Assembly (NCBI GenBank): GCA_944325605.1
Contig: CALVAX010000001.1
Coordinates: 186,001-250,000 of the forward strand
From: Candidatus Gastranaerophilales bacterium
GTDB taxonomy: Bacteria; Cyanobacteriota; Vampirovibrionia; Gastranaerophilales; Gastranaerophilaceae
Direction: 5' to 3'
DNA: 64,000 bases
The position numbers and the translations under genes are program-made. The notes beneath the pieces are model-generated. The model ran no database searches. It worked only from the letters and a program-made list of their open reading frames with translations, and was not told the DNA's origin. Of the stretch, positions 1-64,000 are shown in pieces. Position 1 is the first letter of the stretch. Each line of letters opens with the position of its first letter.

Positions 1-290
1 TCTAAATCAGGCTCAATAGAATCATCTGATAACAAAATTAATCTATATAAGAACTTTACAAGTTCCTCTTCATTATATATTTGTTCGACATTTATTGTTT
101 TTTTAATGGCTTCGGTTGATCTATCAATATCTGCTCTTTTATTAAATTTAAAACCAACTACTGAAGCTGCAAACATTACGTCAATATTTCTTTTAAAGAA
201 AGGTGGTAATGTTTCGGTTATAGGAGTAACTAAAGCCTCCATATAATTTGCGTGTTTTCCGTAAAAATTATATGTTCTAAATAACACCAT
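1..290 (-). CDS. Hypothetical protein of the phosphorothioation defence locus (C terminus outside window)
   Basis: An open frame of about 96 codons runs from an ATG at 290 (or the GTG at 287, better spaced from the GGAGG at 293-297) off the left edge. It begins MVLFRTYNFYG and contains the segment RNIDVMFAASVVGFKFNKR. That 'DV-x-AA-x-GF' pattern vaguely recalls Dnd-system-associated small proteins, but I do not recognise it firmly. It overlaps the stop of the upstream ATPase gene by 14 bp, so it is the fourth gene of the putative restriction set and is translationally coupled to it. Function unknown; the C terminus is missing because the window ends. Confidence 0.7.
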   Translation of the reverse strand, partial: MVLFRTYNFYGKHANYMEALVTPITETLPPFFKRNIDVMFAASVVGFKFNKRADIDRSTEAIKKTINVEQIYNEEELVKFLYRLILLSDDSIEPDL

Positions 291-2313
291 TACCTCCTTC
301 TATATGTGTACTACATTTTCTATCTTTATCTTCTTCATTTACTAGTTCATTAGGTTTTAATTCATAAAATTTACCAATTTTGTGTTTTATATCTCCATCC
401 ATAATAATTCTACATTCCGGATCTTTTGAAAATATAATTACTTGCCCTGTCAAATTAGCGATCTTAGGAGCAGCTTCTAACATTTTCCCTTCATCAAAAT
501 TAGAAAAAGGAGCGTCTAAAACTAATGGATAAGGCTCCGCACTTAATACAGTTTCACCTTTTTTAATTAACTCTTCTTGATGTATATCATGTGCTAGTCT
601 TAAAAGTGAAACAATGAATGCAAGAACTAAAGTAACACCTTGTGCACCACCAGTACCGACAACTTCTCCATCATTATCAACCATTTTAACCTTATAATCC
701 GGGGATATATCAATATTATATGCACTTGAAAATACTGTAGCAAAGAAATCATTTACACGTTGTTTTAATAATTCATTCCTTTTTTGCCTTTCTATCATAT
801 TAATTTTTTGTAAATGTTTATTTATCCTTTCAAGTACGCGTTGTCTTCTTAAAATAATAGCATTTATTTTATCTTTTCCTGCTAATTTTTCGTACTCGAC
901 TTGTGCATCTCGTCTTTCATCTTTCAAATCTTTAATTTCTCTTTCATATTTCAATATTGTGTTTTCTTTTTCTCTTTTGCCTTTCTCAGCTCTTTCCTTC
1001 CTTCTTTGATACTCTGCAGTAGATTCGTAAGACTCTAGTTTTGACTTAAGTATCTTTATTTGACGTTTAAATTTATCGATTTCTAAATCATAGTCATTTC
1101 TATTTTTACATAAGTTGCCATACTCAACTTGTAATTTAATAACATTTTCTTTTCTTGTTTTAGCTATACTTGTAAACAATGCTACAGCATTTCCTAAATG
1201 TTCTGGCGGCACATAATTAAGCCACGACTTTACTTTTTTATAAAATTCACTATCCTTTTCTAATTTTTGTCCACAGATACATTCTCCATGATTTAATAAC
1301 CATTCAATTGTTTTATTAGTTACATCTGGAATATCATAATCTGTTAGTTCGGCATCTTGCAATTTTTCTAAAACTTGATCTATTTGTGATTGATAGCAAT
1401 TTGAAACAAAATAATTTGAAAAATTAGAAAAGAAAGCTACTATTTCTTTTCGTAAAAGATTCTCATAGTGTTTTTTATCTGCTTCTGCTTTTATTAAATC
1501 CTTTTGATCCTGTTCGCCTTGCTCACCTTCTTTTATTCTTTCCTCCATGTCTTTGATTTCTTTTTCATGTTCTTTAATATCTTCTCTATATTCATCTATA
1601 GTTTTTTGTTTTGAATCAATAAGTGAAGTATTAGTTTCTATTGTTTTTGATAAGCCTCCCATTTTTTCATCAATATCTTTAGAAATTTTTGCCTTTAAAA
1701 CTGCTATTGCACTATTGATATGTGGTATTGTTTCCGATAAGGCTTCAAACCCTAAAATTTTATTAACAGCTTCTTTAAACTTGCTTCCATTATCAGTATT
1801 TTCTTCCATTATTTTCATTTGTTCACCTCTGATAAAGAAATAATCTGATAATGCTCCAGGAATAATTTTATGAATGGCTTCAACTATATTATTAGGTGGA
1901 ACCTCTTGTTTTATCCCATCTTCATCTTTGTATGTGATTTTTCTGACAATCTGCCCTTTCGGTTGAGGTCTTTTCTTTGAATTTGCTGAAATACCTTGCA
2001 TCATAACAAAATCTTGTGTTGCTGTGATTTTATATTCTCTATTTGAATATAGTAGAATTACTTCTACTTGAACTTGTTCTATTGAATTAACTTTTGCATT
2101 TTCCCATACTAAAGTGTTTATTAATGGACCTTTAGATGTCTCTTTATCAAGTTTTCCAAAGAAACACCATGTTAATGCATTTGCAAGAGTGGTTTTTCCA
2201 GCGTTGTTTTCTCCTCGAACAAGAGTAACATTTTTGTCTTTATCAATAGAGAATTCTATTTGTTCATCAATATATTGTCTAAAATTTTTAAGTTTTATAG
2301 ATTTTAATATCAT
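277..2313 (-). CDS. DndD/Rad50-like SMC-type ATPase, putative restriction component
   Basis: 678 residues. The N terminus is a typical Rad50/RecF/DndD half: ILKSIKLKNFRQY followed by Walker A GENNAGKTT (about residues 34-42). The middle (about 200-500) is charged coiled coil with a CICG pair near residue 330 that could be a reduced zinc hook. The C-terminal half has a signature-like GGAQGVTLVLAF and Walker B YPLVLDAPFSNFDEGK. DndD family ATPases work with DNA sulfur-modification or phosphorothioate-dependent restriction complexes. Here the gene overlaps its neighbours by 4 and 14 bp, downstream of a helicase-nuclease, so I infer a DNA-sensing or DNA-processing role in restriction. A generic SMC-type defence ATPase is the alternative. 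Confidence 0.85.
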   Translation of the reverse strand: MILKSIKLKNFRQYIDEQIEFSIDKDKNVTLVRGENNAGKTTLANALTWCFFGKLDKETSKGPLINTLVWENAKVNSIEQVQVEVILLYSNREYKITATQDFVMMQGISANSKKRPQPKGQIVRKITYKDEDGIKQEVPPNNIVEAIHKIIPGALSDYFFIRGEQMKIMEENTDNGSKFKEAVNKILGFEALSETIPHINSAIAVLKAKISKDIDEKMGGLSKTIETNTSLIDSKQKTIDEYREDIKEHEKEIKDMEERIKEGEQGEQDQKDLIKAEADKKHYENLLRKEIVAFFSNFSNYFVSNCYQSQIDQVLEKLQDAELTDYDIPDVTNKTIEWLLNHGECICGQKLEKDSEFYKKVKSWLNYVPPEHLGNAVALFTSIAKTRKENVIKLQVEYGNLCKNRNDYDLEIDKFKRQIKILKSKLESYESTAEYQRRKERAEKGKREKENTILKYEREIKDLKDERRDAQVEYEKLAGKDKINAIILRRQRVLERINKHLQKINMIERQKRNELLKQRVNDFFATVFSSAYNIDISPDYKVKMVDNDGEVVGTGGAQGVTLVLAFIVSLLRLAHDIHQEELIKKGETVLSAEPYPLVLDAPFSNFDEGKMLEAAPKIANLTGQVIIFSKDPECRIIMDGDIKHKIGKFYELKPNELVNEEDKDRKCSTHIEGGNGVI

Positions 2314-2513
2314 CTTATTTCCCTTTCTACAATATTTACAATTTTTTCTACCATTTGCTTATCGGTAGCTCTTGTATTATCGGGTTTCTTTAAATTTTCC
2401 TTTTCAGCACCTACAATTTGGTGCATTATACTGTTAAGGATTTCAATATTTTCAGTCTGTGTTATATCAATATTATCTTCCATCATTCTTTCTCCCTTTA
2501 AACATATTCGCAT
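2310..2513 (-). CDS. Small hypothetical protein between helicase and SMC ATPase
   Basis: 67 residues, mostly charged and helical, no motif I recognise. The gene overlaps the end of the helicase gene by 16 bp and the start of the ATPase gene by 4 bp, and an AAGGGAGAAAG-type ribosome site lies in the overlap. Such tight packing argues that it is a real subunit or adaptor of the helicase-ATPase set rather than a chance frame. No function can be assigned from sequence. Confidence 0.7.
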   Translation of the reverse strand: MRICLKGERMMEDNIDITQTENIEILNSIMHQIVGAEKENLKKPDNTRATDKQMVEKIVNIVEREIR

Positions 2514-4708
2514 TCAACATTTATATCAACTTCATTTAGATGATATGCATCGATTAATGGAGTTATAAATTTATTATAAACTTGTGAAGAATTTTCAGAG
2601 ATATTTGCAAATTCTTTAACTCTTTCTATTTCATGTTTTATTAAACTTTGTTCAATAGACAATTCTTCCTCTGAAATATTTCCTAAACAATTTAAATCCC
2701 TAGGAACAACAACAAAGTCATAGATTTCAGCATATTCTTTCCCTGGAAATTTTCTTAGTACTCTACCTCGTCTTTGAATATATTGTTTTGGATTTGTCGT
2801 GCTCGCAAGAATAAAAGCTGTTTTTATTGAAGGAATATTAAAACCTTCATCAAGACACTTTATTGCTACAATTGCTTGATATTCATTTTTTATAAATCCT
2901 TCTTTTATTTGTTTACGTCGTTCAATGTCTTGTTTCGAAGTAAATTGGGCGACATCCATTCCTAATTTTTTGCCCATTAGACGGCTTACAATATCAACTT
3001 GTTTATCGCCTTCCTCATTTGATTTTTGTACAATAATAGGATCATCGCATTCAACAATAGAATCCCCGCAATAAACCAGAATATTATTTTTGTCAATATA
3101 ACCTTGTCCATTCTGCCCTTTTTGCAAAAGTTCTTCTAGTTTTGTTATTTTATTTCTTGCTGATGCTAATAATCTTGCTCTTTTGATTAATATCATTTTG
3201 GCTGCATCGGGAATTTCTTTTATACCAGGATAAACATATCTTTTATATTCATTTGTAAGCTTTATATAATCACTCATTTCATCCGCATCTAATGTTATTG
3301 CATGAGGATAATAGCGATATTTTGTTAGTTTATCTTCTCGGATAGCTCTTTCTATATCATATTCAATATTCTTTTCTCCAAAGTAATCAAATAATTTTTT
3401 CGTTCCTATATCGTCCCCATGTCTTTCAAGCGTAGCCGATAAAGCAAGCCTGTATTGAAAATTACTTGGTAAAAATTTAGATAATTTGTTTGCTCCAAAA
3501 TAATGCGCCTCATCTACCATAAATAAAAGATTACTATCTATTTCAGATAATAAATCCTGTACAAATTTTGAAGTAAACGTATCATTAGTACATATAAAAC
3601 AAAAGAATTTTTCTTTTATATATGGTTGTTTATACAGTTCAATAGCATTAGACAAAAGACGTTTCCAATTTTGAGAAGATGTTCCATAACCTATAATAGG
3701 TTCTATATTAAAAGCTCTGATATCTTCAACCCATTGTTCAACTAAATGTACAAAAGGGCAACATATCACTACGCCAAGTATTCCATCTAAATCATTATAA
3801 AGTCTAGTTAAAGCTCCTAATCCTGTGTAGGTTTTTCCAGTTCCTGTTGCCATATCAAATATTCCACTGTATCCAGCTTCAACCCAATTACTTATTGCTT
3901 CTTTCTGATAGTCAAATAAATCTTTGAAATTTTCGTTACAAGGAATCGTTGGAATATTTTTAGGAATATACAAATTAGGATTAGAATTTTCACTTACATT
4001 AGGAGATATTTCATCGTCATCTCTATCAATATTTTTGTTATAGTAATCTTTTTTATACGAATATAATTTATCAATAGCATCTTTTGGAAAATCAATAACA
4101 TCTAGTTCTGAAGTTTTGTTATTCCAAGTTTCTTCAAAATCAATAATAAATTCTTTAACTTTCTTAGGTTCTTCATTGTATTTAAATGTGACAATATTTT
4201 CAAAATTAAGACTAATTGCTTGCTGACTTTCATTTAAAGAGCCAATAAATGCGATGGAATTATTATTTTCATCAGTCAAAATGGCAAATTTTTCATGATA
4301 TTGCCCTACCCCTATTGGTTTTTTATATGCGATTTTAATATCCAAACAGCCTTCTTCAATCATATGAGCAAGAAAGTTCAAACGATCTTCTTCTTTTTGA
4401 GTTTTAGGTTCTTCCCAAGAACGCATAATTACTTCTGTAATTATTTTACGCTTGTCATAACCTTCTTTTATTGCTTGAATATCTTTTTCTTGTAAATATG
4501 GAGAAGTTATAATACGAACTTTTCCACCTCTATTAATTAAACGAGTTAAACCTCTTGAAATTTCAATTAAAACAGAGGAAGAAAAATATCCGGCAGCTCT
4601 ATCATAAGTCACTGCCCGTGATAATAAAGGATTATAAAATTCCTTTACTACGTTACACGGTGTTCTATACTTAAATTTAATATCATTTATGATATCTTCA
4701 AATCCCAT
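2498..4708 (-). CDS. PLD-nuclease/SF2 helicase fusion, putative phosphorothioate-dependent restriction protein
   Basis: 736 residues. Residues about 20-195 form a phospholipase-D-like domain with one HxK motif (H138, K140) and the following GSLNE (156-160). Then comes an SF2 helicase: Walker A MATGTGKT (286-293), DEAH box in LFMVDEAHYFG, motif III LALSATLERHGD, and motifs V/VI in LDEGFNIPS and QYIQRRGRVLR. A single HKD motif implies that a dimer forms the nuclease. PLD-helicase fusions are common restriction effectors. Its position directly after a sulfur-modification operon suggests that it recognises unmodified or modified DNA and degrades invader DNA. An AAGGAAAGG ribosome site precedes the ATG. 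Confidence 0.88.
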   Translation of the reverse strand: MGFEDIINDIKFKYRTPCNVVKEFYNPLLSRAVTYDRAAGYFSSSVLIEISRGLTRLINRGGKVRIITSPYLQEKDIQAIKEGYDKRKIITEVIMRSWEEPKTQKEEDRLNFLAHMIEEGCLDIKIAYKKPIGVGQYHEKFAILTDENNNSIAFIGSLNESQQAISLNFENIVTFKYNEEPKKVKEFIIDFEETWNNKTSELDVIDFPKDAIDKLYSYKKDYYNKNIDRDDDEISPNVSENSNPNLYIPKNIPTIPCNENFKDLFDYQKEAISNWVEAGYSGIFDMATGTGKTYTGLGALTRLYNDLDGILGVVICCPFVHLVEQWVEDIRAFNIEPIIGYGTSSQNWKRLLSNAIELYKQPYIKEKFFCFICTNDTFTSKFVQDLLSEIDSNLLFMVDEAHYFGANKLSKFLPSNFQYRLALSATLERHGDDIGTKKLFDYFGEKNIEYDIERAIREDKLTKYRYYPHAITLDADEMSDYIKLTNEYKRYVYPGIKEIPDAAKMILIKRARLLASARNKITKLEELLQKGQNGQGYIDKNNILVYCGDSIVECDDPIIVQKSNEEGDKQVDIVSRLMGKKLGMDVAQFTSKQDIERRKQIKEGFIKNEYQAIVAIKCLDEGFNIPSIKTAFILASTTNPKQYIQRRGRVLRKFPGKEYAEIYDFVVVPRDLNCLGNISEEELSIEQSLIKHEIERVKEFANISENSSQVYNKFITPLIDAYHLNEVDINVECEYV

Positions 4709-4732
4709 GCTAGACCTTTCCTTGATTTTACT

Positions 4733-4761
4733 ATACTATCACTTATAATAGCCTTGTGCAA
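4733..4761 (-). promoter_or_regulatory. Putative promoter of the restriction gene set
   Basis: On the minus strand TTGCAC (4761-4756), a 17-nt spacer and TAGTAT (4738-4733) fit a sigma-70 promoter 25-53 bp upstream of the PLD-helicase start. The -35 overlaps a 10-bp-armed imperfect palindrome at 4747-4768 (arms AATAGCCTTG and CAAGGTTATT) that could be an operator. Inference only. Confidence 0.45.
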
Positions 4762-4768
4762 GGTTATT
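4747..4768. repeat. Imperfect palindrome between modification and restriction gene sets
   Basis: Arms AATAGCCTTG and CAAGGTTATT (one G:T wobble) separated by two bases. There is no run of T after it on the minus strand, so it does not look like a complete terminator. It overlaps the -35 hexamer of the putative restriction promoter and may be a repressor site. Confidence 0.5.
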
Positions 4769-4772
4769 AATG

Positions 4773-5921
4773 CTACCAGGAATTCTCGTTTATGTATTCA
4801 AGAACCTTTTCTAAATGATTAAAATCAGCATCATTTGTAAAGTAATTTATACTGAAACGAACTGTTCCTGATGGATAAGTTCCCATAAATCTGTGTGAAT
4901 CAGGCGCACAATGTAATCCCGTTCTTACTGCAATGTCATGTTCGCTCATCACTATACCTATATTCTCGCTTGGGTATGTGTCAAAAATGGACGCAATAAT
5001 TCCAACTTGTTTAAAATTAGGATGAACAAAAGTTTTTATATTGTTGTACTTGCTTAATATCTGTAATAATTTATTAAAATTTTCTTTTTCTTTTTCATAA
5101 ATTGCTTTTATACCAATTTCATTTATCCATTTTAAAGAGGCATTTAGACCTGCTATTGCCATTATATTAGGACTACCGGCTTCAAATCTGTCAGGAATGT
5201 TAGCGGGCATATTTATATTTGCAGAATCAACTCCCGTTCCTCCAAAAATAAAAGTTTTAAGATTATCTGATTTTTTTAGTACGAAACCGGCAATTCCTGT
5301 TGGTGCGTACAGAGTTTTGTGCCCAGCAAAAATTACATAATCAAAGTGGTTTACAATAGTTGTATCAAGCAACCCGGCTGTTTGTGACATATCTATAACT
5401 GTTTTTGCGGATACTTCATGTGCAAGTTTTGAAATTTCCTCAATTGGAAATATAAAACCAAATGAATTACTTGCGTGATTCATAATAACAAGTTTAGGTT
5501 TATCTATGTTAAATTGCGTTTTAATAGTGTTTAAATCATATTCAAGAGAGTTTTTATCCGGTTCTATATATTTAATTTTAATCTTATGGCATTTTTTTAT
5601 TTGTTCTAAAGTCCTTAAAACAGCATTATGTTCAAATCTTGTAATAAACGCAACATCATTTTCTTTCCAGCTTTGTCCAAATAAAATTGTATTCATAGCA
5701 ATGGTTGAAGAAGGAGTAAACACTGTTTCATAATCTGCATTTGCGTGGTATAAATCAAGTATCAAATCCCTTGTTTCCCTTACAATATTTGCAGTAATAG
5801 ATGCCTCTTTATATTGTCCCCGTGATACACTAACTCCATAATTTCTGTAAAAAGTATCCATAAAATCATAGACTTGTTCAGGTTTTGGAAATGTAGTTGC
5901 GGCATTATCAAAATAGTACAT
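4773..5921 (-). CDS. sspA: Cysteine desulfurase (SspA/DndA-like), sulfur donor for DNA phosphorothioation
   Basis: 382-residue PLP enzyme that takes sulfur from L-cysteine as a protein persulfide. Visible features: N-terminal YFDNAATTFPKP, the PLP lysine in FAGHKTLYAPTG (K202), and the catalytic cysteine in VRTGLHCAP (C338), all intact. Its start overlaps the stop of the large ATPase gene by one base (TAATG), so it is translated with that operon. In Ssp and Dnd systems a dedicated desulfurase feeds the PP-loop sulfurtransferase, encoded here upstream in the same operon. A housekeeping Fe-S desulfurase is less likely because no scaffold gene is near. Confidence 0.9.
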   Translation of the reverse strand: MYYFDNAATTFPKPEQVYDFMDTFYRNYGVSVSRGQYKEASITANIVRETRDLILDLYHANADYETVFTPSSTIAMNTILFGQSWKENDVAFITRFEHNAVLRTLEQIKKCHKIKIKYIEPDKNSLEYDLNTIKTQFNIDKPKLVIMNHASNSFGFIFPIEEISKLAHEVSAKTVIDMSQTAGLLDTTIVNHFDYVIFAGHKTLYAPTGIAGFVLKKSDNLKTFIFGGTGVDSANINMPANIPDRFEAGSPNIMAIAGLNASLKWINEIGIKAIYEKEKENFNKLLQILSKYNNIKTFVHPNFKQVGIIASIFDTYPSENIGIVMSEHDIAVRTGLHCAPDSHRFMGTYPSGTVRFSINYFTNDADFNHLEKVLEYINENSW

Positions 5922-8900
5922 TATACAAGAACCTTATTTATTATATCTACTAACACTTGTCTCTTTTCTTCTGAAGAGAGAGATTCTCCATACTCTTCCA
6001 TCATTGCTTCAGCATCGTTATATAGTAATTTAGCTTGTGAAGAGTATTCCTTTTTCTCAAATGTTTTAAACTCTTCGTGTCCGGAGGCATCTATATAACT
6101 TATTTTATAAAATTCTGTTTTATTTTTGCCTTGTTTAGCAATTTTATTGCTGTAGGCTTCAATATTATTCTTGAATTTTTCTAATGAAATATTATACGAT
6201 TCAATTGTTATTTGATCCCAATCATCTATTCTCAATCCGGTTGAAGTTCTAGCAAACATTTCAATAAATTTATTGGTATCTGCTGTCGGCTTTAAACACA
6301 ATCCTAACATTTGCTCTTCACTACTGCTAAATGCATGTGTTAAGACATCTTCACTAAATTGTTCTGACCAATCTTTTAATACTGATGACAAAGATGCTTT
6401 TTTATTCAAATTATTTGTAGCAAACATTTCTTTCATTTCACCACTTAAAGTATTAATTAAATTAGCTTTTATATTATCAAGATATTCTTTTGCTGCTAAT
6501 ATATCCTGTTCTATTTTCAATGAAAAGGTCTCATATCCAAATATTTCAGGCAATTTATCAAATAAAAATTCTCTTGCATTAATTTCAGGTGCTTTTAAAG
6601 AATTTTTGAATTTTAAGATTCTCTTGTCAAGAGCTTTAGATTTATTTTTATCTACATATTCTGTAGTCATTTCCTTTGTATATTTCGGCAATTGAAAAAA
6701 CCAACGCTGCATTGCCCTTACAATGAATTCGAAGTTGTTATATTCTGTTTCTTCTTCATGCACATATTCAGAAAATGTATTTTTTAAATCTTCAATATAT
6801 TTTTCTTTTTTTGTATCCCATTCTTCTAATGCAATATTGTAGTTGTATGGCTCTTCATTAATACTATCTAATAATTTTGCATTAATCTCGACTTCTTTTC
6901 CATTTTTAAGTATTACTGCGTATTTTTTATAATGATGTAAAACACACGCAATATATATTGGAATTAAGCCCATTTTCATTCCAATATGATGATTAGGTTC
7001 GGTTAATATGTCATATAATTCTTTAAATGACAACTGCTTTTCAGAAGATTTAACTATAAATTTCTTTATTAAATTCAAGACATTTTGTAATTTTTTGTTC
7101 TTTAAATTTTCTGTATTGATATAATATTGACCGGCTTTTTCTACTAAAATCCCTTCGTTTTTAACTGTACTTCTCATAAAACTGACATCTTGACCTGTTG
7201 CAATTAGGCCCAGATTTTCTTTTATATGATTTTCTAATATACCTGCTATAACTTTACTTCTGCTGTTTATCGCTTGACTTGAAAGAATATTCTTATTCAA
7301 TACTTCATTATTTATTATTGGATAATCTTTGTATGTCTCTTCACAAATCTCTGATAATTTTTTAGAAAGTACTGAACGACGATTAATCAGTTCTTCGTGT
7401 CCATTATTGTAATATTTTGATTGATTTAATTCCGGTCTTAAATATATATCTATAAAATCTGAAATGACATCAGATAATGCATTCAAAGAATATGATAATT
7501 CTTCCGATAATATTTCGTCATCGGTATTATCAATTAAATATTTAATGGCATCATACTTTATAATTTGTTCGTTAATATTATCTCTTTTCTTAGGAACTAT
7601 AAATATAATTCTTTTGTTATTTACATTTTTGTAGGCTTCTTTGAATACTATTTTTTTATCTTCGCTAATTTTAGGAATAACAGCAAATACAATACCATCT
7701 GCTCCATCTGATTTTATTACTTGTTCCCAATCAGTTATTCCATTTAAATCTTCTTGATTAACGAATTTAAAGTTAAAAAATCTGGTAACTTCATTACTAT
7801 CGTTATATGCATTTGGATATAGCACTTTATTTCCAACGAAATCATTTAAAATATCTTTTATTTCTACTAAATTTTTTCGTTCTTCAATAGTATCATTAAT
7901 TTTTGCTTCTACATTAATATCTGTATGCTCTGTAATCCTCAAATAATTTCCATTTTCGATCTGTCTTATTATTCCTTTATTTTTTAAATTTGTAAAAGCT
8001 TGATTTAATTTTTGGAAATCTGATACTGAGTTTTCGAAAATATTAGAGATTAAATTTACAGTAGGAGACAATAATTCAAAATGGTCATATATATATATTA
8101 AAGCAATTGTTTTAATAATCTTCTTCTCTAACAGTTCATCATTATTTAATTTATTTAATGCGGCATAAGCATTTTTCCAATATTTGTGTGTGTCTTTTTT
8201 ATAATCTTCTGCTTTAAATAATGGTTCAAAATAATCATATATGTAATCAGGCGTTAATATAGGAAAATCTTGATTATTATCCTTTAAAAACGAATAAAGT
8301 GTATGTTTCTGATTTCGTGATGATAAGAATGTAAATATTGTTCTCTCATTTTGAGCAATTTTTTCTGAAATATTTGGTAGCAGGAATGTAGTTATTGCTT
8401 GTAAAGGATAACAACCTATAACAATTTTTTCTATATCGTGATATTCAAGACTTGAGAAAGCTTTTGCCTCTTCCCATTTTTTTAACATATTATTAAAACG
8501 TTTTTCGTTATCTCTCAGGTAATCTTTGTACCAGTTAGGTTCTTGGCATATGATTTTTGACATTAAATCAAATTGCTGTGATAAAGAAGTATTAAACTCA
8601 AGAGTTGTAAATCTATTTGATACAGCTTTCCAAGCATCAATTTTATTTTTAGGTAATTTATCAACATAGTTTAAAATGCTTTGATGAGAAATTAACAAAA
8701 TATGCAATTGTTGTTCTTTAGTACGGCAACAATTTTCAGCAAAATCTTGTAATGTTTTTATTTCTGCTGCCGATGTTTTATTTAGATTCCCTTCGAGAAA
8801 TTTACTAAACTCATCATAAATAACATAAATTCCGGTATAACCTTCTTTTTTAAGCGATTTATTGACGGAATTATATAATTCAATAACATCAATATTTGAT

Positions 8901-9565
8901 ATAGGATTAAATTCACTTCCTGCGGTAAGACTAGGATAAATTTCTTTAAAATTTTCATAATAATCAATATTATAATTTTTTAATTCTGTAATATAGTTGT
9001 TAACACTACAATCAATATTCTTTTTGAATTGATTATATGTAGCTTCATAGTTTTTTTGCCAGTTCAAAATAGTTGTTATAGCAGATTTAAAATATGTATC
9101 CGGCATTACATGATCAAGATTGGCATTTTTCAATGCGGTATTTAATCCAGACATTAATGCCTGTCGTATTCCCATACTACTGCCTTGTATAATAACTGGT
9201 AACATCTTCTTTTTACTATCCAAGTAATTTTTTGTATATGTGCATAATTCAGATTCACCTTTTGTATTTTGTGTACTCTGACAAATATATGACAATAAAT
9301 TTGAAAACAATTCCGGTTCTTTTCTGTAAAATAATGAAGCAATTATCAATGCTAAATGGGATTTACCTTTACCATATGCTCCAACAAATATTTTTGCACG
9401 GTCATTTGAAGTATTTGATGTGCTTAACATTATATCTTCTATAATTTCAATTGCACTTGGTGTTGGTATATAGTTTTTAATTTTATCATCGCTGTTAATA
9501 TCGTATGCAATGTTTATTGCATATTGAAAATCTTGCATAATGTTAATGTTTTTTGTCAAATCCAT
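5921..9565 (-). CDS. sspC: Large P-loop ATPase (SspC-like) of DNA phosphorothioation system
   Basis: 1214 residues. Walker A is VGAYGKGKSH (residues 61-70), and a Walker-B-like IYVIYDEFSKFLEG lies near residue 255. The rest is long, helical and rich in Lys/Glu/Asn, without other motifs I can name. The DEFSKFLE block resembles the BrxC/PglY ATPases of BREX, but the partners here (DUF4007 protein, PP-loop protein, cysteine desulfurase) fit the four-gene Ssp modification system, where SspC is the ATPase. It lies 11 bp after the DUF4007 gene and overlaps the desulfurase gene by one base. I infer that it powers assembly or opening of DNA during sulfur insertion. Confidence 0.8.
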   Translation of the reverse strand: MDLTKNINIMQDFQYAINIAYDINSDDKIKNYIPTPSAIEIIEDIMLSTSNTSNDRAKIFVGAYGKGKSHLALIIASLFYRKEPELFSNLLSYICQSTQNTKGESELCTYTKNYLDSKKKMLPVIIQGSSMGIRQALMSGLNTALKNANLDHVMPDTYFKSAITTILNWQKNYEATYNQFKKNIDCSVNNYITELKNYNIDYYENFKEIYPSLTAGSEFNPISNIDVIELYNSVNKSLKKEGYTGIYVIYDEFSKFLEGNLNKTSAAEIKTLQDFAENCCRTKEQQLHILLISHQSILNYVDKLPKNKIDAWKAVSNRFTTLEFNTSLSQQFDLMSKIICQEPNWYKDYLRDNEKRFNNMLKKWEEAKAFSSLEYHDIEKIVIGCYPLQAITTFLLPNISEKIAQNERTIFTFLSSRNQKHTLYSFLKDNNQDFPILTPDYIYDYFEPLFKAEDYKKDTHKYWKNAYAALNKLNNDELLEKKIIKTIALIYIYDHFELLSPTVNLISNIFENSVSDFQKLNQAFTNLKNKGIIRQIENGNYLRITEHTDINVEAKINDTIEERKNLVEIKDILNDFVGNKVLYPNAYNDSNEVTRFFNFKFVNQEDLNGITDWEQVIKSDGADGIVFAVIPKISEDKKIVFKEAYKNVNNKRIIFIVPKKRDNINEQIIKYDAIKYLIDNTDDEILSEELSYSLNALSDVISDFIDIYLRPELNQSKYYNNGHEELINRRSVLSKKLSEICEETYKDYPIINNEVLNKNILSSQAINSRSKVIAGILENHIKENLGLIATGQDVSFMRSTVKNEGILVEKAGQYYINTENLKNKKLQNVLNLIKKFIVKSSEKQLSFKELYDILTEPNHHIGMKMGLIPIYIACVLHHYKKYAVILKNGKEVEINAKLLDSINEEPYNYNIALEEWDTKKEKYIEDLKNTFSEYVHEEETEYNNFEFIVRAMQRWFFQLPKYTKEMTTEYVDKNKSKALDKRILKFKNSLKAPEINAREFLFDKLPEIFGYETFSLKIEQDILAAKEYLDNIKANLINTLSGEMKEMFATNNLNKKASLSSVLKDWSEQFSEDVLTHAFSSSEEQMLGLCLKPTADTNKFIEMFARTSTGLRIDDWDQITIESYNISLEKFKNNIEAYSNKIAKQGKNKTEFYKISYIDASGHEEFKTFEKKEYSSQAKLLYNDAEAMMEEYGESLSSEEKRQVLVDIINKVLV

Positions 9566-9576
9566 TTTTTCACCCT

Positions 9577-10458
9577 TTAAATACTTAAACTTTCATAATA
9601 TTTTTTAAGACACTCTATAAATGACATTTTTGTCTGTAATTTTACAATATCAAGCCCTGCAGATCTTACGACCTTTATTAATCCTTGGTTCTGCAAATTA
9701 TCTAAATACTGTGCAACTTGGATTTTGTCAAGATTAAAAATTTTACCAATGTTACCAGGATCTTTTTCTATTTTAGAGATTTTTATATCAGTTGCTTTTT
9801 CTTTTTCATTTTCTCTAATTATGATTGCCAAGATTATAAGCGGATTAATTGTCGCAAAACTTGGTGCCATTTTAGAGTATATTTTATTCTTTTTATCCAG
9901 TAGTTTTATAAGACCTAATTCAGTTAATGGCGATTCGATATTGCTTTCGGGGTTAAAATCTCTACTATTTGATTTAAAATAAGTTTTGATAATACAATCA
10001 AAATCATCTCCTAGTGATTTCTCTGACACCTGTGTTTCTGGTTCTTCAACACTAATGTAGGATTGAATATCTGATATAAAAGATTCTTTTGTAATTTCAT
10101 TCATATTGTAAATGTTGAAGAAATAATACCAAGCTGTCGCCTGTTCCTTATTTGAAGCCAACATGTAATGAAGAATACAGAAAGTACCATCTTCCTCCAT
10201 AAACAAATCGTTATCCCATATTAATTGTCCAAGTTCAGTAAACTCCTGATATTTTTGAGTAGTACCAGTTTCTTCTGTCAAACCAAATACCTGTAACCAA
10301 TAACGCAGGGCTTTGACCATATTCGACCCAATACCAAGCTCATCCATAGGATTAATATTTTTGTCAACGAATAATCTTGGATTATCTTTTATATGTTTCA
10401 TTCCTTTATGCAACCAGCCTTTTCTGATTGCAAAAGTATCATGTGCTCTGAACTTCAT
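9577..10458 (-). CDS. sspB: DUF4007 protein (SspB-like), putative nickase/DNA-binding subunit
   Basis: 293 residues. The N-terminal block (FRAHDTFAIRKGWLHKGMK, then DELGIGSNMVKALRYW) is the hallmark of DUF4007, and the C-terminal third (GNIGKIFNLDKIQVAQYL) looks like a winged helix. DUF4007 proteins occur with PP-loop sulfurtransferases in phosphorothioation loci; SspB in the Ssp system is described as a nicking enzyme with this domain. The ATG lies inside the end of the upstream gene (20-bp overlap), consistent with coupled translation. Biochemical role here is by analogy. Confidence 0.85.
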   Translation of the reverse strand: MKFRAHDTFAIRKGWLHKGMKHIKDNPRLFVDKNINPMDELGIGSNMVKALRYWLQVFGLTEETGTTQKYQEFTELGQLIWDNDLFMEEDGTFCILHYMLASNKEQATAWYYFFNIYNMNEITKESFISDIQSYISVEEPETQVSEKSLGDDFDCIIKTYFKSNSRDFNPESNIESPLTELGLIKLLDKKNKIYSKMAPSFATINPLIILAIIIRENEKEKATDIKISKIEKDPGNIGKIFNLDKIQVAQYLDNLQNQGLIKVVRSAGLDIVKLQTKMSFIECLKKYYESLSI

Positions 10459-12187
10459 AGATATTCTCCTGCTTTTTTGCTTTTGTTACTAGGTATCCAG
10501 CCATTAAACAACCTGCATCAAGGTATTTTGCTGTCACACACATTTTGCAATGTCTACATTTGTTTGCGTCTATCCTATATGTATTTTGGTTAACTGTTAT
10601 TGCTCCAAAATTACATACAGATTCACACTTTAAGCATTTTCTACAACTATTATATTTTCTAATTTGGTATCCAATCATTCTTTGTAAATCATCATGTTTT
10701 TGAACATTCATAGTTTTTACTTTTATTGCATACTCATAATTTTGTTGCTGAAATGGTTGCAATGACATTATAGGTATGTTTGTCGCAATGTCAAGCACTA
10801 ATACCTCTTTTAATAATTTTCTACCGAGTTCTTTCGAAACTTTACCAAACGGTGTAAAAAGTGTATAAAAATCATCTATTATAGGTTTATTTAATTGATA
10901 AATTTTTGCATTTTCTTCAGCAGTACAATTTGTATATTTTATTTTTACATCTTCGGCAGCTTTTAAGCCATTTCCACCCTGACGAGCTTTCCACTTTCCT
11001 GTATCAACATAAACTTCAGCATCAGGTTTACCAATTTTTTTAGCGAAATTGACTAAAAACTCTCTCCATTTAGTTGATTCTTCCGGCAAGTATATTCTCG
11101 ATAGGAAAGCGGCTCTATCGTTATTGTTAGGACAACACCAACAACCAACTCTATCGTATCCGAGTTTATAAGCATCATTAAAATCAATATTTTCTCCAAG
11201 CATATAGAGCCAAATATCAATGTCTTTCCAATAAAATATAGGTGAAGCAACTACTTGCTTTTTGATTTTTATCGATTCTGCATTATCTTCAATTCTATTG
11301 TATTTGCTTCTACTAACTGATTCACACTTTCTTATGCCATAAAATGTCAATAATTTTTTATCACGATAAAGATTAGACAAAATCCTAGTAATAGGACCCG
11401 TTTTAAACATAGTACAGCACCAGCGCATAACTCTTGATGGTGGACCTATATCTTCACATACGTCATAAAACTTCTGTTCTTTATTTTTAGAAACTTTTAA
11501 AATAATTTTGGGATTATCTTTTCTAAAACGTTTTAAATATTCATATGTAAGAGGGAATTCTAGTGTTGTATCGCCAAAAATATGTACAAGCCCAGGATTA
11601 CTCAATGCTCTAACTACAAGATCTGCTACTACCGTCGAGTCTTTCCCACCAGAAAATGATATGACTATATTTTCGGCAGGATAATCTTTTACAGCATCTT
11701 TTATAAAATTAAATGCTTCATCCTTAAGGTATGAAAGTCTTTCTTTGTTTATTCTTACAAATTTTTGTATGTGTTCCGAAAATTTATTTTTTTCATTATC
11801 GACACTATATTTTTCTAATTCTTTAGTAATACTATTTGTATCCAACTGTAGGCATTTTGAAAATGAAACAGAAATTGATTCTCCATCAATATAATAACGA
11901 TTATTAGCACACCATACAGAGCTATTTATATATTTTAACGGAGTTTTCTTCACAATTTCCAGCAATAAGCGTTCTTGAGGAAATACAGGTCTCAAATCTG
12001 CAGCAAAATATTTTATCTTATTTCCACATTCCGGACACGTATCTATATTACTATTACAAGGTCTAATTATGGGCACATTACAATGACTGCACCAATATAT
12101 TTCAACGGGTATATCTTCAAATGTTACTTCCCCGCATACTTCGCAGATTTTGTTATCAGTTTCCCTATTACAAGATTTGCACCACAA
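10439..12187 (-). CDS. sspD: PP-loop (PAPS-reductase family) sulfurtransferase with zinc-ribbon and ferredoxin domains (SspD/DndC-like)
   Basis: 582 residues. Residues 1-60 hold paired cysteines (C3/C6, C15/C18, C33/C36, C51/C54), a double zinc-ribbon. The ATP-pyrophosphatase motif SFSGGKDST is at 177-185. Conserved cysteine blocks RWCCTMFK and GCWCCPNN follow. The C terminus has a ferredoxin-like domain with CRKCLKCESVC and CRHCKMC, enough for one or two 4Fe-4S clusters. DndC/SspD enzymes activate the DNA backbone phosphate and pass sulfur to it. The predicted start is a TTG at 12187 behind AGAGGG; no ATG is available before the zinc-ribbon. It is the first gene of the modification operon. 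Confidence 0.88.
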   Translation of the reverse strand: MWCKSCNRETDNKICEVCGEVTFEDIPVEIYWCSHCNVPIIRPCNSNIDTCPECGNKIKYFAADLRPVFPQERLLLEIVKKTPLKYINSSVWCANNRYYIDGESISVSFSKCLQLDTNSITKELEKYSVDNEKNKFSEHIQKFVRINKERLSYLKDEAFNFIKDAVKDYPAENIVISFSGGKDSTVVADLVVRALSNPGLVHIFGDTTLEFPLTYEYLKRFRKDNPKIILKVSKNKEQKFYDVCEDIGPPSRVMRWCCTMFKTGPITRILSNLYRDKKLLTFYGIRKCESVSRSKYNRIEDNAESIKIKKQVVASPIFYWKDIDIWLYMLGENIDFNDAYKLGYDRVGCWCCPNNNDRAAFLSRIYLPEESTKWREFLVNFAKKIGKPDAEVYVDTGKWKARQGGNGLKAAEDVKIKYTNCTAEENAKIYQLNKPIIDDFYTLFTPFGKVSKELGRKLLKEVLVLDIATNIPIMSLQPFQQQNYEYAIKVKTMNVQKHDDLQRMIGYQIRKYNSCRKCLKCESVCNFGAITVNQNTYRIDANKCRHCKMCVTAKYLDAGCLMAGYLVTKAKKQENIYEVQST

Positions 12188-12325
12188 ATTTTTTCCCTCT
12201 TTGGCATATTGAATTCATATATTTCACTTCCAATACGAACTAAGTTTAGCATGAAAATGATGAAAAATCTCTTTTTAATAAAATATTAACAATATATTTT
12301 TGTAATTATAAGTAACGGTATTTTT
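12188..12325. promoter_or_regulatory. Upstream region of the phosphorothioation operon
   Basis: 138 bp of AT-rich DNA between the operon start and the end of the XRE gene. It must hold the promoter of the modification operon (an AGAGGG ribosome site lies just upstream of the TTG), but I cannot pick a convincing -35/-10 pair. Confidence 0.3.
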
Positions 12326-12601
12326 CTAAATACAACAATAATTAACATCTAAAATATGAATAATATACCTTTCAAAATCTTTGTTGTAACGTTCTCCGAT
12401 AATAAGTTTTGAAATATAGCTTTCGGTCAGATTTAATCTTTTAGCAAGCATTTTTTGAGATAGTTTTTTCTGCAATAATTTAAAACGTATCATTTTTTCT
12501 CTGTGATACAGAAAATGACTTCCACCTTTTTCCATATTATTTGGACTTTTTGACATTTTTTGTTCAAGTAGTTCAATTTGTTTTCTCAGTTCTTTAAGCA
12601 T
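12326..12601 (-). CDS. XRE-family HTH protein, putative element repressor
   Basis: 91 residues. An N-terminal short coiled coil (LRKQIELLEQKM) is followed by a Cro/C1-type HTH (LSQKMLAKRLNLTESYISKLI, residues about 48-68). AAGGAG lies 7 nt before the ATG. It faces away from the MuA-like transposase gene with 148-166 bp between starts (depending on which transposase start is used). This is the same geometry as the repressor c and the A-B early genes in phage Mu. I infer that it represses the transposase promoter. It could equally regulate the phosphorothioation operon immediately downstream on the same strand. Confidence 0.8.
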   Translation of the reverse strand: MLKELRKQIELLEQKMSKSPNNMEKGGSHFLYHREKMIRFKLLQKKLSQKMLAKRLNLTESYISKLIIGERYNKDFERYIIHILDVNYCCI

Positions 12602-12749
12602 AAAAACTCCTTAAAATCAATTGGGGTAAGCATTGAGGTACACACATTTTAACTCTTTTTACAGAAATATCAAGTCCAGAGTTATTTTCGACTATGTGTC
12701 TTAATGATACAAAGTTAGTCGGAAACAGTTCCATTCTTCTAAGTTGTGA

Positions 12750-14810
12750 GTGATAGATGTTAATATAATGAACAAAGAAAAATACATTACAATTAAAGAA
12801 TTAGCGGAACTCAAAGGTGTAAGTACCCGTGCCATTAGACTATCAAAGGGTAAATATATAACAAGAGAAATCACAGTCAAAGGCGGGAAGAGTTTTGAGA
12901 TTTTGTTATCAAGTATTGAGCCAGAGTTGCAAGAAAAATATTATTCTAAACTTGTCTTAATCCCCCCAATAAAACAATTACCGATTATAGCTGATTTTCA
13001 TAAACCGAATAAAGCAAAAATAATTGCCCTTGCAAGGTTTGATTTGGTTAATTTATGGAAAGATCAAAGAAAACATCAGGTATGCAAAAAACAATTTGAT
13101 TCAGATTTTTTAAGTGCTTACAATTCTAATACTCTTTATCCCGAAATTTATGCAAAAATTGGAAAAGTCTCAATAGGCACCCTTCAAAGATGGAAAAGAG
13201 TTTTAGGCAACAGTAAAAATTATGAGCTTTTAATTCCAGGGTATCATTATGAGGATTATTCAAGAACTAAACTTGATGAATATGAAAAACAAATTTTTCT
13301 AAAATTTTTACTTCATCCTAATAAATTCAGTATAGGAAAAGCAATCTCACTTACCCAATATGTCCTAAAAATGCACAATAGAGAATATATCCCTGCTCCT
13401 GTGACATTTAGAAGATTTACTAATTGGTATAAGTCAAATTATTTTGACAGATGGACTCTTTTACGTGATGGCGAAAAAGCTCTAAAAGAACAGGTTATTC
13501 CTCATATTAAAAGAGATACTTCAAAAATAGAAGTCGGTGAAATTTTAGTAGCTGATGGCAAACGATTGAATTTTCAAGTAATTAATCCTTTTACCGGCAA
13601 GCCTTGTCGAGCGACTTTAATCGGTTTTCTGGATTGGAAATCAACTGCATTGGTAGGTTATGAAATTATGCTTGAAGAAAATACTCAAAATATTGCTTCA
13701 GCACTTCGCAACGCAATTTTAAATTTAGGTAAAATACCAAAATTTGTTTATTTAGACAATGGCAGAGCCTTCAGGGGTAAATATTTTATGGGTAGTCCTG
13801 CATTCTGTGAAATAGGGTTAAAAGGAATTTATGAAAAACTTGGAATAACAACAATTTTTGCAAACCCATATAATGCAAGGACTAAAGTTATTGAAAGATT
13901 CTTTCTTGAAATGCAGGGAAGTTTTGAAAAGCTGCTACCAAGCTACATTGGAACAAGTATAGAAAATAAGCCTGCAAGGCTAAAAAGGAATGAGAAATTT
14001 CATTGTGCAATTCATACAGAATTTATCCCTACAATTCAACAAACAATTCAAATGATTAATAGTTGGCTTTTGTATAAAAATTCTTTGCCTTGCCCAAATG
14101 ATAAATCAAAAACTATTCAAGAAATGTTTAACGGTGTTAATAAAGATAAAATAAATGACAACGAATTAGATGATTTGATGTTAGCTCAAGAAATAAAAAC
14201 AATTTCAAGTCAGGGAATACGATTTTTAAGCAGTTGGTATTTTAATGATGCTTTGTACGGAATAAGAGAAAAAGTAATAATAAAATATAGTCTTTTTGAT
14301 TTAAGCTATATCAATGTTTATACGATGTCAGGCAAATTTTTGTGCCAAGCGGATAGAATTACTTTGACACACCCATTAGCTCATTATACAGGTGAAATAG
14401 AAGACATAGAAGATTACAAACAAAAAATACAAAAGCAAAAACAGCTTAAAAACAAGACAATAAAAGCCTGCAAGGAGTTTTTGAATATAGAAGATTTAGA
14501 AATTTTAAAGTGTGATATTGAGGATTATGAACAGAGTGGAGAAAAAGCTACGTGCAACCTTATTGAGAGTAAACATGCAGAAGGAAAAGAAGAAGTACCT
14601 ACAGCAGTAGTATCTTCAAAAATTAAGAAAACAAAAGAAAAACCTCAAAAGTATAATCCAAAAGTTAAACCATTATTTAGAACTAGTAGAGAAAAATATG
14701 AATATCTGATGAAATATGGGTGCACTTGTAATGATGATAGAGCTTGGCTTGCAAGCTATAAAACATCTAAGGAGTATTTGGAATATGAAGCCAAAATTTG
14801 TACAAACTAA
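12750..14810 (+). CDS. MuA-type DDE transposase
   Basis: About 686 residues from the GTG at 12750, or 680 from the ATG at 12768; neither has a good ribosome site. An N-terminal Mu-type HTH (TIKELAELKGVSTRAIRLS) and the Mu DNA-binding region precede an rve catalytic core. The three acidic residues are visible: D269 in LVADGKR, D336 in VYLDNGRAF, E382 in VIERFF (numbered from the GTG). A lysine-rich C-terminal tail would contact the MuB-like partner, whose gene overlaps this one by 26 bp. IS21 IstA is the alternative but is shorter and lacks this N-terminal domain. Confidence 0.9.
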   Translation: MIDVNIMNKEKYITIKELAELKGVSTRAIRLSKGKYITREITVKGGKSFEILLSSIEPELQEKYYSKLVLIPPIKQLPIIADFHKPNKAKIIALARFDLVNLWKDQRKHQVCKKQFDSDFLSAYNSNTLYPEIYAKIGKVSIGTLQRWKRVLGNSKNYELLIPGYHYEDYSRTKLDEYEKQIFLKFLLHPNKFSIGKAISLTQYVLKMHNREYIPAPVTFRRFTNWYKSNYFDRWTLLRDGEKALKEQVIPHIKRDTSKIEVGEILVADGKRLNFQVINPFTGKPCRATLIGFLDWKSTALVGYEIMLEENTQNIASALRNAILNLGKIPKFVYLDNGRAFRGKYFMGSPAFCEIGLKGIYEKLGITTIFANPYNARTKVIERFFLEMQGSFEKLLPSYIGTSIENKPARLKRNEKFHCAIHTEFIPTIQQTIQMINSWLLYKNSLPCPNDKSKTIQEMFNGVNKDKINDNELDDLMLAQEIKTISSQGIRFLSSWYFNDALYGIREKVIIKYSLFDLSYINVYTMSGKFLCQADRITLTHPLAHYTGEIEDIEDYKQKIQKQKQLKNKTIKACKEFLNIEDLEILKCDIEDYEQSGEKATCNLIESKHAEGKEEVPTAVVSSKIKKTKEKPQKYNPKVKPLFRTSREKYEYLMKYGCTCNDDRAWLASYKTSKEYLEYEAKICTN

Positions 14811-15471
14811 GAATGTTAAAGGATTTATAAATCTGGTTCAAGATTTAAAAAATAAACCTGAAAATATTACAAAAATAGGTTTGGTTTATGGTAATGCGGG
14901 ATTAGGCAAAACAAAAACAGCTTTGTATTTATCTTTTCAGTTTGACTCAATTTATATCAGAGCAACTAATAAAATGACTACAAAATGGTTTTTGGAAGAA
15001 CTTACAAAAGAACTTGATGAAATTCCAAGATTTTTTACTGCTGATATTTTCAGGCAATGTGTAAATGTGCTGAAAAATAAGCCTCAAATGATTATAGTAG
15101 ATGAAGTTGATTATCTTTTAAGTGACTTTAAGACAATAGAAACGTTGAGAGACTTGCACGATGAGACAGGAATTCCTATTGTCTTTGTTGGAATGAGTTT
15201 AGTTAAACACAAGTTAAAAAAGCATACGCATTTATTTGATAGAATTTCAGAGATTTATAACTTTACTGAGTTTGAATATTCGGATATAAAGCAAATTGTA
15301 GACGAGATTTCAGAAGTCGATATGACAAAAGAAGTAATAAGTGCAATTCATCAAAAAGCGAAGAGTTTTAGAAAGATTGTTGAAGTAATTAACACATTAG
15401 AAAATATAGCTCAAATAAATGGTATAAAGATGATTGATGAAAATATAGTTCGGGAGGTTTTTGGTGGATAA
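14785..15471 (+). CDS. MuB-like AAA ATPase, transposition target selector
   Basis: 228 residues from the ATG at 14785, which follows AAGGAG; the frame opens earlier at 14716 but without a ribosome site. Walker A is VYGNAGLGKTKTA, Walker B is MIIVDEVDYL, and sensor-like FVGMSL follows. This is the MuB/TniB/IstB class that delivers target DNA to the transposase and stimulates strand transfer. It overlaps both the transposase gene and the next gene, so the three form one operon. Confidence 0.88.
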   Translation: MKPKFVQTKNVKGFINLVQDLKNKPENITKIGLVYGNAGLGKTKTALYLSFQFDSIYIRATNKMTTKWFLEELTKELDEIPRFFTADIFRQCVNVLKNKPQMIIVDEVDYLLSDFKTIETLRDLHDETGIPIVFVGMSLVKHKLKKHTHLFDRISEIYNFTEFEYSDIKQIVDEISEVDMTKEVISAIHQKAKSFRKIVEVINTLENIAQINGIKMIDENIVREVFGG

Positions 15472-16246
15472 AATTCTTAAAGCCGCTAAAAAATTAAAGG
15501 CATTTACTATTGAAGATATTGTTATGCTTTGTGATATTGATGCCGATATGGTTGAAAAATTTTTGCAAGAATCAGAAAATATAAAATCGTGCGGAGATAA
15601 ATTTGAATATATTGAAACCATAAAAGCAGAAGATAAATTTAAAATTATTGATAAAGATATTCCAAGCAAAAATTCGGATATTAATGTAATTGAGGCTTGT
15701 GAAATGTTTTTGATTATTAAAAAGAAGGTTTTGACAGAATCCTCTCTCCAATCTTACAAAACATTTGTTTATGCACAGATTATTCCGTATTTTAGGAAAT
15801 TCAATCTTAAAGATATAACCGTTCAAGATATTGAGAATTTTAGAAAATATATGCAACAAAATAAAGTATCTGAACGCAGGATTAAGAATATTCTCACATT
15901 GTTAAATCAAATAATAAAATATTTTCAAAATGAGGGTTATATAGATAAAATTTGTGTTTTTGAAGTGAAAAGAATTGCTAATATACCTAAAAGACAAATT
16001 CAAATTCTAACACCGGAACAAGTTGCACAACTTTTCAAGATAACAAACACTAAATATTCATATCTTACTCCAATTATACAAAATTTGATTACCTTAAAAC
16101 AGCCTTTGAACACAATTTTAACGGGCAACGAACAACAAAAGAAATACAAAAAACGAAGAATAAGAAAAGATTTTTATAAAATAAAACAGGAAATAGAGTT
16201 AGAAAATTATGTATTTGATGACTTAAGGTTTTGTAATTTTAATTAG
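15464..16246 (+). CDS. Degenerate tyrosine-recombinase-like protein, third gene of the Mu-type element
   Basis: 260 residues from GTG 15464 (GGGAGG six bases upstream; TTG at 15461 also possible). Residues 1-80 look like a small winged helix. Residues about 80-170 match an integrase core-binding (SAM-like) domain with VTVQDIENFRKYM and RIKNILTLLNQI. After ILTPEQVAQLF the catalytic domain should follow, but the TGxRxxE box is absent and only a remnant YVFDDLRF (compare HDLRHT) is left before the stop. So it either lost the catalytic core by deletion or was reshaped to bind DNA only. It overlaps the MuB-like gene by 8 bp and runs 4 bp into the convergent AbiEii gene. Confidence 0.65.
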   Translation: MDKILKAAKKLKAFTIEDIVMLCDIDADMVEKFLQESENIKSCGDKFEYIETIKAEDKFKIIDKDIPSKNSDINVIEACEMFLIIKKKVLTESSLQSYKTFVYAQIIPYFRKFNLKDITVQDIENFRKYMQQNKVSERRIKNILTLLNQIIKYFQNEGYIDKICVFEVKRIANIPKRQIQILTPEQVAQLFKITNTKYSYLTPIIQNLITLKQPLNTILTGNEQQKKYKKRRIRKDFYKIKQEIELENYVFDDLRFCNFN

Positions 16247-17145
16247 CTTTTGAAATATTCCTTTAACAGCATGTATTGTTCTTTAAATTTTTCTAGATTT
16301 GATGATTGTAGTTTTTTCAAATTATATATTTTCCATTTTATAGCTGGTAATTTATCCAGGTTTGGAATATTAAAATCTTCAAGATTAACTTTTAAAGAAA
16401 CAAAATCTAATAGCAAATCTTTATATTGCCAAATATTATTCCTAACTGATTTTATAAGCCTGGTTAATGTTTCAATATGATTTTGGTATGTAAAATCACT
16501 ATCCGTCATACCAATAAATTGTTTTTCAAAAATTTCTGTTTGATCTTTTATGTTTGGCTTAAGAATTTCGTGCAAAGGTTTATCATGACTTAACAACATT
16601 GCTATAAAACCTTTTGTTAACTCATAATCAAAATCATTTTTTATGAAATATTCATTTATATCAAACAAATCTCTCGGATGTTGTCTATCCAATGCTGCAC
16701 AAATTTTTCCACCGTATAATTCAGGTTTTGAAATTATCTGAATCTCGGCAAATCCAAATTGATCTTCGACTGCCTCACAAGTTATCATAATTTCAGGTTT
16801 ATGCACGTATCCGCGAATTATATAATTGGGTTCAATTTTAATTGTGGCTTCAGAATTCGAGCATATTATTTTCTTTTCAATATTATTTCCTTGAATTGTC
16901 GCTTTGTAACCGGTAGTATTTAAACTCTTTGCAATTCTTTCCAGTGCCAAATTTATATTTTTACAAGCATCATCTCTTACCTCAAATCCTAAATATGTCA
17001 AATCAATATCAACAGATAATCTCGAAAGATTATTATAAAACAGGTTTATAGCGGTTCCGCCTTTTAGAGCGAAGCAATCTTCCTTTGAAACATGTTGCAA
17101 AGTACTTACAACTAGATTTACTTGGTTTAAATATTTTTCATCCAT
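16243..17145 (-). CDS. abiEii: AbiEii-family nucleotidyltransferase toxin
   Basis: 300 residues. The nucleotidyltransferase core is plain: CFALKGGTAINLFYNNL followed by RLSVDIDLTYL (GG-T...D-I-D), and the later PELYGGKICAALDRQHPRDLFD block is characteristic of AbiEii/AbiGii toxins. These are the toxins of type IV toxin-antitoxin/abortive infection pairs and stop growth by nucleotidyl transfer. The ATG overlaps the stop of the antitoxin gene by one base. The 3' end overlaps the convergent recombinase remnant by 4 bp. Confidence 0.92.
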   Translation of the reverse strand: MDEKYLNQVNLVVSTLQHVSKEDCFALKGGTAINLFYNNLSRLSVDIDLTYLGFEVRDDACKNINLALERIAKSLNTTGYKATIQGNNIEKKIICSNSEATIKIEPNYIIRGYVHKPEIMITCEAVEDQFGFAEIQIISKPELYGGKICAALDRQHPRDLFDINEYFIKNDFDYELTKGFIAMLLSHDKPLHEILKPNIKDQTEIFEKQFIGMTDSDFTYQNHIETLTRLIKSVRNNIWQYKDLLLDFVSLKVNLEDFNIPNLDKLPAIKWKIYNLKKLQSSNLEKFKEQYMLLKEYFKS

Positions 17146-17906
17146 TAAATTTCTTCTATATCCCCAATTATAATATTGTATTTTTTGTTATGTTTACCGC
17201 CTTTAGTAATTTCGCGTACTCCTTTACCCAAATCTATTTTTGTTAAATCTAACCTATTAAACCAATTATAATTAACTTTTTCTGCCATATATAAAAACAA
17301 TCGTTTTACTTTTATGGAGGAACATTTTTCTAGAAGCATTTGAAATTCTTTTGGTTTTACTAAAGATAAGGTTTCTATAACTTGGTATGCTTCGTTCAAT
17401 GTAACTTTTGCCGGCACCAAATAAAGCATCTCAAGAACAGAACGTTCTAAAGACGGAATTTTAATTGAAAATTTATCATAAGATTGCTCTTTATATCCTA
17501 TGTCTCTTGGTAAAAATGTTGTTCTGTTTAATTCCGAATTTTCGCCATATAAAGTGATAAACCACTTTGGCAGTTTTTCTCCTCTATAGCCAAAAAACTG
17601 TTGTTTACGATTGAAAGGAATATTATGCATTTTATTATAATATTCATTAAGTGCAGTTATCCCTCCAATATGAATGCTTAAGTCCAATTGTTTTTGTAGA
17701 GCATATATAGCACCATTTATACTAGGTTCATCACCAATCTTAACAAAGACACCATTTGTTAGTTTTTTAAGCCAATTATTTTTTGTATATTTAGATAATA
17801 GTTGCCTGGAAAAACCCTGTTGCTCAAGCCACTTAGTTGTCACTAAAGCATTATGTGGAACTTTTCCAATTAGCGATTTTAAATTGGTATCATTAAGTAA
17901 ACCCAT
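17145..17906 (-). CDS. abiEi: AbiEi-family antitoxin/transcriptional autoregulator
   Basis: 253 residues with an N-terminal winged helix (ALVTTKWLEQQGFSRQLLSKYTKN, about 18-41, given here only as the landmark block) and the AbiEi C-terminal region (RSVLEMLYLVPAKVTLNEAY). AbiEi neutralises AbiEii and binds inverted repeats in its own promoter. No ribosome site precedes the ATG. Instead an extended -10 (TGC-TAATAT, hexamer 17919-17914) ends 7 nt before it, so the mRNA is probably leaderless. An inverted repeat at 17944-17965 is a fitting operator. Confidence 0.9.
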   Translation of the reverse strand: MGLLNDTNLKSLIGKVPHNALVTTKWLEQQGFSRQLLSKYTKNNWLKKLTNGVFVKIGDEPSINGAIYALQKQLDLSIHIGGITALNEYYNKMHNIPFNRKQQFFGYRGEKLPKWFITLYGENSELNRTTFLPRDIGYKEQSYDKFSIKIPSLERSVLEMLYLVPAKVTLNEAYQVIETLSLVKPKEFQMLLEKCSSIKVKRLFLYMAEKVNYNWFNRLDLTKIDLGKGVREITKGGKHNKKYNIIIGDIEEI

Positions 17907-17913
17907 GGTTTAC

Positions 17914-17922
17914 ATATTAGCA
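17914..17922 (-). promoter_or_regulatory. Extended -10 promoter of abiEi, probably leaderless
   Basis: Minus strand TGC then TAATAT, with the predicted transcription start at or next to the A of the ATG at 17906. The -35 region is weak, as is common with an extended -10. Confidence 0.45.
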
Positions 17923-17943
17923 CAAAAATAAAATAAAAAATAA

Positions 17944-17965
17944 TTTGTAACAGTTATTTTACAAA
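17944..17965. promoter_or_regulatory. Inverted repeat upstream of abiE, candidate AbiEi operator
   Basis: TTTGTAA and TTACAAA separated by 8 nt, about 40-60 bp upstream of abiEi. A related TTTGTTACA half-site lies further upstream near 18020. AbiEi proteins are known to bind inverted repeats for negative autoregulation. Confidence 0.45.
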
Positions 17966-18086
17966 CCTTGATTATATTCTGGTAAAGAAATGTCCTTGTT
18001 GCTTTATTTTATATTTTGTACCTATTATTTGTTACATTTTGGTAATTTTGTGTGCAAATTGTCCCCAAAAGCCAATAACTTCTTTG

Positions 18087-18968
18087 TTATTTGGAACTTT
18101 GATAGAAATGTTTTTTAGTGTAAATAAAAGCAATAATATATAATACTAAAAATGGTAAAATAACTGTATAAATTCTTATACATACTTGAGCATCCAAAAG
18201 ATATATCAATAATGATATTATAATTACAAGAAAAACATCTTTCTTTGTTAATAGTATTTCACATATTTCTTTATAGGCTTTTATGCAAATGAAAAAGAAG
18301 TTCTGATAAGTATAGTATGTTTCATAGTTCTCTATCACAGTTTTGTCATCCGGCTTATTTCTTAATGATGCTCTAAGAAGTTCTAACCCTTTTTTATCTC
18401 TCCAGTTTTTGGCTAAGATATGCATGCCATAGTTATTTAAGGAAATCGAATCGTTAGGTTCCAGTTTCAGAGCTGCCAAATATTCCTGTTCTGCAAGATT
18501 TTTTCTATTTGTATCAGAATAAATTTCGGCAAATTTTGAATGATAAGAATTTGAATTCGGTGAATGCTCCAAAGCTTTCTTAATATACCACTCAGCTTCT
18601 TTGAATTTTTTCAATTTATGAAAAATACAAGCTTTATAAAATATTGCGGTTTCGTTATCGGGATTAATTTTTAATGCTTCATCAGCCTTTTCTGATGCAG
18701 CCTGATATTGTTCTTTTTGAAACAGTATAATGCAATACAATACCAGACTGTTTTCCAAATTAGGTTCAAAAGAGAGGGCTAATTTGATAAACTCCTCAGC
18801 TTTATCGTAGTTTTTGAGAAATACATAAGCTACAGCTAAATTATAGTATGCCAAAGCATTATTAGGGGCAATTGAAAGTACGTCTTGCGACAATTTTATT
18901 GCAAGTTGATATTTCCCCAGAGAAGTTGCTATTTGAGCTTTATTAAGTATTTCATATAAATTTGACAT
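18087..18968 (-). CDS. TPR-repeat membrane protein
   Basis: 293 residues. About six consecutive TPR units cover residues 1-205 (typical Ala/Tyr/Pro pattern such as ALKINPDNETAIFYKA), followed by two predicted transmembrane helices in the last 60 residues (VFLVIIISLLIYLLD and LPFLVLYIIAFIY). The TPR domain would face the cytoplasm and act as a docking platform. It starts 1 bp after the stop of the AAA ATPase gene and has only a weak ribosome site, so it is probably translated by coupling; the two likely work together. Confidence 0.85.
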   Translation of the reverse strand: MSNLYEILNKAQIATSLGKYQLAIKLSQDVLSIAPNNALAYYNLAVAYVFLKNYDKAEEFIKLALSFEPNLENSLVLYCIILFQKEQYQAASEKADEALKINPDNETAIFYKACIFHKLKKFKEAEWYIKKALEHSPNSNSYHSKFAEIYSDTNRKNLAEQEYLAALKLEPNDSISLNNYGMHILAKNWRDKKGLELLRASLRNKPDDKTVIENYETYYTYQNFFFICIKAYKEICEILLTKKDVFLVIIISLLIYLLDAQVCIRIYTVILPFLVLYIIAFIYTKKHFYQSSK

Positions 18969-18969
18969 T

Positions 18970-19869
18970 TTAGTTGTTTTCTTTCTTATTCAAATAATCT
19001 AATACAGCATCATACATACCGCTTTGGTTGCTGTATTTAACATAGTTTTCAGTAGTATAAAGCCATTCTGTAGTTGTGGGGTTAATCTTTTGAATTGCCT
19101 GCAATAAATCTTGTGTACTTATCAATCCTTTTTGTCCTGTTTTCATAGCTTCTCTGATTTTTATATCAATTGCAGCGTTGCAAACGGCTTTAATATCGGC
19201 TGCGGAATATCTATTTGTTTTTGCTGCCAGCAATTTGTAGTCAATGTTTTCTATAGGCTTTCCGCTTAATAACAATTCAAAAATCTTTGCACGTGCATTA
19301 ACTTCCGGGGGCGGCACAAAAATTGTTTTGTCAAATCTTCCCGGTCGTTTTAGTGCTGTATCAACAAACCATGGTACATTAGTTGCACCTAAAACCATTA
19401 TAGATGTGTTGTCTGAGGCAAGCCCGTCCAGCTCATTCAAAAATTGATTAACCAGAGTTCTTGCATAAACATTTTCGCCTGTTTTCATACGGTCATTACC
19501 GAGTGCATCTATTTCGTCAATAAAAATTACGGACGGAGCTTTTCTCCGTGCTAATTGAAAAGTTTCATGCAGTTTTCTTTCGGAGGTGCCAACGTGCATA
19601 TCCAGAATATCCGCAATTGAGATATTAAAAAAAGTTGCGTTGCATTCATTCGCAGTTGCTTTGGCTATATAAGTTTTTCCGCATCCCGGAGGCCCGTATA
19701 ACAAAATCCCTCCTCCCGCTTTTCTGCCATATTGAATAAACAGTTCCGGATTTTTGAAAGGGTAGATGATATTCAGTTTAATTTCTTCTTTTAAATCATT
19801 CATACCCCCGATATCATTGAATGTAACGTTAGTTGACTCAATTAATGATTCCAAATCTTGATTCATCAT
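18970..19869 (-). CDS. Single-domain classical AAA ATPase (Cdc48/Vps4/FtsH-like module)
   Basis: 299 residues from the ATG at 19869 (GGAGA six bases upstream); the open frame upstream to 20007 lacks a ribosome site. Motifs: FNDIGGMNDLKEEI, Walker A LLYGPPGCGKTY, pore-loop region, Walker B VIFIDEIDALG, sensor 1 GATN, and the arginine-finger region LKRPGRFD. There is no protease or N-terminal substrate domain, so it is not FtsH itself. A remodelling ATPase of the Cdc48/Vps4 class partnered with the TPR membrane protein encoded next is the best reading. Its substrate is unknown. Confidence 0.87.
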   Translation of the reverse strand: MMNQDLESLIESTNVTFNDIGGMNDLKEEIKLNIIYPFKNPELFIQYGRKAGGGILLYGPPGCGKTYIAKATANECNATFFNISIADILDMHVGTSERKLHETFQLARRKAPSVIFIDEIDALGNDRMKTGENVYARTLVNQFLNELDGLASDNTSIMVLGATNVPWFVDTALKRPGRFDKTIFVPPPEVNARAKIFELLLSGKPIENIDYKLLAAKTNRYSAADIKAVCNAAIDIKIREAMKTGQKGLISTQDLLQAIQKINPTTTEWLYTTENYVKYSNQSGMYDAVLDYLNKKENN

Positions 19870-19981
19870 CCCAAATCTCCTTATATTGTGTAAATCCTTT
19901 AATTTAACTTTTATATTATAAAAGATGTGTATGACAAATATGGTCGTATTATTTTTAACTTTTATCATTATTTTGACATTG

Positions 19982-19998
19982 ACGGTGTATATGACCGT
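19982..19998. promoter_or_regulatory. Inverted repeat upstream of the repeat-protein promoter
   Basis: ACGGT and ACCGT separated by 7 nt (GTATATG), ending 2 bp before a consensus -35. It could be an activator or repressor site serving the divergent AAA and repeat-protein genes. Confidence 0.4.
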
Positions 19999-20000
19999 TT

Positions 20001-20029
20001 TTGACATAGGTGTCTTTTATATTTATAAT
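20001..20029 (+). promoter_or_regulatory. Consensus sigma-70 promoter
   Basis: TTGACA (20001-20006), exactly 17 nt, TATAAT (20024-20029): a perfect match to the housekeeping consensus. The predicted start near 20036 falls on the AAAGGAG ribosome site of the next gene, so the 5' leader would be only about 12 nt. Confidence 0.8.
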
Positions 20030-20047
20030 TAAAAAGGAGTCTGTGTT

Positions 20048-20476
20048 ATGAATATTTTTAAAACGTTAGTTCTATTAATGTCTTTGATGGTTGCTTTACC
20101 TGTTTTAGCAGGTTCTGTACAGTATGGCTACAATGCTAACGGGGATTACGTGCCGACATCAATAAATGGTCAGCGTGTCCAATACGGTTATAATGCAAAT
20201 GGAGATTATGTGCCGACGTCAATCGGAGGGCAGCGAGTACAGTACGGCTACAACGCTAACGGTGATTACGTGCCGACATCAATCGGCGGTCAACGAGTAC
20301 AGTACGGTTACAATGCAAACGGAGATTATGTCCCGACATCAATTGGAGGCGACAGGATTCAATATGGTTATAACGCACAGGGAAACTATGTCCCAACCTC
20401 CGTCGGGGGCAGCAGAATTCAATATGGTTATAATGCAAATGGGAATTACGTTCCTACCGGATTCTACCATTTTTAA
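20048..20476 (+). CDS. Secreted 20-residue tandem-repeat protein
   Basis: 142 residues. A signal peptide (residues 1-22, hydrophobic core LVLLMSLMVALPV, ending LAG) is followed by six near-identical 20-residue units of the form [VI]QYGYNANGDYVPTSIGG-x-R; the last unit is shortened and ends in Phe-Tyr-His-Phe. The protein is Gly/Tyr/Asn rich, has no cysteine, and should be exported. It may form a flexible or beta-rich surface filament or coat. A perfect promoter and a GGAG site suggest strong expression. I recognise no family. Confidence 0.8.
   Translation: MNIFKTLVLLMSLMVALPVLAGSVQYGYNANGDYVPTSINGQRVQYGYNANGDYVPTSIGGQRVQYGYNANGDYVPTSIGGQRVQYGYNANGDYVPTSIGGDRIQYGYNAQGNYVPTSVGGSRIQYGYNANGNYVPTGFYHF
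20117..20461 (+). repeat. 60-bp in-frame tandem repeat
   Basis: Five full 60-bp units plus a 45-bp partial one, encoding the 20-residue repeats. Neighbouring DNA units are very similar, so copy number may change by slippage or recombination without breaking the frame. Confidence 0.85.
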
Positions 20477-20479
20477 CTT

Positions 20480-23400
20480 CTATATCAAATCAAGTCTGCA
20501 TAAATGCTTGTACGGACAGCCCTTGCAGGCTCCGTTTGAGTCCTCTTTTACCGGGTCGAATTCAAGATTATTAATCTTTTCATAAGTTGATTTAATCAGT
20601 TCTTCAATATAATCCATATCATCTTTTGTCAGTTCTTTATAAATGTTTTTGCGGTGTTCTTCCACATAAATCAAACCCGTTTTTGAAACTTTTTGACCTG
20701 TTGCTTTCTCAAAGGCATATTTATAGAAACACAGTTGATTGTAATAACCTTCCTTTGTTCCGCCTTTTGCAACTTGTTTTTCGCTTACAGGCTGGCCTGT
20801 TTTATAATCATATAATTCATAAGTTCCGTCGGAATTTTTTTCTATTCTGTCAATTTTGCCTGTCAGGGTATAATTATCTAATTTTACCCCGTCAAATGTA
20901 TATTCAACTTCAGCAATTCTTTCCGGCGGAATGGATGAAAAATAAGGATAATAATTTTTTATTACATTCAAGCCTGCCTTTTCAAATTTTTCTTTTATTG
21001 CCTGTGATGTAAATTTTGAATTCTCCAGACTTGCTTGAAAGTCCTTATTTATTTCATCTATATCAGGATATTTGCCTGTTTGTTTTGCAATTCTTACGGC
21101 ATTTTCAAGCAGTTTATGAATTATGGAGCCGTAATTTGCAGAATCCCAGTTGGCTTCTTCAACATCTATTCCGAGCACTTTCAGATAGAAAAATTTCCTC
21201 GGGCAGGCAAGGTAATCATTCAATCGGCTCGGCGAAAGTGTAATATTTTTTACTCGTTCTTCAATTTCGGCTTTAAAAGCCTTTTGATTATCATATACTT
21301 CTCTTGAAATGCTTCTCACAAATTCTTTTGTAAAGTCGTCATTGTCATAAGAAAATTGTTCTCCGTCAAAGTCATAGTCAGTGAAATCCGCCAGATATTT
21401 TGTTATCTGCTGGGGGGTGTTGTCGCACATGTCCGCAAAAGAAAGACAAAGTCCGTGTTTTGCTCTTGTTATCCCGACAAACAGCAGCTTTATTAATTCA
21501 CAGTCTTTTCTCAACTGCTCCTCAAGTTTATCATATACCGGTTCCGTAATAAGTTTATATTCGTTTGGATTCCTAAAATTTTCCCACTTCTTTGAAATTA
21601 AGTTGGGCAGATAAACATATTCAAATTCTCTTCCTTTTGAACTGTGATAAGTTGTGAGTTGTACAGCATTTTGTATAAAAGTATCTTTTTCAAGGCATAT
21701 ATCAATATCGTTTTGCAGACATTCTTCCAGATATTCTACAAAATCAGCAAGACCCGTTGCCTTATTTATATTTGAAAAATCCGTAGCCTCGGATAATATC
21801 TTTTTTATACCGAGCAGATTTTCACATCTATTGCTTTCTGTTTTATAGTAATATTCCAGAATTCCGGTACGGTTCAAAAGTTCTATGACCGTATTTCTCA
21901 GGTCGTTCGCTGTTGAATATTCCTGAAGATAAAAAAATGTGTCTAAGAAATTATTTATTTTTTTCGGATTTTTCCAGCCGCTTAACGTTTTCATCAATGA
22001 AATAAAATCATTCGGGGTATCTTTTTTTAGCAATCTTTTTTCATACAGAATTTTATTATAATCCTCCGGATCAATCTTAAAAGGTTCGGATAAAATCAAT
22101 CCGAATAATTTATCGCTTGACAGAAGATAATTGTTCAAGGCTTTTAGATAAAAATAAACTACGATTGAGGATTTGATTGTGAAAATACTTTTGCCTTCAT
22201 CAATCTGAAACGGAATATTTTTTGCCTTTAAAAGTTCGGCAAAGGTTTGCAGTTCCTGTCGTTTTCTGCAAATAACCGCTATTTGAGATAATTCTGCAGG
22301 ACAATCCGCTGATTTGACCAGATTTTCAATGTCGCTTGCTATATAATTAATTTCCTGTACATTATCGCCGAATTGAAGCCGTTTTACTTTTTTATCTTTT
22401 TTCAGTATTTCTTCGGATTTGGCAATTAATTTTTTTGAAATATTTTTTGATTTGAATTTTTCATTGTTTTCGAGTCTTGATTTATCCTGCTGAATAACTT
22501 CGTAGCTGAAGTCTAAGATAGATTGCGTTGAGCGGTTATTTTCATTAATGCAGATAACCTTTGTTTCCGGATATTTATTCAGGAAATTTTCAATATTATC
22601 TGATGCGGCACCTTGAAATCCGAATATAATCTGATCGTCATCTCCGACAACAAGAATATTTTTATCATCATTTGCGTCAAGCAGATTAAAGATTATCCTG
22701 TTTTGAAGTACATTTGTATCCTGATACTCGTCCACAAGAAAATATTTATATTGGTTTGAAACTTCCCGCAAAAATATTGAATCTTCCTCAAATGCCGTCA
22801 GCACAAAATTTATCATATCCGAAAAGTCTATAAGACTGAGTGAGCGCATCTTTTGAGAATACAGTTCATATAAACTCCAGAGTTCTTTTGCTTTTTCAAT
22901 GTTTATTTGAATTCTGTTTATTTCATCAAAGCGTCCTTTATTGCGGGTTTCGCCTCTTGCTTCTCTTTCGTGAATTTCGGCTTCCAGTTCTTTTATCCTT
23001 GGCATAAGGGCAGGATTTGTTTCAATTTTTTTATAGTAATCTTCTTTTGAAATTCTTGTATTTTTAAGTTTTTCAATATGTCCTGTGAAATCTTTTGCAT
23101 AATAATATTTGTCGGCACGATTCGGGGCAAAATATTGAGGATTTACTTCGTCAATACATTCTTTCATCAATTTTATTTTTTCGGTGTCCGTAATCAATCT
23201 GACACCGGCATTTAGTGAAAACTGCTGCGGGTACTGACGAATAACATCATTGCAGAAAGAGTGGTAAGTATAAATATTCACGGAAGATGCGAGCACCCCC
23301 ATTTTGTTGATTAAACGCTGTTTCATTTCTTTTGCGGCAGCATCGGAAAATGTCATACACAAAATTGATGAAGGATTGATGCTGTGAGAGAGCATATTTT

Positions 23401-23536
23401 CAATACGGTGAATGATTGTGAAAGTTTTTCCGGTTCCCGGGCCTGCAAGAAGCATTATTGAACCGTTTAATGTATCTATTGCTTCCTGTTGTTTTGTGTT
23501 TGGTTTAATCATAGGTTTTGAAACTGTTTCTGTCAT
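20480..23536 (-). CDS. UvrD/PcrA-type SF1 helicase with C-terminal PD-(D/E)XK Fe-S nuclease domain
   Basis: 1018 residues. Helicase motifs: Walker A LAGPGTGKTFT, Walker B FLVDEYQDTN, motif III GDDDQIIFGFQG, motif V TYHSSKGREFEYV, motif VI FVGITRAK. From about residue 760 an AddB/Cas4-like nuclease follows: LSPSRLNDYLACPRKFFYL, GKIDRIE, LYDYKTG, and a closing cysteine set CKGCPYKHLC that with CPRKF would hold a 4Fe-4S cluster. Such one-chain helicase-nucleases act in double-strand end processing or in defence. The gene is convergent with the repeat protein (3-bp gap) and downstream of a WYL regulator. Confidence 0.9.
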   Translation of the reverse strand: MTETVSKPMIKPNTKQQEAIDTLNGSIMLLAGPGTGKTFTIIHRIENMLSHSINPSSILCMTFSDAAAKEMKQRLINKMGVLASSVNIYTYHSFCNDVIRQYPQQFSLNAGVRLITDTEKIKLMKECIDEVNPQYFAPNRADKYYYAKDFTGHIEKLKNTRISKEDYYKKIETNPALMPRIKELEAEIHEREARGETRNKGRFDEINRIQINIEKAKELWSLYELYSQKMRSLSLIDFSDMINFVLTAFEEDSIFLREVSNQYKYFLVDEYQDTNVLQNRIIFNLLDANDDKNILVVGDDDQIIFGFQGAASDNIENFLNKYPETKVICINENNRSTQSILDFSYEVIQQDKSRLENNEKFKSKNISKKLIAKSEEILKKDKKVKRLQFGDNVQEINYIASDIENLVKSADCPAELSQIAVICRKRQELQTFAELLKAKNIPFQIDEGKSIFTIKSSIVVYFYLKALNNYLLSSDKLFGLILSEPFKIDPEDYNKILYEKRLLKKDTPNDFISLMKTLSGWKNPKKINNFLDTFFYLQEYSTANDLRNTVIELLNRTGILEYYYKTESNRCENLLGIKKILSEATDFSNINKATGLADFVEYLEECLQNDIDICLEKDTFIQNAVQLTTYHSSKGREFEYVYLPNLISKKWENFRNPNEYKLITEPVYDKLEEQLRKDCELIKLLFVGITRAKHGLCLSFADMCDNTPQQITKYLADFTDYDFDGEQFSYDNDDFTKEFVRSISREVYDNQKAFKAEIEERVKNITLSPSRLNDYLACPRKFFYLKVLGIDVEEANWDSANYGSIIHKLLENAVRIAKQTGKYPDIDEINKDFQASLENSKFTSQAIKEKFEKAGLNVIKNYYPYFSSIPPERIAEVEYTFDGVKLDNYTLTGKIDRIEKNSDGTYELYDYKTGQPVSEKQVAKGGTKEGYYNQLCFYKYAFEKATGQKVSKTGLIYVEEHRKNIYKELTKDDMDYIEELIKSTYEKINNLEFDPVKEDSNGACKGCPYKHLCRLDLI

Positions 23537-23595
23537 ACAATTTTCCTGTTTTTAATATTACTTTATAGCCATGACAAATTCGGACGTATAAATAT

Positions 23596-24558
23596 TTAAT
23601 ATTTTTCTAAATTCTCATGAAGATAGTTTTTATAAACTTCTCTTAATTTTTTCGGTGCTAAAATTTCACAATTTTTCCCCCATTTAAAAACATGCCAGAT
23701 AATTTCTCTATCACCGCTTGCTTTGAAATTGACAAAAAGATTTCCGTTTTTATCCTTTTTCATTTTTTGTGTTGGGTGAAAGTTATATTGTTCGGCGTCG
23801 TCTGCAACTTCAGGTGAAAATTTAAGTTTTACATTATAAATTTCTCCCTGATAAACTCCGAAAGATTTATTTGAATATTCCTGCAAATCAAAATTTTCCC
23901 TTTCGTAGTTTTGATTAGTAATTTCCAGATTCCCAAACTTGTGCAGCAAATAGTTGTAAATCCCATCACCCTTTGCTTTTTCTCTTGCAACAAGATAGAT
24001 TTTTTCTCCGTAAATTACCCCAAGAGGTTCAATATATCTTTCCCTGTTGTGATAGGTTCCTTTTAATATTTTATTATTATTAATAGCTTTCCTGACTTTT
24101 TCAAATACAATGGGTTCTATTTTATATTGCGGGAGCTGGCGGACAGCCAAACCTTCCGTTTGCAGAATCATCTCAATTTTATTCTGCAAATTATTTATAT
24201 TTTTTCTGTTTAATAATTTTATTTTTTCAATAGTTTTGCCGAGTTCTTCTGATAATTGATGATTTACTGTTATATTTTGCAGCTGTTCAAGATTTGCAAT
24301 CTCTTCTGGAGAAAAAGAAATTAAATTTTTTATTGAATAATCAATAAAGCCCCAGTGTTTTTGACTGTCTTCAACTTCAATTTCATCAATATGCGGGAAA
24401 ATACATGTCAGACTATCTCGCATTCTTTCCGCTGTTCGTCGGGAAACATTGTATCTTTCGGCAATTTCTGATATCGTAACCCCCTGTATTTTTGATTCCA
24501 TAAAAATTGCCAGATCCAATATGTCTGAAATTCTTGAATATCTCGGTTTTTCTCTCAT
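23596..24558 (-). CDS. WYL-domain transcriptional regulator
   Basis: 320 residues from the ATG at 24558; the frame is open upstream but that stretch is hydrophobic and lacks a ribosome site. An N-terminal winged HTH (VTISEIAERYNVSRRTAERMRDS) is followed by a WYL domain (about 160-230, with YHNRERYIEPLGVIYGEKIYL as two adjoining blocks) and a WCX-like C terminus (REIIWHVFKWGKNCEIL). WYL regulators often control DNA-damage or defence genes by sensing nucleic-acid ligands. It lies about 60 bp upstream of the helicase-nuclease on the same strand and probably regulates it. Confidence 0.88.
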   Translation of the reverse strand: MREKPRYSRISDILDLAIFMESKIQGVTISEIAERYNVSRRTAERMRDSLTCIFPHIDEIEVEDSQKHWGFIDYSIKNLISFSPEEIANLEQLQNITVNHQLSEELGKTIEKIKLLNRKNINNLQNKIEMILQTEGLAVRQLPQYKIEPIVFEKVRKAINNNKILKGTYHNRERYIEPLGVIYGEKIYLVAREKAKGDGIYNYLLHKFGNLEITNQNYERENFDLQEYSNKSFGVYQGEIYNVKLKFSPEVADDAEQYNFHPTQKMKKDKNGNLFVNFKASGDREIIWHVFKWGKNCEILAPKKLREVYKNYLHENLEKY

Positions 24559-25065
24559 AATTTCTTCTCTTTTGTGTATTGTACCATATATTATGAAAAA
24601 TAAAAAGAGATAAAACTTGACTGTAATCAATAGATTTTGGATTAAATTTTTATTGTTTTGTAATGTGGTTTGTTTGTGTATTTTACTGAAATTTAAATAT
24701 AGAAAAAGCTTCCGGCTTTGTTCCGACTTAAATTTGGACTTTTTAAATGGGACATTTTTGTCCTTTATTCAAAATCGCTATAATCCTATCAGTGCTTAAT
24801 TTTTAGGTAGTTTGTTTAAATTTTGGTTAGATTTTGATGGACAAAAAGAGTAGCAAAAGACCAATTTGAGTAATTACAGTCAATTTGAAAAATATCGCTA
24901 ATATTCAAACAAACTGCCTAATTGAGACTATTATTTTACAACTCAAATGTCTCATTAAACCTTAATCAGGGATTTTGCGGAAAAGTATCGCGAGTTTGAC
25001 ATTTAAGTCGGAAAATTTATAAGGTTTGAATTTTTTGCAATTTTTCGAGTCCCGAAATAAAATAA
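24559..25065. other. Long intergenic stretch with several interleaved inverted repeats
   Basis: About 500 bp with no convincing gene. It holds three matching inverted pairs: TTGACTGTAAT (24617) with ATTACAGTCAA (24873); TCCGACTTAAAT (24722) with ATTTAAGTCGGA (25001); and TAGGTAGTTTGTTT (24804) with AAACAAACTGCCTA (24907, one mismatch). There are also small hairpins (GGACA-TTTT-TGTCC near 24750). The pairs interleave rather than nest, so it is not one simple hairpin. Confidence 0.55.
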
Positions 25066-25146
25066 ATAACCTGTGTAATAATAAACAATTTTATTAACGC
25101 AATCACCAACGAGAACAGAGTTTACACAGCAGAAGACATAGGCAGT

Positions 25147-25707
25147 ATGTCAGTAGATGAATTTATGGAAAATGAAAAAGCCATAGATTATCAAATGGCA
25201 AATTTAGGTATTCCAAGAGAAAGCGAACTTACCGGTAATCCTGACGTAGTTTATGTTCATGCTTACACCCGTGATGACGGAACGGAGGTAAAAGCGCATT
25301 ATCGTTCCAAGCCTGATGGGGGTAGCTGGCATGGCGTTATATATGATAAAAACAGCGGATTTAGCAAACGATTATCCAATTCGCCGGAGTTGCGTACTCA
25401 AATAATGTCAAAATATGATAAAAAATCAAAAAAATTTACAACAAATCAGATAGGCATAGGATTTAGCGAAGATAAAAACTTAAACTATTCAATAGGTCAT
25501 GGTACAATCTTAAAACCCCGAATAGAAAACGGAGAATTTAGAGGGATATTATTTGATAAATACGACTATAAATGGTTAAGCAAAGAAGAATTACCTAATT
25601 TAGAAACCAGAAAACTAAATAATAGTGCCTATACACTTCAAACTATAAAACAACTAACAAACTATTATGTTATAATACCGGTACAATTTAAATTAAGGGG
25701 CTACTAA
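25147..25707 (+). CDS. 5'-truncated phage- or toxin-like hypothetical protein
   Basis: 186 residues from the first ATG, but the frame stays open back to 25066 and that part reads INAITNENRVYTAEDIGSM, a continuous protein-like run that flows into MSVDEFMENEKAI. No ribosome site precedes the ATG. The middle VHAYTRDDGTEVKAHYRSKP recalls linker motifs seen before C-terminal domains in phage-associated or polymorphic-toxin proteins of gut bacteria. I infer the C-terminal fragment of a longer gene whose 5' part was lost. The next gene starts inside its stop codon. Confidence 0.6.
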   Translation: MSVDEFMENEKAIDYQMANLGIPRESELTGNPDVVYVHAYTRDDGTEVKAHYRSKPDGGSWHGVIYDKNSGFSKRLSNSPELRTQIMSKYDKKSKKFTTNQIGIGFSEDKNLNYSIGHGTILKPRIENGEFRGILFDKYDYKWLSKEELPNLETRKLNNSAYTLQTIKQLTNYYVIIPVQFKLRGY

Positions 25708-26162
25708 TGAGGGACATATTAAAAAATATTATATGTTTACTAATTATTAATATAATTGCCAGCATAGGTTCTTTTGCAATAATTTTGTTAGTAATAGCAA
25801 TGTTTGAACCTTCAGATAATATAATATCTAAGATATTTTATGACTTTTCGTTTCAGATAATATTTTTGATAGTCATAGGACGATTATTAATCTTGCCGTT
25901 TGCATACAAGAAATTGGAGAACTCTGCGAATTATAAATTGGTATCTAAATTTATCCACAAATTAAAGCAATCAAATTATTTAAAATTGATAGTACTTGTA
26001 ATTGCATATTTTATATTTTGGCCATTGGGCTGTCCATGGTTTAGTAGTGGTTTTTACGGGCAATTGATTCAGAGTGTATTGTTAGGCTTAGTCGGAAACT
26101 ATCTTGTATTATATATATATTGGTATATAGAGGATAAGATAAAAGATAGAAAAGAAAATTGA
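25707..26162 (+). CDS. Small multi-pass membrane protein, possible immunity partner
   Basis: 151 residues with four predicted transmembrane helices (about 8-30, 45-67, 88-108 and 118-140). Its ATG overlaps the stop of the preceding gene (TAATG), so the two are co-translated. If the preceding gene is a toxin fragment, this would be the matching membrane immunity protein; that is inference. No family recognised. Confidence 0.65.
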   Translation: MRDILKNIICLLIINIIASIGSFAIILLVIAMFEPSDNIISKIFYDFSFQIIFLIVIGRLLILPFAYKKLENSANYKLVSKFIHKLKQSNYLKLIVLVIAYFIFWPLGCPWFSSGFYGQLIQSVLLGLVGNYLVLYIYWYIEDKIKDRKEN

Positions 26163-26167
26163 ATTTT

Positions 26168-27343
26168 TTATTCTATAACTGCGTCTGCAAACTTTTTATC
26201 TGTATGGATTGCGGCAGTTTTTTTGTCTTTATTAATGAAATTTAATACAATATTGGTTGATATTCTTTGTTCGGATGGGGTCATTAAATATATTTGTCCA
26301 TTTATATCAACATTTTTTGTCATACATTCATAGGCTCTTTGTTGTTTCTGATCTCGTGTTAATGTCATCCATTCAAAACTTTCAACAAATAATTTTTTAT
26401 CATTTTTGCGAACTTCATCCGCTGAAAAAAATTGTTGTCCTCTGCCTTTATTTTCAATTAGATTAAATTCTTTGGGGCGGGTGACAAATTCAGGTTTAAG
26501 GCGCTCGTAATCAGAAAGTTTTGAATCTGTCATCTCTTGTAATTTCAAATATATTTCATTATATAATTTTTTTGCTGCGTTTTCTCCTGTAATTTCTGCA
26601 TCTTTACCGTTTGGATAGTTGTGCTTGAATAATGTTGAACCGACGTTTTTGTCGTTCTTAAATAACGGAAGAAATGTTTTAAGTGCATTTGCAACTTTTT
26701 CTATATATTTATCCCGTGGGCCGTAGAAGAATGGGTTAACTGAAACTGCAAATTCCCTTGCACATTCAGGATTTTTGTCGACAAATTCACATAGTTCTTC
26801 TGCAGTTTTTTGAGCAAATTTATTATTTACTCCCCAGCCTGAGGTTACAAAAACAATCGGAATTTGAAACTTTGAATAAATTTCTTTTAAGGCATCAGAT
26901 GTAGAATAAATATTGCCATTTAAATCTTTCATTTTTGCAACAGGCATATTAGAGTCTTCAAAAAGAGTTATGTGAGAATTTCCTTTTAGTGGATTTACTC
27001 CTAATCGTTCACCCAATTTGGAAAAACCTTCTGTAAATCTTAAAAAATCATTCCATAAAATTGTATTAATGCTTTCAGAGTTTTCTTTAACCGGTTTTAG
27101 AGCATTTCTTAGACAAAATGTGCAATTTTCAAAACAACCCCGCATTAAATTAAGTACCTGAAACCACTTTGATATAAATTTAACTTGCTCCATTGATGTC
27201 GTTTGGAAAAGAGGTATATCTTTTTGTATTCCTTCAATCCTTTTTAAATCCAATTTTTCAAGCGGGAATAGCGCAGATTGTAATTCTGTTGATTTTGATA
27301 AAATATATTTATTAATTTGTGTTGCCGGAAATTGTACTGTCAT
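26168..27343 (-). CDS. Unusual radical SAM protein
   Basis: 391 residues. A canonical CxxxCxxC cluster motif sits at C70-C74-C77 in LMRGCFENCTFCLRN, followed by plausible SAM-barrel strands (ITLFEDSNMP, IVFVTSGWGV, FAVSVNPFF). No SPASM-type cysteine set follows; the last 150 residues are Lys-rich and unassigned. Radical SAM enzymes use a 4Fe-4S cluster to make a 5'-deoxyadenosyl radical; the substrate here is unknown. It is the last gene of a five-gene run, 2 bp after the preceding gene, so it probably modifies something made by that cluster. It lacks the N-terminal tag seen in its neighbours. Confidence 0.78.
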   Translation of the reverse strand: MTVQFPATQINKYILSKSTELQSALFPLEKLDLKRIEGIQKDIPLFQTTSMEQVKFISKWFQVLNLMRGCFENCTFCLRNALKPVKENSESINTILWNDFLRFTEGFSKLGERLGVNPLKGNSHITLFEDSNMPVAKMKDLNGNIYSTSDALKEIYSKFQIPIVFVTSGWGVNNKFAQKTAEELCEFVDKNPECAREFAVSVNPFFYGPRDKYIEKVANALKTFLPLFKNDKNVGSTLFKHNYPNGKDAEITGENAAKKLYNEIYLKLQEMTDSKLSDYERLKPEFVTRPKEFNLIENKGRGQQFFSADEVRKNDKKLFVESFEWMTLTRDQKQQRAYECMTKNVDINGQIYLMTPSEQRISTNIVLNFINKDKKTAAIHTDKKFADAVIE

Positions 27344-27345
27344 TG

Positions 27346-28065
27346 TTATTTAATAATTTTTATCTGGTTAATTAATTTTTGTTTATGAATAGCAAGTTCT
27401 ATATCTTGTTTTCTTGATTTTATTGAATCTAGCAGGCTTTTTAATATTTGGTCGTATTCTTTACCAAAATCAAGACCTGTTGATGTTTCTATCATTGATG
27501 TTAGTGTTCCTATCAATGTTTTTTCATATTCACTAAATTTTGTTTTATCGGCGTTTTTTATAGCATCAATGTACACCTTTTTGGCAGCATTAATAGTTGA
27601 TTTAATGTATTCAGAATCAAGCATTTCTTCTTCCGGAATAAACTCTTTCATTTCCTTTGCAGAAATTAACGCAAGAGCAGGATCTTTAAATACAGGTTGT
27701 TTTTGAATTTCCGCTCTCATTTCAATGCTGTTTTTCTGACACGCAGGAGATAATTTTTTTCTTAACTCTGCTGCTTCTAATTCTGATTTAAAAAATTCAT
27801 CTAACGAGTGTTCCGAGTCATTTTCTATTGAACATGCAAAATTGAGAGTGAATTGTGCCATATTGTGACAGCCTGTATCGTGTATCTCATAATTTAACAG
27901 TTCATCTAAATTTTGATATTTCTGGCGCATTTGCTCGATTGAAGCCTGACGGAGTGCTCTTTGCATTCTTTCCTGGGCTTCATTTGATTTAAAAGCAATT
28001 TGGCTTTTAGGAAATTTGTTAGTATATATTCTGTTATTTATAAATTGTACTTTATCAATTTGCAT
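27346..28065 (-). CDS. Tagged helical hypothetical protein
   Basis: 239 residues. The N terminus (MQIDKVQF...IAFKSN, with F25) has the short Asn/Ile-rich leader and F-K-S motif shared with neighbouring genes. The remainder is predicted helical, without membrane segments or known motifs (landmarks HDTGCHNMAQF and EEEMLDSEYIKS). It lies 2 bp from both flanking genes on the same strand. Function unknown. Confidence 0.8.
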   Translation of the reverse strand: MQIDKVQFINNRIYTNKFPKSQIAFKSNEAQERMQRALRQASIEQMRQKYQNLDELLNYEIHDTGCHNMAQFTLNFACSIENDSEHSLDEFFKSELEAAELRKKLSPACQKNSIEMRAEIQKQPVFKDPALALISAKEMKEFIPEEEMLDSEYIKSTINAAKKVYIDAIKNADKTKFSEYEKTLIGTLTSMIETSTGLDFGKEYDQILKSLLDSIKSRKQDIELAIHKQKLINQIKIIK

Positions 28066-28067
28066 AG

Positions 28068-29411
28068 TTAACTCCTTAAATAATAAATTTCAAAAAGATT
28101 AAATATATCAATGTTGCTGGAAAGTTCGGCAGCCTTGCCGGCAGAGTCAGCGCCGTTTGAGCAAACATGCGGGTTTGCACCGTTGTCTAAAAGCGCTTTT
28201 GCAACTACTACATTTTCAGCATCAACTGCTCTTTTTAATCCTGTTTCGCCTAAATCGTCGCAAGCATCTAAATTTGCTCCTGACTCTTTAAGTTTTTCTA
28301 CAATATTTTTTGCAATTTTTATTTCTTGTTTATCCGTCGGGTTTATATATGATTCTGCCAGTAGATGTTGAAGCTTCCCGCCTGTAATATTCATTGAAGC
28401 ATTTTTTATATTGGTAAAATCTTTATGAGTCGCAATTTTATATAATGTTTCAAGTCTTACCTGTCCGAATTTATCTTCATCTGCTCTGATTGTGGAAATT
28501 ACTTTTTTAAAAAATTCTTTTGTTTTTTCAATGTCTACTTCCGGTTCATCTAATATCTTAGGTTCAGTTTTAGAAAATTTATGACTCTTGTTATAATATT
28601 CTTCATCTTCTCTCAATTTTTTATAAGGCTTCACCGAACCGTCATAAGCAATATAATCCAACTGTTGAGAAGGAGTCATCCGCGAAAATTCTTCATGAAT
28701 TTTCATTGCATTTTCAAAAGTTATGTTATGAGTTTGAAACAGCGGTTCGTTATATAACCCTCTTGAAAAATAATCGTGTCTTCTTGCTTTGTGCATTAAA
28801 AAGTTATCATTAAAAAATTGTCGAATATCATAATTATCAGAGTATCTTCCAAGTATTATAGTTTGAGTGTCTATTTCTCCGTTTTTTGCATAAGGTAATA
28901 ACATTCTTTCATTCATTAAAAATGATAAATAATCTATATTTTCTTTTTTGATAGCCTCTCTTATCCCCTCATTTGCATAAAAATTATTTTCTTTTAAAAG
29001 TAAACTATCTGCGCAGTACTGGAATAACCTTCTTAACTTTCCAAGGCTCTCATCAGAAGAATAAGAAATAGAAGACAATCCTTTATGAATATTTGCATTT
29101 TCAAATATTCTTTTTCCATCCAAATCATAAGGAAAGTTTAGAAGAATTTTGCAGTTAAAAGGGTTCTCAAAATTGCTTTCTACAAAATCTTTTATCCCAT
29201 CCGTATTTTGTCTTAACATTGTTTCGAAGTTTTGTTTATCAGCAAGTAATCTGTCAAATTTGTCGGCATTACTTCTCGACCATTTAACCTCTCCTTTTAC
29301 ATACTTCATCGCTTTGTTACAGCCACCATACCAGCCTTTAAATGATGGCGGAGTTATTCTGTTTCTTGAATACTGATTTTGATATGTAATTGTATTAACA
29401 GGTGTAATCAT
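28068..29411 (-). CDS. Tagged ankyrin-repeat protein
   Basis: 447 residues. The leader ends in PSFKGWYGG (F24). The C-terminal third has ankyrin-like units (LDACDDLGETGLKRAVDAEN then VAKALLDNGANPHV). Blocks such as DIRQFFNDNFL and the EKLKESGANLDACDD segment match the larger gene upstream, so the two are paralogues. Ankyrin repeats bind proteins; in this operon they may present partners to the triple-AAA protein or act on a host or prey cell. No signal peptide or membrane segment is seen. Confidence 0.83.
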   Translation of the reverse strand: MITPVNTITYQNQYSRNRITPPSFKGWYGGCNKAMKYVKGEVKWSRSNADKFDRLLADKQNFETMLRQNTDGIKDFVESNFENPFNCKILLNFPYDLDGKRIFENANIHKGLSSISYSSDESLGKLRRLFQYCADSLLLKENNFYANEGIREAIKKENIDYLSFLMNERMLLPYAKNGEIDTQTIILGRYSDNYDIRQFFNDNFLMHKARRHDYFSRGLYNEPLFQTHNITFENAMKIHEEFSRMTPSQQLDYIAYDGSVKPYKKLREDEEYYNKSHKFSKTEPKILDEPEVDIEKTKEFFKKVISTIRADEDKFGQVRLETLYKIATHKDFTNIKNASMNITGGKLQHLLAESYINPTDKQEIKIAKNIVEKLKESGANLDACDDLGETGLKRAVDAENVVVAKALLDNGANPHVCSNGADSAGKAAELSSNIDIFNLFEIYYLRS

Positions 29412-29459
29412 AATTTATTTCCATTGTTATATAAACTTGTAAAAAAATTTTTTGATTTT

Positions 29460-32189
29460 TTATGTAAATAGTTCCTTAATTTGCGGATTATCTGATTTTT
29501 TGCATAAAAATTTGATTTCTTCAATGTCTGAAGGTTTGGAGCCGTAATCTTTAAATAATTTTGCGATTATTGCATTATCTGCTTCAACAGCTTTTCTCAT
29601 CGGACTTCTGTTAATGTCATCCAAACAGTCCATATCAATATTTTTTTCTTTTAATTTTTCAAATAATTTTGTAAGTTCTAATACTTCATTTAGATTCTCT
29701 GAATTAGGGAAAATCTCTGCAATAAAGTGTGATATTTTTTCGCCTATTGTATTTAGCGGTTTATTTTGTATTGCTTCAATTTGTCCGTAATTTAAGAAAT
29801 CGTTAATTTGTTCAAGTGTAAATGTTCCGTATTTTTCATATATTTTTTTCATCTTGTTTATGAAAATATTGTTTGCTTTATTATTAAGTATTCTTTCAAA
29901 AGGTTCTGCATCCCAAACGCTATTAATATCAGGAAATAATCTCATAGAATACAAATGCTGGCGTAAAGTCTTTCCGTTGTATGGCGCAAGCGTATCAATA
30001 TCAGAATTTTCAACTAAGAATTTTAATTGTTCCGGATTGTTTTTTATACATGGAATATATGCCGTCGGCAGTGAATTTTCAACGTGAAGATTTACATCTA
30101 AATTTGGAAATGCTAATAATTTTTTCAACAAATCATCACTCAATTTATTTGATAATGCATATTGAATAGCAGTATGCGGATATGGGCATACAAAATTTGT
30201 ACAGTAATTTATGTAATTAATATCAAATTTTTCTTCGGGTAAAGTCTTTAAAATATCAATAATTTCTTCTGCTCTTTGCGAATCTTTTAAAGCATAATCC
30301 AGTGTATGCATTAAAATGTTTTTCCCGACACTATCTGTAATATTCCAATCAACATCATCTATATTTTTTAATTCTCTGATTAAATCTGCTTTACCGTTTT
30401 TCACAGATTCCAAAAGTAATGTTGAACCTTTGTCATCTCTTGAATTTATATCAACACTATTTAATTTTGTCTTAACCAGAGAATGAAATGCTACAGCACT
30501 GTCGTCGTGTGCTAAAGAAACAATCTGTCGGTCGTGCGGTTTTACGTCAGAAAGTATGTATTGAATTTCTTTTGATACTTTTGGAGAGTTTTTAAATGTT
30601 TTTGATGCTCTGCTTAAATCAACGTGATTTTCTTTTAGAAATTGCAATAAATCAGCATTGTTATGTTCTGCTGCACTATAAGCAATATTACTTAATTCAT
30701 CTCCGGAATGTGTAATATATCTCATATCTCTTATTTTTTGAACAATCTCTTTCATCTCAGCTCTGTTACTGTCATCAACATTAATTTTAGAGATTTCTTC
30801 AAGTACGGATGTATTATCTGCATGCTGAATAAGTATTTCCGGCGACATAATCGGGTCATTCAGGCAGTTTTTTAATGTTTGTGTCGTGAATTCACCGTTT
30901 GGAATATTTTTTGATATTATATTTTCAGCACGTAAATAATTTGATCTTGCAAAGTACGGGTAAAAATCATCAACAGTTCCATTATGTGTAAATATTTTAT
31001 TTGAATCATCATTAAAAGTTTGTTTTTCAATTGTTGCAATTGGTAATTCTGCAGCTAATTTATGACGGGCTTCAAGTGCGGATTGTTGTATTCTGAAAGT
31101 ATAACGAAAAAGATTGTCCATGATTCTATTTAAGTATGTTTCTTTTTCGTATAAATTTGGCTCTTTAAAAATTAAAGCCTTTATTAATAGATGTATACCT
31201 TTATCTTCGGATGCTTTTTCAGAAGTTAGGTCTTCTATTGTTGTTACAGGGTTATAATAATCATGGTTCCGGTCAAGTTCTGCCTTTGGATTTAACAATA
31301 AATCATATAAATGTTCATCATCAAAAAATTGTCTAATCTCAGCATCTTGATGGTTTTTCCCTTTTAGAACCTCTATTCCCGGAGTATTGACAATCTCTCC
31401 GTTTTCACATGTATATGCGGACAGATCATAAGGCTTTAGTTTTAAATCTTCTGTTAGAAATTTTAACAAAGGTATATTTTTTTTGTCTATGGCATAATGA
31501 TATAATTCAACACCTTTACTATTAGACCAGGCAGGTACCCGTCGCCAGTTACCATTTGTCTGCTGTGTCTGGATTGCCTTCGTTATCCATTCTTTTAACT
31601 TTGATAAATCTTCAGAACATAAATGCAACTCAGCAATATAATTGCCTATACCATTAAAAAAATTGTGATGCCTCCAATCTTGAAATATCAAATGCATTGA
31701 ATATTTTTGTGCGTCAGATATTCCATATTTGTTAAATACTCCTGCTGTTTCAATTCCTTCTTTAAGGGATCTATGCCGAAGTTTGTAATATTGTTGAGCT
31801 TCTTTATAGTTTTTATTTATTTCTATGTTATGGGAATATAAATATTTTGTAAATTCATAAGCATTTTCTTTTGTATAAGGAGTATTTGTTAGATATGACA
31901 TTATTACTAAATTCGGATCGTCATTATATTTCTTTATTCTACTGTTTATTTCTTGAGATGCTTTTTTAACTCTTTGTGCTGCCTGTTCTGATTCTGACAG
32001 AACAATTTGCGGAGCTGCTTTAAACCATTTGCTAAAAAATCCTGTAAATGCAACTTGAGACGGCTGTTTTCTGATAAAAATATCTTGAGGATTATTTCCG
32101 TTCATTTTTTGAGGTTCTGTAATATTTTTTTCAGAGAATTTTCCGTAATTTTTATTATATAAATTTGTATGTAAAAAGTTAATTTGCAT
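29460..32189 (-). CDS. Large tagged ankyrin-repeat protein
   Basis: 909 residues. The leader is long and Asn-rich and ends in VAFTGFF (F48-T-G50). Ankyrin-like repeats are visible from about residue 560 (DDKGSTLLLESVKNGKADLI; VGKNILMHTLDYAL) and again at the C terminus (LDDINRSPMRKAVEADNAII). The AEIRQFFDDEHL block and the C-terminal repeat match the 447-residue neighbour. It is 6 bp from the triple-AAA gene and co-directional. No catalytic motif is apparent; I infer a scaffold or effector. Confidence 0.85.
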   Translation of the reverse strand: MQINFLHTNLYNKNYGKFSEKNITEPQKMNGNNPQDIFIRKQPSQVAFTGFFSKWFKAAPQIVLSESEQAAQRVKKASQEINSRIKKYNDDPNLVIMSYLTNTPYTKENAYEFTKYLYSHNIEINKNYKEAQQYYKLRHRSLKEGIETAGVFNKYGISDAQKYSMHLIFQDWRHHNFFNGIGNYIAELHLCSEDLSKLKEWITKAIQTQQTNGNWRRVPAWSNSKGVELYHYAIDKKNIPLLKFLTEDLKLKPYDLSAYTCENGEIVNTPGIEVLKGKNHQDAEIRQFFDDEHLYDLLLNPKAELDRNHDYYNPVTTIEDLTSEKASEDKGIHLLIKALIFKEPNLYEKETYLNRIMDNLFRYTFRIQQSALEARHKLAAELPIATIEKQTFNDDSNKIFTHNGTVDDFYPYFARSNYLRAENIISKNIPNGEFTTQTLKNCLNDPIMSPEILIQHADNTSVLEEISKINVDDSNRAEMKEIVQKIRDMRYITHSGDELSNIAYSAAEHNNADLLQFLKENHVDLSRASKTFKNSPKVSKEIQYILSDVKPHDRQIVSLAHDDSAVAFHSLVKTKLNSVDINSRDDKGSTLLLESVKNGKADLIRELKNIDDVDWNITDSVGKNILMHTLDYALKDSQRAEEIIDILKTLPEEKFDINYINYCTNFVCPYPHTAIQYALSNKLSDDLLKKLLAFPNLDVNLHVENSLPTAYIPCIKNNPEQLKFLVENSDIDTLAPYNGKTLRQHLYSMRLFPDINSVWDAEPFERILNNKANNIFINKMKKIYEKYGTFTLEQINDFLNYGQIEAIQNKPLNTIGEKISHFIAEIFPNSENLNEVLELTKLFEKLKEKNIDMDCLDDINRSPMRKAVEADNAIIAKLFKDYGSKPSDIEEIKFLCKKSDNPQIKELFT

Positions 32190-32195
32190 TATTTA

Positions 32196-35100
32196 CTACC
32201 TTAGTTTGGCAATGATAGAAAGGGTTTTTTCAATTGTTACAGGGGTTTTTGTTTTGATACTTTCGCGAATAGTTGTAAATAAACTTTGAGATATTTTGCT
32301 TATTGACATTCCTTCGGTTGAGTCTGCTATTTGTTTAAGCACGTTTTCTTCCAATAATGATTTTGCGATAGGTCTGTCGGATAATAATTTTTTAATAATA
32401 TCCGTTCTGGATTCAACATCAGGATAGCCAACATAAACTTTTACACCTAATCTGTCAGCATTTTCATAGAATGCCGGCTCAATTTGGTTAATATCGTTAG
32501 TTGCCATTGCATAAATTATGCCATCTTTTTCAGCGGATAATATTAACGTTTTAAAGAAGTTTGTTTCTTCAACATTATGAGAATGGGTCATTAATGCTCC
32601 GCTCGTTTTCGGGACAAGTTGTTGGGCTTCATCCATAAATAAAATACTTCTTTCGCCTGTTTTTTGGAATTTATATGCTAACTGGTTTCTGAATTCCAGT
32701 GCCTTTTTGGCTGTTGCGTGAATTACTCCGTCGCCAATATTTCCGGAATGCATTTCGTACAAAGGTATGCCCATTTGATTTGCAATTGCTTTTACTATTG
32801 TTGTTTTTCCGCATCCGGAAGGGCCGTATAGAATGAATCCTTTTGATACAGGAATTTTATTTTCTTTCATTAATTTATAATTTTCAACATCATAGGCATC
32901 TATGATTTCCTCTGATAAAATCTTTTTAACATCTTGCATGCCGCCTAATGAATCAAGATTTTTCGGATCAAAATCAGACATTAACATCCGTTGATATCTG
33001 GTATCGTACATTAAAGTAGAATCTTCGGTAATATTTAATCGGTGTCCTGCATTTTTTGAATTTTGGGAAAGCATTGTTTCAATGTCTTTTTTCCGTCTTG
33101 TTGCAACTGCAATATTTATTGAATCTTCGAGGTTCTTTCCTTTTATAATCATTTCACATAATGAATCGTTTACAATTGCGGAAACTGAAGCCGCAACCAT
33201 ACCGCTGCAGCGTTTTGAAATTTTTGCAAGCAATTCTTCATTTTGTAATATTTCCTGTACCTGCGGAATATTTTTCCGTTCATGTAGCATATTTTTAATT
33301 ATTGCTTTGGCCGCATCGGCATCGCAATGTTCAAAGTGAACAACAGTTCCCATCCTGCCGTCACGCATTAATGAATCAGGTAATGATTCAACTTCGTTTG
33401 TTGTTCCGATAAATAGAATTTTATTTCTTCCGCGTTCTATTTCTTGCAGCAATGTATTGACTTCTTCTGTTCTATGAGTGTCGTGTCCTTTTTGGAAAGT
33501 GTCAATTTCATCCATTAAAAGAATACTCGGTTCACCTGTTTCATCATATTTTTTTATAAGCTGGGTTACTGCCTGACCTATTCTGCGGCTGACTTCATGA
33601 ATATGAGCAGAACCGATTTCGGACATTTTTATTGGATAAAGAGGAATATTTAGACTTCTTGCAATAGCCTTTGCCATATAACTCTTACTTGTGCCGGGAT
33701 CTCCTGCAAAAATTGCTCCGGCCGGAAGTTGAATTTTTTGTTCTCTTAATTTTTTTGAATTTTTCCACGGGATAAGAATATTTTTTTCAATACTTGATTT
33801 TGTTGATTGCATTCCTGCAACACTTTCGAAATCTTTAGCATCAAATTCAGTTGGTTGATAGCGTTTTATAAAAGTGTCATAAATAGATGTCTTGTTATGC
33901 TCATTTATTTCAGGGATAGCTTGTTCTTTAGAAAATACCCGAATTTCATCCATCAAATCGCTTAATTCAACTTTTTCTTTTTCTCTTGCCATTGTATTAA
34001 TTACAGTTTCATCAAAAACGTGTTTAAGCTGTGCTATTGAAAACCCTTGAGTTTTTTCAGCGATTTGCTCAATGGTTTTTTCGTTCATTAAGTCTTTAAT
34101 AATGTTTTTGTTTGCCATATAACTTGTTATATAAGACTTTCTGCCGTTAAAATCCGGAGTTCCGAATTCAAACAAACGGTCAATCTTGCCCGGTGTTAGA
34201 ATTGATTTTGGAATATTATCGCGGCATTCACCAGACATTACAATTAATACACCCTTTTGTGCGGTTGATGACATTGCCCTGTTTAAAGTATTAGATATAT
34301 CTGCACTGTTGCTTTGAGCGCTGAATAAATTGTCAATACCTCTTAAATATACAATTGCTCTTTGATGAGTTGTGTCATAATTTTTTTTGATAAGAGTTAT
34401 TAAAGGTTCAACTTCTCTAAAATCTTTTACTTCAAACACAGGCATATTTGCAGAAGCTCCAAGTGCTTTAACAATAGAAGTTTTACCGTTTCCCGGAGGG
34501 GCGATTAATAATATGCCGTTTGGAATATCTACTCCGTTTGCTTTTAACCCGTTTTGCAATTGTTCATTTACTACCGGCTCAACAACAGATGTATGAAGAA
34601 TTTTTTTAACATTGTCCAAACCGAATAAATCATCCAGACCTTTAATTTCAGGGGTATCAATTCTCAAAAAAGCTTCTGTATTGGGTATTTCGATTTTGCT
34701 TAGAGGCTTTTTAGCTGATTTTAAATTAGTTGTTGTTTCTTCAGGAAGTTTAACTTCTTTTATACCTTCAGGCAAATTAGGTTTTTCCTCTTTGGGTTGA
34801 AATATTCCAAAAAAATTCTTTTTTGTTTTAGGTTCAGGTACGGTTTGTTCGATTTCGTTTGAATTTTTTATGGTTTCGGATTGCGGGTAATTTTCTGCAG
34901 CGGCAGCGGTCTTTAAATCTATAACGATTTCAGGAGAGGTTATTTCAGCCTGTGTTAATTTTAATTTTTCATCTATTACTTCTTTTACTTTGGTTCTAAC
35001 TTCTTCAGGTAAAAATTCATTTAGCCCTGCCGGATTATTAAAATTGTCTAAAGCATAAAGATTTGCACCCTGCATTGATAATAATCTTGCAATTCTTGCA

Positions 35101-35441
35101 CTTGAAGCAACTGCAAGTGGAGTTTTTCCGTCTGCACCTCTTAGCTTAAGCATTGTTTCGGCTTTCGAAGGATTTAAGAGCATTTGTTTGGCAGTTTCAT
35201 AAAAATCACTCTTCACAACCTGATGTATTATGTGATTGCCTTCTTTATCAACAGGGGATATTGTATCTTTTAAACTTCTTACATAAACCAAAGCAGATTT
35301 ATCATCCTTGATATTTTGTAAAGTATTAAAGATTTTTTCATCCACATACGTATTTTTTTCATTTAATGAAGTAAAAGATATTGCTTTTTTATATTTCAGT
35401 GGATTTACGGAATAATTTGTAATGTTGATTTGGGTATACAT
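32196..35441 (-). CDS. Triple-AAA+ ATPase with ankyrin-like N terminus and tag
   Basis: 1081 residues. Leader with ISFTSLN (F23). Residues about 30-140 are ankyrin-like (GADGKTPLAVASSARIARLL). Three classical AAA modules follow. AAA1 has Walker A APPGNGKTS but a degenerate Walker B (VYLRGIDNL, no DE), so it probably binds but does not hydrolyse ATP. AAA2 has GDPGTSKSY (Ser replaces the Gly before Lys), intact ILLMDEID, sensor GTTN and MRDGRMG. AAA3 has YGPSGCGKTT, ILFMDEAQQ and MATND. Three AAA rings in one bacterial chain are unusual; the closest architecture is the Cdc48/p97 class of unfoldases. It is the first gene of the cluster. Confidence 0.88.
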   Translation of the reverse strand: MYTQINITNYSVNPLKYKKAISFTSLNEKNTYVDEKIFNTLQNIKDDKSALVYVRSLKDTISPVDKEGNHIIHQVVKSDFYETAKQMLLNPSKAETMLKLRGADGKTPLAVASSARIARLLSMQGANLYALDNFNNPAGLNEFLPEEVRTKVKEVIDEKLKLTQAEITSPEIVIDLKTAAAAENYPQSETIKNSNEIEQTVPEPKTKKNFFGIFQPKEEKPNLPEGIKEVKLPEETTTNLKSAKKPLSKIEIPNTEAFLRIDTPEIKGLDDLFGLDNVKKILHTSVVEPVVNEQLQNGLKANGVDIPNGILLIAPPGNGKTSIVKALGASANMPVFEVKDFREVEPLITLIKKNYDTTHQRAIVYLRGIDNLFSAQSNSADISNTLNRAMSSTAQKGVLIVMSGECRDNIPKSILTPGKIDRLFEFGTPDFNGRKSYITSYMANKNIIKDLMNEKTIEQIAEKTQGFSIAQLKHVFDETVINTMAREKEKVELSDLMDEIRVFSKEQAIPEINEHNKTSIYDTFIKRYQPTEFDAKDFESVAGMQSTKSSIEKNILIPWKNSKKLREQKIQLPAGAIFAGDPGTSKSYMAKAIARSLNIPLYPIKMSEIGSAHIHEVSRRIGQAVTQLIKKYDETGEPSILLMDEIDTFQKGHDTHRTEEVNTLLQEIERGRNKILFIGTTNEVESLPDSLMRDGRMGTVVHFEHCDADAAKAIIKNMLHERKNIPQVQEILQNEELLAKISKRCSGMVAASVSAIVNDSLCEMIIKGKNLEDSINIAVATRRKKDIETMLSQNSKNAGHRLNITEDSTLMYDTRYQRMLMSDFDPKNLDSLGGMQDVKKILSEEIIDAYDVENYKLMKENKIPVSKGFILYGPSGCGKTTIVKAIANQMGIPLYEMHSGNIGDGVIHATAKKALEFRNQLAYKFQKTGERSILFMDEAQQLVPKTSGALMTHSHNVEETNFFKTLILSAEKDGIIYAMATNDINQIEPAFYENADRLGVKVYVGYPDVESRTDIIKKLLSDRPIAKSLLEENVLKQIADSTEGMSISKISQSLFTTIRESIKTKTPVTIEKTLSIIAKLR

Positions 35442-35460
35442 ATTTTTTATAGACTCCTAC

Positions 35461-35494
35461 AATGTTATATTAGTTCATCATTGCTTATAACATT
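35461..35494. promoter_or_regulatory. Inverted repeat upstream of the triple-AAA gene, candidate operator
   Basis: AATGTTATA and TATAACATT, a perfect 9-bp pair separated by 16 nt, 20-53 bp upstream of the triple-AAA start. The position fits control of the leftward cluster. Confidence 0.45.
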
Positions 35495-35697
35495 AGCGAA
35501 TTGGGGATTATACTTATATGAATTTAGGAATGTTTCTGCAAAATTAAAAGATTTAAAATTTAATTACCTTAAAAATTGTAAAAAAAGTTTTTTGCTATAT
35601 GTGTAATAAAAATTAACATTTTCTATGCACAAATTCAAAAACTTTATTCTTAACTCTTTTGGTGCAGCCTGTAAATATTAATAATTCAACCTGTTTC

Positions 35698-35726
35698 TTG
35701 AAATCTTACAAAAAATCAGATATTAT
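35698..35726 (+). promoter_or_regulatory. Sigma-70 promoter of the peroxiredoxin gene
   Basis: TTGAAA, 17-nt spacer, TATTAT. The predicted start is about 14 bp upstream of the coding start, leaving room for the AAGGGGG ribosome site. Confidence 0.65.
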
Positions 35727-35746
35727 TTATTAAGAAGGGGGACAAG

Positions 35747-36193
35747 ATGGACAAAATAAAACTTTCGGGTATAGACAAAGACGGAAATGAGAGAGAATAT
35801 TCAGAAGAAGACTTTGAAGGTCAAAAAGTTATTCTTTATTTTTATCCAAAGGATAATACTTCCGGCTGTACTCAGGAAGCATGCGATTTTAGGGACAATT
35901 TGAACCGTCTGACAAAATATGCGCTTGTGGTTGGAGTAAGTCCTGATTCAATTAAAAGTCATAAGGGTTTCAAAGAAAAACAGGGCCTTAATTTCCCTTT
36001 GCTTTCTGATCCGGAACATGTGCTTGCAATGAAATTTGGTGTCTGGAAAGAAAAATCAATGTACGGAAAAAAATACATGGGTATTGAGCGTTCGACGTTT
36101 ATAATCGACGGAGAAGGCAATATTGAAAAAGAATGGCGCAAAGTTAAGGTAAAAGGTCATGTTGACGAAGTTGCATCATATTTTGAAAAATAG
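35747..36193 (+). CDS. bcp: Thioredoxin-dependent peroxiredoxin (BCP/PrxQ type)
   Basis: 148 residues. The peroxidatic cysteine lies in YPKDNTSGCTQEACDFRDN, with the resolving cysteine five residues on, the classic BCP/PrxQ CxxxxC pair. It reduces hydrogen peroxide and organic peroxides in the cytoplasm using thioredoxin. A strong GGGGG ribosome site precedes the ATG. The next gene, a flavin reductase-rubredoxin, suggests a small oxidative-stress operon typical of anaerobes. Confidence 0.95.
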   Translation: MDKIKLSGIDKDGNEREYSEEDFEGQKVILYFYPKDNTSGCTQEACDFRDNLNRLTKYALVVGVSPDSIKSHKGFKEKQGLNFPLLSDPEHVLAMKFGVWKEKSMYGKKYMGIERSTFIIDGEGNIEKEWRKVKVKGHVDEVASYFEK

Positions 36194-36244
36194 GTTTTAT
36201 CTGTAATTTCGCAATAAAAATTACAAAACTTGAGGAGATTTATA

Positions 36245-36868
36245 ATGGATACAAATGTTTTAGCCAAAATGTCTTATGGCGTTTATGTAGTATCGTCATT
36301 GTGCGGGAAAAGTCCTGCCGGCTGTATTGTAAACAGCGCAATTCAGGTGACATACGACACTATTGCCGTAAGTATTCACCATCAGAATTTTACAAACAAA
36401 TGCATAGCAGAGTCCGGTAAATTTGCGCTTTCAATCTTAGGAGAGAATGTTGATGAAAATATAATTCCTGTTTTCGGCTTTCAGTCAGGAAAAGATATAA
36501 ATAAATTTGAAAAATTTAAGACAGTAACGGCTGACGGACTTTTAGTTCTGGAAGATTCAATCGGTTATATAGTGTGTGATGTTGTTGGAAAATTTGAAAC
36601 CGAAACGCATACGTTATTCATAGGAAAAATGATTTCAGCGGAAATGCTCCATAATGATAATCCGATGACTTATGCATACTATCATGCGGTGAAAAAAGGC
36701 TTAAGTCCCAAAAACGCACCAACATACCGAGAAGCCAAAACAGAGCAAAAACTTGCATACAAATGCAAAATATGCGGATATATTTATGAAGGCGATATAA
36801 CCAAAGAACCAGATACTTATGTCTGCCCCATTTGTAAAAAAGGTAAAGAATTTTTTGTGAAAATTTAA
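36245..36868 (+). CDS. Flavin reductase-rubredoxin fusion (high-molecular-weight rubredoxin)
   Basis: 207 residues from the ATG at 36245, which follows GAGGAG; an earlier start at 36230 overlaps that site. Residues 1-150 are a flavin reductase/FMN-binding split barrel (GVYVVSSLCGKSPAGCIVNS). The C terminus is a rubredoxin with two CxxC pairs (YKCKICGY and VCPICKKG). Such fusions pass electrons from NAD(P)H through flavin to an iron centre and on to oxygen- or peroxide-reducing partners in anaerobes. It lies 51 bp after the peroxiredoxin gene. Confidence 0.92.
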   Translation: MDTNVLAKMSYGVYVVSSLCGKSPAGCIVNSAIQVTYDTIAVSIHHQNFTNKCIAESGKFALSILGENVDENIIPVFGFQSGKDINKFEKFKTVTADGLLVLEDSIGYIVCDVVGKFETETHTLFIGKMISAEMLHNDNPMTYAYYHAVKKGLSPKNAPTYREAKTEQKLAYKCKICGYIYEGDITKEPDTYVCPICKKGKEFFVKI

Positions 36869-36872
36869 AAAT

Positions 36873-37829
36873 TTAGATTGAGAACGTCCATTTTGAAATG
36901 GCAACTCTTTTTCTTTGTTTAGCAAGTTTTTTAAGATAATATTTTTTCTTATTGCCGCAGGTTAGACGAGTGAGAATATTGTATTTTATGAGTTTGCGTC
37001 GGATTTTGCGGTAATCTCTGCTTACATACGTGCCCGCAAGTTCTACTAACTTAAATTCCGGATTTTTCATCTTTTGCATCAGGAATATAGAAAGCAGATA
37101 TTCGCCAAGAAAGCCCAAAAACCTTAATTCTGCTTTATTGAACCCGCTGCTGTCAACACGTTTGTCCACTTTTTCCAGAACCCCGAACAAAATTTCGGAA
37201 TATTCAAAAAACAAATTTTTCGGCATTATAAACGAATTGCAGCAGAACATTGTTGTCCCGTTTTTGAACTCTTCAAAAGTTTGCGCATATTCCGGATAAT
37301 ACTGTTTTATTACTTCTTCAAAGATATCAAACACTTCGGCTTTTTGCGCCAAAAGACCTTTATAAAAGTGTTCGCGCATATTTTTTATTTTATACACATA
37401 TTTAGTGTCTACTCTGTTAAAGGTAATACAATCAGGCTTATCTTCAATATACGGATTAATAATTTCAGGTGTGAAATGTTTCATAAAATCTTTGGTGATT
37501 TTTTTGACAAAATAGTACTTCCCGCGTGGCAGCCAGAGGTAATTGGTGTGCTTAAGCGCCGGATCAAAGATAAACTGTCTTCTGTAATGCATAAACCCGA
37601 CATAATCAGGATTTTCTGCGGCTTCATAATTTTTCCACACCCAGTACTGGGCAGTAAGCTCATTGTACCGGTCGTTTTCTTTGGAAATATTGTCACCGGT
37701 ATCGTCACCTGCCATTTCGCTAAAAATTTCATCCGAAATAGCCCGCCCTGTTTGTATGGGCATGACAATTTCGTTTTCTAATATTGGATGTTTAAATTTA
37801 TACGATACAAAAATCTTTAGTTTGGTCAT
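36873..37829 (-). CDS. DUF4422 glycosyltransferase
   Basis: 318 residues. The N terminus KIFVSYKFKHPILENEIVMPIQ-type opening, the DDTGDNISKEN block and the YVGFMHYRRQF motif are typical of DUF4422 capsular/LPS glycosyltransferases. It probably adds one sugar to the surface glycan. It is the last gene of the leftward polysaccharide operon, 5 bp after the GT8 gene, and is convergent with the rubredoxin gene (4-bp gap). Confidence 0.87.
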   Translation of the reverse strand: MTKLKIFVSYKFKHPILENEIVMPIQTGRAISDEIFSEMAGDDTGDNISKENDRYNELTAQYWVWKNYEAAENPDYVGFMHYRRQFIFDPALKHTNYLWLPRGKYYFVKKITKDFMKHFTPEIINPYIEDKPDCITFNRVDTKYVYKIKNMREHFYKGLLAQKAEVFDIFEEVIKQYYPEYAQTFEEFKNGTTMFCCNSFIMPKNLFFEYSEILFGVLEKVDKRVDSSGFNKAELRFLGFLGEYLLSIFLMQKMKNPEFKLVELAGTYVSRDYRKIRRKLIKYNILTRLTCGNKKKYYLKKLAKQRKRVAISKWTFSI

Positions 37830-37834
37830 TTTTT

Positions 37835-39001
37835 TTATATCCTTATTCTCTTCAGTTGTTTATTAAGAGAATTTGCGTCTTTTAATAGAGTTTTAACTAT
37901 TTTATATTTTTTCTTATATTTTTCATTGTTTTTACCAAATACAAAACCTTTACATTTATAATAGTACTTTTTTAAATTGAAATATAACATGTGTTTCATA
38001 GTATACAGTAATTTCTGGTTATATTGATTGTTTACAATTTCAGAACGAATATTAGCAATTTCATTTTTCATGTTTCCAGGACTAGAGACATTAAATTGTA
38101 CCATTCGTTGTAAAATTTCTTCATAAAATGGTGTTTTTCGTGCATACTGCCACCAAATTTCGGCTTTATATTCTTTTGGATTTATCCATGGTTTAAAACG
38201 CCCTAAATAATGTATTATTTTTGCATTTTCTTCTTCTTTTTTATAGGAATTATAGAAAACAAAATTTAACTCATTTTTAATAAGGCTTGGTGCTAATTCA
38301 TAGTTCCATATCAAAGGTAATTTATAAAATCTTCCTTTAAAATATTTGTTTAACGCACACTGCTCTTGATACAAAAATTTTGTTGTTTTGATTTCATTTA
38401 AAATATTATAAAAGGCTTCTTCTTTATTATATTTATCTACATCAAAAATACAAACACCTGTATTAAAGTATTCGAATGAGCCAGGCAATTCCAGCACTTT
38501 ATTTGTATAGTTTTGAATGTTAGTATTATAAATCCTGCAATTACGTAAGTATAGCTCTTGCCAGACTGGCTCGATACATGCTGCTAACGGTGCTGTTTTT
38601 AAATCAATTTCTCCTAAATTTAATATATCATCACAAAGTATTAAATCTAAATCTGTGAAAATTACTTTTTTATAATTTTTAAATATTACAGGTGCCGCAA
38701 GTCTGAAATAGCATTCTTCTTTGAAATAGTCGTGAGAAACATAAAGCATGCAATTTTTAAAAAAACTTACAGGATTAAAATATCTGATAGATATATTTTT
38801 AGTTTGTATATATTCTAATATTATTTTTTTGTTTCTTTCACTAATGTTACGTTCAAAAATGACAATGTCATATTGCTTGTCTTTAGAAGCATTTTCTTTT
38901 AAAGATTCAAGATAAACGCAAAGGTATGGTGAATATTCATCTGAGCTTGATACAGCAATAACGATATCTTGTTTTTTAAAAAAGGGTTTTATTGTTTCCA
39001 C
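37835..39001 (-). CDS. Glycosyltransferase family 8 protein
   Basis: 388 residues from a GTG at 39001 preceded by GAGGTG. GT8 features: N-terminal DIVIAVSSSDEYSPYL, the metal-binding DxD in VIFTDLDLIL, and IIHYLGRFKPW near residue 260. GT8 enzymes are retaining transferases that add galactose or glucose to LPS-type chains. The Lys-rich C-terminal 100 residues may bind the membrane surface. It overlaps the upstream transferase gene by 26 bp. Confidence 0.9.
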   Translation of the reverse strand: METIKPFFKKQDIVIAVSSSDEYSPYLCVYLESLKENASKDKQYDIVIFERNISERNKKIILEYIQTKNISIRYFNPVSFFKNCMLYVSHDYFKEECYFRLAAPVIFKNYKKVIFTDLDLILCDDILNLGEIDLKTAPLAACIEPVWQELYLRNCRIYNTNIQNYTNKVLELPGSFEYFNTGVCIFDVDKYNKEEAFYNILNEIKTTKFLYQEQCALNKYFKGRFYKLPLIWNYELAPSLIKNELNFVFYNSYKKEEENAKIIHYLGRFKPWINPKEYKAEIWWQYARKTPFYEEILQRMVQFNVSSPGNMKNEIANIRSEIVNNQYNQKLLYTMKHMLYFNLKKYYYKCKGFVFGKNNEKYKKKYKIVKTLLKDANSLNKQLKRIRI

Positions 39002-40265
39002 TGTGCACCTCGTAATATTTTTCTAATTGTGTTATAAATTTTTTTCTTAAATCTTTTTTTTCAGTAAAAAAAGAATTTTCTATATCAACATATGCTTTTT
39101 CCAATTCAAAATTGTTTTTTATATAAAATTTGATTTTTTTAATTAATTTATTTTCGTCGTATACAACATTAAATAATTTTGAATCTTGTTCTTTACAATT
39201 TTCTAAATCCTGATAATCTAATTCTGACAACCAGGAGTCTTTATAGTCAAATCTATAAAAAATAACCGGTATATTTAAAAACATAAAATCATGAAATATA
39301 CTTGAATAATCTGTTATAAACAAATCCGAATTATTAACATAATGAATAAGGTTATTACTATCTGCAATTTTGAAACAATCATTAAGTTTAAATTCAATAT
39401 TACAAAGATCTTTAAATGAATGATGAATTGAAAATGTTATATTTATGTTTTTTTGTTGTGCGAGTTGTATCAATTCTTGATTATTTATTAAACTCATGAA
39501 TTTTTTATAATACTGGGAATCCTTTAAATTTTTATTAGGATCTCTAAATGATTGTAAACGCCAGGTAAACATAATAAAAATATTTTTTCCCTTGTGCGGT
39601 TCCCTTTTGCATAAATCAAATCTAGGAAGTCCTATATTAAATATTTTTTTAGAATCCCAGCCATATTTAACAAAAAGTTCTTTTTCGTAGTTACTTGATA
39701 CTAAATATAAATTCCATATATCAGGGGTTAAATAAGGTGTTGATAATACTGATGTTTTTAAAAAAACAGGACCATGACCTATGCCGGTATGAAAAATATA
39801 TTTATTATTGTATAAAAATTTTTCAAGTCCTTTATATACGGAGTCTCTGAATGAAAGAATTGTATATTTGGTTTTTAAAAGATGGATAAAAAGTTTATAT
39901 AAAAGTTCTTTACTTTTTAAACTGTTTTTTTTCGTAACAATAATATTTTTTAATTGATTATTCTTTTTTAATTTTTTATATAACGGATTTTTTTCCCATA
40001 AAACATAATATGCCTTATACTTCTTCTCTAATAAATATTTAAATAAAGAATATGTATCTATACAGCTTGCATGTTCTTCATATAAATTATCCATTAATAT
40101 ATATGTATCTTTTTTAAAAAACGGCTGTAAGCATTGAATTAAATCTAAAGTAATTTTTTCGCAATAATCTTGTTTTTTAATTTTAAATTTTATACCTAAA
40201 AAAGTTATTAACTTATGATTATTTTTAGTGTTTTTACAAGAAAAAATATATTCAACTAATTTCAT
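38976..40265 (-). CDS. CDP-glycerol glycerophosphotransferase-family protein
   Basis: 429 residues from the ATG at 40265, which overlaps the stop of the previous gene (ATGA). Earlier in-frame starts lie wholly within that gene. Family landmarks are GIGHGPVFLK, NIGLPRFDLC, and the C-terminal LFITDYSSIFHDFMFLNIPVIFY. TagB/TagF-like enzymes transfer polyol phosphate from CDP-polyols; in Gram-negative capsules they add glycerol- or ribitol-phosphate. No CDP-glycerol synthase gene is in the window. Confidence 0.87.
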   Translation of the reverse strand: MKLVEYIFSCKNTKNNHKLITFLGIKFKIKKQDYCEKITLDLIQCLQPFFKKDTYILMDNLYEEHASCIDTYSLFKYLLEKKYKAYYVLWEKNPLYKKLKKNNQLKNIIVTKKNSLKSKELLYKLFIHLLKTKYTILSFRDSVYKGLEKFLYNNKYIFHTGIGHGPVFLKTSVLSTPYLTPDIWNLYLVSSNYEKELFVKYGWDSKKIFNIGLPRFDLCKREPHKGKNIFIMFTWRLQSFRDPNKNLKDSQYYKKFMSLINNQELIQLAQQKNINITFSIHHSFKDLCNIEFKLNDCFKIADSNNLIHYVNNSDLFITDYSSIFHDFMFLNIPVIFYRFDYKDSWLSELDYQDLENCKEQDSKLFNVVYDENKLIKKIKFYIKNNFELEKAYVDIENSFFTEKKDLRKKFITQLEKYYEVHSGNNKTLF

Positions 40266-41572
40266 TGTACACAAACCTTTCTTCCATCCTGGAACGCCTG
40301 GTGGGTCCAGAAGTATTCCCACTTACCAAAGCGTCCGATACTTTCTATTCCAACTTTATTCAGATAGTCCAGAACGGTCGCTCTGTTTTTGTAAATATCT
40401 TTGTCAAAGATTACGTTTGCATACTTTTCAAATCGTATGTCTTTTACAACAATTTCTTCTTCTTTAAACAATCCCATTCCTGCAAGCTTTTCAATTGTGT
40501 TTTTCAAAACTGCTTCTTTAGAAGGAATTTCCCAACCGCTTGCTGATTTTCCGGTTGCTGTAATTTCTTCCCCGCCCTTGTTTGCAAAGAAAATTTCAGC
40601 CTGCAGTGAACTGCACCCTTCAGGTACATTATCCGCAGACTTCAAGTTTGGCGAATAAACCCTTGCCGGCAAAATATCTTCATCGTAAATATAAAACCAG
40701 AGATGTTTTGCCACATCCGGACGATTAAATCCTAATGACACCATATAACCTGATGTGTGCATTAGATTTAAACCGGCTTCCTTTACTTCCTCCGGTATTC
40801 CGTCTATCATTTTTACTATTTCTGGCAGCGGAAGCGATGAAATCAATCTTGTGTATTTTGTGCTTGTTCCGTCTTTAAATATGACTATCTTTTCCTGAGG
40901 ATTGATTTTGATGACTTTTTTGTTAAAACGTATATCCAAACCTTCGCGGCATTTGTTTAAGATTGAGCGGAACCCGCCTTTTTTAGGGTATTTCATAAAT
41001 TTCGTGTAATAGAAGTTTTCTGCCTGTTCCTCATAAGATCCGCGTAAAACTTCACCAAGAGGCGATACGTGCAACCGGTTTCCAACCCATTTGGTTTCAA
41101 GATCTTCTGGTTCAACTCCCCAGTATTTGCGGGTGTATTTGAACGGAAAGTTTTCTGCAAAATAATTTCCGTATTGAACCCGAAGCCATTCTTCATAATT
41201 TTTGATTTCCAAAACTTCTTTTTGTGGACGGTTTACAAAATCCTCGATGATTTTTACTTTTTCTTTCACTGGCAAAGACCAGAGATTGTTTTGAGCAGGA
41301 TGCTTGAGCCAGTAACCGTTCCAGTAGTTGTAAGACACCGGAGGATGCGGGAAAGTCGGCGAGGATTCTTCAAAAATATTTTTTATGTACTCATCCGGCG
41401 CAAAAGTAAAATGCACAAACCGGTCAAAACGGAAGCCGTCTATCGTGAAATTTCCGCATAAACCGCCCCAGTCGCTGTCTTTTTCATAAATAACGACATT
41501 TTCACCGGATTTTTCAAGATGATAACCTGCAGAAATTCCGGCGATTCCGCTTCCTAAGATTACAGTTCCCAT
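40262..41572 (-). CDS. FAD-dependent oxidoreductase, UDP-galactopyranose-mutase-like
   Basis: 436 residues with an N-terminal FAD Rossmann motif (VILGSGIAGISAGYHLEKSG) and the GGLCGNFTIDGFRFD block. The family covers protoporphyrinogen-oxidase-like amine oxidoreductases and UDP-galactopyranose mutases. In a CDP-sugar operon, a pyranose-to-furanose ring mutase is the most sensible role. It overlaps the upstream RfbG gene by 13 bp and the downstream gene by 4 bp. Substrate is inferred only. Confidence 0.82.
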   Translation of the reverse strand: MGTVILGSGIAGISAGYHLEKSGENVVIYEKDSDWGGLCGNFTIDGFRFDRFVHFTFAPDEYIKNIFEESSPTFPHPPVSYNYWNGYWLKHPAQNNLWSLPVKEKVKIIEDFVNRPQKEVLEIKNYEEWLRVQYGNYFAENFPFKYTRKYWGVEPEDLETKWVGNRLHVSPLGEVLRGSYEEQAENFYYTKFMKYPKKGGFRSILNKCREGLDIRFNKKVIKINPQEKIVIFKDGTSTKYTRLISSLPLPEIVKMIDGIPEEVKEAGLNLMHTSGYMVSLGFNRPDVAKHLWFYIYDEDILPARVYSPNLKSADNVPEGCSSLQAEIFFANKGGEEITATGKSASGWEIPSKEAVLKNTIEKLAGMGLFKEEEIVVKDIRFEKYANVIFDKDIYKNRATVLDYLNKVGIESIGRFGKWEYFWTHQAFQDGRKVCVQ

Positions 41573-42654
41573 AGATATCCTTTATCCGAGTGTGCTTGAA
41601 TTTGTTTCTTACAAAATTCGAACATATCGTCCGAGTGCAGAGCTTCCTTGTACCAGTCAACCGTAAATTCTATAGCCTCTTTTAAATTAAGCATTGCTTT
41701 CCACTGAAGCATTCTGTATGCTTTTGTGACATCAAGACTCAACAGTGTATTTTCATGCACCATTTCTTTTCCTGATACATCTACTACTTTGCCTTTGCCG
41801 TAGTATTTAACCAGGTATTCCACAACTTCCCAAACTGTTTTGTTGCATTCTATCGGAGGCCCGAAGTTGAAACCTTCCGAATACTTAACAGGATCTTCCA
41901 TTAACTTCTGGCCGACTCTAAGGTATCCGCTTAAAGGCTCCATTACATGCTCCCACGGGCGTGTTGCCTTTGGTGATCGTATTTCGATATCTTTCCCTTC
42001 TTCAATAAATCTTATGCAGTCAGGGATTAAACGATTATCTGACCAGTCGCCTCCGCCGATTACATTTCCGGCGCGGACTGACGCTATTGCCTTTCCGTGT
42101 TTTGCATAATCTTTCGGGTTGAAGTAAGAGTTTCTGTAAGATGAAATCATTAGTTCTGCACACCCTTTTGAAGATGAATACGGGTCGTAACCGCCCATTC
42201 TGTCTGTTTCTTTGTAACCCCAGATTTGCTCTACATTTTCGTAGCACTTGTCAGAGGTAATCATAACAACCGTCTTAATACAATCAAATTTTCTGACAGC
42301 CTCCAGTATGTTCAAAGACCCCATAACGTTGGTTTCGTATGTGTATTTCGGATTTGCATAAGCTGTTCTGACTAACGCCTGTGCTGCAAGGTGGAAAACA
42401 ATTTCAGGTTTATACTTTGCGATTGTTTCTTCCAGCTTTTCACTGTCACGGACGTCACCCTTCACATCTGCAAATAAATGTTTTTCCAGATGTGAAGCCT
42501 TGTAGTTTCCTCTCTCGCTGTACGGTTCAAGCGCATAGCCGACAACTTTTGCCCCGAGCATTGTAAGCCAGATTGAAAGCCAGCTTCCTTTAAAGCCGGT
42601 ATGACCTGTTACAAGTACTGTTTTACCTGAATAAACATTATTAAAATTTGACAC
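41560..42654 (-). CDS. rfbG: CDP-glucose 4,6-dehydratase
   Basis: 364 residues from a GTG at 42654 with AGGAGAG upstream; the ATG at 42693 would lie 53 bp inside the previous gene and adds a non-conserved tail. It is an SDR fold: VLVTGHTGFKGSWLSIWL, then the catalytic Tyr/Lys in DPYSSSKGCAE. It converts CDP-glucose to CDP-4-keto-6-deoxyglucose, the branch point of CDP-deoxy sugars. It follows RfbF and a reductase/epimerase in the operon. Confidence 0.93.
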   Translation of the reverse strand: MSNFNNVYSGKTVLVTGHTGFKGSWLSIWLTMLGAKVVGYALEPYSERGNYKASHLEKHLFADVKGDVRDSEKLEETIAKYKPEIVFHLAAQALVRTAYANPKYTYETNVMGSLNILEAVRKFDCIKTVVMITSDKCYENVEQIWGYKETDRMGGYDPYSSSKGCAELMISSYRNSYFNPKDYAKHGKAIASVRAGNVIGGGDWSDNRLIPDCIRFIEEGKDIEIRSPKATRPWEHVMEPLSGYLRVGQKLMEDPVKYSEGFNFGPPIECNKTVWEVVEYLVKYYGKGKVVDVSGKEMVHENTLLSLDVTKAYRMLQWKAMLNLKEAIEFTVDWYKEALHSDDMFEFCKKQIQAHSDKGYLWEL

Positions 42655-43564
42655 TGTTAATTTCTCTCCTGTTGTAATCTTTCCACCACTCAATAGTCAT
42701 TTTTAAGCCTTCATCAAGTGAATATTTTTGAGTCCAGCCGGTTGATTTCAATTTTTCGTTGTTTCCTGCGACTAAATCATCTCCGAAGGCAGCCGGTATC
42801 GCGCCCCATAGGATATTGCCTTTAAAGTCGGTAAGTTCGGCTATTTTTTCGACGATAGTTCTGAGTTGTACTGGTTTACCCGAGCAGATATTGACGGCCC
42901 CTTGAATATCTGCTTCAAAGACATCTACTATACCGCGGGCAGTGTCTTCCACATGCAGGTAATCCTGAAATTTAAGGCAATCGCTGACTTTTACATCCTC
43001 GCCTTTCAGACACGAATTAATAACCGACGGCATTAATCTCTGCGGTTTTTCCGCAGGCCCGTACAGATTAAAAATTCTAGGCCATTTAAATTCTATATTA
43101 TTTTGTTTGCAATAGACTTTAGCGATATTAAAGATAGCGTTTTTGGTATTTCCGTAAAGAGTTTGCGGATCGGTTGGAGTTTGCTCTTCAACCAGATAGC
43201 CGTATTTGTATTCGTATTCAGAAATTGTACCGGCGCCTAAGAATTTTTTACCGCCGCTTTCCTTAAATAATTTAAGTAAATTCAATGTTGCAATAGTCCA
43301 GTCCAGATTTAAATCATGGATGTGGCATTTAGGTCCAACATACCAGGCGAGGTGAATAAGGTTTTCAAAGGAATGGTTTTTGAAGAACTCTTCAAGAGCT
43401 TCTTTATCCAGAAGGTTCATTTCGTACTGAACAAGCCCGTCATTTTCAGGTGCAAACGGAGGATATACAAGCGAATGAACTTCATATCCCCGTCTTATTA
43501 ATTCATCTACTACATTGCGGCCGATAAAACCAGTTCCGCCGGTAACTAAAACTCTCTCTTTCAT
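42641..43564 (-). CDS. NAD-dependent epimerase/reductase acting on CDP-4-keto-6-deoxyhexose
   Basis: 307-residue SDR protein: VLVTGGTGFIGRNVVDEL, GAGTISEYEYKYG, and the catalytic pair in LYGNTKNAI. It sits between RfbF and RfbG, where CDP-abequose/paratose synthases (RfbJ/RfbS type) usually lie, so reduction or epimerisation of the RfbG product is expected. The RfbH 3-dehydratase needed for 3,6-dideoxy sugars is not seen in the window, so the product may be a plain 6-deoxyhexose. Confidence 0.85.
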   Translation of the reverse strand: MKERVLVTGGTGFIGRNVVDELIRRGYEVHSLVYPPFAPENDGLVQYEMNLLDKEALEEFFKNHSFENLIHLAWYVGPKCHIHDLNLDWTIATLNLLKLFKESGGKKFLGAGTISEYEYKYGYLVEEQTPTDPQTLYGNTKNAIFNIAKVYCKQNNIEFKWPRIFNLYGPAEKPQRLMPSVINSCLKGEDVKVSDCLKFQDYLHVEDTARGIVDVFEADIQGAVNICSGKPVQLRTIVEKIAELTDFKGNILWGAIPAAFGDDLVAGNNEKLKSTGWTQKYSLDEGLKMTIEWWKDYNRREINSVKF

Positions 43565-43566
43565 TT

Positions 43567-44382
43567 TTATATTACTCCGGCTAAGGTTTCATACGCGTTA
43601 GTTTTCTCCCAGACTTTCCAGGGAGCTGTACCGGATTCCCACATTTCATCCAGTTCAATTTTGTCTCTCAGAGTGTCCATGGGCCGCCAGAAGCCGTGGT
43701 GTTTGTATGCAGCAAGCCCGCCGTGTTCGGCTATTGTTTCAAGAGGTCTGCGCTCAAAGATTTCGTTTTCATTTCCTGCTTCTATAAAGTTAAACACTTC
43801 AGGTTCGCAGACAAAGAATCCGCCGTTTATCCAGCCGCCGTCGCCTTTTGGTTTTTCTCTGAATGAAGATATTGTTCCATCCTCTTCTATATTCAGCGCG
43901 CCAAATCTGCCGGAAGGCTGAACTGAAGTCATTGTCATTATTTTTTTATGCGAGTTGTGGAACTCCACAAGTTCTTTAATATTCACATCTGCAACACCGT
44001 CGCCGTAGGTAAGTAAGAAGGGTTCATCCCCGACATAATCCTGTGCTTTTTTAATTCTGGCACCTGTCATTGCATTCTGCCCTGTATAAAGCATTGTTAC
44101 TTTCCAGGGTTCCGTGCGCATTTTGTGAAGCTCTATTGTATTGTCACGCATATCTATCGTTAGGTCTGAATATCTTTGATAATAGTGAACAAAGTAATCT
44201 TTAATTACATGAGATTTATATCCTGTCAGGATTACAAAGTCATTAAAGCCATAATGCGAATAAATCTTCATTATGTGCCACAGAATAGGATACCCGCCGA
44301 TTTCTACCATCGGCTTCGGTTTTGTTCCCGTTTCCTCGCCCAATCTCGTGCCTAGGCCCCCTGCTAATATTAGTACCTTCAT
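43567..44382 (-). CDS. rfbF: Glucose-1-phosphate cytidylyltransferase
   Basis: 271 residues. The nucleotidyltransferase signature LAGGLGTRLGEETGTKPKPM is followed by the metal-binding LTYGDGVADV and the WINGGFFVCEPEVF block of RfbF. It joins glucose-1-phosphate and CTP to CDP-glucose, the first step of the CDP-deoxy-sugar route. It is the first gene of the leftward polysaccharide operon, and its start is 46 bp from the left copy of the 28-bp inverted repeat. Confidence 0.95.
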   Translation of the reverse strand: MKVLILAGGLGTRLGEETGTKPKPMVEIGGYPILWHIMKIYSHYGFNDFVILTGYKSHVIKDYFVHYYQRYSDLTIDMRDNTIELHKMRTEPWKVTMLYTGQNAMTGARIKKAQDYVGDEPFLLTYGDGVADVNIKELVEFHNSHKKIMTMTSVQPSGRFGALNIEEDGTISSFREKPKGDGGWINGGFFVCEPEVFNFIEAGNENEIFERRPLETIAEHGGLAAYKHHGFWRPMDTLRDKIELDEMWESGTAPWKVWEKTNAYETLAGVI

Positions 44383-44427
44383 ACTTTGTCTCTTTCTTTG
44401 ATATTAAGAATGTCATCGGATACAAAT

Positions 44428-44455
44428 ACAACATTTTAAATAAAATGTTGTGTAA
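44428..44455 (+). repeat. Left copy of the 28-bp inverted repeat
   Basis: A 10-bp-armed near-palindrome (ACAACATTTT, loop AAAT, AAAATGTTGT) plus GTAA. It is identical to the reverse complement of 44576-44603. Confidence 0.9.
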
Positions 44456-44575
44456 CACAACTATATGTGGATTACGGCATAAATAAAGTCTAACAGGTTA
44501 TTATTACAAAATATTAATATTTAACAGCATTTATATATTATAAAATATTTTTGAGATAATATTAGTTTTAAAAGA

Positions 44576-44603
44576 TTACACAACATTTTATTTAAAATGT
44601 TGT
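44576..44603 (-). repeat. Right copy of the 28-bp inverted repeat
   Basis: Exact reverse complement of 44428-44455, including the asymmetric loop and the four flanking bases; identity stops at the next base on both sides. It ends about 100 bp before the first rightward glycosyltransferase gene. Confidence 0.9.
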
Positions 44604-44701
44604 GTTTAAAAGCAGGAATTATTGTAAGAGAGAATGATGACTTACATAAAAAAATATCAAATACTAAAAACTTCAAATTTAAAATCTGTGGCGGAGGAAG
44701 A

Positions 44702-45673
44702 ATGATTAATCCTTTAGTTACTGTTTTGCTTGTTACTTACAATCATATTAATACTTTTGAAAAAGCTATCCAGAGTGTATTGAGTCAGAAAACTACATTT
44801 CCTGTTCAAATAATTATTCTTGATGATGCTTCAACTGATGGGACTGTCAACTTAATAAACAAATATAAAAATTTAGAAAACGTAAAATGTATATTAAGAG
44901 AGAAAAATGTCGGCGGAACAACTAATATTTATGAAGGGCTGAAGCTTGTTAATACAAAATACTTTGCAACCCTTGAAACAGACGACTATTGGTGTGACGA
45001 GAATAAACTCCAGACACAGGTTAATATACTGGAAAAACATCCTGAATGTTCCTTCTGCGCGCACAATACACTGGTAAAATATGCAGACAGCAACAAAACA
45101 AGATATTATATCAAAGAAGCTCCTGATAAAATCTTTAAGTTTCCTCCGAAGGAAATTAAAAGAAAATATTATATAGAACCTCACGCATCTTCAAGACTTT
45201 ACAGAACAGAATGCCTTAATCTTAAAGAAATTAAAAATCCGGTAATTGTAACCTATGATGTAGCATCAAACTTTTATTTTCTGACAAAAGGAAATCTGTA
45301 TTATATAAACAAAGTTATGTCGGTTTACAATTGCAGCGGAGGCGGAGTTTATTCGGGAATTTCTGCTTACAGGCAAAGATATAAGACAGCTTCTGTAATT
45401 TTACAGCTTAATAAAGAGTTTGACTTTAAATATAACCGTCTGCTTTCAAGGTTTTTCTCTACAAGGCTCAATCTGAATTTTCTTACTTACCTCGGGCTTA
45501 GGCATTCAAAAAATTCGGAAAAACTGGATAAAATGTATTACGGTATTCTTGAAAATTACAAGAAAAAATATTTGAACAACCGTGATCAAAAACCAATTTG
45601 TTATTTAAGCCTGCCGTTGAGTAAAAAAGCATCATTGGTTTTGGAATTGAGAAGGGAGAAGGACAGGGCATGA
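44702..45673 (+). CDS. Glycosyltransferase family 2 protein
   Basis: 323 residues from the ATG at 44702, four bases after GGAGG. An earlier ATG at 44597 falls inside the right inverted repeat and gives a non-conserved extension. GT2 features: VTVLLVTYNHINTFEKAIQS, IILDDASTDGT and the DxD in LETDDYWC. It transfers an activated sugar at the cytoplasmic membrane face. It overlaps the RmlB gene by 4 bp. A similar enzyme is encoded at 48707. Confidence 0.92.
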   Translation: MINPLVTVLLVTYNHINTFEKAIQSVLSQKTTFPVQIIILDDASTDGTVNLINKYKNLENVKCILREKNVGGTTNIYEGLKLVNTKYFATLETDDYWCDENKLQTQVNILEKHPECSFCAHNTLVKYADSNKTRYYIKEAPDKIFKFPPKEIKRKYYIEPHASSRLYRTECLNLKEIKNPVIVTYDVASNFYFLTKGNLYYINKVMSVYNCSGGGVYSGISAYRQRYKTASVILQLNKEFDFKYNRLLSRFFSTRLNLNFLTYLGLRHSKNSEKLDKMYYGILENYKKKYLNNRDQKPICYLSLPLSKKASLVLELRREKDRA

Positions 45674-46653
45674 ATATACTTGTAACAGGTGGTGCCGGAT
45701 TTATCGGCAGTTGCTTTGTAAGGCATATACTTAATACTTATCCGGATTATCGGGTTATAAATCTTGATGCGCTTACTTACTGCGGGAATTTGGACAATCT
45801 GAAAGATGTTGAAAACAATCCGAATTACAGGTTTGTTCATGGCAATATCTGCGACAAACGGCTTGTGCGGGAATTAACCGGACAGGTTGACTTGGTTGTT
45901 AATTTTGCGGCAGAATCCCACGTAGATAATTCAATTAAAAGACCCGAAATTTTTGTAGAAACAAATATTCAAGGGACATTGAATCTTCTTCAGGCTTCAA
46001 AAGAAACGGGGATTAAAAGATTTTTGCAGGTTTCAACGGACGAAGTTTACGGAACGCTCGGAAAGACAGGATATTTTTATGAAACAACCCCGCTTGCGCC
46101 GAACAGTCCGTATTCTGCATCTAAAGCAGGTGCAGATTTATTAGTGAGAGCTTACGGAGAAACATACAGCCTTCCTGTTCTTATCACAAGATGTTCAAAC
46201 AATTACGGTCCGTATCAATATCCCGAAAAACTTATTCCGTTTTTTATCTCACGGCTTTTGAAAGACGAAAAGGTGCCGGTCTACGGCGACGGACTTAATG
46301 TTCGTGACTGGTTATATGTTTACGATCACTGCAGGGCTATAGATGTTGTGCTCCATAGAGGGGAAGCCGGTGAAGTTTATAATATCGGCGGGCATAACGA
46401 AAAGACTAACCTTGAAATTACCCGTATTATTCTGGAAAAAATGGGCAAAGACGAATCCTTCATCGAGTATGTACAGGATAGATTAGGTCATGACAGACGT
46501 TACGCAATTTCTAACGACAAAATTACTTCACAACTAGGCTGGAAACCATCTGTTACTTTTGAAGAAGGAATTTCAATGACAATAGACTGGTATCTGAATA
46601 ATCAGGACTGGATTAAAAATATTGAAAGAAAAAAGGAGGCTGCATTAGTATGA
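45670..46653 (+). CDS. rfbB: dTDP-glucose 4,6-dehydratase
   Basis: 327 residues. SDR signature [19 protein letters not shown], RmlB-specific [13 protein letters not shown] and [11 protein letters not shown], and the catalytic YSASKAGAD. It makes dTDP-4-keto-6-deoxyglucose. Gene ends overlap both neighbours by 4 bp, so GT2, rmlB, rmlA and the aminotransferase are one operon. Confidence 0.96.
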
Positions 46654-47522
46654 AAGGTATAATACTTGCCGGCGGTTCCGGAACAAGATTGTATCCGACA
46701 ACGCTTGTAACTTCAAAACAGCTTCTGCCCGTGTTTGACAAGCCGATGATTTATTACCCACTTTCAGTTCTTATGCTTGCTGGGATAAGAAATATTCTGA
46801 TTATAACAACGGAAAAAGATGTACCGGAATTTCAAAAACTTCTTGGTGACGGAAAACATTTCGGGATTAATTTGTCATACAAAATTCAGAAACAACCGAA
46901 CGGTCTTGCTGAAGCTTTTATTATCGGCGAAGATTTTATCGGGAAAGATTGTGTGACACTCATTTTAGGGGATAACATTTTCTTCGGTCCGCGCTTTTCA
47001 GGAACATTAAAATACCGTTCAAAACAGATTGAAAAAGAAGGCGGAGCCTGCATTTTTTCTTATCCCGTAAAACAGCCGGAAAGATTTGGAATTGTCGAAT
47101 TTGACAAAGACGGCAGGGTGCTTTCAATAGAAGAAAAACCTGAAAACCCTAAATCAAAGTATGCCGTAACAGGTTTGTATATGTATGACAATTCCGTTAT
47201 AAATTATGCAAAAAATCTCAAACCCTCTGCAAGAGGAGAATTAGAAATTACAGATATTAATAACATTTATTTGAAAAATAATACTCTCAGAATGGAAAGA
47301 TTGGGACGTGGATTTTCGTGGCTTGACACCGGAACCCATGAGTCATTGCTTCAGGCAGGTCAGTATGTTCAGACGATTGAGGAAAATCAGGGGATAAAAA
47401 TGGCATGTCTTGAAGAAGTTGCGTTTAGAATGAAGTATTTATCAAAGACAAAGATTTTAAACAATATAAAAAATGTTAAAAACAATGAATATTACGATTA
47501 TGTCAGGAGTCTTGTAGGATGA
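46650..47522 (+). CDS. rfbA: Glucose-1-phosphate thymidylyltransferase
   Basis: 290 residues. Nucleotidyltransferase signature [20 protein letters not shown], then [10 protein letters not shown] and the [10 protein letters not shown] block of RmlA. It makes dTDP-glucose from dTTP and glucose-1-phosphate, supplying RmlB. Length and motifs are normal for the family. Confidence 0.96.
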
Positions 47523-48616
47523 CAACAGCAACATCTTCAGAAAAAATATTTGTAACGAAACCATATCTTCCGCCAAAGGAGGAATATTATTCGTATGTAG
47601 ACAAAATATATGAAACAGGACATTTGACAAACGAAGGTCCGCTTGTGAAAGAATTGGAAAGGAAACTTTCCGATTATCTGGGGGTAAAAAATTTTCAGTA
47701 CGTGACAAACGGAACGATTGCACTTCAATTTGCCCTGAAAGCCCTCGGAATTGAGGACGGAGAAATAATCTCAACACCGTTTTCTTATGTGGCAACAACG
47801 TCATCAATTTTGTGGGAAAGATGCAAACCTGTATTTGTAGATATTGAACCGGATAACTATACGTTGGACGTGAATAAAATAGAGGCTGCAATAACCGACA
47901 AAACAAAAGCAATAATGCCTGTACACGTATTCGGCTATGCCTGTGATGTTGACGGAATACAAAAAATAGCTGATAAATATGGTCTGAAAGTCATATATGA
48001 TGCGGCACATGCTTTTGGGTCAATATATAAAGGCAAATCCCTTCTATCATACGGTGATGTTTCAACACTGTCGTTTCATGCAACAAAGTTATTCCACACG
48101 GTAGAAGGTGGAGCATGTATTGCAAAAGATAAAGAAGTTTTCGACAGATTGCATATGATTAAGAGATTCGGGAATATCGGAGATGAGCACTACAACCTTG
48201 GCATAAACGGAAAACAATCGGAATTTCACGCAGCGATGGGGCTGGCAAATTTTGCTCATCTGGAAGATATAAAACAGAGAAGAAAAACTATTTCCGAATA
48301 CTATGATGAATTGCTGGAAGGCAGATTAGCCCGTCCAAGCGTACAGTCGGAATTGGAATATAATTATGCATATTATCCGGTATTGTTTAAAACGGAAGAA
48401 GAATTGTTAAGCGTATTTGCAGCACTGAATCAGCAGGGAATTTATCCGAGAAGATATTTTTATCCGAGTCTGAATACAATCGGATATATGCCGGAGAGAT
48501 ATAAGTGTCTGGTCAGTGAAGATATATCAAAAAGAATTGCCTGTCTACCATTATATGTCGGATTAAAAGATTCGGACATTGAAATGATTTGTAAGATCAT
48601 TTTGGCTGATGGATAA
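47519..48616 (+). CDS. DegT/DnrJ/EryC1-family sugar aminotransferase
   Basis: 365-residue PLP enzyme. The PLP lysine is in [17 protein letters not shown], and [15 protein letters not shown] holds the cofactor-binding Asp. The [14 protein letters not shown] variant is typical of enzymes aminating dTDP-4-keto-6-deoxyglucose (VioA-like) or a 3-keto isomer (FdtB-like). No ketoisomerase gene is in the operon, so a 4-amino product is likelier. It overlaps rmlA by 4 bp. Confidence 0.9.
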
Positions 48617-48706
48617 AACGAAAAATTCATTTATTAAGAAATCTTTTATAAGCAACTTTCCAAATAATATAAACGCAGCAGAATATAATCTAATCAAGGA
48701 GGCATT

Positions 48707-49873
48707 GTGAAAAAACCTTATAAACAAAATAACTTTTCCAAAATAAAAAATATAAATAAAGTAAGAGGCAACTTTCACAGAAGATACTCCTTTTTCGGAA
48801 TTAATTTATCAGTAAAAAATAAAGAGAAAATTAATTTTTATAAAAGAAGCAAAGAAGAAATAAAAAACAAAAAATATCTTGAAAACAAAGCAATTTTAGA
48901 TGAACTTAAAAAATATAGGGAAAATAAAGAATATATTCTAACTGTTTTTATAACAACTTATAATCATAAAACTAATATAAGAAAAGCAATCGAAAGTGTT
49001 TTGAATCAATGCACAAAATATGATTATTTAATCAAGATACTGGATGATTGTTCCACAGATGGAACTACAGAAATATGTTTGGAATATGCAAAAGCTTATC
49101 CGGAAAAAATCCAATTAATTATTATGAAAAAAAATACCAATTTAAAGCATTTATCTGCTTTTTATAAGACAATAAATACAAAATATTTTGCTGTTTTAGA
49201 TGGTGATGATTATTGGTGTTCCGATATAAAAATTGAAACCGGCATAGATTTTCTTGAACAAAATCCACAGTATGTAATATGGGCTCATGATACATTATTT
49301 AAAAATCACATAACTGGAAAAGAATATTCATATGTTCACGGACATCTTGGAAGAAGAAAAATAAATCTTCCGATTTCTTTTAATAATCAGGTATATCTGC
49401 ACTTATCCGCCAGAATTCATCGTAACGTTATAGATTGGAATAAAGAATATATTGCGAATAGGAAAAGAGATATCTTCATTTATTATGCCATAATGGATAA
49501 AGGACCGGTATATTATTATGACAAAATTATGTCTGTATATAACTTCACAGGATATGGCATTTTCTCAAAATGGAGTAATATAGAATCCTACTATTCAACT
49601 AAATATTCTTATTATTCTATCAATAAATACTTGAATTTTCGAAATGACAAGTACTTTACTATGTATGCGAATTCAAAAAAATTGGTAGTTTTAAAACGGT
49701 TATTCGGAAAAAGAATAGGCTGGTTGATATGGATAATTTTATTAAGATATCAATATTTCTTTGATTTGTGTATAGATAAATATAATAATTTAAAAAAAAT
49801 AGAAAGAGGACATAACCAATTTGATAAAAAAGAACTTGAACAGATAAATAACATTGCCAGATTGCAAGTATAA
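48707..49873 (+). CDS. Glycosyltransferase family 2 protein
   Basis: 388 residues; ribosome site AAGGAGG. About 75 Lys/Asn-rich residues precede the GT2 core: LTVFITTYNHKTNIRKAIES, IKILDDCSTDGTT, and the DxD in LDGDDYWC. The core is clearly related to the first GT2 of this operon (TYNH, DD-x-STDGT, DDYWC). The N-terminal basic stretch may tether it to the membrane. Confidence 0.9.
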   Translation: MKKPYKQNNFSKIKNINKVRGNFHRRYSFFGINLSVKNKEKINFYKRSKEEIKNKKYLENKAILDELKKYRENKEYILTVFITTYNHKTNIRKAIESVLNQCTKYDYLIKILDDCSTDGTTEICLEYAKAYPEKIQLIIMKKNTNLKHLSAFYKTINTKYFAVLDGDDYWCSDIKIETGIDFLEQNPQYVIWAHDTLFKNHITGKEYSYVHGHLGRRKINLPISFNNQVYLHLSARIHRNVIDWNKEYIANRKRDIFIYYAIMDKGPVYYYDKIMSVYNFTGYGIFSKWSNIESYYSTKYSYYSINKYLNFRNDKYFTMYANSKKLVVLKRLFGKRIGWLIWIILLRYQYFFDLCIDKYNNLKKIERGHNQFDKKELEQINNIARLQV

Positions 49874-49987
49874 TTATAAAAGTTTGCACAAAACATGCAA
49901 AAACTATTAAAAATGAATCCAAACATATTAATTTTTTGTGTAATTATGTTAGGATTAAGAAATTGAAATAAATGGAGGAATTTTTTG

Positions 49988-50710
49988 ATGCCTAAGAAGA
50001 TAGCAATAATGCAGCCGTATTTTTTCCCTTATATAGGATATTTTAGTTTAATAAAAAATACAGATATGTTTATTTTGTTTGATATTGTACAGTTTATAAG
50101 ACACGGTTGGATAGAAAGGAATAGAGTATTAAAACAAGGTGAAGGCTGGCAATATATTTCAGTTCCTTTGCTAAAACATTCAAGAGAAACTCTAATAAAA
50201 GATATTCAAATTAATAATTCTGAAAAATGGAAAGATAAAATATTGGCGCAGTTAACTCATTATAAAAAGAAAGCACCATTTTATAAAGAAACAATAGATA
50301 TTATACGAAACGCATTGGATATTGAGACAGACAGTATTGTCAAGTTAAATTATTCTGTATTAAATACAATTTGTAAGTATTTGCAGATCCAGTTTAACTG
50401 CCAAATTTTTTCAGAAATGAGTCTTAAAATAGAACCAGCAAAAGCACCAGATGAATGGGCTTTGAATATTTGTAAAGCACTTGGTAACGTAACAGAATAC
50501 TGGAATCCAGAAGGCGGAGTAGAATTTTTTAATACAAAAAAATATATTGAAGCAAATATAAATATAAAATTTTTAAAACATAATTTGTCTTTTTATTCAC
50601 AAAGAAGAGGAGAAGAAAATTTTGAATCAGGTTTATCAATTATTGATGTAATGATGTTTAATCCTCCTAAAAAAATCAAGGAAATGCTGGATGATTACGA
50701 GTTAATTTGA
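49988..50710 (+). CDS. WbqC-family protein
   Basis: 240 residues from the ATG at 49988 (GGAGG nine bases upstream). The opening KKIAIMQPYFFPYIGYFSLI, then DIVQFIRHGWIERNRV, is the WbqC signature. WbqC proteins occur in O-antigen clusters and are thought to acylate or amidate amino sugars, though the chemistry is not settled. Here it stands with a DegT-like protein, an ATP-grasp ligase and an epimerase, which fits decoration of the amino sugar made upstream. Confidence 0.9.
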   Translation: MPKKIAIMQPYFFPYIGYFSLIKNTDMFILFDIVQFIRHGWIERNRVLKQGEGWQYISVPLLKHSRETLIKDIQINNSEKWKDKILAQLTHYKKKAPFYKETIDIIRNALDIETDSIVKLNYSVLNTICKYLQIQFNCQIFSEMSLKIEPAKAPDEWALNICKALGNVTEYWNPEGGVEFFNTKKYIEANINIKFLKHNLSFYSQRRGEENFESGLSIIDVMMFNPPKKIKEMLDDYELI

Positions 50711-50731
50711 GAAGGTTTTTGAAAGGATATA

Positions 50732-51658
50732 ATGATCAAAGAAATCGGCGGATATTTTGAATTAGAATTAAAAGAACAATATGACAATATTGGCAGTTCT
50801 GTTGCGCTTAATTGTGCGAGAAATTGTCTGAGGTATGTGATAAAAGCTTTTGATATAAAAGAAATATATCTGCCTTTTTACACTTGTCCAGTTGTATGGC
50901 AATCAGTGCAAAAAGAAAATTGTAAAATCAAATTTTATCATATTGATGAAAATTTTTATCCTGTTCAAAGTTTTCCAGAAAATGCCTATATTCTTTATAC
51001 AAATTATTTTGGCATTAATGCAAAAAATGTTAAAAGTCTGGCTACAGAATATAAAAATTTGATAGTAGATAATTCTCAGGCCTTTTATATGCCAAAATAC
51101 GGAATAGCTTCCTTTAATTCTATCAGAAAATTTTTTGGTGTTCCTGATGGGGCTTTTTTGTACTGTGATAAAAAGTTAGATACCCAGTTGGAACAGGATA
51201 TATCATATCAAAGATTTTCACATCTTTTAAAAAGGATAGATGTCAATGCGCAATTTGGCTATGACGATTTTTGCCACAATGATGATTCTTTAATTAATGA
51301 AGACATTAAATTAATGTCTAATCTTACACAACGGATTTTTAATTCCGTTGATATTGAATATGCAAGCAAAAGGCGTCTTGAAAACTTTAATACACTTAAT
51401 AATTCATTAAAAGAAAAAAATGAATTATTAATAAACCTTGATAAAGATGATATCCCGATGGTATACCCGTATCTTGTTAAAGATAACAATTTAAAACAGA
51501 AACTTATTAAAAATAAAATCTACGTCGCAACATACTGGTCACCGCAACCAATAGAATACTTTGAAGGGATTTTGCAAAAATATCTAATTCCTCTTCCAAT
51601 TGACCAACGCTACAATACAACAGATATGAAACGAATATTGGAGGTTATAAATGTATAA
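50732..51658 (+). CDS. DegT-like PLP-fold protein of polysaccharide locus
   Basis: 308 residues, shorter than typical DegT enzymes (about 370). It keeps the fold landmarks: VALNCARNCLRYVIKAF, IYLPFYTCPVVW, and a lysine in SIRKFFGVPDGAFLY. This compact subtype often sits next to wbqC. An aminotransferase or related PLP activity on the nucleotide or lipid-linked sugar is inferred. It overlaps the next gene by 8 bp. Confidence 0.8.
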   Translation: MIKEIGGYFELELKEQYDNIGSSVALNCARNCLRYVIKAFDIKEIYLPFYTCPVVWQSVQKENCKIKFYHIDENFYPVQSFPENAYILYTNYFGINAKNVKSLATEYKNLIVDNSQAFYMPKYGIASFNSIRKFFGVPDGAFLYCDKKLDTQLEQDISYQRFSHLLKRIDVNAQFGYDDFCHNDDSLINEDIKLMSNLTQRIFNSVDIEYASKRRLENFNTLNNSLKEKNELLINLDKDDIPMVYPYLVKDNNLKQKLIKNKIYVATYWSPQPIEYFEGILQKYLIPLPIDQRYNTTDMKRILEVINV

Positions 51659-52901
51659 CTGGACAGGCAAAAAACTCTTAGTTTTAGGAGCAACAAATTT
51701 TCAATGCGAAATTGTTAAAACAGCTCAAAAATTTGGAGCAAAAGTTGTTGTTATTGATTATAATGAAAATTCTCCCGCTAAAAAACTTGCGGATGAAAAT
51801 TATTTAATAAATGCAGTGGATGTTGATAGAGTAGTTAATTTAATAAAAGCGAAAAATATTGACGGTGTTCTAACAGGATTTGCAGATTCTTTGCTTCCTG
51901 CATATAAAGAAATATGCAACAAATCAAATTTACCCTGCTATATTACAAACAATGAACAAATTACATTTACTTTAGAAAAAACGGTTTTTAAAGATTATCT
52001 TAAAAGATTCGGAATACCGTATATTAAAGATTTAAAAGAAAATGATAATAAAGATTTTCCTCTGATAGTTAAACCGGTAGATAATTCAGGTGCCAGAGGA
52101 ATTTCTATTGCACATGATGAAGAAGAGCTAAAAACCAGTATCGCTTTGGCGCTTGATAATTCCAAGAGTAAAAAATATATTATTGAGAAATATTTAACAT
52201 ACCCTGAAGCCACTGTTTTCTATCTTTTTGTAGAAGGGAAAGCTTATTTTACTCTTATGGGCAACAGATGCGTAGCACCTGTTAAAGATGGTTTTATCAA
52301 ACTACCTACGGGTTATATCTTTCCGGCAGAAGCAAGTGAAAAATTTGAAAGAGAATTGCATCCCAAATTTCAAAAAATGTTTGAAGAATTAAACATTGAA
52401 AACGGAATGATGTTTATTCAAGGCTTTGTTGATGAAGAGAACACATTTATTCCTTATGAACCGGGATTTAGATTAACAGGCAGTCTGGAATATATTCTTC
52501 TTGAAAAAGTACAAGGATACAATCCTCTTGCTATGATGATTAATTATGCGTTAACCGGAAAAATGAATAACGGAAATGAACTTGCAAGAATATCGCCATT
52601 GAAAATAAAAAAATGCTATAACATCAGCTGTTTAATAACCCCCGGAGAAATAAAGAAAATAGAAGGAATTGACATACTAAAAAAAACAAAAGGCATAGAA
52701 TATGTTTTTTTGAGCTATAAAGAAGGTGATATTCTTACAGACGACAATTGGGGAAAGTTATCTCAGATAGGGGTCAGAATATTTGTTGTTCCTGACAATG
52801 AATTACAATACGAGCAAATACAAGAAACAATTCGCAATAATCTGAAAGTTATATCTAAAGACAATAACAATATGATAATTAATTTTAACATTGAACTTTA
52901 A
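51651..52901 (+). CDS. ATP-grasp ligase (CarB-like)
   Basis: 416 residues. The N-terminal pre-ATP-grasp Rossmann is KLLVLGATNFQCEIVKTAQK; the ATP-grasp core contains FPLIVKPVDNSGARGI and the metal-binding FIPYEPGFRLTGS. These ligases join a carboxylate to an amine using ATP. In this position it probably attaches an amino or other acid to an amino sugar. It is co-translated with the DegT-like gene. Confidence 0.87.
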   Translation: MYNWTGKKLLVLGATNFQCEIVKTAQKFGAKVVVIDYNENSPAKKLADENYLINAVDVDRVVNLIKAKNIDGVLTGFADSLLPAYKEICNKSNLPCYITNNEQITFTLEKTVFKDYLKRFGIPYIKDLKENDNKDFPLIVKPVDNSGARGISIAHDEEELKTSIALALDNSKSKKYIIEKYLTYPEATVFYLFVEGKAYFTLMGNRCVAPVKDGFIKLPTGYIFPAEASEKFERELHPKFQKMFEELNIENGMMFIQGFVDEENTFIPYEPGFRLTGSLEYILLEKVQGYNPLAMMINYALTGKMNNGNELARISPLKIKKCYNISCLITPGEIKKIEGIDILKKTKGIEYVFLSYKEGDILTDDNWGKLSQIGVRIFVVPDNELQYEQIQETIRNNLKVISKDNNNMIINFNIEL

Positions 52902-52953
52902 AAATTCTTTCGGATAAAAATGAAAATATATTAGTGGCTTGGAGGGATAAATT

Positions 52954-53826
52954 ATGCAAAATATATTGATAACAGGCGCAAACGGTAAGATTGCAACAGC
53001 AATAATATCAAAATATTATGAAAATAATAAACTATTTTTATTCTCACGTGATAAAGAATTTTTGTTGCAGAAATATGTAAAATATCCAAATATAAATTGT
53101 TATTCATATGAAGAAATGGATAAGCTTAATGAAAATTTGGATTTTGTATTGCATTGTGCCTTTAACCGAAGCTCTAATGAAAATTTGCTTAAAGCGTCTG
53201 TTGAATTATCAACGGATATATTCAAAATGGCGAAGATACATAATTGTAAACGTTTTATAAATATATCGTCACAGGCTGTTTATGATATGGTTAATTCAAA
53301 ATTCTGGACTGAAGAAGATGAACCCAAACCAACTGATTTATACGGCGAAGCAAAATTACTATGCGAACAGTTGTTGGCGCAGACGTTAAGAGAGGATCAG
53401 TATATAAATATTAGATTAGCTTCGCTTACTGGAGTACATTATCAGCAGCATGTTTTATCCAAACTTATTATTAATGCTTTGCATAACAGGCAAATAAAAA
53501 TTGTCGGCGGCAAACAAAATTTTTCGTTTATGAATTTTTATGATGCAATTAATGCTATCAATTTGTTATTTAATTTGAATTTGCGGCCTGAATATAATAT
53601 ATATAACATTGGGAATGGTAAACAGTATAATATTTGTGATATTGCAAATGTTATAAAAAATATTCTTTCCGGATATGGCAAAGAAGTAGAAATTCTTTTA
53701 GAAGAAAAAGATATTAACCTGAATACTCAAATGAGTCCTGTAAGATTTATAAAGGAATTTAATTGGAAACCTTTTTTTAGCTTAGAAGATACTATAAAAC
53801 AGATAATAGAGCAAAATAATTTTTGA
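52954..53826 (+). CDS. NAD-dependent epimerase/dehydratase
   Basis: 290 residues, SDR fold: NILITGANGKIATAIISK, INISSQAVYD, and the catalytic YGEAK. GGAGGG precedes the ATG. It is the last gene of the rightward polysaccharide operon. The exact substrate cannot be told from sequence. Confidence 0.87.
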   Translation: MQNILITGANGKIATAIISKYYENNKLFLFSRDKEFLLQKYVKYPNINCYSYEEMDKLNENLDFVLHCAFNRSSNENLLKASVELSTDIFKMAKIHNCKRFINISSQAVYDMVNSKFWTEEDEPKPTDLYGEAKLLCEQLLAQTLREDQYINIRLASLTGVHYQQHVLSKLIINALHNRQIKIVGGKQNFSFMNFYDAINAINLLFNLNLRPEYNIYNIGNGKQYNICDIANVIKNILSGYGKEVEILLEEKDINLNTQMSPVRFIKEFNWKPFFSLEDTIKQIIEQNNF

Positions 53827-54000
53827 CGAAATGTAATATAAAAAACTATCAGGTAAAGCTAAATCAAGCTACTAGAAGTATCATACAAAATTAGCCAGTG
53901 TTACCGAAAATACACCTGAGCACTTACATTTTGAGCAGGCAAATAAATTTGTCCGCTTAAATCTATTAACTTCCATTAATTAAAATCACAAGTTAAAGGT

Positions 54001-54020
54001 TTTATGCTAAAATATATTTA
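54001..54020 (+). promoter_or_regulatory. Extended -10 promoter of the thioesterase gene, probably leaderless
   Basis: TGC followed by TAAAAT (54008-54013) ends 6 nt before the ATG at 54020, so transcription is predicted to begin at the start codon. No ribosome site is present. A weak -35 (ATCACA) lies 17 nt upstream. Confidence 0.45.
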
Positions 54021-54760
54021 TGTACGAGGAGAAGGTAAAGGTAAGATATTCTGAGATGGATTTCGGGCTTGCGCTTAAGCCATCGGCTGTGTTGAATTTC
54101 TTTCAGGATATGGCCAGCGAAAATGCCGAAAATCTCGGGTTCGGGTATTCTTATATCTCTAAAAAAAATCTCGCCTGGTTTCTCCTTAAATACAGAATTG
54201 AGTTTCTTAAATATCCGGTCGGTTTGTATAACCTTACTCTCAAAACTCAACCGAGAGGATACAATAAGATTTTTGCTTTCCGTGATTTTGAGATTTGGAA
54301 TGACTCGGAGTGCCTTGCAAGAGCCGCAAGTTCGTGGTCGCTTGTGGATACTCTTTCCGGCAAACCCGTCAGTGTTGCAGATGCGCTCGAAGGCAATCCT
54401 TTTATGCCGCTTTATCAAAAGCAGCCTGAGGACTTATGTTTTTCGAAAATCAAGACGCCGGATAAAATAGATATTGAAAAAACTTTTGAAATAAGATATG
54501 ATGATATAGACGTTAACCATCACGCCAACAATTGCAATTATATAATCTGGGCTTTTGAACCGTTTAGTTTGGATTTTAGAAGTTCTCGTTGTATAAAAAA
54601 TCTTGATATAGTTTTTAAGAAAGAGATTAAATTCGGTAATAAGGTCTTGTCACAAATTGAAATTGCAGATGACAAACATACGAAACATGTTTTGAAGAAT
54701 GCACGTACCGGTGATGATTTGTGTTTTATAAATGTTGAATGGAATCAGAGGCAAATATGA
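54020..54760 (+). CDS. Acyl-ACP thioesterase
   Basis: 246 residues with two hot-dog domains: VRYSEMDFGLALKPSAVLNF at the N terminus and IRYDDIDVNHHANNCNYI in the second half, the latter carrying the catalytic Asn/His region typical of bacterial FatA-type enzymes. It releases free fatty acids from acyl carrier protein. The GNAT gene starts inside its stop codon. It appears to start the next operon after the polysaccharide locus. Confidence 0.9.
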   Translation: MYEEKVKVRYSEMDFGLALKPSAVLNFFQDMASENAENLGFGYSYISKKNLAWFLLKYRIEFLKYPVGLYNLTLKTQPRGYNKIFAFRDFEIWNDSECLARAASSWSLVDTLSGKPVSVADALEGNPFMPLYQKQPEDLCFSKIKTPDKIDIEKTFEIRYDDIDVNHHANNCNYIIWAFEPFSLDFRSSRCIKNLDIVFKKEIKFGNKVLSQIEIADDKHTKHVLKNARTGDDLCFINVEWNQRQI

Positions 54761-55266
54761 CAGATATAATAAAAGTTGAAAAGGCAGATATAAAAGAGCT
54801 TGCAGCACTTGCAAAAGATATTTGGTTTGAGTACTGGCATTCATTAATGACTTTAGGACAAATATACTACATGGTTAATAAGTTCCAGTCTGAGATTGCG
54901 CTGGCAGAACAGATAGAATATGAAAATTACGAATATTATTTTGTTGTAGAAGATGGCAAAAAAGCAGGTTATTTTGGAATTGCACCGGGAAAAGACTATT
55001 TGTTTTTGTCAAAGTTTTATATGGCTAAGGACTACAGATATATAGGAATAGGCCGTCTTGTTTTTGAAATGATAAAAAAAATGGCATTGGAAAAGAATTT
55101 CAAAAAAATTCAACTGACGGTTAGTAAACAAAATATTAAATCTGTAGAAATATATGAAGAATGGGGCTTTAAACTGCTTCATCTGCAGGTAACGCGAATT
55201 GGCAACGGGTATGAGATGGATGATTATGTTATGGAATACGAAATAAAATCAGAGGAGCAGGCATGA
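54757..55266 (+). CDS. GNAT-family N-acetyltransferase
   Basis: 169 residues from the ATG at 54757 overlapping the thioesterase stop (ATGA); an upstream ATG at 54739 is inside that gene. The GNAT acetyl-CoA loop is YRYIGIGRLVFEMI, followed by LTVSKQNIKSVEIYEEWGFK. Substrate unknown. It overlaps the next gene by 4 bp. Confidence 0.9.
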   Translation: MTDIIKVEKADIKELAALAKDIWFEYWHSLMTLGQIYYMVNKFQSEIALAEQIEYENYEYYFVVEDGKKAGYFGIAPGKDYLFLSKFYMAKDYRYIGIGRLVFEMIKKMALEKNFKKIQLTVSKQNIKSVEIYEEWGFKLLHLQVTRIGNGYEMDDYVMEYEIKSEEQA

Positions 55267-55838
55267 AAGTTGTCGCAATAAACGGAAGCCCCCGCAAGGG
55301 CGGTAACACGGAAATAATGCTGAATGCAGTTTTGGAACCGATTAAAGCAGCCGGAATTGAAACAAAAATTATTCAGGTTGGCGGGCAAAATATTCACGGA
55401 TGCAGGGGCTGCTGGGCCTGTCAGAAGCTTTTGAACAGAAAATGCGTATTCAATGACGATATTTTGAATGATATTTTGGAAGATTTGTTCAGCGCAGATG
55501 CAATAATTTTCGGCACACCGTCGTATTTTGCCAATATGACTCCGGAATTGAAGGCTTTAATTGACAGAGCAGGTGTAATTGCACTTGCTAACGGAAAACT
55601 TTTTAAGCATAAGGTCGGTGCTGCGGTTATTGCCGAAAGAAGAGGCGGCGGAAGCTTTATTCAGGCAAGTATTCATGAGATGATGCTAATGTCTGAAATG
55701 ATTATTCCGGGTTCTACCTATTGGAATTTCGGCTTTGGCCGTGATAAAGGTGAAATTAGCGCAGATGCCGAGGCTATGGCTAATATGAAAAATCTTGGCG
55801 AAAATATTTTGATGCTTATTCAAAAATTGAATGCCTGA
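55263..55838 (+). CDS. Flavodoxin-like NADPH-dependent FMN reductase
   Basis: 191 residues. FMN phosphate loop INGSPRKGGNTEIML, then CRGCWACQK with paired cysteines (the iron-sulfur flavoprotein/IsdE-like subgroup) and FGTPSYFANMTPELKALIDR. It probably shuttles electrons from NAD(P)H via FMN. It is the last gene of a three-gene operon with thioesterase and GNAT. Confidence 0.9.
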   Translation: MKVVAINGSPRKGGNTEIMLNAVLEPIKAAGIETKIIQVGGQNIHGCRGCWACQKLLNRKCVFNDDILNDILEDLFSADAIIFGTPSYFANMTPELKALIDRAGVIALANGKLFKHKVGAAVIAERRGGGSFIQASIHEMMLMSEMIIPGSTYWNFGFGRDKGEISADAEAMANMKNLGENILMLIQKLNA

Positions 55839-55850
55839 TTGAAAATACGG

Positions 55851-56501
55851 TCATTTTAAAAATTCTAAAATATCAGAAGGTTTACGGGCAATTATTTTTG
55901 CGCCTTGGCTAATCAAATATTTTTCGTCTTTGTATCCCCAGGTGACACTGATACATTTCAGACCGCTGTTATCGGCAGTTTGGATGTCAACTTCGGAATC
56001 TCCTATATAAAAAGTTTTGTCAATATCGCAGTCCAGAAGCTTCATAGCACGCAAAACGCTGTCAGGATAAGGTTTTTTTCTTATTCCTTCCGCTTCCGCT
56101 TCTCCTATTGCGAGTTCAATCTTTCCATTAAAATATTTTTTACAGAGTTCTTTGACTGCAGCATCAAACTTGTTTGAAACAACAGCAATACGGTAATTTC
56201 TGGATTTTAGAATGTCGAGCATATCTTCTATCCCATCGAAAGGCTTTGTTTTGTTGTACATATTTTTTGCGTAATGTTCTTTAAAACAGTTCAGGCACCT
56301 GTCGAAGTCGGGGTTTTGAATTCCATCAGGCAAAGCCCGCTCCATCAATAGTTTTACTCCGTTACCGACAAATACTCTGATTTCATCAAGAGTCCGCACC
56401 GGATAATTAAATTTATCAAGTGCAAAATTTACGCTGTCTTTTAAGTCTTCCAGCGTATATAAGAGAGTTCCGTCTAAGTCAAATATCGCACCTTTAGCCA
56501 T
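55851..56501 (-). CDS. HAD-family phosphoglycolate phosphatase-like enzyme
   Basis: 216 residues. HAD motif I AIFDLDGTLLYT, motif II VVSNK, motif IV YIGDSEVDIQTA; an alpha-helical cap lies between I and II as in Gph/PGPase. It hydrolyses small phosphoesters such as 2-phosphoglycolate. Convergent with the flavodoxin-like gene (12-bp gap). Confidence 0.92.
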   Translation of the reverse strand: MAKGAIFDLDGTLLYTLEDLKDSVNFALDKFNYPVRTLDEIRVFVGNGVKLLMERALPDGIQNPDFDRCLNCFKEHYAKNMYNKTKPFDGIEDMLDILKSRNYRIAVVSNKFDAAVKELCKKYFNGKIELAIGEAEAEGIRKKPYPDSVLRAMKLLDCDIDKTFYIGDSEVDIQTADNSGLKCISVTWGYKDEKYLISQGAKIIARKPSDILEFLK

Positions 56502-56637
56502 AACATAATTATAACTAAAAAAAGTGAAGAGTGAAGTGTGAGGCGTGAAGAGAGTTGAACGGGTGAATGGTTGAAAAGTTTAAGGGTTTGTTACGAAAAA
56601 AGATACTAAGGCGCTGGGAGATTTTGTAAAATAAATC

Positions 56638-56698
56638 CCCTCTCCCTTGAGGGGAGAGGGAAGAAATTGTTAGTGAGCAGTAGCGAACTTACAATTTC
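56638..56698. repeat. Double-hairpin repeat unit
   Basis: First hairpin CCCTCTCCC / GGGAGAGGG with a 5-nt loop (56638-56660); second hairpin GAAATTGTTAGT / ACTTACAATTTC with a 12-nt loop (56663-56698). A third GGGGAGAGGGG word recurs near 57091. Confidence 0.7.
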
Positions 56699-56835
56699 GG
56701 GTGTGGGTGATTTGTAAGTCAGGTTCTAACAAAGTGACGCGTGAAGGGTGAAGAGGGTTGAACAGTAGAAAAGTTGAAGGGTTGAAAGGTTAGTTTTGGC
56801 ATAAAGGCGATAAGGAGCGCCCCATTTTGTCCGTC

Positions 56836-56967
56836 ATGTCATTCTGAGGAAGTGAAACGACCGAAGAATCTTCTTGCGTTTCCAGAAGATCCTTCGGCTT
56901 TCGCACTCGCGGTAAACGGGTACGGCTAACGTCTTTTACCCTCTGCTCGTGCGCCTCAGGATGACAT
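56836..56967. repeat. MITE-like element with terminal inverted repeats
   Basis: The 132-bp unit is bounded by ATGTCATTCTGAGG and CCTCAGGATGACAT (13 of 14 paired), with an inner GAAGAATCTTCT / AGAAGATCCTTC pair. The sequence style (ATTCTGAGG...GAAGAATCTTC) resembles a dispersed repeat seen in many unrelated bacterial genomes. Confidence 0.7.
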
Positions 56968-57145
56968 GAATACTTTTTATCACGCCTCACGCGTCACTTT
57001 CCTGTCCCCCCCCCTTACCCTAGCCCTCAGCCATACGGCATACAGTCTCACTCGGCTCATTCTTCGCCGGTTCGAACTAGCATCCCACGAGGGGAGAGGG
57101 GATTGTTTTGTAGCAATCCGTTCAACCTTTCAACTCTTCAACTTT

Positions 57146-57349
57146 TTACCTGTCTTCGCCCTTCCCGCTTTTAAAATACCTTTCATACAAGTGATAACAC
57201 AAAAGGTATAAAAACATAGGAATACTTGTTGCACAAACAACCCCTGCCGCTTCAAAGAAATCTCTGGAATCGGATTTAAATTTTTTTAGAGTAAAAGTAT
57301 TGCCTTTAAAATTAGTTTTGTAGTCAGGTTTCACAGGGTAAATTTTCAT
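57146..57349 (-). CDS. Small tagged membrane protein
   Basis: 67 residues. GGAGG lies 6 nt before the ATG. The N terminus has the leader plus NFKGN (F14-K-G16); residues 31-53 form one transmembrane helix (FEAAGVVCATSIPMFLYLL). It shares the N-terminal motif with the ankyrin/AAA cluster and with the gene at 58845. Function unknown. Confidence 0.7.
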   Translation of the reverse strand: MKIYPVKPDYKTNFKGNTFTLKKFKSDSRDFFEAAGVVCATSIPMFLYLLCYHLYERYFKSGKGEDR

Positions 57350-57434
57350 TATTGCCTCCGGAAAAAATTTTAATTTGTTTTGTAAAACTTGCCATTGCGC
57401 AGGTGTGTAATTGTGGAAGATTTTGTTGAAAAAT

Positions 57435-57463
57435 TTGACAATTTATTAATAAATAATTAAAAT
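57435..57463 (+). promoter_or_regulatory. Sigma-70 promoter, probably leaderless
   Basis: TTGACA (57435-57440), 17 nt, TAAAAT (57458-57463). The predicted start near 57470 coincides with the first codons of the next gene (GTG 57469 or ATG 57472), which has no ribosome site. Confidence 0.6.
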
Positions 57464-57471
57464 TATTTGTG

Positions 57472-58005
57472 ATGAAAAAGTTATTGGTTATTGGTTTTAT
57501 ATTAGTATGCTTCGCAGGCATGTCATATGCAGATGAGGTTTTGACGGGTGGAGTTAAATATACGACAGACATTGCAAGAGAAGAACTTCTGCAGAAAACA
57601 CCTCTTAAGCCGGATGGATTGAGCGTTTTAACAAATATTGCGGATGAGAATTACAAAGAAAATAAAACTCTTCTTTTGAAAGGGCACGCCGAAATTAAAG
57701 ACAGAGTTCTTGCGCAGTTTTCCGACAGTTCATATGCCGTAATGTATTATGACAATCCGTTGTATGTCTGGTATTATTCTCCGGAAGGGGTTTTGACTCA
57801 TATTGAAGTAAAAGACGGCACGAATTATCCTTATAAATCTTACAAATATGATACTGAAGGCAACCTTGTGAATATGGGGTTGAGGGTTTCAAAGGAGGAA
57901 ACATTTATTTTTGATAAATCCGGCAAGCTTATTGCACACTGGCTCAAAGATAAGGGTTATGATGAAACCGGAAAAGTTATAATGAAAAGACATTATAAAC
58001 AATAA
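57472..58005 (+). CDS. Secreted hypothetical protein
   Basis: 177 residues from ATG 57472 (GTG 57469 also in frame). A signal peptide KKLLVIGFILVCFAGMSYA is followed by a mature chain with short repeated turn motifs (YYSPEGVLTHIEVKDG, YKYDTEGNLVNMGL, FIFDKSGKLIAHW, YDETGKVI) resembling MORN/toxin_15-like 'DxxGK' beta hairpins. Probably periplasmic or outer-surface. No family firmly recognised. Confidence 0.8.
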   Translation: MKKLLVIGFILVCFAGMSYADEVLTGGVKYTTDIAREELLQKTPLKPDGLSVLTNIADENYKENKTLLLKGHAEIKDRVLAQFSDSSYAVMYYDNPLYVWYYSPEGVLTHIEVKDGTNYPYKSYKYDTEGNLVNMGLRVSKEETFIFDKSGKLIAHWLKDKGYDETGKVIMKRHYKQ

Positions 58006-58082
58006 CAAAATTTAATAATCGCTTGAAAAAATTTTTCTTTTTGTTCAAAATGTATCTGGAAAAAAATAAAAGGACTGAAAAT

Positions 58083-58844
58083 ATGCATTTAACCCGTATT
58101 CAGGCACAATTTCGTTATGGACGAATGAGTCTGAGGAAATTTGCGCCCCAAAAAGTAATTAAAAATAAAATTAAAGAAACCTCTTTGAAAAAAGTAGTGC
58201 CTGCAACAATGCTTGTGGCAGAATCAATGGCATCACTTTCCGGACATGCTCAGGCGTTGAATAAGGTCGCTCAGGATACTATTGACTTTGAACGTTTTGC
58301 AATACCGAGATTTATGCCGAAAGTTCCGAAATTCGAAGAAAAGACACTTCCGTTTCCTTTGAATACAGGAAGATTAAGCGCTTATCCCCGAAATAATTTT
58401 AATAAGAGTTCCAAATTTTTGAGAGAAAAATACAAAGGAACAGCAGAAGAACTAAATTATTTTATTGAAAAAATGATTCCGAGCCGCAACGGCAGCAAAA
58501 CATATAATCCGTTTTACGGCAAAGGAAAAGCCTTTATCGAGATTGGCCAAAAATATAATGTGAATCCTACTTTTCTGGTTGCAATCGGTATGCAGGAATC
58601 AGGCAGAGGCACATCTTCTGCAGCTTTAAAGAAGAATAACATTGGCGGTATTACTGTCAAAAGCGGTTTGCAGAAGTTTGCCAGAGTAGAAGACTGCATT
58701 CAATCTATGGCGCAAATAATTGATAAACGAATCCGTGAAAATCTTACAACCGTGGAAGCTATCGGTAAATCCGGTAAATATTGCGACAAATCCGTTGGCG
58801 ATTTATGGGCTAAAAACGTTATTTATTATGTTAATATGATGTAA
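58083..58844 (+). CDS. Glucosaminidase-family peptidoglycan hydrolase
   Basis: 253 residues from the ATG at 58083 with AAGGA upstream; an upstream TTG at 58023 adds a Lys-rich tail. The C-terminal half is an endo-beta-N-acetylglucosaminidase/lysozyme-like fold: FIEIGQKYNVNPTFLVAIG, MQESGRGTSSAALKKNNIGG (catalytic Glu in QESG), then RVEDCIQSMAQII. It would cut glycan strands in cell-wall turnover or prey lysis. The N terminus is basic with a short hydrophobic VVPATMLVAESMASL stretch, so export is uncertain. Confidence 0.83.
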   Translation: MHLTRIQAQFRYGRMSLRKFAPQKVIKNKIKETSLKKVVPATMLVAESMASLSGHAQALNKVAQDTIDFERFAIPRFMPKVPKFEEKTLPFPLNTGRLSAYPRNNFNKSSKFLREKYKGTAEELNYFIEKMIPSRNGSKTYNPFYGKGKAFIEIGQKYNVNPTFLVAIGMQESGRGTSSAALKKNNIGGITVKSGLQKFARVEDCIQSMAQIIDKRIRENLTTVEAIGKSGKYCDKSVGDLWAKNVIYYVNMM

Positions 58845-60098
58845 TTATTTTACAAGAAGGCTGTTCAGTTTGTCGTAACGCTTTTTTATATCATCATCAT
58901 TTTCAAAATATTTTTTGAATTTCGGATTGTCGTTATCTCCTGAAACTCCTTTTACTATATCTTTAACGAGGTCAAATTTGTCTTCAAGTGTCATTTTCGG
59001 GTATTCTGTTGCAAGTTTGTCACGCAATTGAAGCTTTTGTTTAATTTCTTTTGCTCCGGAGGATAATATGTTATGATATGCTTTCATCTGGGTTACGTTG
59101 CTGTAGTTGCCGAATTCTGACAATCTGATTGCATAATACAAAGTGTTATAGTAATTTTTGTTTATTATAAGCTTTTTGCCATCCCTTGCTGATTCTAAAA
59201 AGTATGCAAAATTTTTGGCATATTCCTTTGAAATTCCATTATAAGGCAAAACTCTTGTCAGGGATATATTAAATATGCCGCCTTTTATCGGGTCAAGCTC
59301 ATACATTTTTAAGTTTTTCATATATTCCTTGACCCCGTCTGTAAATGCGAATTTGTTTGTTGCATCATCAAGTTTGTCAAGAGTGGCATGTATTTGGCTC
59401 ATGGTATAAACTTCAGGAAAAGTATCCTGTTTGTTCAAACTCAGAATTCTCTGGTCTGTGTTGAACCAGAGGTGGCCTTTGAACTGGTTTACGGCTTCTG
59501 TATCAGACATTCCTGTGGCATTTCTGAGAACAACAAAAGCTTTGTCCAGATCACTCCCCGGAAAAGCTTTCCCAAGTGCAACAGAGCATGTCGGGTCATA
59601 CCCTGCGGCGATAATTTTCAAGCCGGGTGAAACTTTTGAAATGGAAGAATATACCTGATTAATAAATTCGTTTTCTATTCTGTTTGAAACAGCCTTAAGA
59701 TCAGGAAATCCCGTAAATTTTTCAAATGCATCAAGAAATTCTTTTTTCATATCTGAAGTCAGATTATCAAGAAATGAAAAGTTCCTGGCGCGAATGATTT
59801 TATTTTGCGGATAAATTTTATCATCCAGAGCCTCATAATAAGGAGCAAACCTCATTTTTTCCCACTGGGAAATTACATCTTTTGCGGATTTTATAGGGAT
59901 TTGCTCAAGAGGGCGGGTTATTCCGGTAAATGAAAACTTTGGTTTTAAGACCGGTGACTGTGCCGGACTTTTTTGGAATATGTCTGTATTTATTGATTTT
60001 AAGTTATTTATGTATAATTTATTGTTATTATTATTTTTTAAATGTTCATAGCGGTTATATTTGTTAATGTAAATGTCATTGTTGAGAGTAATATTCAT
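58845..60098 (-). CDS. Tagged protein with nucleotidyltransferase-like motif
   Basis: 417 residues. A long Asn-rich leader ends in FSFTGIT (F57-T-G59). At residues 171-190 the sequence CSVALGKAFPGSDLDKAFVV lines up with the minimal nucleotidyltransferase pattern GS...G...P-x-SDxD, with Cys for the first Gly and Asp183/Asp185 in place. The rest is helical and unassigned. If active it would transfer a nucleotide to a protein or small molecule. It lies 12 bp after the PHP gene on the same strand. Confidence 0.75.
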   Translation of the reverse strand: MNITLNNDIYINKYNRYEHLKNNNNNKLYINNLKSINTDIFQKSPAQSPVLKPKFSFTGITRPLEQIPIKSAKDVISQWEKMRFAPYYEALDDKIYPQNKIIRARNFSFLDNLTSDMKKEFLDAFEKFTGFPDLKAVSNRIENEFINQVYSSISKVSPGLKIIAAGYDPTCSVALGKAFPGSDLDKAFVVLRNATGMSDTEAVNQFKGHLWFNTDQRILSLNKQDTFPEVYTMSQIHATLDKLDDATNKFAFTDGVKEYMKNLKMYELDPIKGGIFNISLTRVLPYNGISKEYAKNFAYFLESARDGKKLIINKNYYNTLYYAIRLSEFGNYSNVTQMKAYHNILSSGAKEIKQKLQLRDKLATEYPKMTLEDKFDLVKDIVKGVSGDNDNPKFKKYFENDDDIKKRYDKLNSLLVK

Positions 60099-60110
60099 TC
60101 TTCCACCTTG

Positions 60111-61469
60111 TTAATTGTATTCAAATAATTTTCTATTATGATTGTCCTGCCCGCCGAGGTTTAGTAGTCCGAGTTTTTCTGTTTCTTTTTGAAGATTTTC
60201 AATATCTTCCGGCCTTATTCTGCTCTGATAGGCCTGATGAAAGGATTCGCTGGCTTTGATGAGTCCGTTCGAATGTTCCATAAAATATTTCAGACCTTCT
60301 GCCGGATTGTCCACCCGTTCTGCGTAATAATACGGATGGGCAAATGCCATAAAAATACCTTTCTCATCTTTAAAAGCATTGATAACTTCTTCAAAAGTAT
60401 TTTCGCTTGATGCGATAATTTTCCCGTTTTCAACGTGCGGTTCATATTTGTGCATTATATCTTTGAAAGCTTCGGATTCCTGAATATCTGCCGGTAATTT
60501 ACCATCGTCATGCAGCTTGCCTATTGAGGCGCCTTTAGAATTTTCCATAATTTTAGCATAAAGCAATTCGGGATTCTGGTTCATTCTTGAGGCATGCTGG
60601 GTTACGGCATGCTTTGTCTGCGCATAGTGGTAAACACGCCAGTGAATATTCATCAAATTTCCGTATTTTTCAAATTCATAATATTTAGAAAACTCGTCAA
60701 AAGAAAATTTTGTTAGCGGACAGGCTTTTGATGCCTCTTTTATGAAGTTATGTATCATATCCGTTCTTTTCTGGCGGATATTGTCTAAAAATTTGTTTAC
60801 TTTTGGTGAATACGGATTAATTCCATAAACCAGAAGTTCTGCTATTTCACACGGATTTCCTGTTTTTTCGGCCTTGTGTGCAAAACTGACTTCTATTGCA
60901 GGAACAAAATTCAGATTATTGTATCTTTCAGGATTGCCTGCCATAATGGTCATTGCTTCTTTCAGACCTTCTACTGTGTCATGGTCGCTGAGAGCATAAA
61001 TAAATTTTTGTCTGGTTTTATTAAAAAGGACATCTGCGTAGTCAGTTGCATCATCTAGAAGGTTTTTGACAAGTCCTGTGCCGTCAGAATAATTAGAATG
61101 GCTGTGAAGATCTGCTTTTAAAATACATTTTTGTATATTTTCTGGTGTTGCTTCATAGTTTGTTTTTGTAAGATGCGGGAGTTTTGTCAATAATTCATCC
61201 CCGCTCATAATAGATGCCAGACGTTTTGGGGCAACGGGCTCTGCTGAAATTTTGCTCATTGAATGTGCTATTGATTTTGCCAGTGTTGAGATGTGTTTTG
61301 TGTTTAAAAGATATATTACACCGACACCGGCTGCGAGTATTCCTGATGAATAGGTTGTGGCCTTATGATCGTTGTAAAATATTCTGGCCTTGCTCGGCGG
61401 AGGTGTAAATGTCCGCCTTTGCTGCATTGCAATGTTTGTACTGCTTGAATTTATCGATGAGACCTTCAT
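60111..61469 (-). CDS. Membrane-anchored PHP-domain phosphoesterase
   Basis: 452 residues. N-terminal leader (KVSSINSSSTNIAMQQRRTF, F21 without the following Gly), one transmembrane helix (about 42-58), then a PHP domain: metal-binding LKADLHSHSNYSDG, YALSDHDTVEG, FVPAIEVSF, FAHPYYY and GGQDNHN. PHP enzymes are metal-dependent phosphoesterases acting on nucleotides or small phosphates. All metal ligands appear present. It is upstream of and probably co-transcribed with the nucleotidyltransferase-like gene. Confidence 0.85.
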   Translation of the reverse strand: MKVSSINSSSTNIAMQQRRTFTPPPSKARIFYNDHKATTYSSGILAAGVGVIYLLNTKHISTLAKSIAHSMSKISAEPVAPKRLASIMSGDELLTKLPHLTKTNYEATPENIQKCILKADLHSHSNYSDGTGLVKNLLDDATDYADVLFNKTRQKFIYALSDHDTVEGLKEAMTIMAGNPERYNNLNFVPAIEVSFAHKAEKTGNPCEIAELLVYGINPYSPKVNKFLDNIRQKRTDMIHNFIKEASKACPLTKFSFDEFSKYYEFEKYGNLMNIHWRVYHYAQTKHAVTQHASRMNQNPELLYAKIMENSKGASIGKLHDDGKLPADIQESEAFKDIMHKYEPHVENGKIIASSENTFEEVINAFKDEKGIFMAFAHPYYYAERVDNPAEGLKYFMEHSNGLIKASESFHQAYQSRIRPEDIENLQKETEKLGLLNLGGQDNHNRKLFEYN

Positions 61470-62002
61470 AAATATACCCCAATGTTTATATCATTTATTT
61501 AATATTATTTGTCTGATAAATTTTTTGCTATTCTTCAATAAGTTACTTTTGATAAGTAACCATATTTCCTATAAAAAGACACACTAGATATAAATTAATA
61601 ATATTATAAAAATTTTAAAAATCAAACATCTTAATAAAAGTTTATATTTATAAAAGCGAAATTTTAATATTACTTTTTAACGGGATTTTATTTTTTTATT
61701 TTTAACTTTGCAGAAAAGTGAAATTTAGAACAAAATTTTAAAAATTTTTTTGATAAAAAATTGGAAATATAAAACTCTAAAATACAAGTGTGATAATACA
61801 ATTCAGGGTTTAGGAATATACAAAAATATTAACTTTTTTTAAAAAGTTTTCTTTTTAAAAACTAAGTGATAAATTAACAAATAAGAAATTCCAAAACTTT
61901 TACAAATTTGAAATAAAAAATAAAAAAACATTTATATAGAGGATGTCTGAAAAAAGAAACTAAATTATATTTTAAATTACTTACTTAACAAGGAGGTTAA
62001 CA
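61470..62002. other. Long AT-rich intergenic region
   Basis: 533 bp, extremely AT-rich, between divergent genes. It includes an A/T-only hairpin near 61829-61850 (AACTTTTT / AAAAAGTT). No RNA gene or convincing ORF seen; it should hold the promoters of the PHP and solenoid genes, but I cannot select one. Confidence 0.4.
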
Positions 62003-62551
62003 ATGAAAAAAAATTATGAAGAAATTCTCAGCAACTATAACGGCGGTGATTTAGACTTGTCTGGTTGCACAATCAAGCACTTGGAACTCGGAAACATTGA
62101 AGGAAATTTGAACCTTTCAAAATGTGTTATTGACAAATTGACAATCGGCTGGGTTAGCCAGGAAATCAACATGGCAGGTGCTGAAATTAAAAACTTTGCT
62201 ACACCTATTGATGCTGACCGTGTAAATATGGCAGGAACAAAAGTTAAAAAACTTCCTGAACACATCTACACAGGATGGTTGAACATGGAAAAATCAAATG
62301 TTGAAAAATTGAATACAGATATCAGAACAAATGTTTTCAACATTTCCGGAACAAAAATTGAACAGCTTCCGAAAAATTTCCACGTAAACACTCTTATTGT
62401 TGATTCAAAAGTTGCTAAAAATCTTTCATTAACAACTTTGGCTCAGTGCAATGAACTTGTAATCGACGGCCACAGATACTATGAACAAAACGGTGCTGAT
62501 TACAATTTCTGCAGTGTAAGTTCTGAAACTAAAGAATTTGCCTGTGTATAG
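62003..62551 (+). CDS. Beta-solenoid/leucine-rich-like hypothetical protein
   Basis: 182 residues preceded by a perfect AAGGAGG. The chain consists of about six imperfect 20-residue turns of the type hydrophobic-N-hydrophobic-[SA]-x-[TC]-x-[IV] (GDLDLSGCTIKHLELG, GNLNLSKCVIDKLTIG, VNMAGTKVKKLPEHI, VFNISGTKIEQLPKNF), giving a right-handed solenoid or bacterial LRR look. No signal peptide. The monocistronic unit ends at a clear terminator, suggesting good expression. Probably a binding protein; partner unknown. Confidence 0.8.
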   Translation: MKKNYEEILSNYNGGDLDLSGCTIKHLELGNIEGNLNLSKCVIDKLTIGWVSQEINMAGAEIKNFATPIDADRVNMAGTKVKKLPEHIYTGWLNMEKSNVEKLNTDIRTNVFNISGTKIEQLPKNFHVNTLIVDSKVAKNLSLTTLAQCNELVIDGHRYYEQNGADYNFCSVSSETKEFACV

Positions 62552-62583
62552 GATTTAATTACACATTGATATTTATAAATTTA

Positions 62584-62615
62584 ACGGCTTTGCGATTAGT
62601 GCAAGGCCGTTTTTA
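62584..62615 (+). terminator. Rho-independent terminator
   Basis: Stem ACGGCTTTGC / GCAAGGCCGT (one G:T pair), 7-nt loop, followed by TTTTA. It lies 33 bp after the stop of the solenoid gene. Confidence 0.85.
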
Positions 62616-62658
62616 TATTGTAATATTTATAAAATATAAGTTTGATAAAAATTATTTG

Positions 62659-63144
62659 TTAATTAACGATATATTTTTCAAGAATAAGTTTTTTTAAAGC
62701 TTTTGCATAAATGGCATCGGGTTCAATTTCCAGAAGTTTTTCGAGATATTCAAGAGCGGTATGATACCGGCCGAGTTTTTTGTATGCAGCAGCCATTGCA
62801 AAAAGTGCATCAATAAATTTTTCATCAAGTTCAAGCGCCTTTTTTAAATCTTCTATAGCATTTTCTATTTTAGGATTTTCGATATCTTTGCGGCTGAGGA
62901 TTATGTTGGCGCGGTTGTAATATGCGTCTGCCATTTTGCTGTTAATCTGAAGGGCTTTTGTGTAATCAAGCATGGCCTCATCATATTTTTTCAGCGCCTG
63001 ATTTGCGACTGCTCTGTAAAAATATGAAATTTCCCAATCATTTTTAAGTTCAATAGATTTGTCTATTTTTTCTATGGCCTGTGAATAGCTGCCGTTATTA
63101 ATATCCGAGATTCCCTCATCAAGATAAGTTTTGTAATCTGTCAT
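62659..63144 (-). CDS. TPR-repeat protein
   Basis: 161 residues, four TPR units (landmarks AIEKIDKSIELKNDWEISYF, YTKALQINSKMADAYYNRA, ALEYLEKLLEIEPDAIYAK). No signal peptide or membrane segment. GGAGAT lies 8 nt before the ATG. It follows the DUF4145 gene by 17 bp on the same strand, so the two are likely co-transcribed. Protein-protein interaction role only. Confidence 0.88.
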   Translation of the reverse strand: MTDYKTYLDEGISDINNGSYSQAIEKIDKSIELKNDWEISYFYRAVANQALKKYDEAMLDYTKALQINSKMADAYYNRANIILSRKDIENPKIENAIEDLKKALELDEKFIDALFAMAAAYKKLGRYHTALEYLEKLLEIEPDAIYAKALKKLILEKYIVN

Positions 63145-63161
63145 AATTCCATATCTCCTTT

Positions 63162-63860
63162 TTAGTATGGCCGCATTGATGTCAAAATCAAAAATCCTAT
63201 AATTGTCAAAGAAATTGTGAATGCAACAAGCATTATTAGCCAGAATAGAGAAATCTTGCGGGTTTTAGCCGATGTGCGGTTTACTTTTAATGTTTTTGAT
63301 TTTTCCCGGGCTGAAGATTTTTTATCCTTTTTTGTTACAGGATTTGAAAGTTTTTGGTTCTTTCCGGTTGTATTGAGTTGTTTTTTCTTTTCGGTATATC
63401 TTTCGCTGAGAGATTTGTTCTTTTTGCCTGTTACAAGAAGTTCCGTATCATATTGTATTCTCAGGAGTTTTTCACTCGGGCCGTTTTTGTAAACCGAATA
63501 ACTTATTGCGACTTCAAAGGCTCTTTGCAGGCATTCTAAAGCTGTAATCCCGTCTTTTTTGACTGAAGATGAGTGGGTGGACTGGTTGCCTTTGCGTTTT
63601 AAAAAGTACAAATCATCCAGAAATTCTTTTTCCTGCGGATTGCCTTCGGCTTTGTCTTTTAGGGTTGCAAGCATGTCATCGAAAGTTTCTTCTGTTGTCC
63701 GTCTGCTGCCGAGAACATCTTTGCATATATTTTCAGCAAAACGTCTAGTCTGGGTCATGCACTGTTCAAAGTATTCATCTCTGTAAAGCTTTTCGGCTTC
63801 CGTGATAATGTCGAACAAGTTTTTATCGGTACTTTTCAGAAAATCAAAATTTGTGGCCAT
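63162..63860 (-). CDS. DUF4145-containing membrane protein
   Basis: 232 residues from the ATG at 63860, spaced 7 nt from GGAG; longer starts upstream lack support. Residues 1-125 match the DUF4145 helical domain (AEKLYRDEYFEQCMTQTRRF and LDDLYFLKRKGNQSTHSS), best known at the N terminus of type I restriction HsdR and in lone regulators. A basic linker follows, then one C-terminal transmembrane helix (LFWLIMLVAFTISLTIIGF). So it is a membrane-tethered DUF4145 protein, not a restriction enzyme. Confidence 0.82.
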   Translation of the reverse strand: MATNFDFLKSTDKNLFDIITEAEKLYRDEYFEQCMTQTRRFAENICKDVLGSRRTTEETFDDMLATLKDKAEGNPQEKEFLDDLYFLKRKGNQSTHSSSVKKDGITALECLQRAFEVAISYSVYKNGPSEKLLRIQYDTELLVTGKKNKSLSERYTEKKKQLNTTGKNQKLSNPVTKKDKKSSAREKSKTLKVNRTSAKTRKISLFWLIMLVAFTISLTIIGFLILTSMRPY

Positions 63861-63975
63861 CCTCATTCTCCGCAAATAATTATCACGTAAAAATATTTTC
63901 ACGGCAAGTCTTGATTTTGAAACGTTTTTTTGCGTCAAAATAATCTCAGGTACAGGTAAAAGTAAGGTGGTATTT

Positions 63976-64000
63976 ATGGAATTTAGTATTAACGAAAAAT
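63976..64000 (+). CDS. Start of a rightward gene cut by the window end
   Basis: ATG at 63976 after AAGGTGG, reading MEFSINEK before the window stops. Divergent from the DUF4145 gene. Too short to identify. Confidence 0.35.

Follow-up and report, generated by a model that had tools for sequence, protein, structure and literature searches.

Gastranaerophilales are non-photosynthetic gut relatives of cyanobacteria, known mostly from metagenome-assembled genomes. In the 64,000-nucleotide stretch of a Gastranaerophilales genome analysed here (the window), an exact inverted repeat lies between two divergent surface-glycan operons. The question is whether the DNA between its arms is inverted by site-specific recombination or the arms are two operators that stay in place. 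The evidence favours a tyrosine-recombinase-type site-specific DNA inversion switch (inverton) between the two operons, with a probability of about 0.88.

The inverted repeat and its flanking operons

The arms of the repeat are 28 bp long and 120 bp apart (Table 1). A preceding reading of the sequence alone (the sequence-only reading) had described them as perfect reverse complements including an asymmetric AAAT/ATTT loop and four flanking bases, and comparison of the arms confirms this. The end of the identity is slightly less sharp than was stated there: 28 bp are perfect, and the match runs on to 32 nt at 97% (44424-44455 / 44576-44607). The near-palindromic nature of the repeats also holds for both arms. 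The left arm is a palindrome at 44428-44451 (10+4+10, with an asymmetric 4-bp centre), and the right arm is a palindrome at 44578-44605 (13+2+13). The asymmetric overlap, AAAT/ATTT, is identical in the two sites.

A scan of the entire window found this pair as the sole inverted repeat scoring at least 18 within 1.5 kb. As the sequence-only reading had proposed, the genome was searched for other copies; with up to 3 mismatches to the 24-mer, the two window arms are the only ones in the whole 2.15-Mb genome. The lack of further copies is expected of a switch, not of a widespread operator. Rfam gave no match in the window. Promoter scans of the core, including a matrix scan for direction, returned nothing above chance. 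A pair of terminators was considered, based on two terminator-like matches in a scan, and rejected; the stems are AT-rich, and the inverted core described below would be left unexplained.

Table 1. Positions of the switch, the neighbouring operon genes and the inactive recombinase paralogue (window coordinates unless a contig is named)
Feature	Position	Strand	Evidence
Left recombination site	44428..44455	.	ACAACATTTT-AAAT-AAAATGTTGT + GTAA; centre 44438-44441; exact inverted repeat and palindrome
Invertible core (putative), 120 bp	44456..44575	.	Reversed match in G013; presumed promoter carrier
Right recombination site	44576..44603	.	TTAC + ACAACATTTT-ATTT-AAAATGTTGT; centre 44590-44593; exact reverse complement of left arm
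rfbF, glucose-1-phosphate cytidylyltransferase (left operon, gene 1)	43567..44382	-	TIGR02623, 395.7 bits (cut-off 300.25)
NAD-dependent epimerase and CDP-glucose 4,6-dehydratase (left operon)	41560..43564	-	PF01370; TIGR02622, 480.9 bits (cut-off 278.45)
Family 2 glycosyltransferase (right operon, gene 1)	44702..45673	+	PF00535; GGAGG just upstream of 44702
rmlB (dTDP-glucose 4,6-dehydratase), rmlA, DegT-family aminotransferase (right operon)	45670..48616	+	TIGR01181 and TIGR01207 above cut-off; PF01041
Dead recombinase paralogue, 175 aa	own genome C10:25633-26157 (L069 10631-11158 = L205)		

The assignment of the two divergent operons to CDP-sugar and dTDP-sugar synthesis is borne out by the TIGR and PF family matches. 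The mechanical start of the glycosyltransferase open reading frame, ATG 44597, falls within the right repeat. A start at 44702, behind GGAGG, appears more likely. Automatic annotation may begin this gene at 44597, inside the repeat.

Orientation and pairing of sites in related genomes

The core was compared with a homologous locus (L068) in G013, which is another species of the same genus. The start of rfbF and its upstream flank align forwards (window 44258-44401 with L068 1-144, 95%), and the rfbF-proximal site of G013 comes after this flank. Past the site, G013 aligns in the reversed direction only: window 44504-44601 corresponds to L068 270-174, with 82.7% identity over 98 bp (E = 8e-20). 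The reversed stretch covers approximately 73 bp of the core and one site, and the opposite orientation is one between species. The ungapped inverted alignment of the core extends over 70 bp at 84%, a score reached by none of 2000 dinucleotide shuffles; the best forward alignment of the core with G013 scores within the shuffle range. The core is alignable to G013 only in part. The second, right-hand site of G013, around L068 316-333, is decayed, and a different gene lies beyond it. As read from these alignments, it is shown that most of the segment points one way in one species and the other way in the second, with a constant flank.

The pattern RCAACATTTT-N4-AAAATGTTGY was scanned over one genome per species in 84,980 species, which yielded 63 stretches. 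Two groups have site pairs, the Gastranaerophilales and the Lachnospiraceae/Eubacterium-like genomes. The matches in Flavobacterium, Planctomycetes, Gallionellaceae, and other unrelated taxa are single sites. When a partner with up to 4 mismatches is accepted, the two centres are exactly reverse-complementary in 41 of 43 rows, or in 38 of the 39 non-redundant pairs that are left after removal of contigs present in two collections, and no centre is palindromic. The centres vary among loci (GGAT/ATCC, GTCT/AGAC, AGCC/GGCT, GATT/AATC, and others). Centres that are reverse-complementary within a pair and vary between loci are explained by strand exchange between identical overlaps and not by the function of an operator. 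The innermost 2 bp are palindromic in several related pairs (TTAT and GATT, for example). Therefore, a 2-bp overlap is unable to define the orientation, and the asymmetry needs at least 4 bp. The variable 4-bp centre suggests a way for one recombinase to serve several switches without recombining them with one another. When the half-site pattern was loosened, it matched about as often in the genus as the reversed-pattern control did, and no further switches are therefore claimed from such matches.

Contig ends are another source of information. Of the 21 sites in Gastranaerophilales, seven are less than 300 bp away from the end of a contig, where 0.94 would be expected (P = 1e-5). Two contigs of G041 stop at distances of 49 bp and 8 bp from matching sites, and each of these sites adjoins a homologous glycosyltransferase gene. 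An assembler ends contigs in this way when both orientations are present, and the enrichment may be taken as an indirect sign of mixed populations.

Several sites of the same type lie in other contexts. In Lachnospiraceae/Eubacterium (L093, L107, L117, L123, L126, L137, L145, L150, L103, L127, and L144), pairs adjoin genes that resemble csrA or flagellin by their N-termini; their arms are approximately 165 bp apart or enclose a recombinase. These pairs are possible flagellar phase switches. The same palindrome is seen upstream of a uvrB-like gene in three Gastranaerophilales, as a single site in L112 (3854) and L148 (5526) and as a pair in L139 (486 and 947), and it could be either an operator or a decayed switch. 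Single palindromes of this kind also lie upstream of hldE-like genes in relatives. In the genome under study, the palindrome at C1:268 was rejected as a switch: it is a lone site just beyond a gene end, is also present in G013, and is taken as a terminator.

Candidate recombinases and an inactive paralogue

The absence of an intact recombinase from the window, pointed out in the sequence-only reading, is confirmed: no recombinase gene is encoded in the 64 kb. In related genomes, many of the pairs enclose or directly adjoin an open reading frame of approximately 180-230 aa that is homologous to FimB-like tyrosine recombinases. The genome that contains the window has 12 Phage_integrase matches. 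Among its short recombinases, three retain all six catalytic residues (C5:138064-138681, C1:278522-279067, and C6:49851-50420), and none of the three adjoins the window switch.

The enzyme encoded on C5 is the most likely candidate to act on the window switch. It is a FimB-like protein of 205 aa with a complete catalytic set, and it groups with the enzyme that adjoins a pair in G096, whose half-sites are those of the window. Its best relatives within the genus are those of G013 (85% aa identity, syntenic over 1984 bp) and G004 (82% aa identity, beside a switch at an rfbF cluster). The recombinase is under purifying selection, with dN/dS of 0.03-0.05. No inverted repeat was detected beside the C5 gene. 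A recombinase gene with no adjoining repeat and a switch with no adjoining recombinase fit action in trans.

Two other observations concern these contigs. The intact short recombinase on C6 (L154 9852-10421) lies approximately 0.9 kb from a 1942-aa autotransporter-like open reading frame (L154 3151-8979), and no inverted repeat was detected between them. C5 contains a 20-bp perfect inverted repeat, AGGGAGTTATGTAGCAAATT, of unrelated sequence, with 110 bp between its arms (L152 8360-8379 / 8490-8509). This is possibly another invertible segment of the same genome.

A paralogous rfbF cluster (94%) is present on C10. Ahead of the cluster lies a gene for a 175-aa recombinase-like protein, and ahead of that gene a perfect inverted repeat whose 23-bp arms are 105 bp apart and have the centres ATTC/GAAT. 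The window core has no significant homology to the core on C10 or to those of G004 and G009. In the C10 protein, Arg I is replaced by Lys and the His of HxxR by Glu. A profile search across genomes of the family collected a clade of such proteins from 31 loci in 30 genomes (members include L187, L205-L211, L227, and L229-L250). The His of HxxR is replaced in all 31 loci, Arg I in most, and Tyr is changed to Phe in about half. At 20 of the 31 loci an inverted-repeat pair lies directly upstream of the dead gene, and at 15 loci a recombinase of the catalytically complete type, truncated in one case, lies on the far side of the pair. The dead gene is the first gene after the invertible segment in related modules. 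Among the downstream genes that were examined, most encode nucleotidyltransferases, dehydratases, sugar transferases, or glycosyltransferases. Purifying selection acts on the dead gene (dN/dS of 0.04 between the C10 copy and that of G004). The window switch has no such gene; it is a feature of the family and not of the window copy.

A plausible role of the dead recombinase is orientation-dependent inhibition of inversion. As a tentative and rather doubtful extension, the window switch might be an orphan of a genome-wide family, in which the dead paralogue, encoded after the segment and made in one orientation only, would bind the shared half-sites in trans, lock orientations, and keep several glycan operons mutually exclusive.

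Proposed mechanism, alternatives, and known switches

In the proposed mechanism, recombination would take place between the two near-palindromic sites, which are inverted relative to each other and each consist of two half-sites around an asymmetric 4-bp centre. The identity of the centres would turn the exchange into an inversion and give the locus its own address. After each flip of the 120-bp core, rfbF and the glycosyltransferase operon would face its other end. The recombinase would come in trans, most likely as the 205-aa enzyme of C5. Flipping presumably goes on in this strain, and the core is presumed to contain a promoter that would drive one of the two operons in each orientation, so that inversion would swap promoter output between them. 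The invertible segment envisaged by the sequence-only reading is supported by the inverted homologue in G013, the reverse-complementary centres, the tyrosine recombinases in or beside related pairs, and the enrichment at contig ends.

If the arms were instead two palindromic transcription-factor sites that control both divergent operons with no flipping, the good palindrome in each arm and the single palindromes that relatives have ahead of uvrB- and hldE-like genes would be accounted for. The paired operator, raised as the rival in the sequence-only reading, nevertheless leaves unexplained the inversion of the core between species, the centres that are reverse-complementary within pairs and variable between them, the recombinase genes linked to related pairs or inside them, and the enrichment at contig ends. 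Moreover, the palindrome does not recur at other promoters of the same genome (up to 3 mismatches). This explanation is very improbable. Inversion by a small serine invertase of the Hin/Mpi kind has similarly little chance. Five proteins with a Resolvase domain are encoded in the genome, two of them approximately 200 aa long, and a palindrome centred on 2 bp (AA/TT) would fit such an enzyme. Against it, the recombinases within or next to related pairs are tyrosine recombinases, and the innermost 2 bp are palindromic in several of these pairs, which could not define orientation. The likening of the locus to Bacteroides capsule promoters stands as far as inversion between inverted repeats is concerned. 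It fails as to the enzyme: Mpi is a serine recombinase, and the relatives of the window switch point to a FimB-like tyrosine recombinase.

The segment could also have flipped formerly and now be locked in this strain. The lack of a nearby recombinase in the window and the decayed second site of the G013 copy would agree with a fossil, which is nonetheless unlikely: the two arms agree at all 28 bp, and the genome retains, under purifying selection, an intact recombinase that belongs to the right subgroup. A fossil and a live inverton are the same kind of element and are not mutually exclusive as to kind.

No report of inversion switches in Gastranaerophilales, or of such a switch with a catalytically dead tyrosine recombinase, was found in the open literature, a coverage that leaves most subscription papers outside. 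The switch proposed here offers a testable mechanism for surface-glycan variation in this order. Given a conserved dead recombinase next to live ones, one may ask whether orientation is self-locked or made mutually exclusive.

By its anatomy, the element belongs to the fimS type, with the acting enzyme and the promoter as candidates. In Escherichia coli, the fimS, hyxS, and ipuS switches of the FimB-FimE family are short segments that invert between inverted repeats and lie ahead of genes for surface structures; the recombinases are tyrosine recombinases of approximately 200 aa, some of which serve several switches in trans, and the repeats of ipuS are 7 bp long (PMC6083910). The window switch shares with them the short segment between inverted repeats at surface-structure genes and, among its candidates, tyrosine recombinases of about that size. 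It differs in its sites, palindromes of 24-28 bp in which the 4-bp centre is variable, and in its position between two divergent glycan operons. A further difference is that the Gastranaerophilales family has, at many of its loci, a conserved paralogue that is catalytically dead. In Clostridioides difficile, one tyrosine recombinase, RecV, acts in trans on several unlinked switches (Cdi1-Cdi6), the repeats of which are mostly unrelated to one another (PMC5903667). A single recombinase for unlinked switches is likewise proposed here, but variation is confined to the centre, between conserved half-sites. Mpi of Bacteroides fragilis is a trans-acting recombinase for invertible segments at surface-polysaccharide operons (PMC5903667, discussion). 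The window switch shares this setting and a recombinase proposed to act in trans, but its putative enzyme is a tyrosine recombinase. Taken alone, the window copy is of a known kind. What is new compared with known switches is the combination of palindromic sites with addressable centres and related modules of live and dead recombinases, one of them in the same genome.
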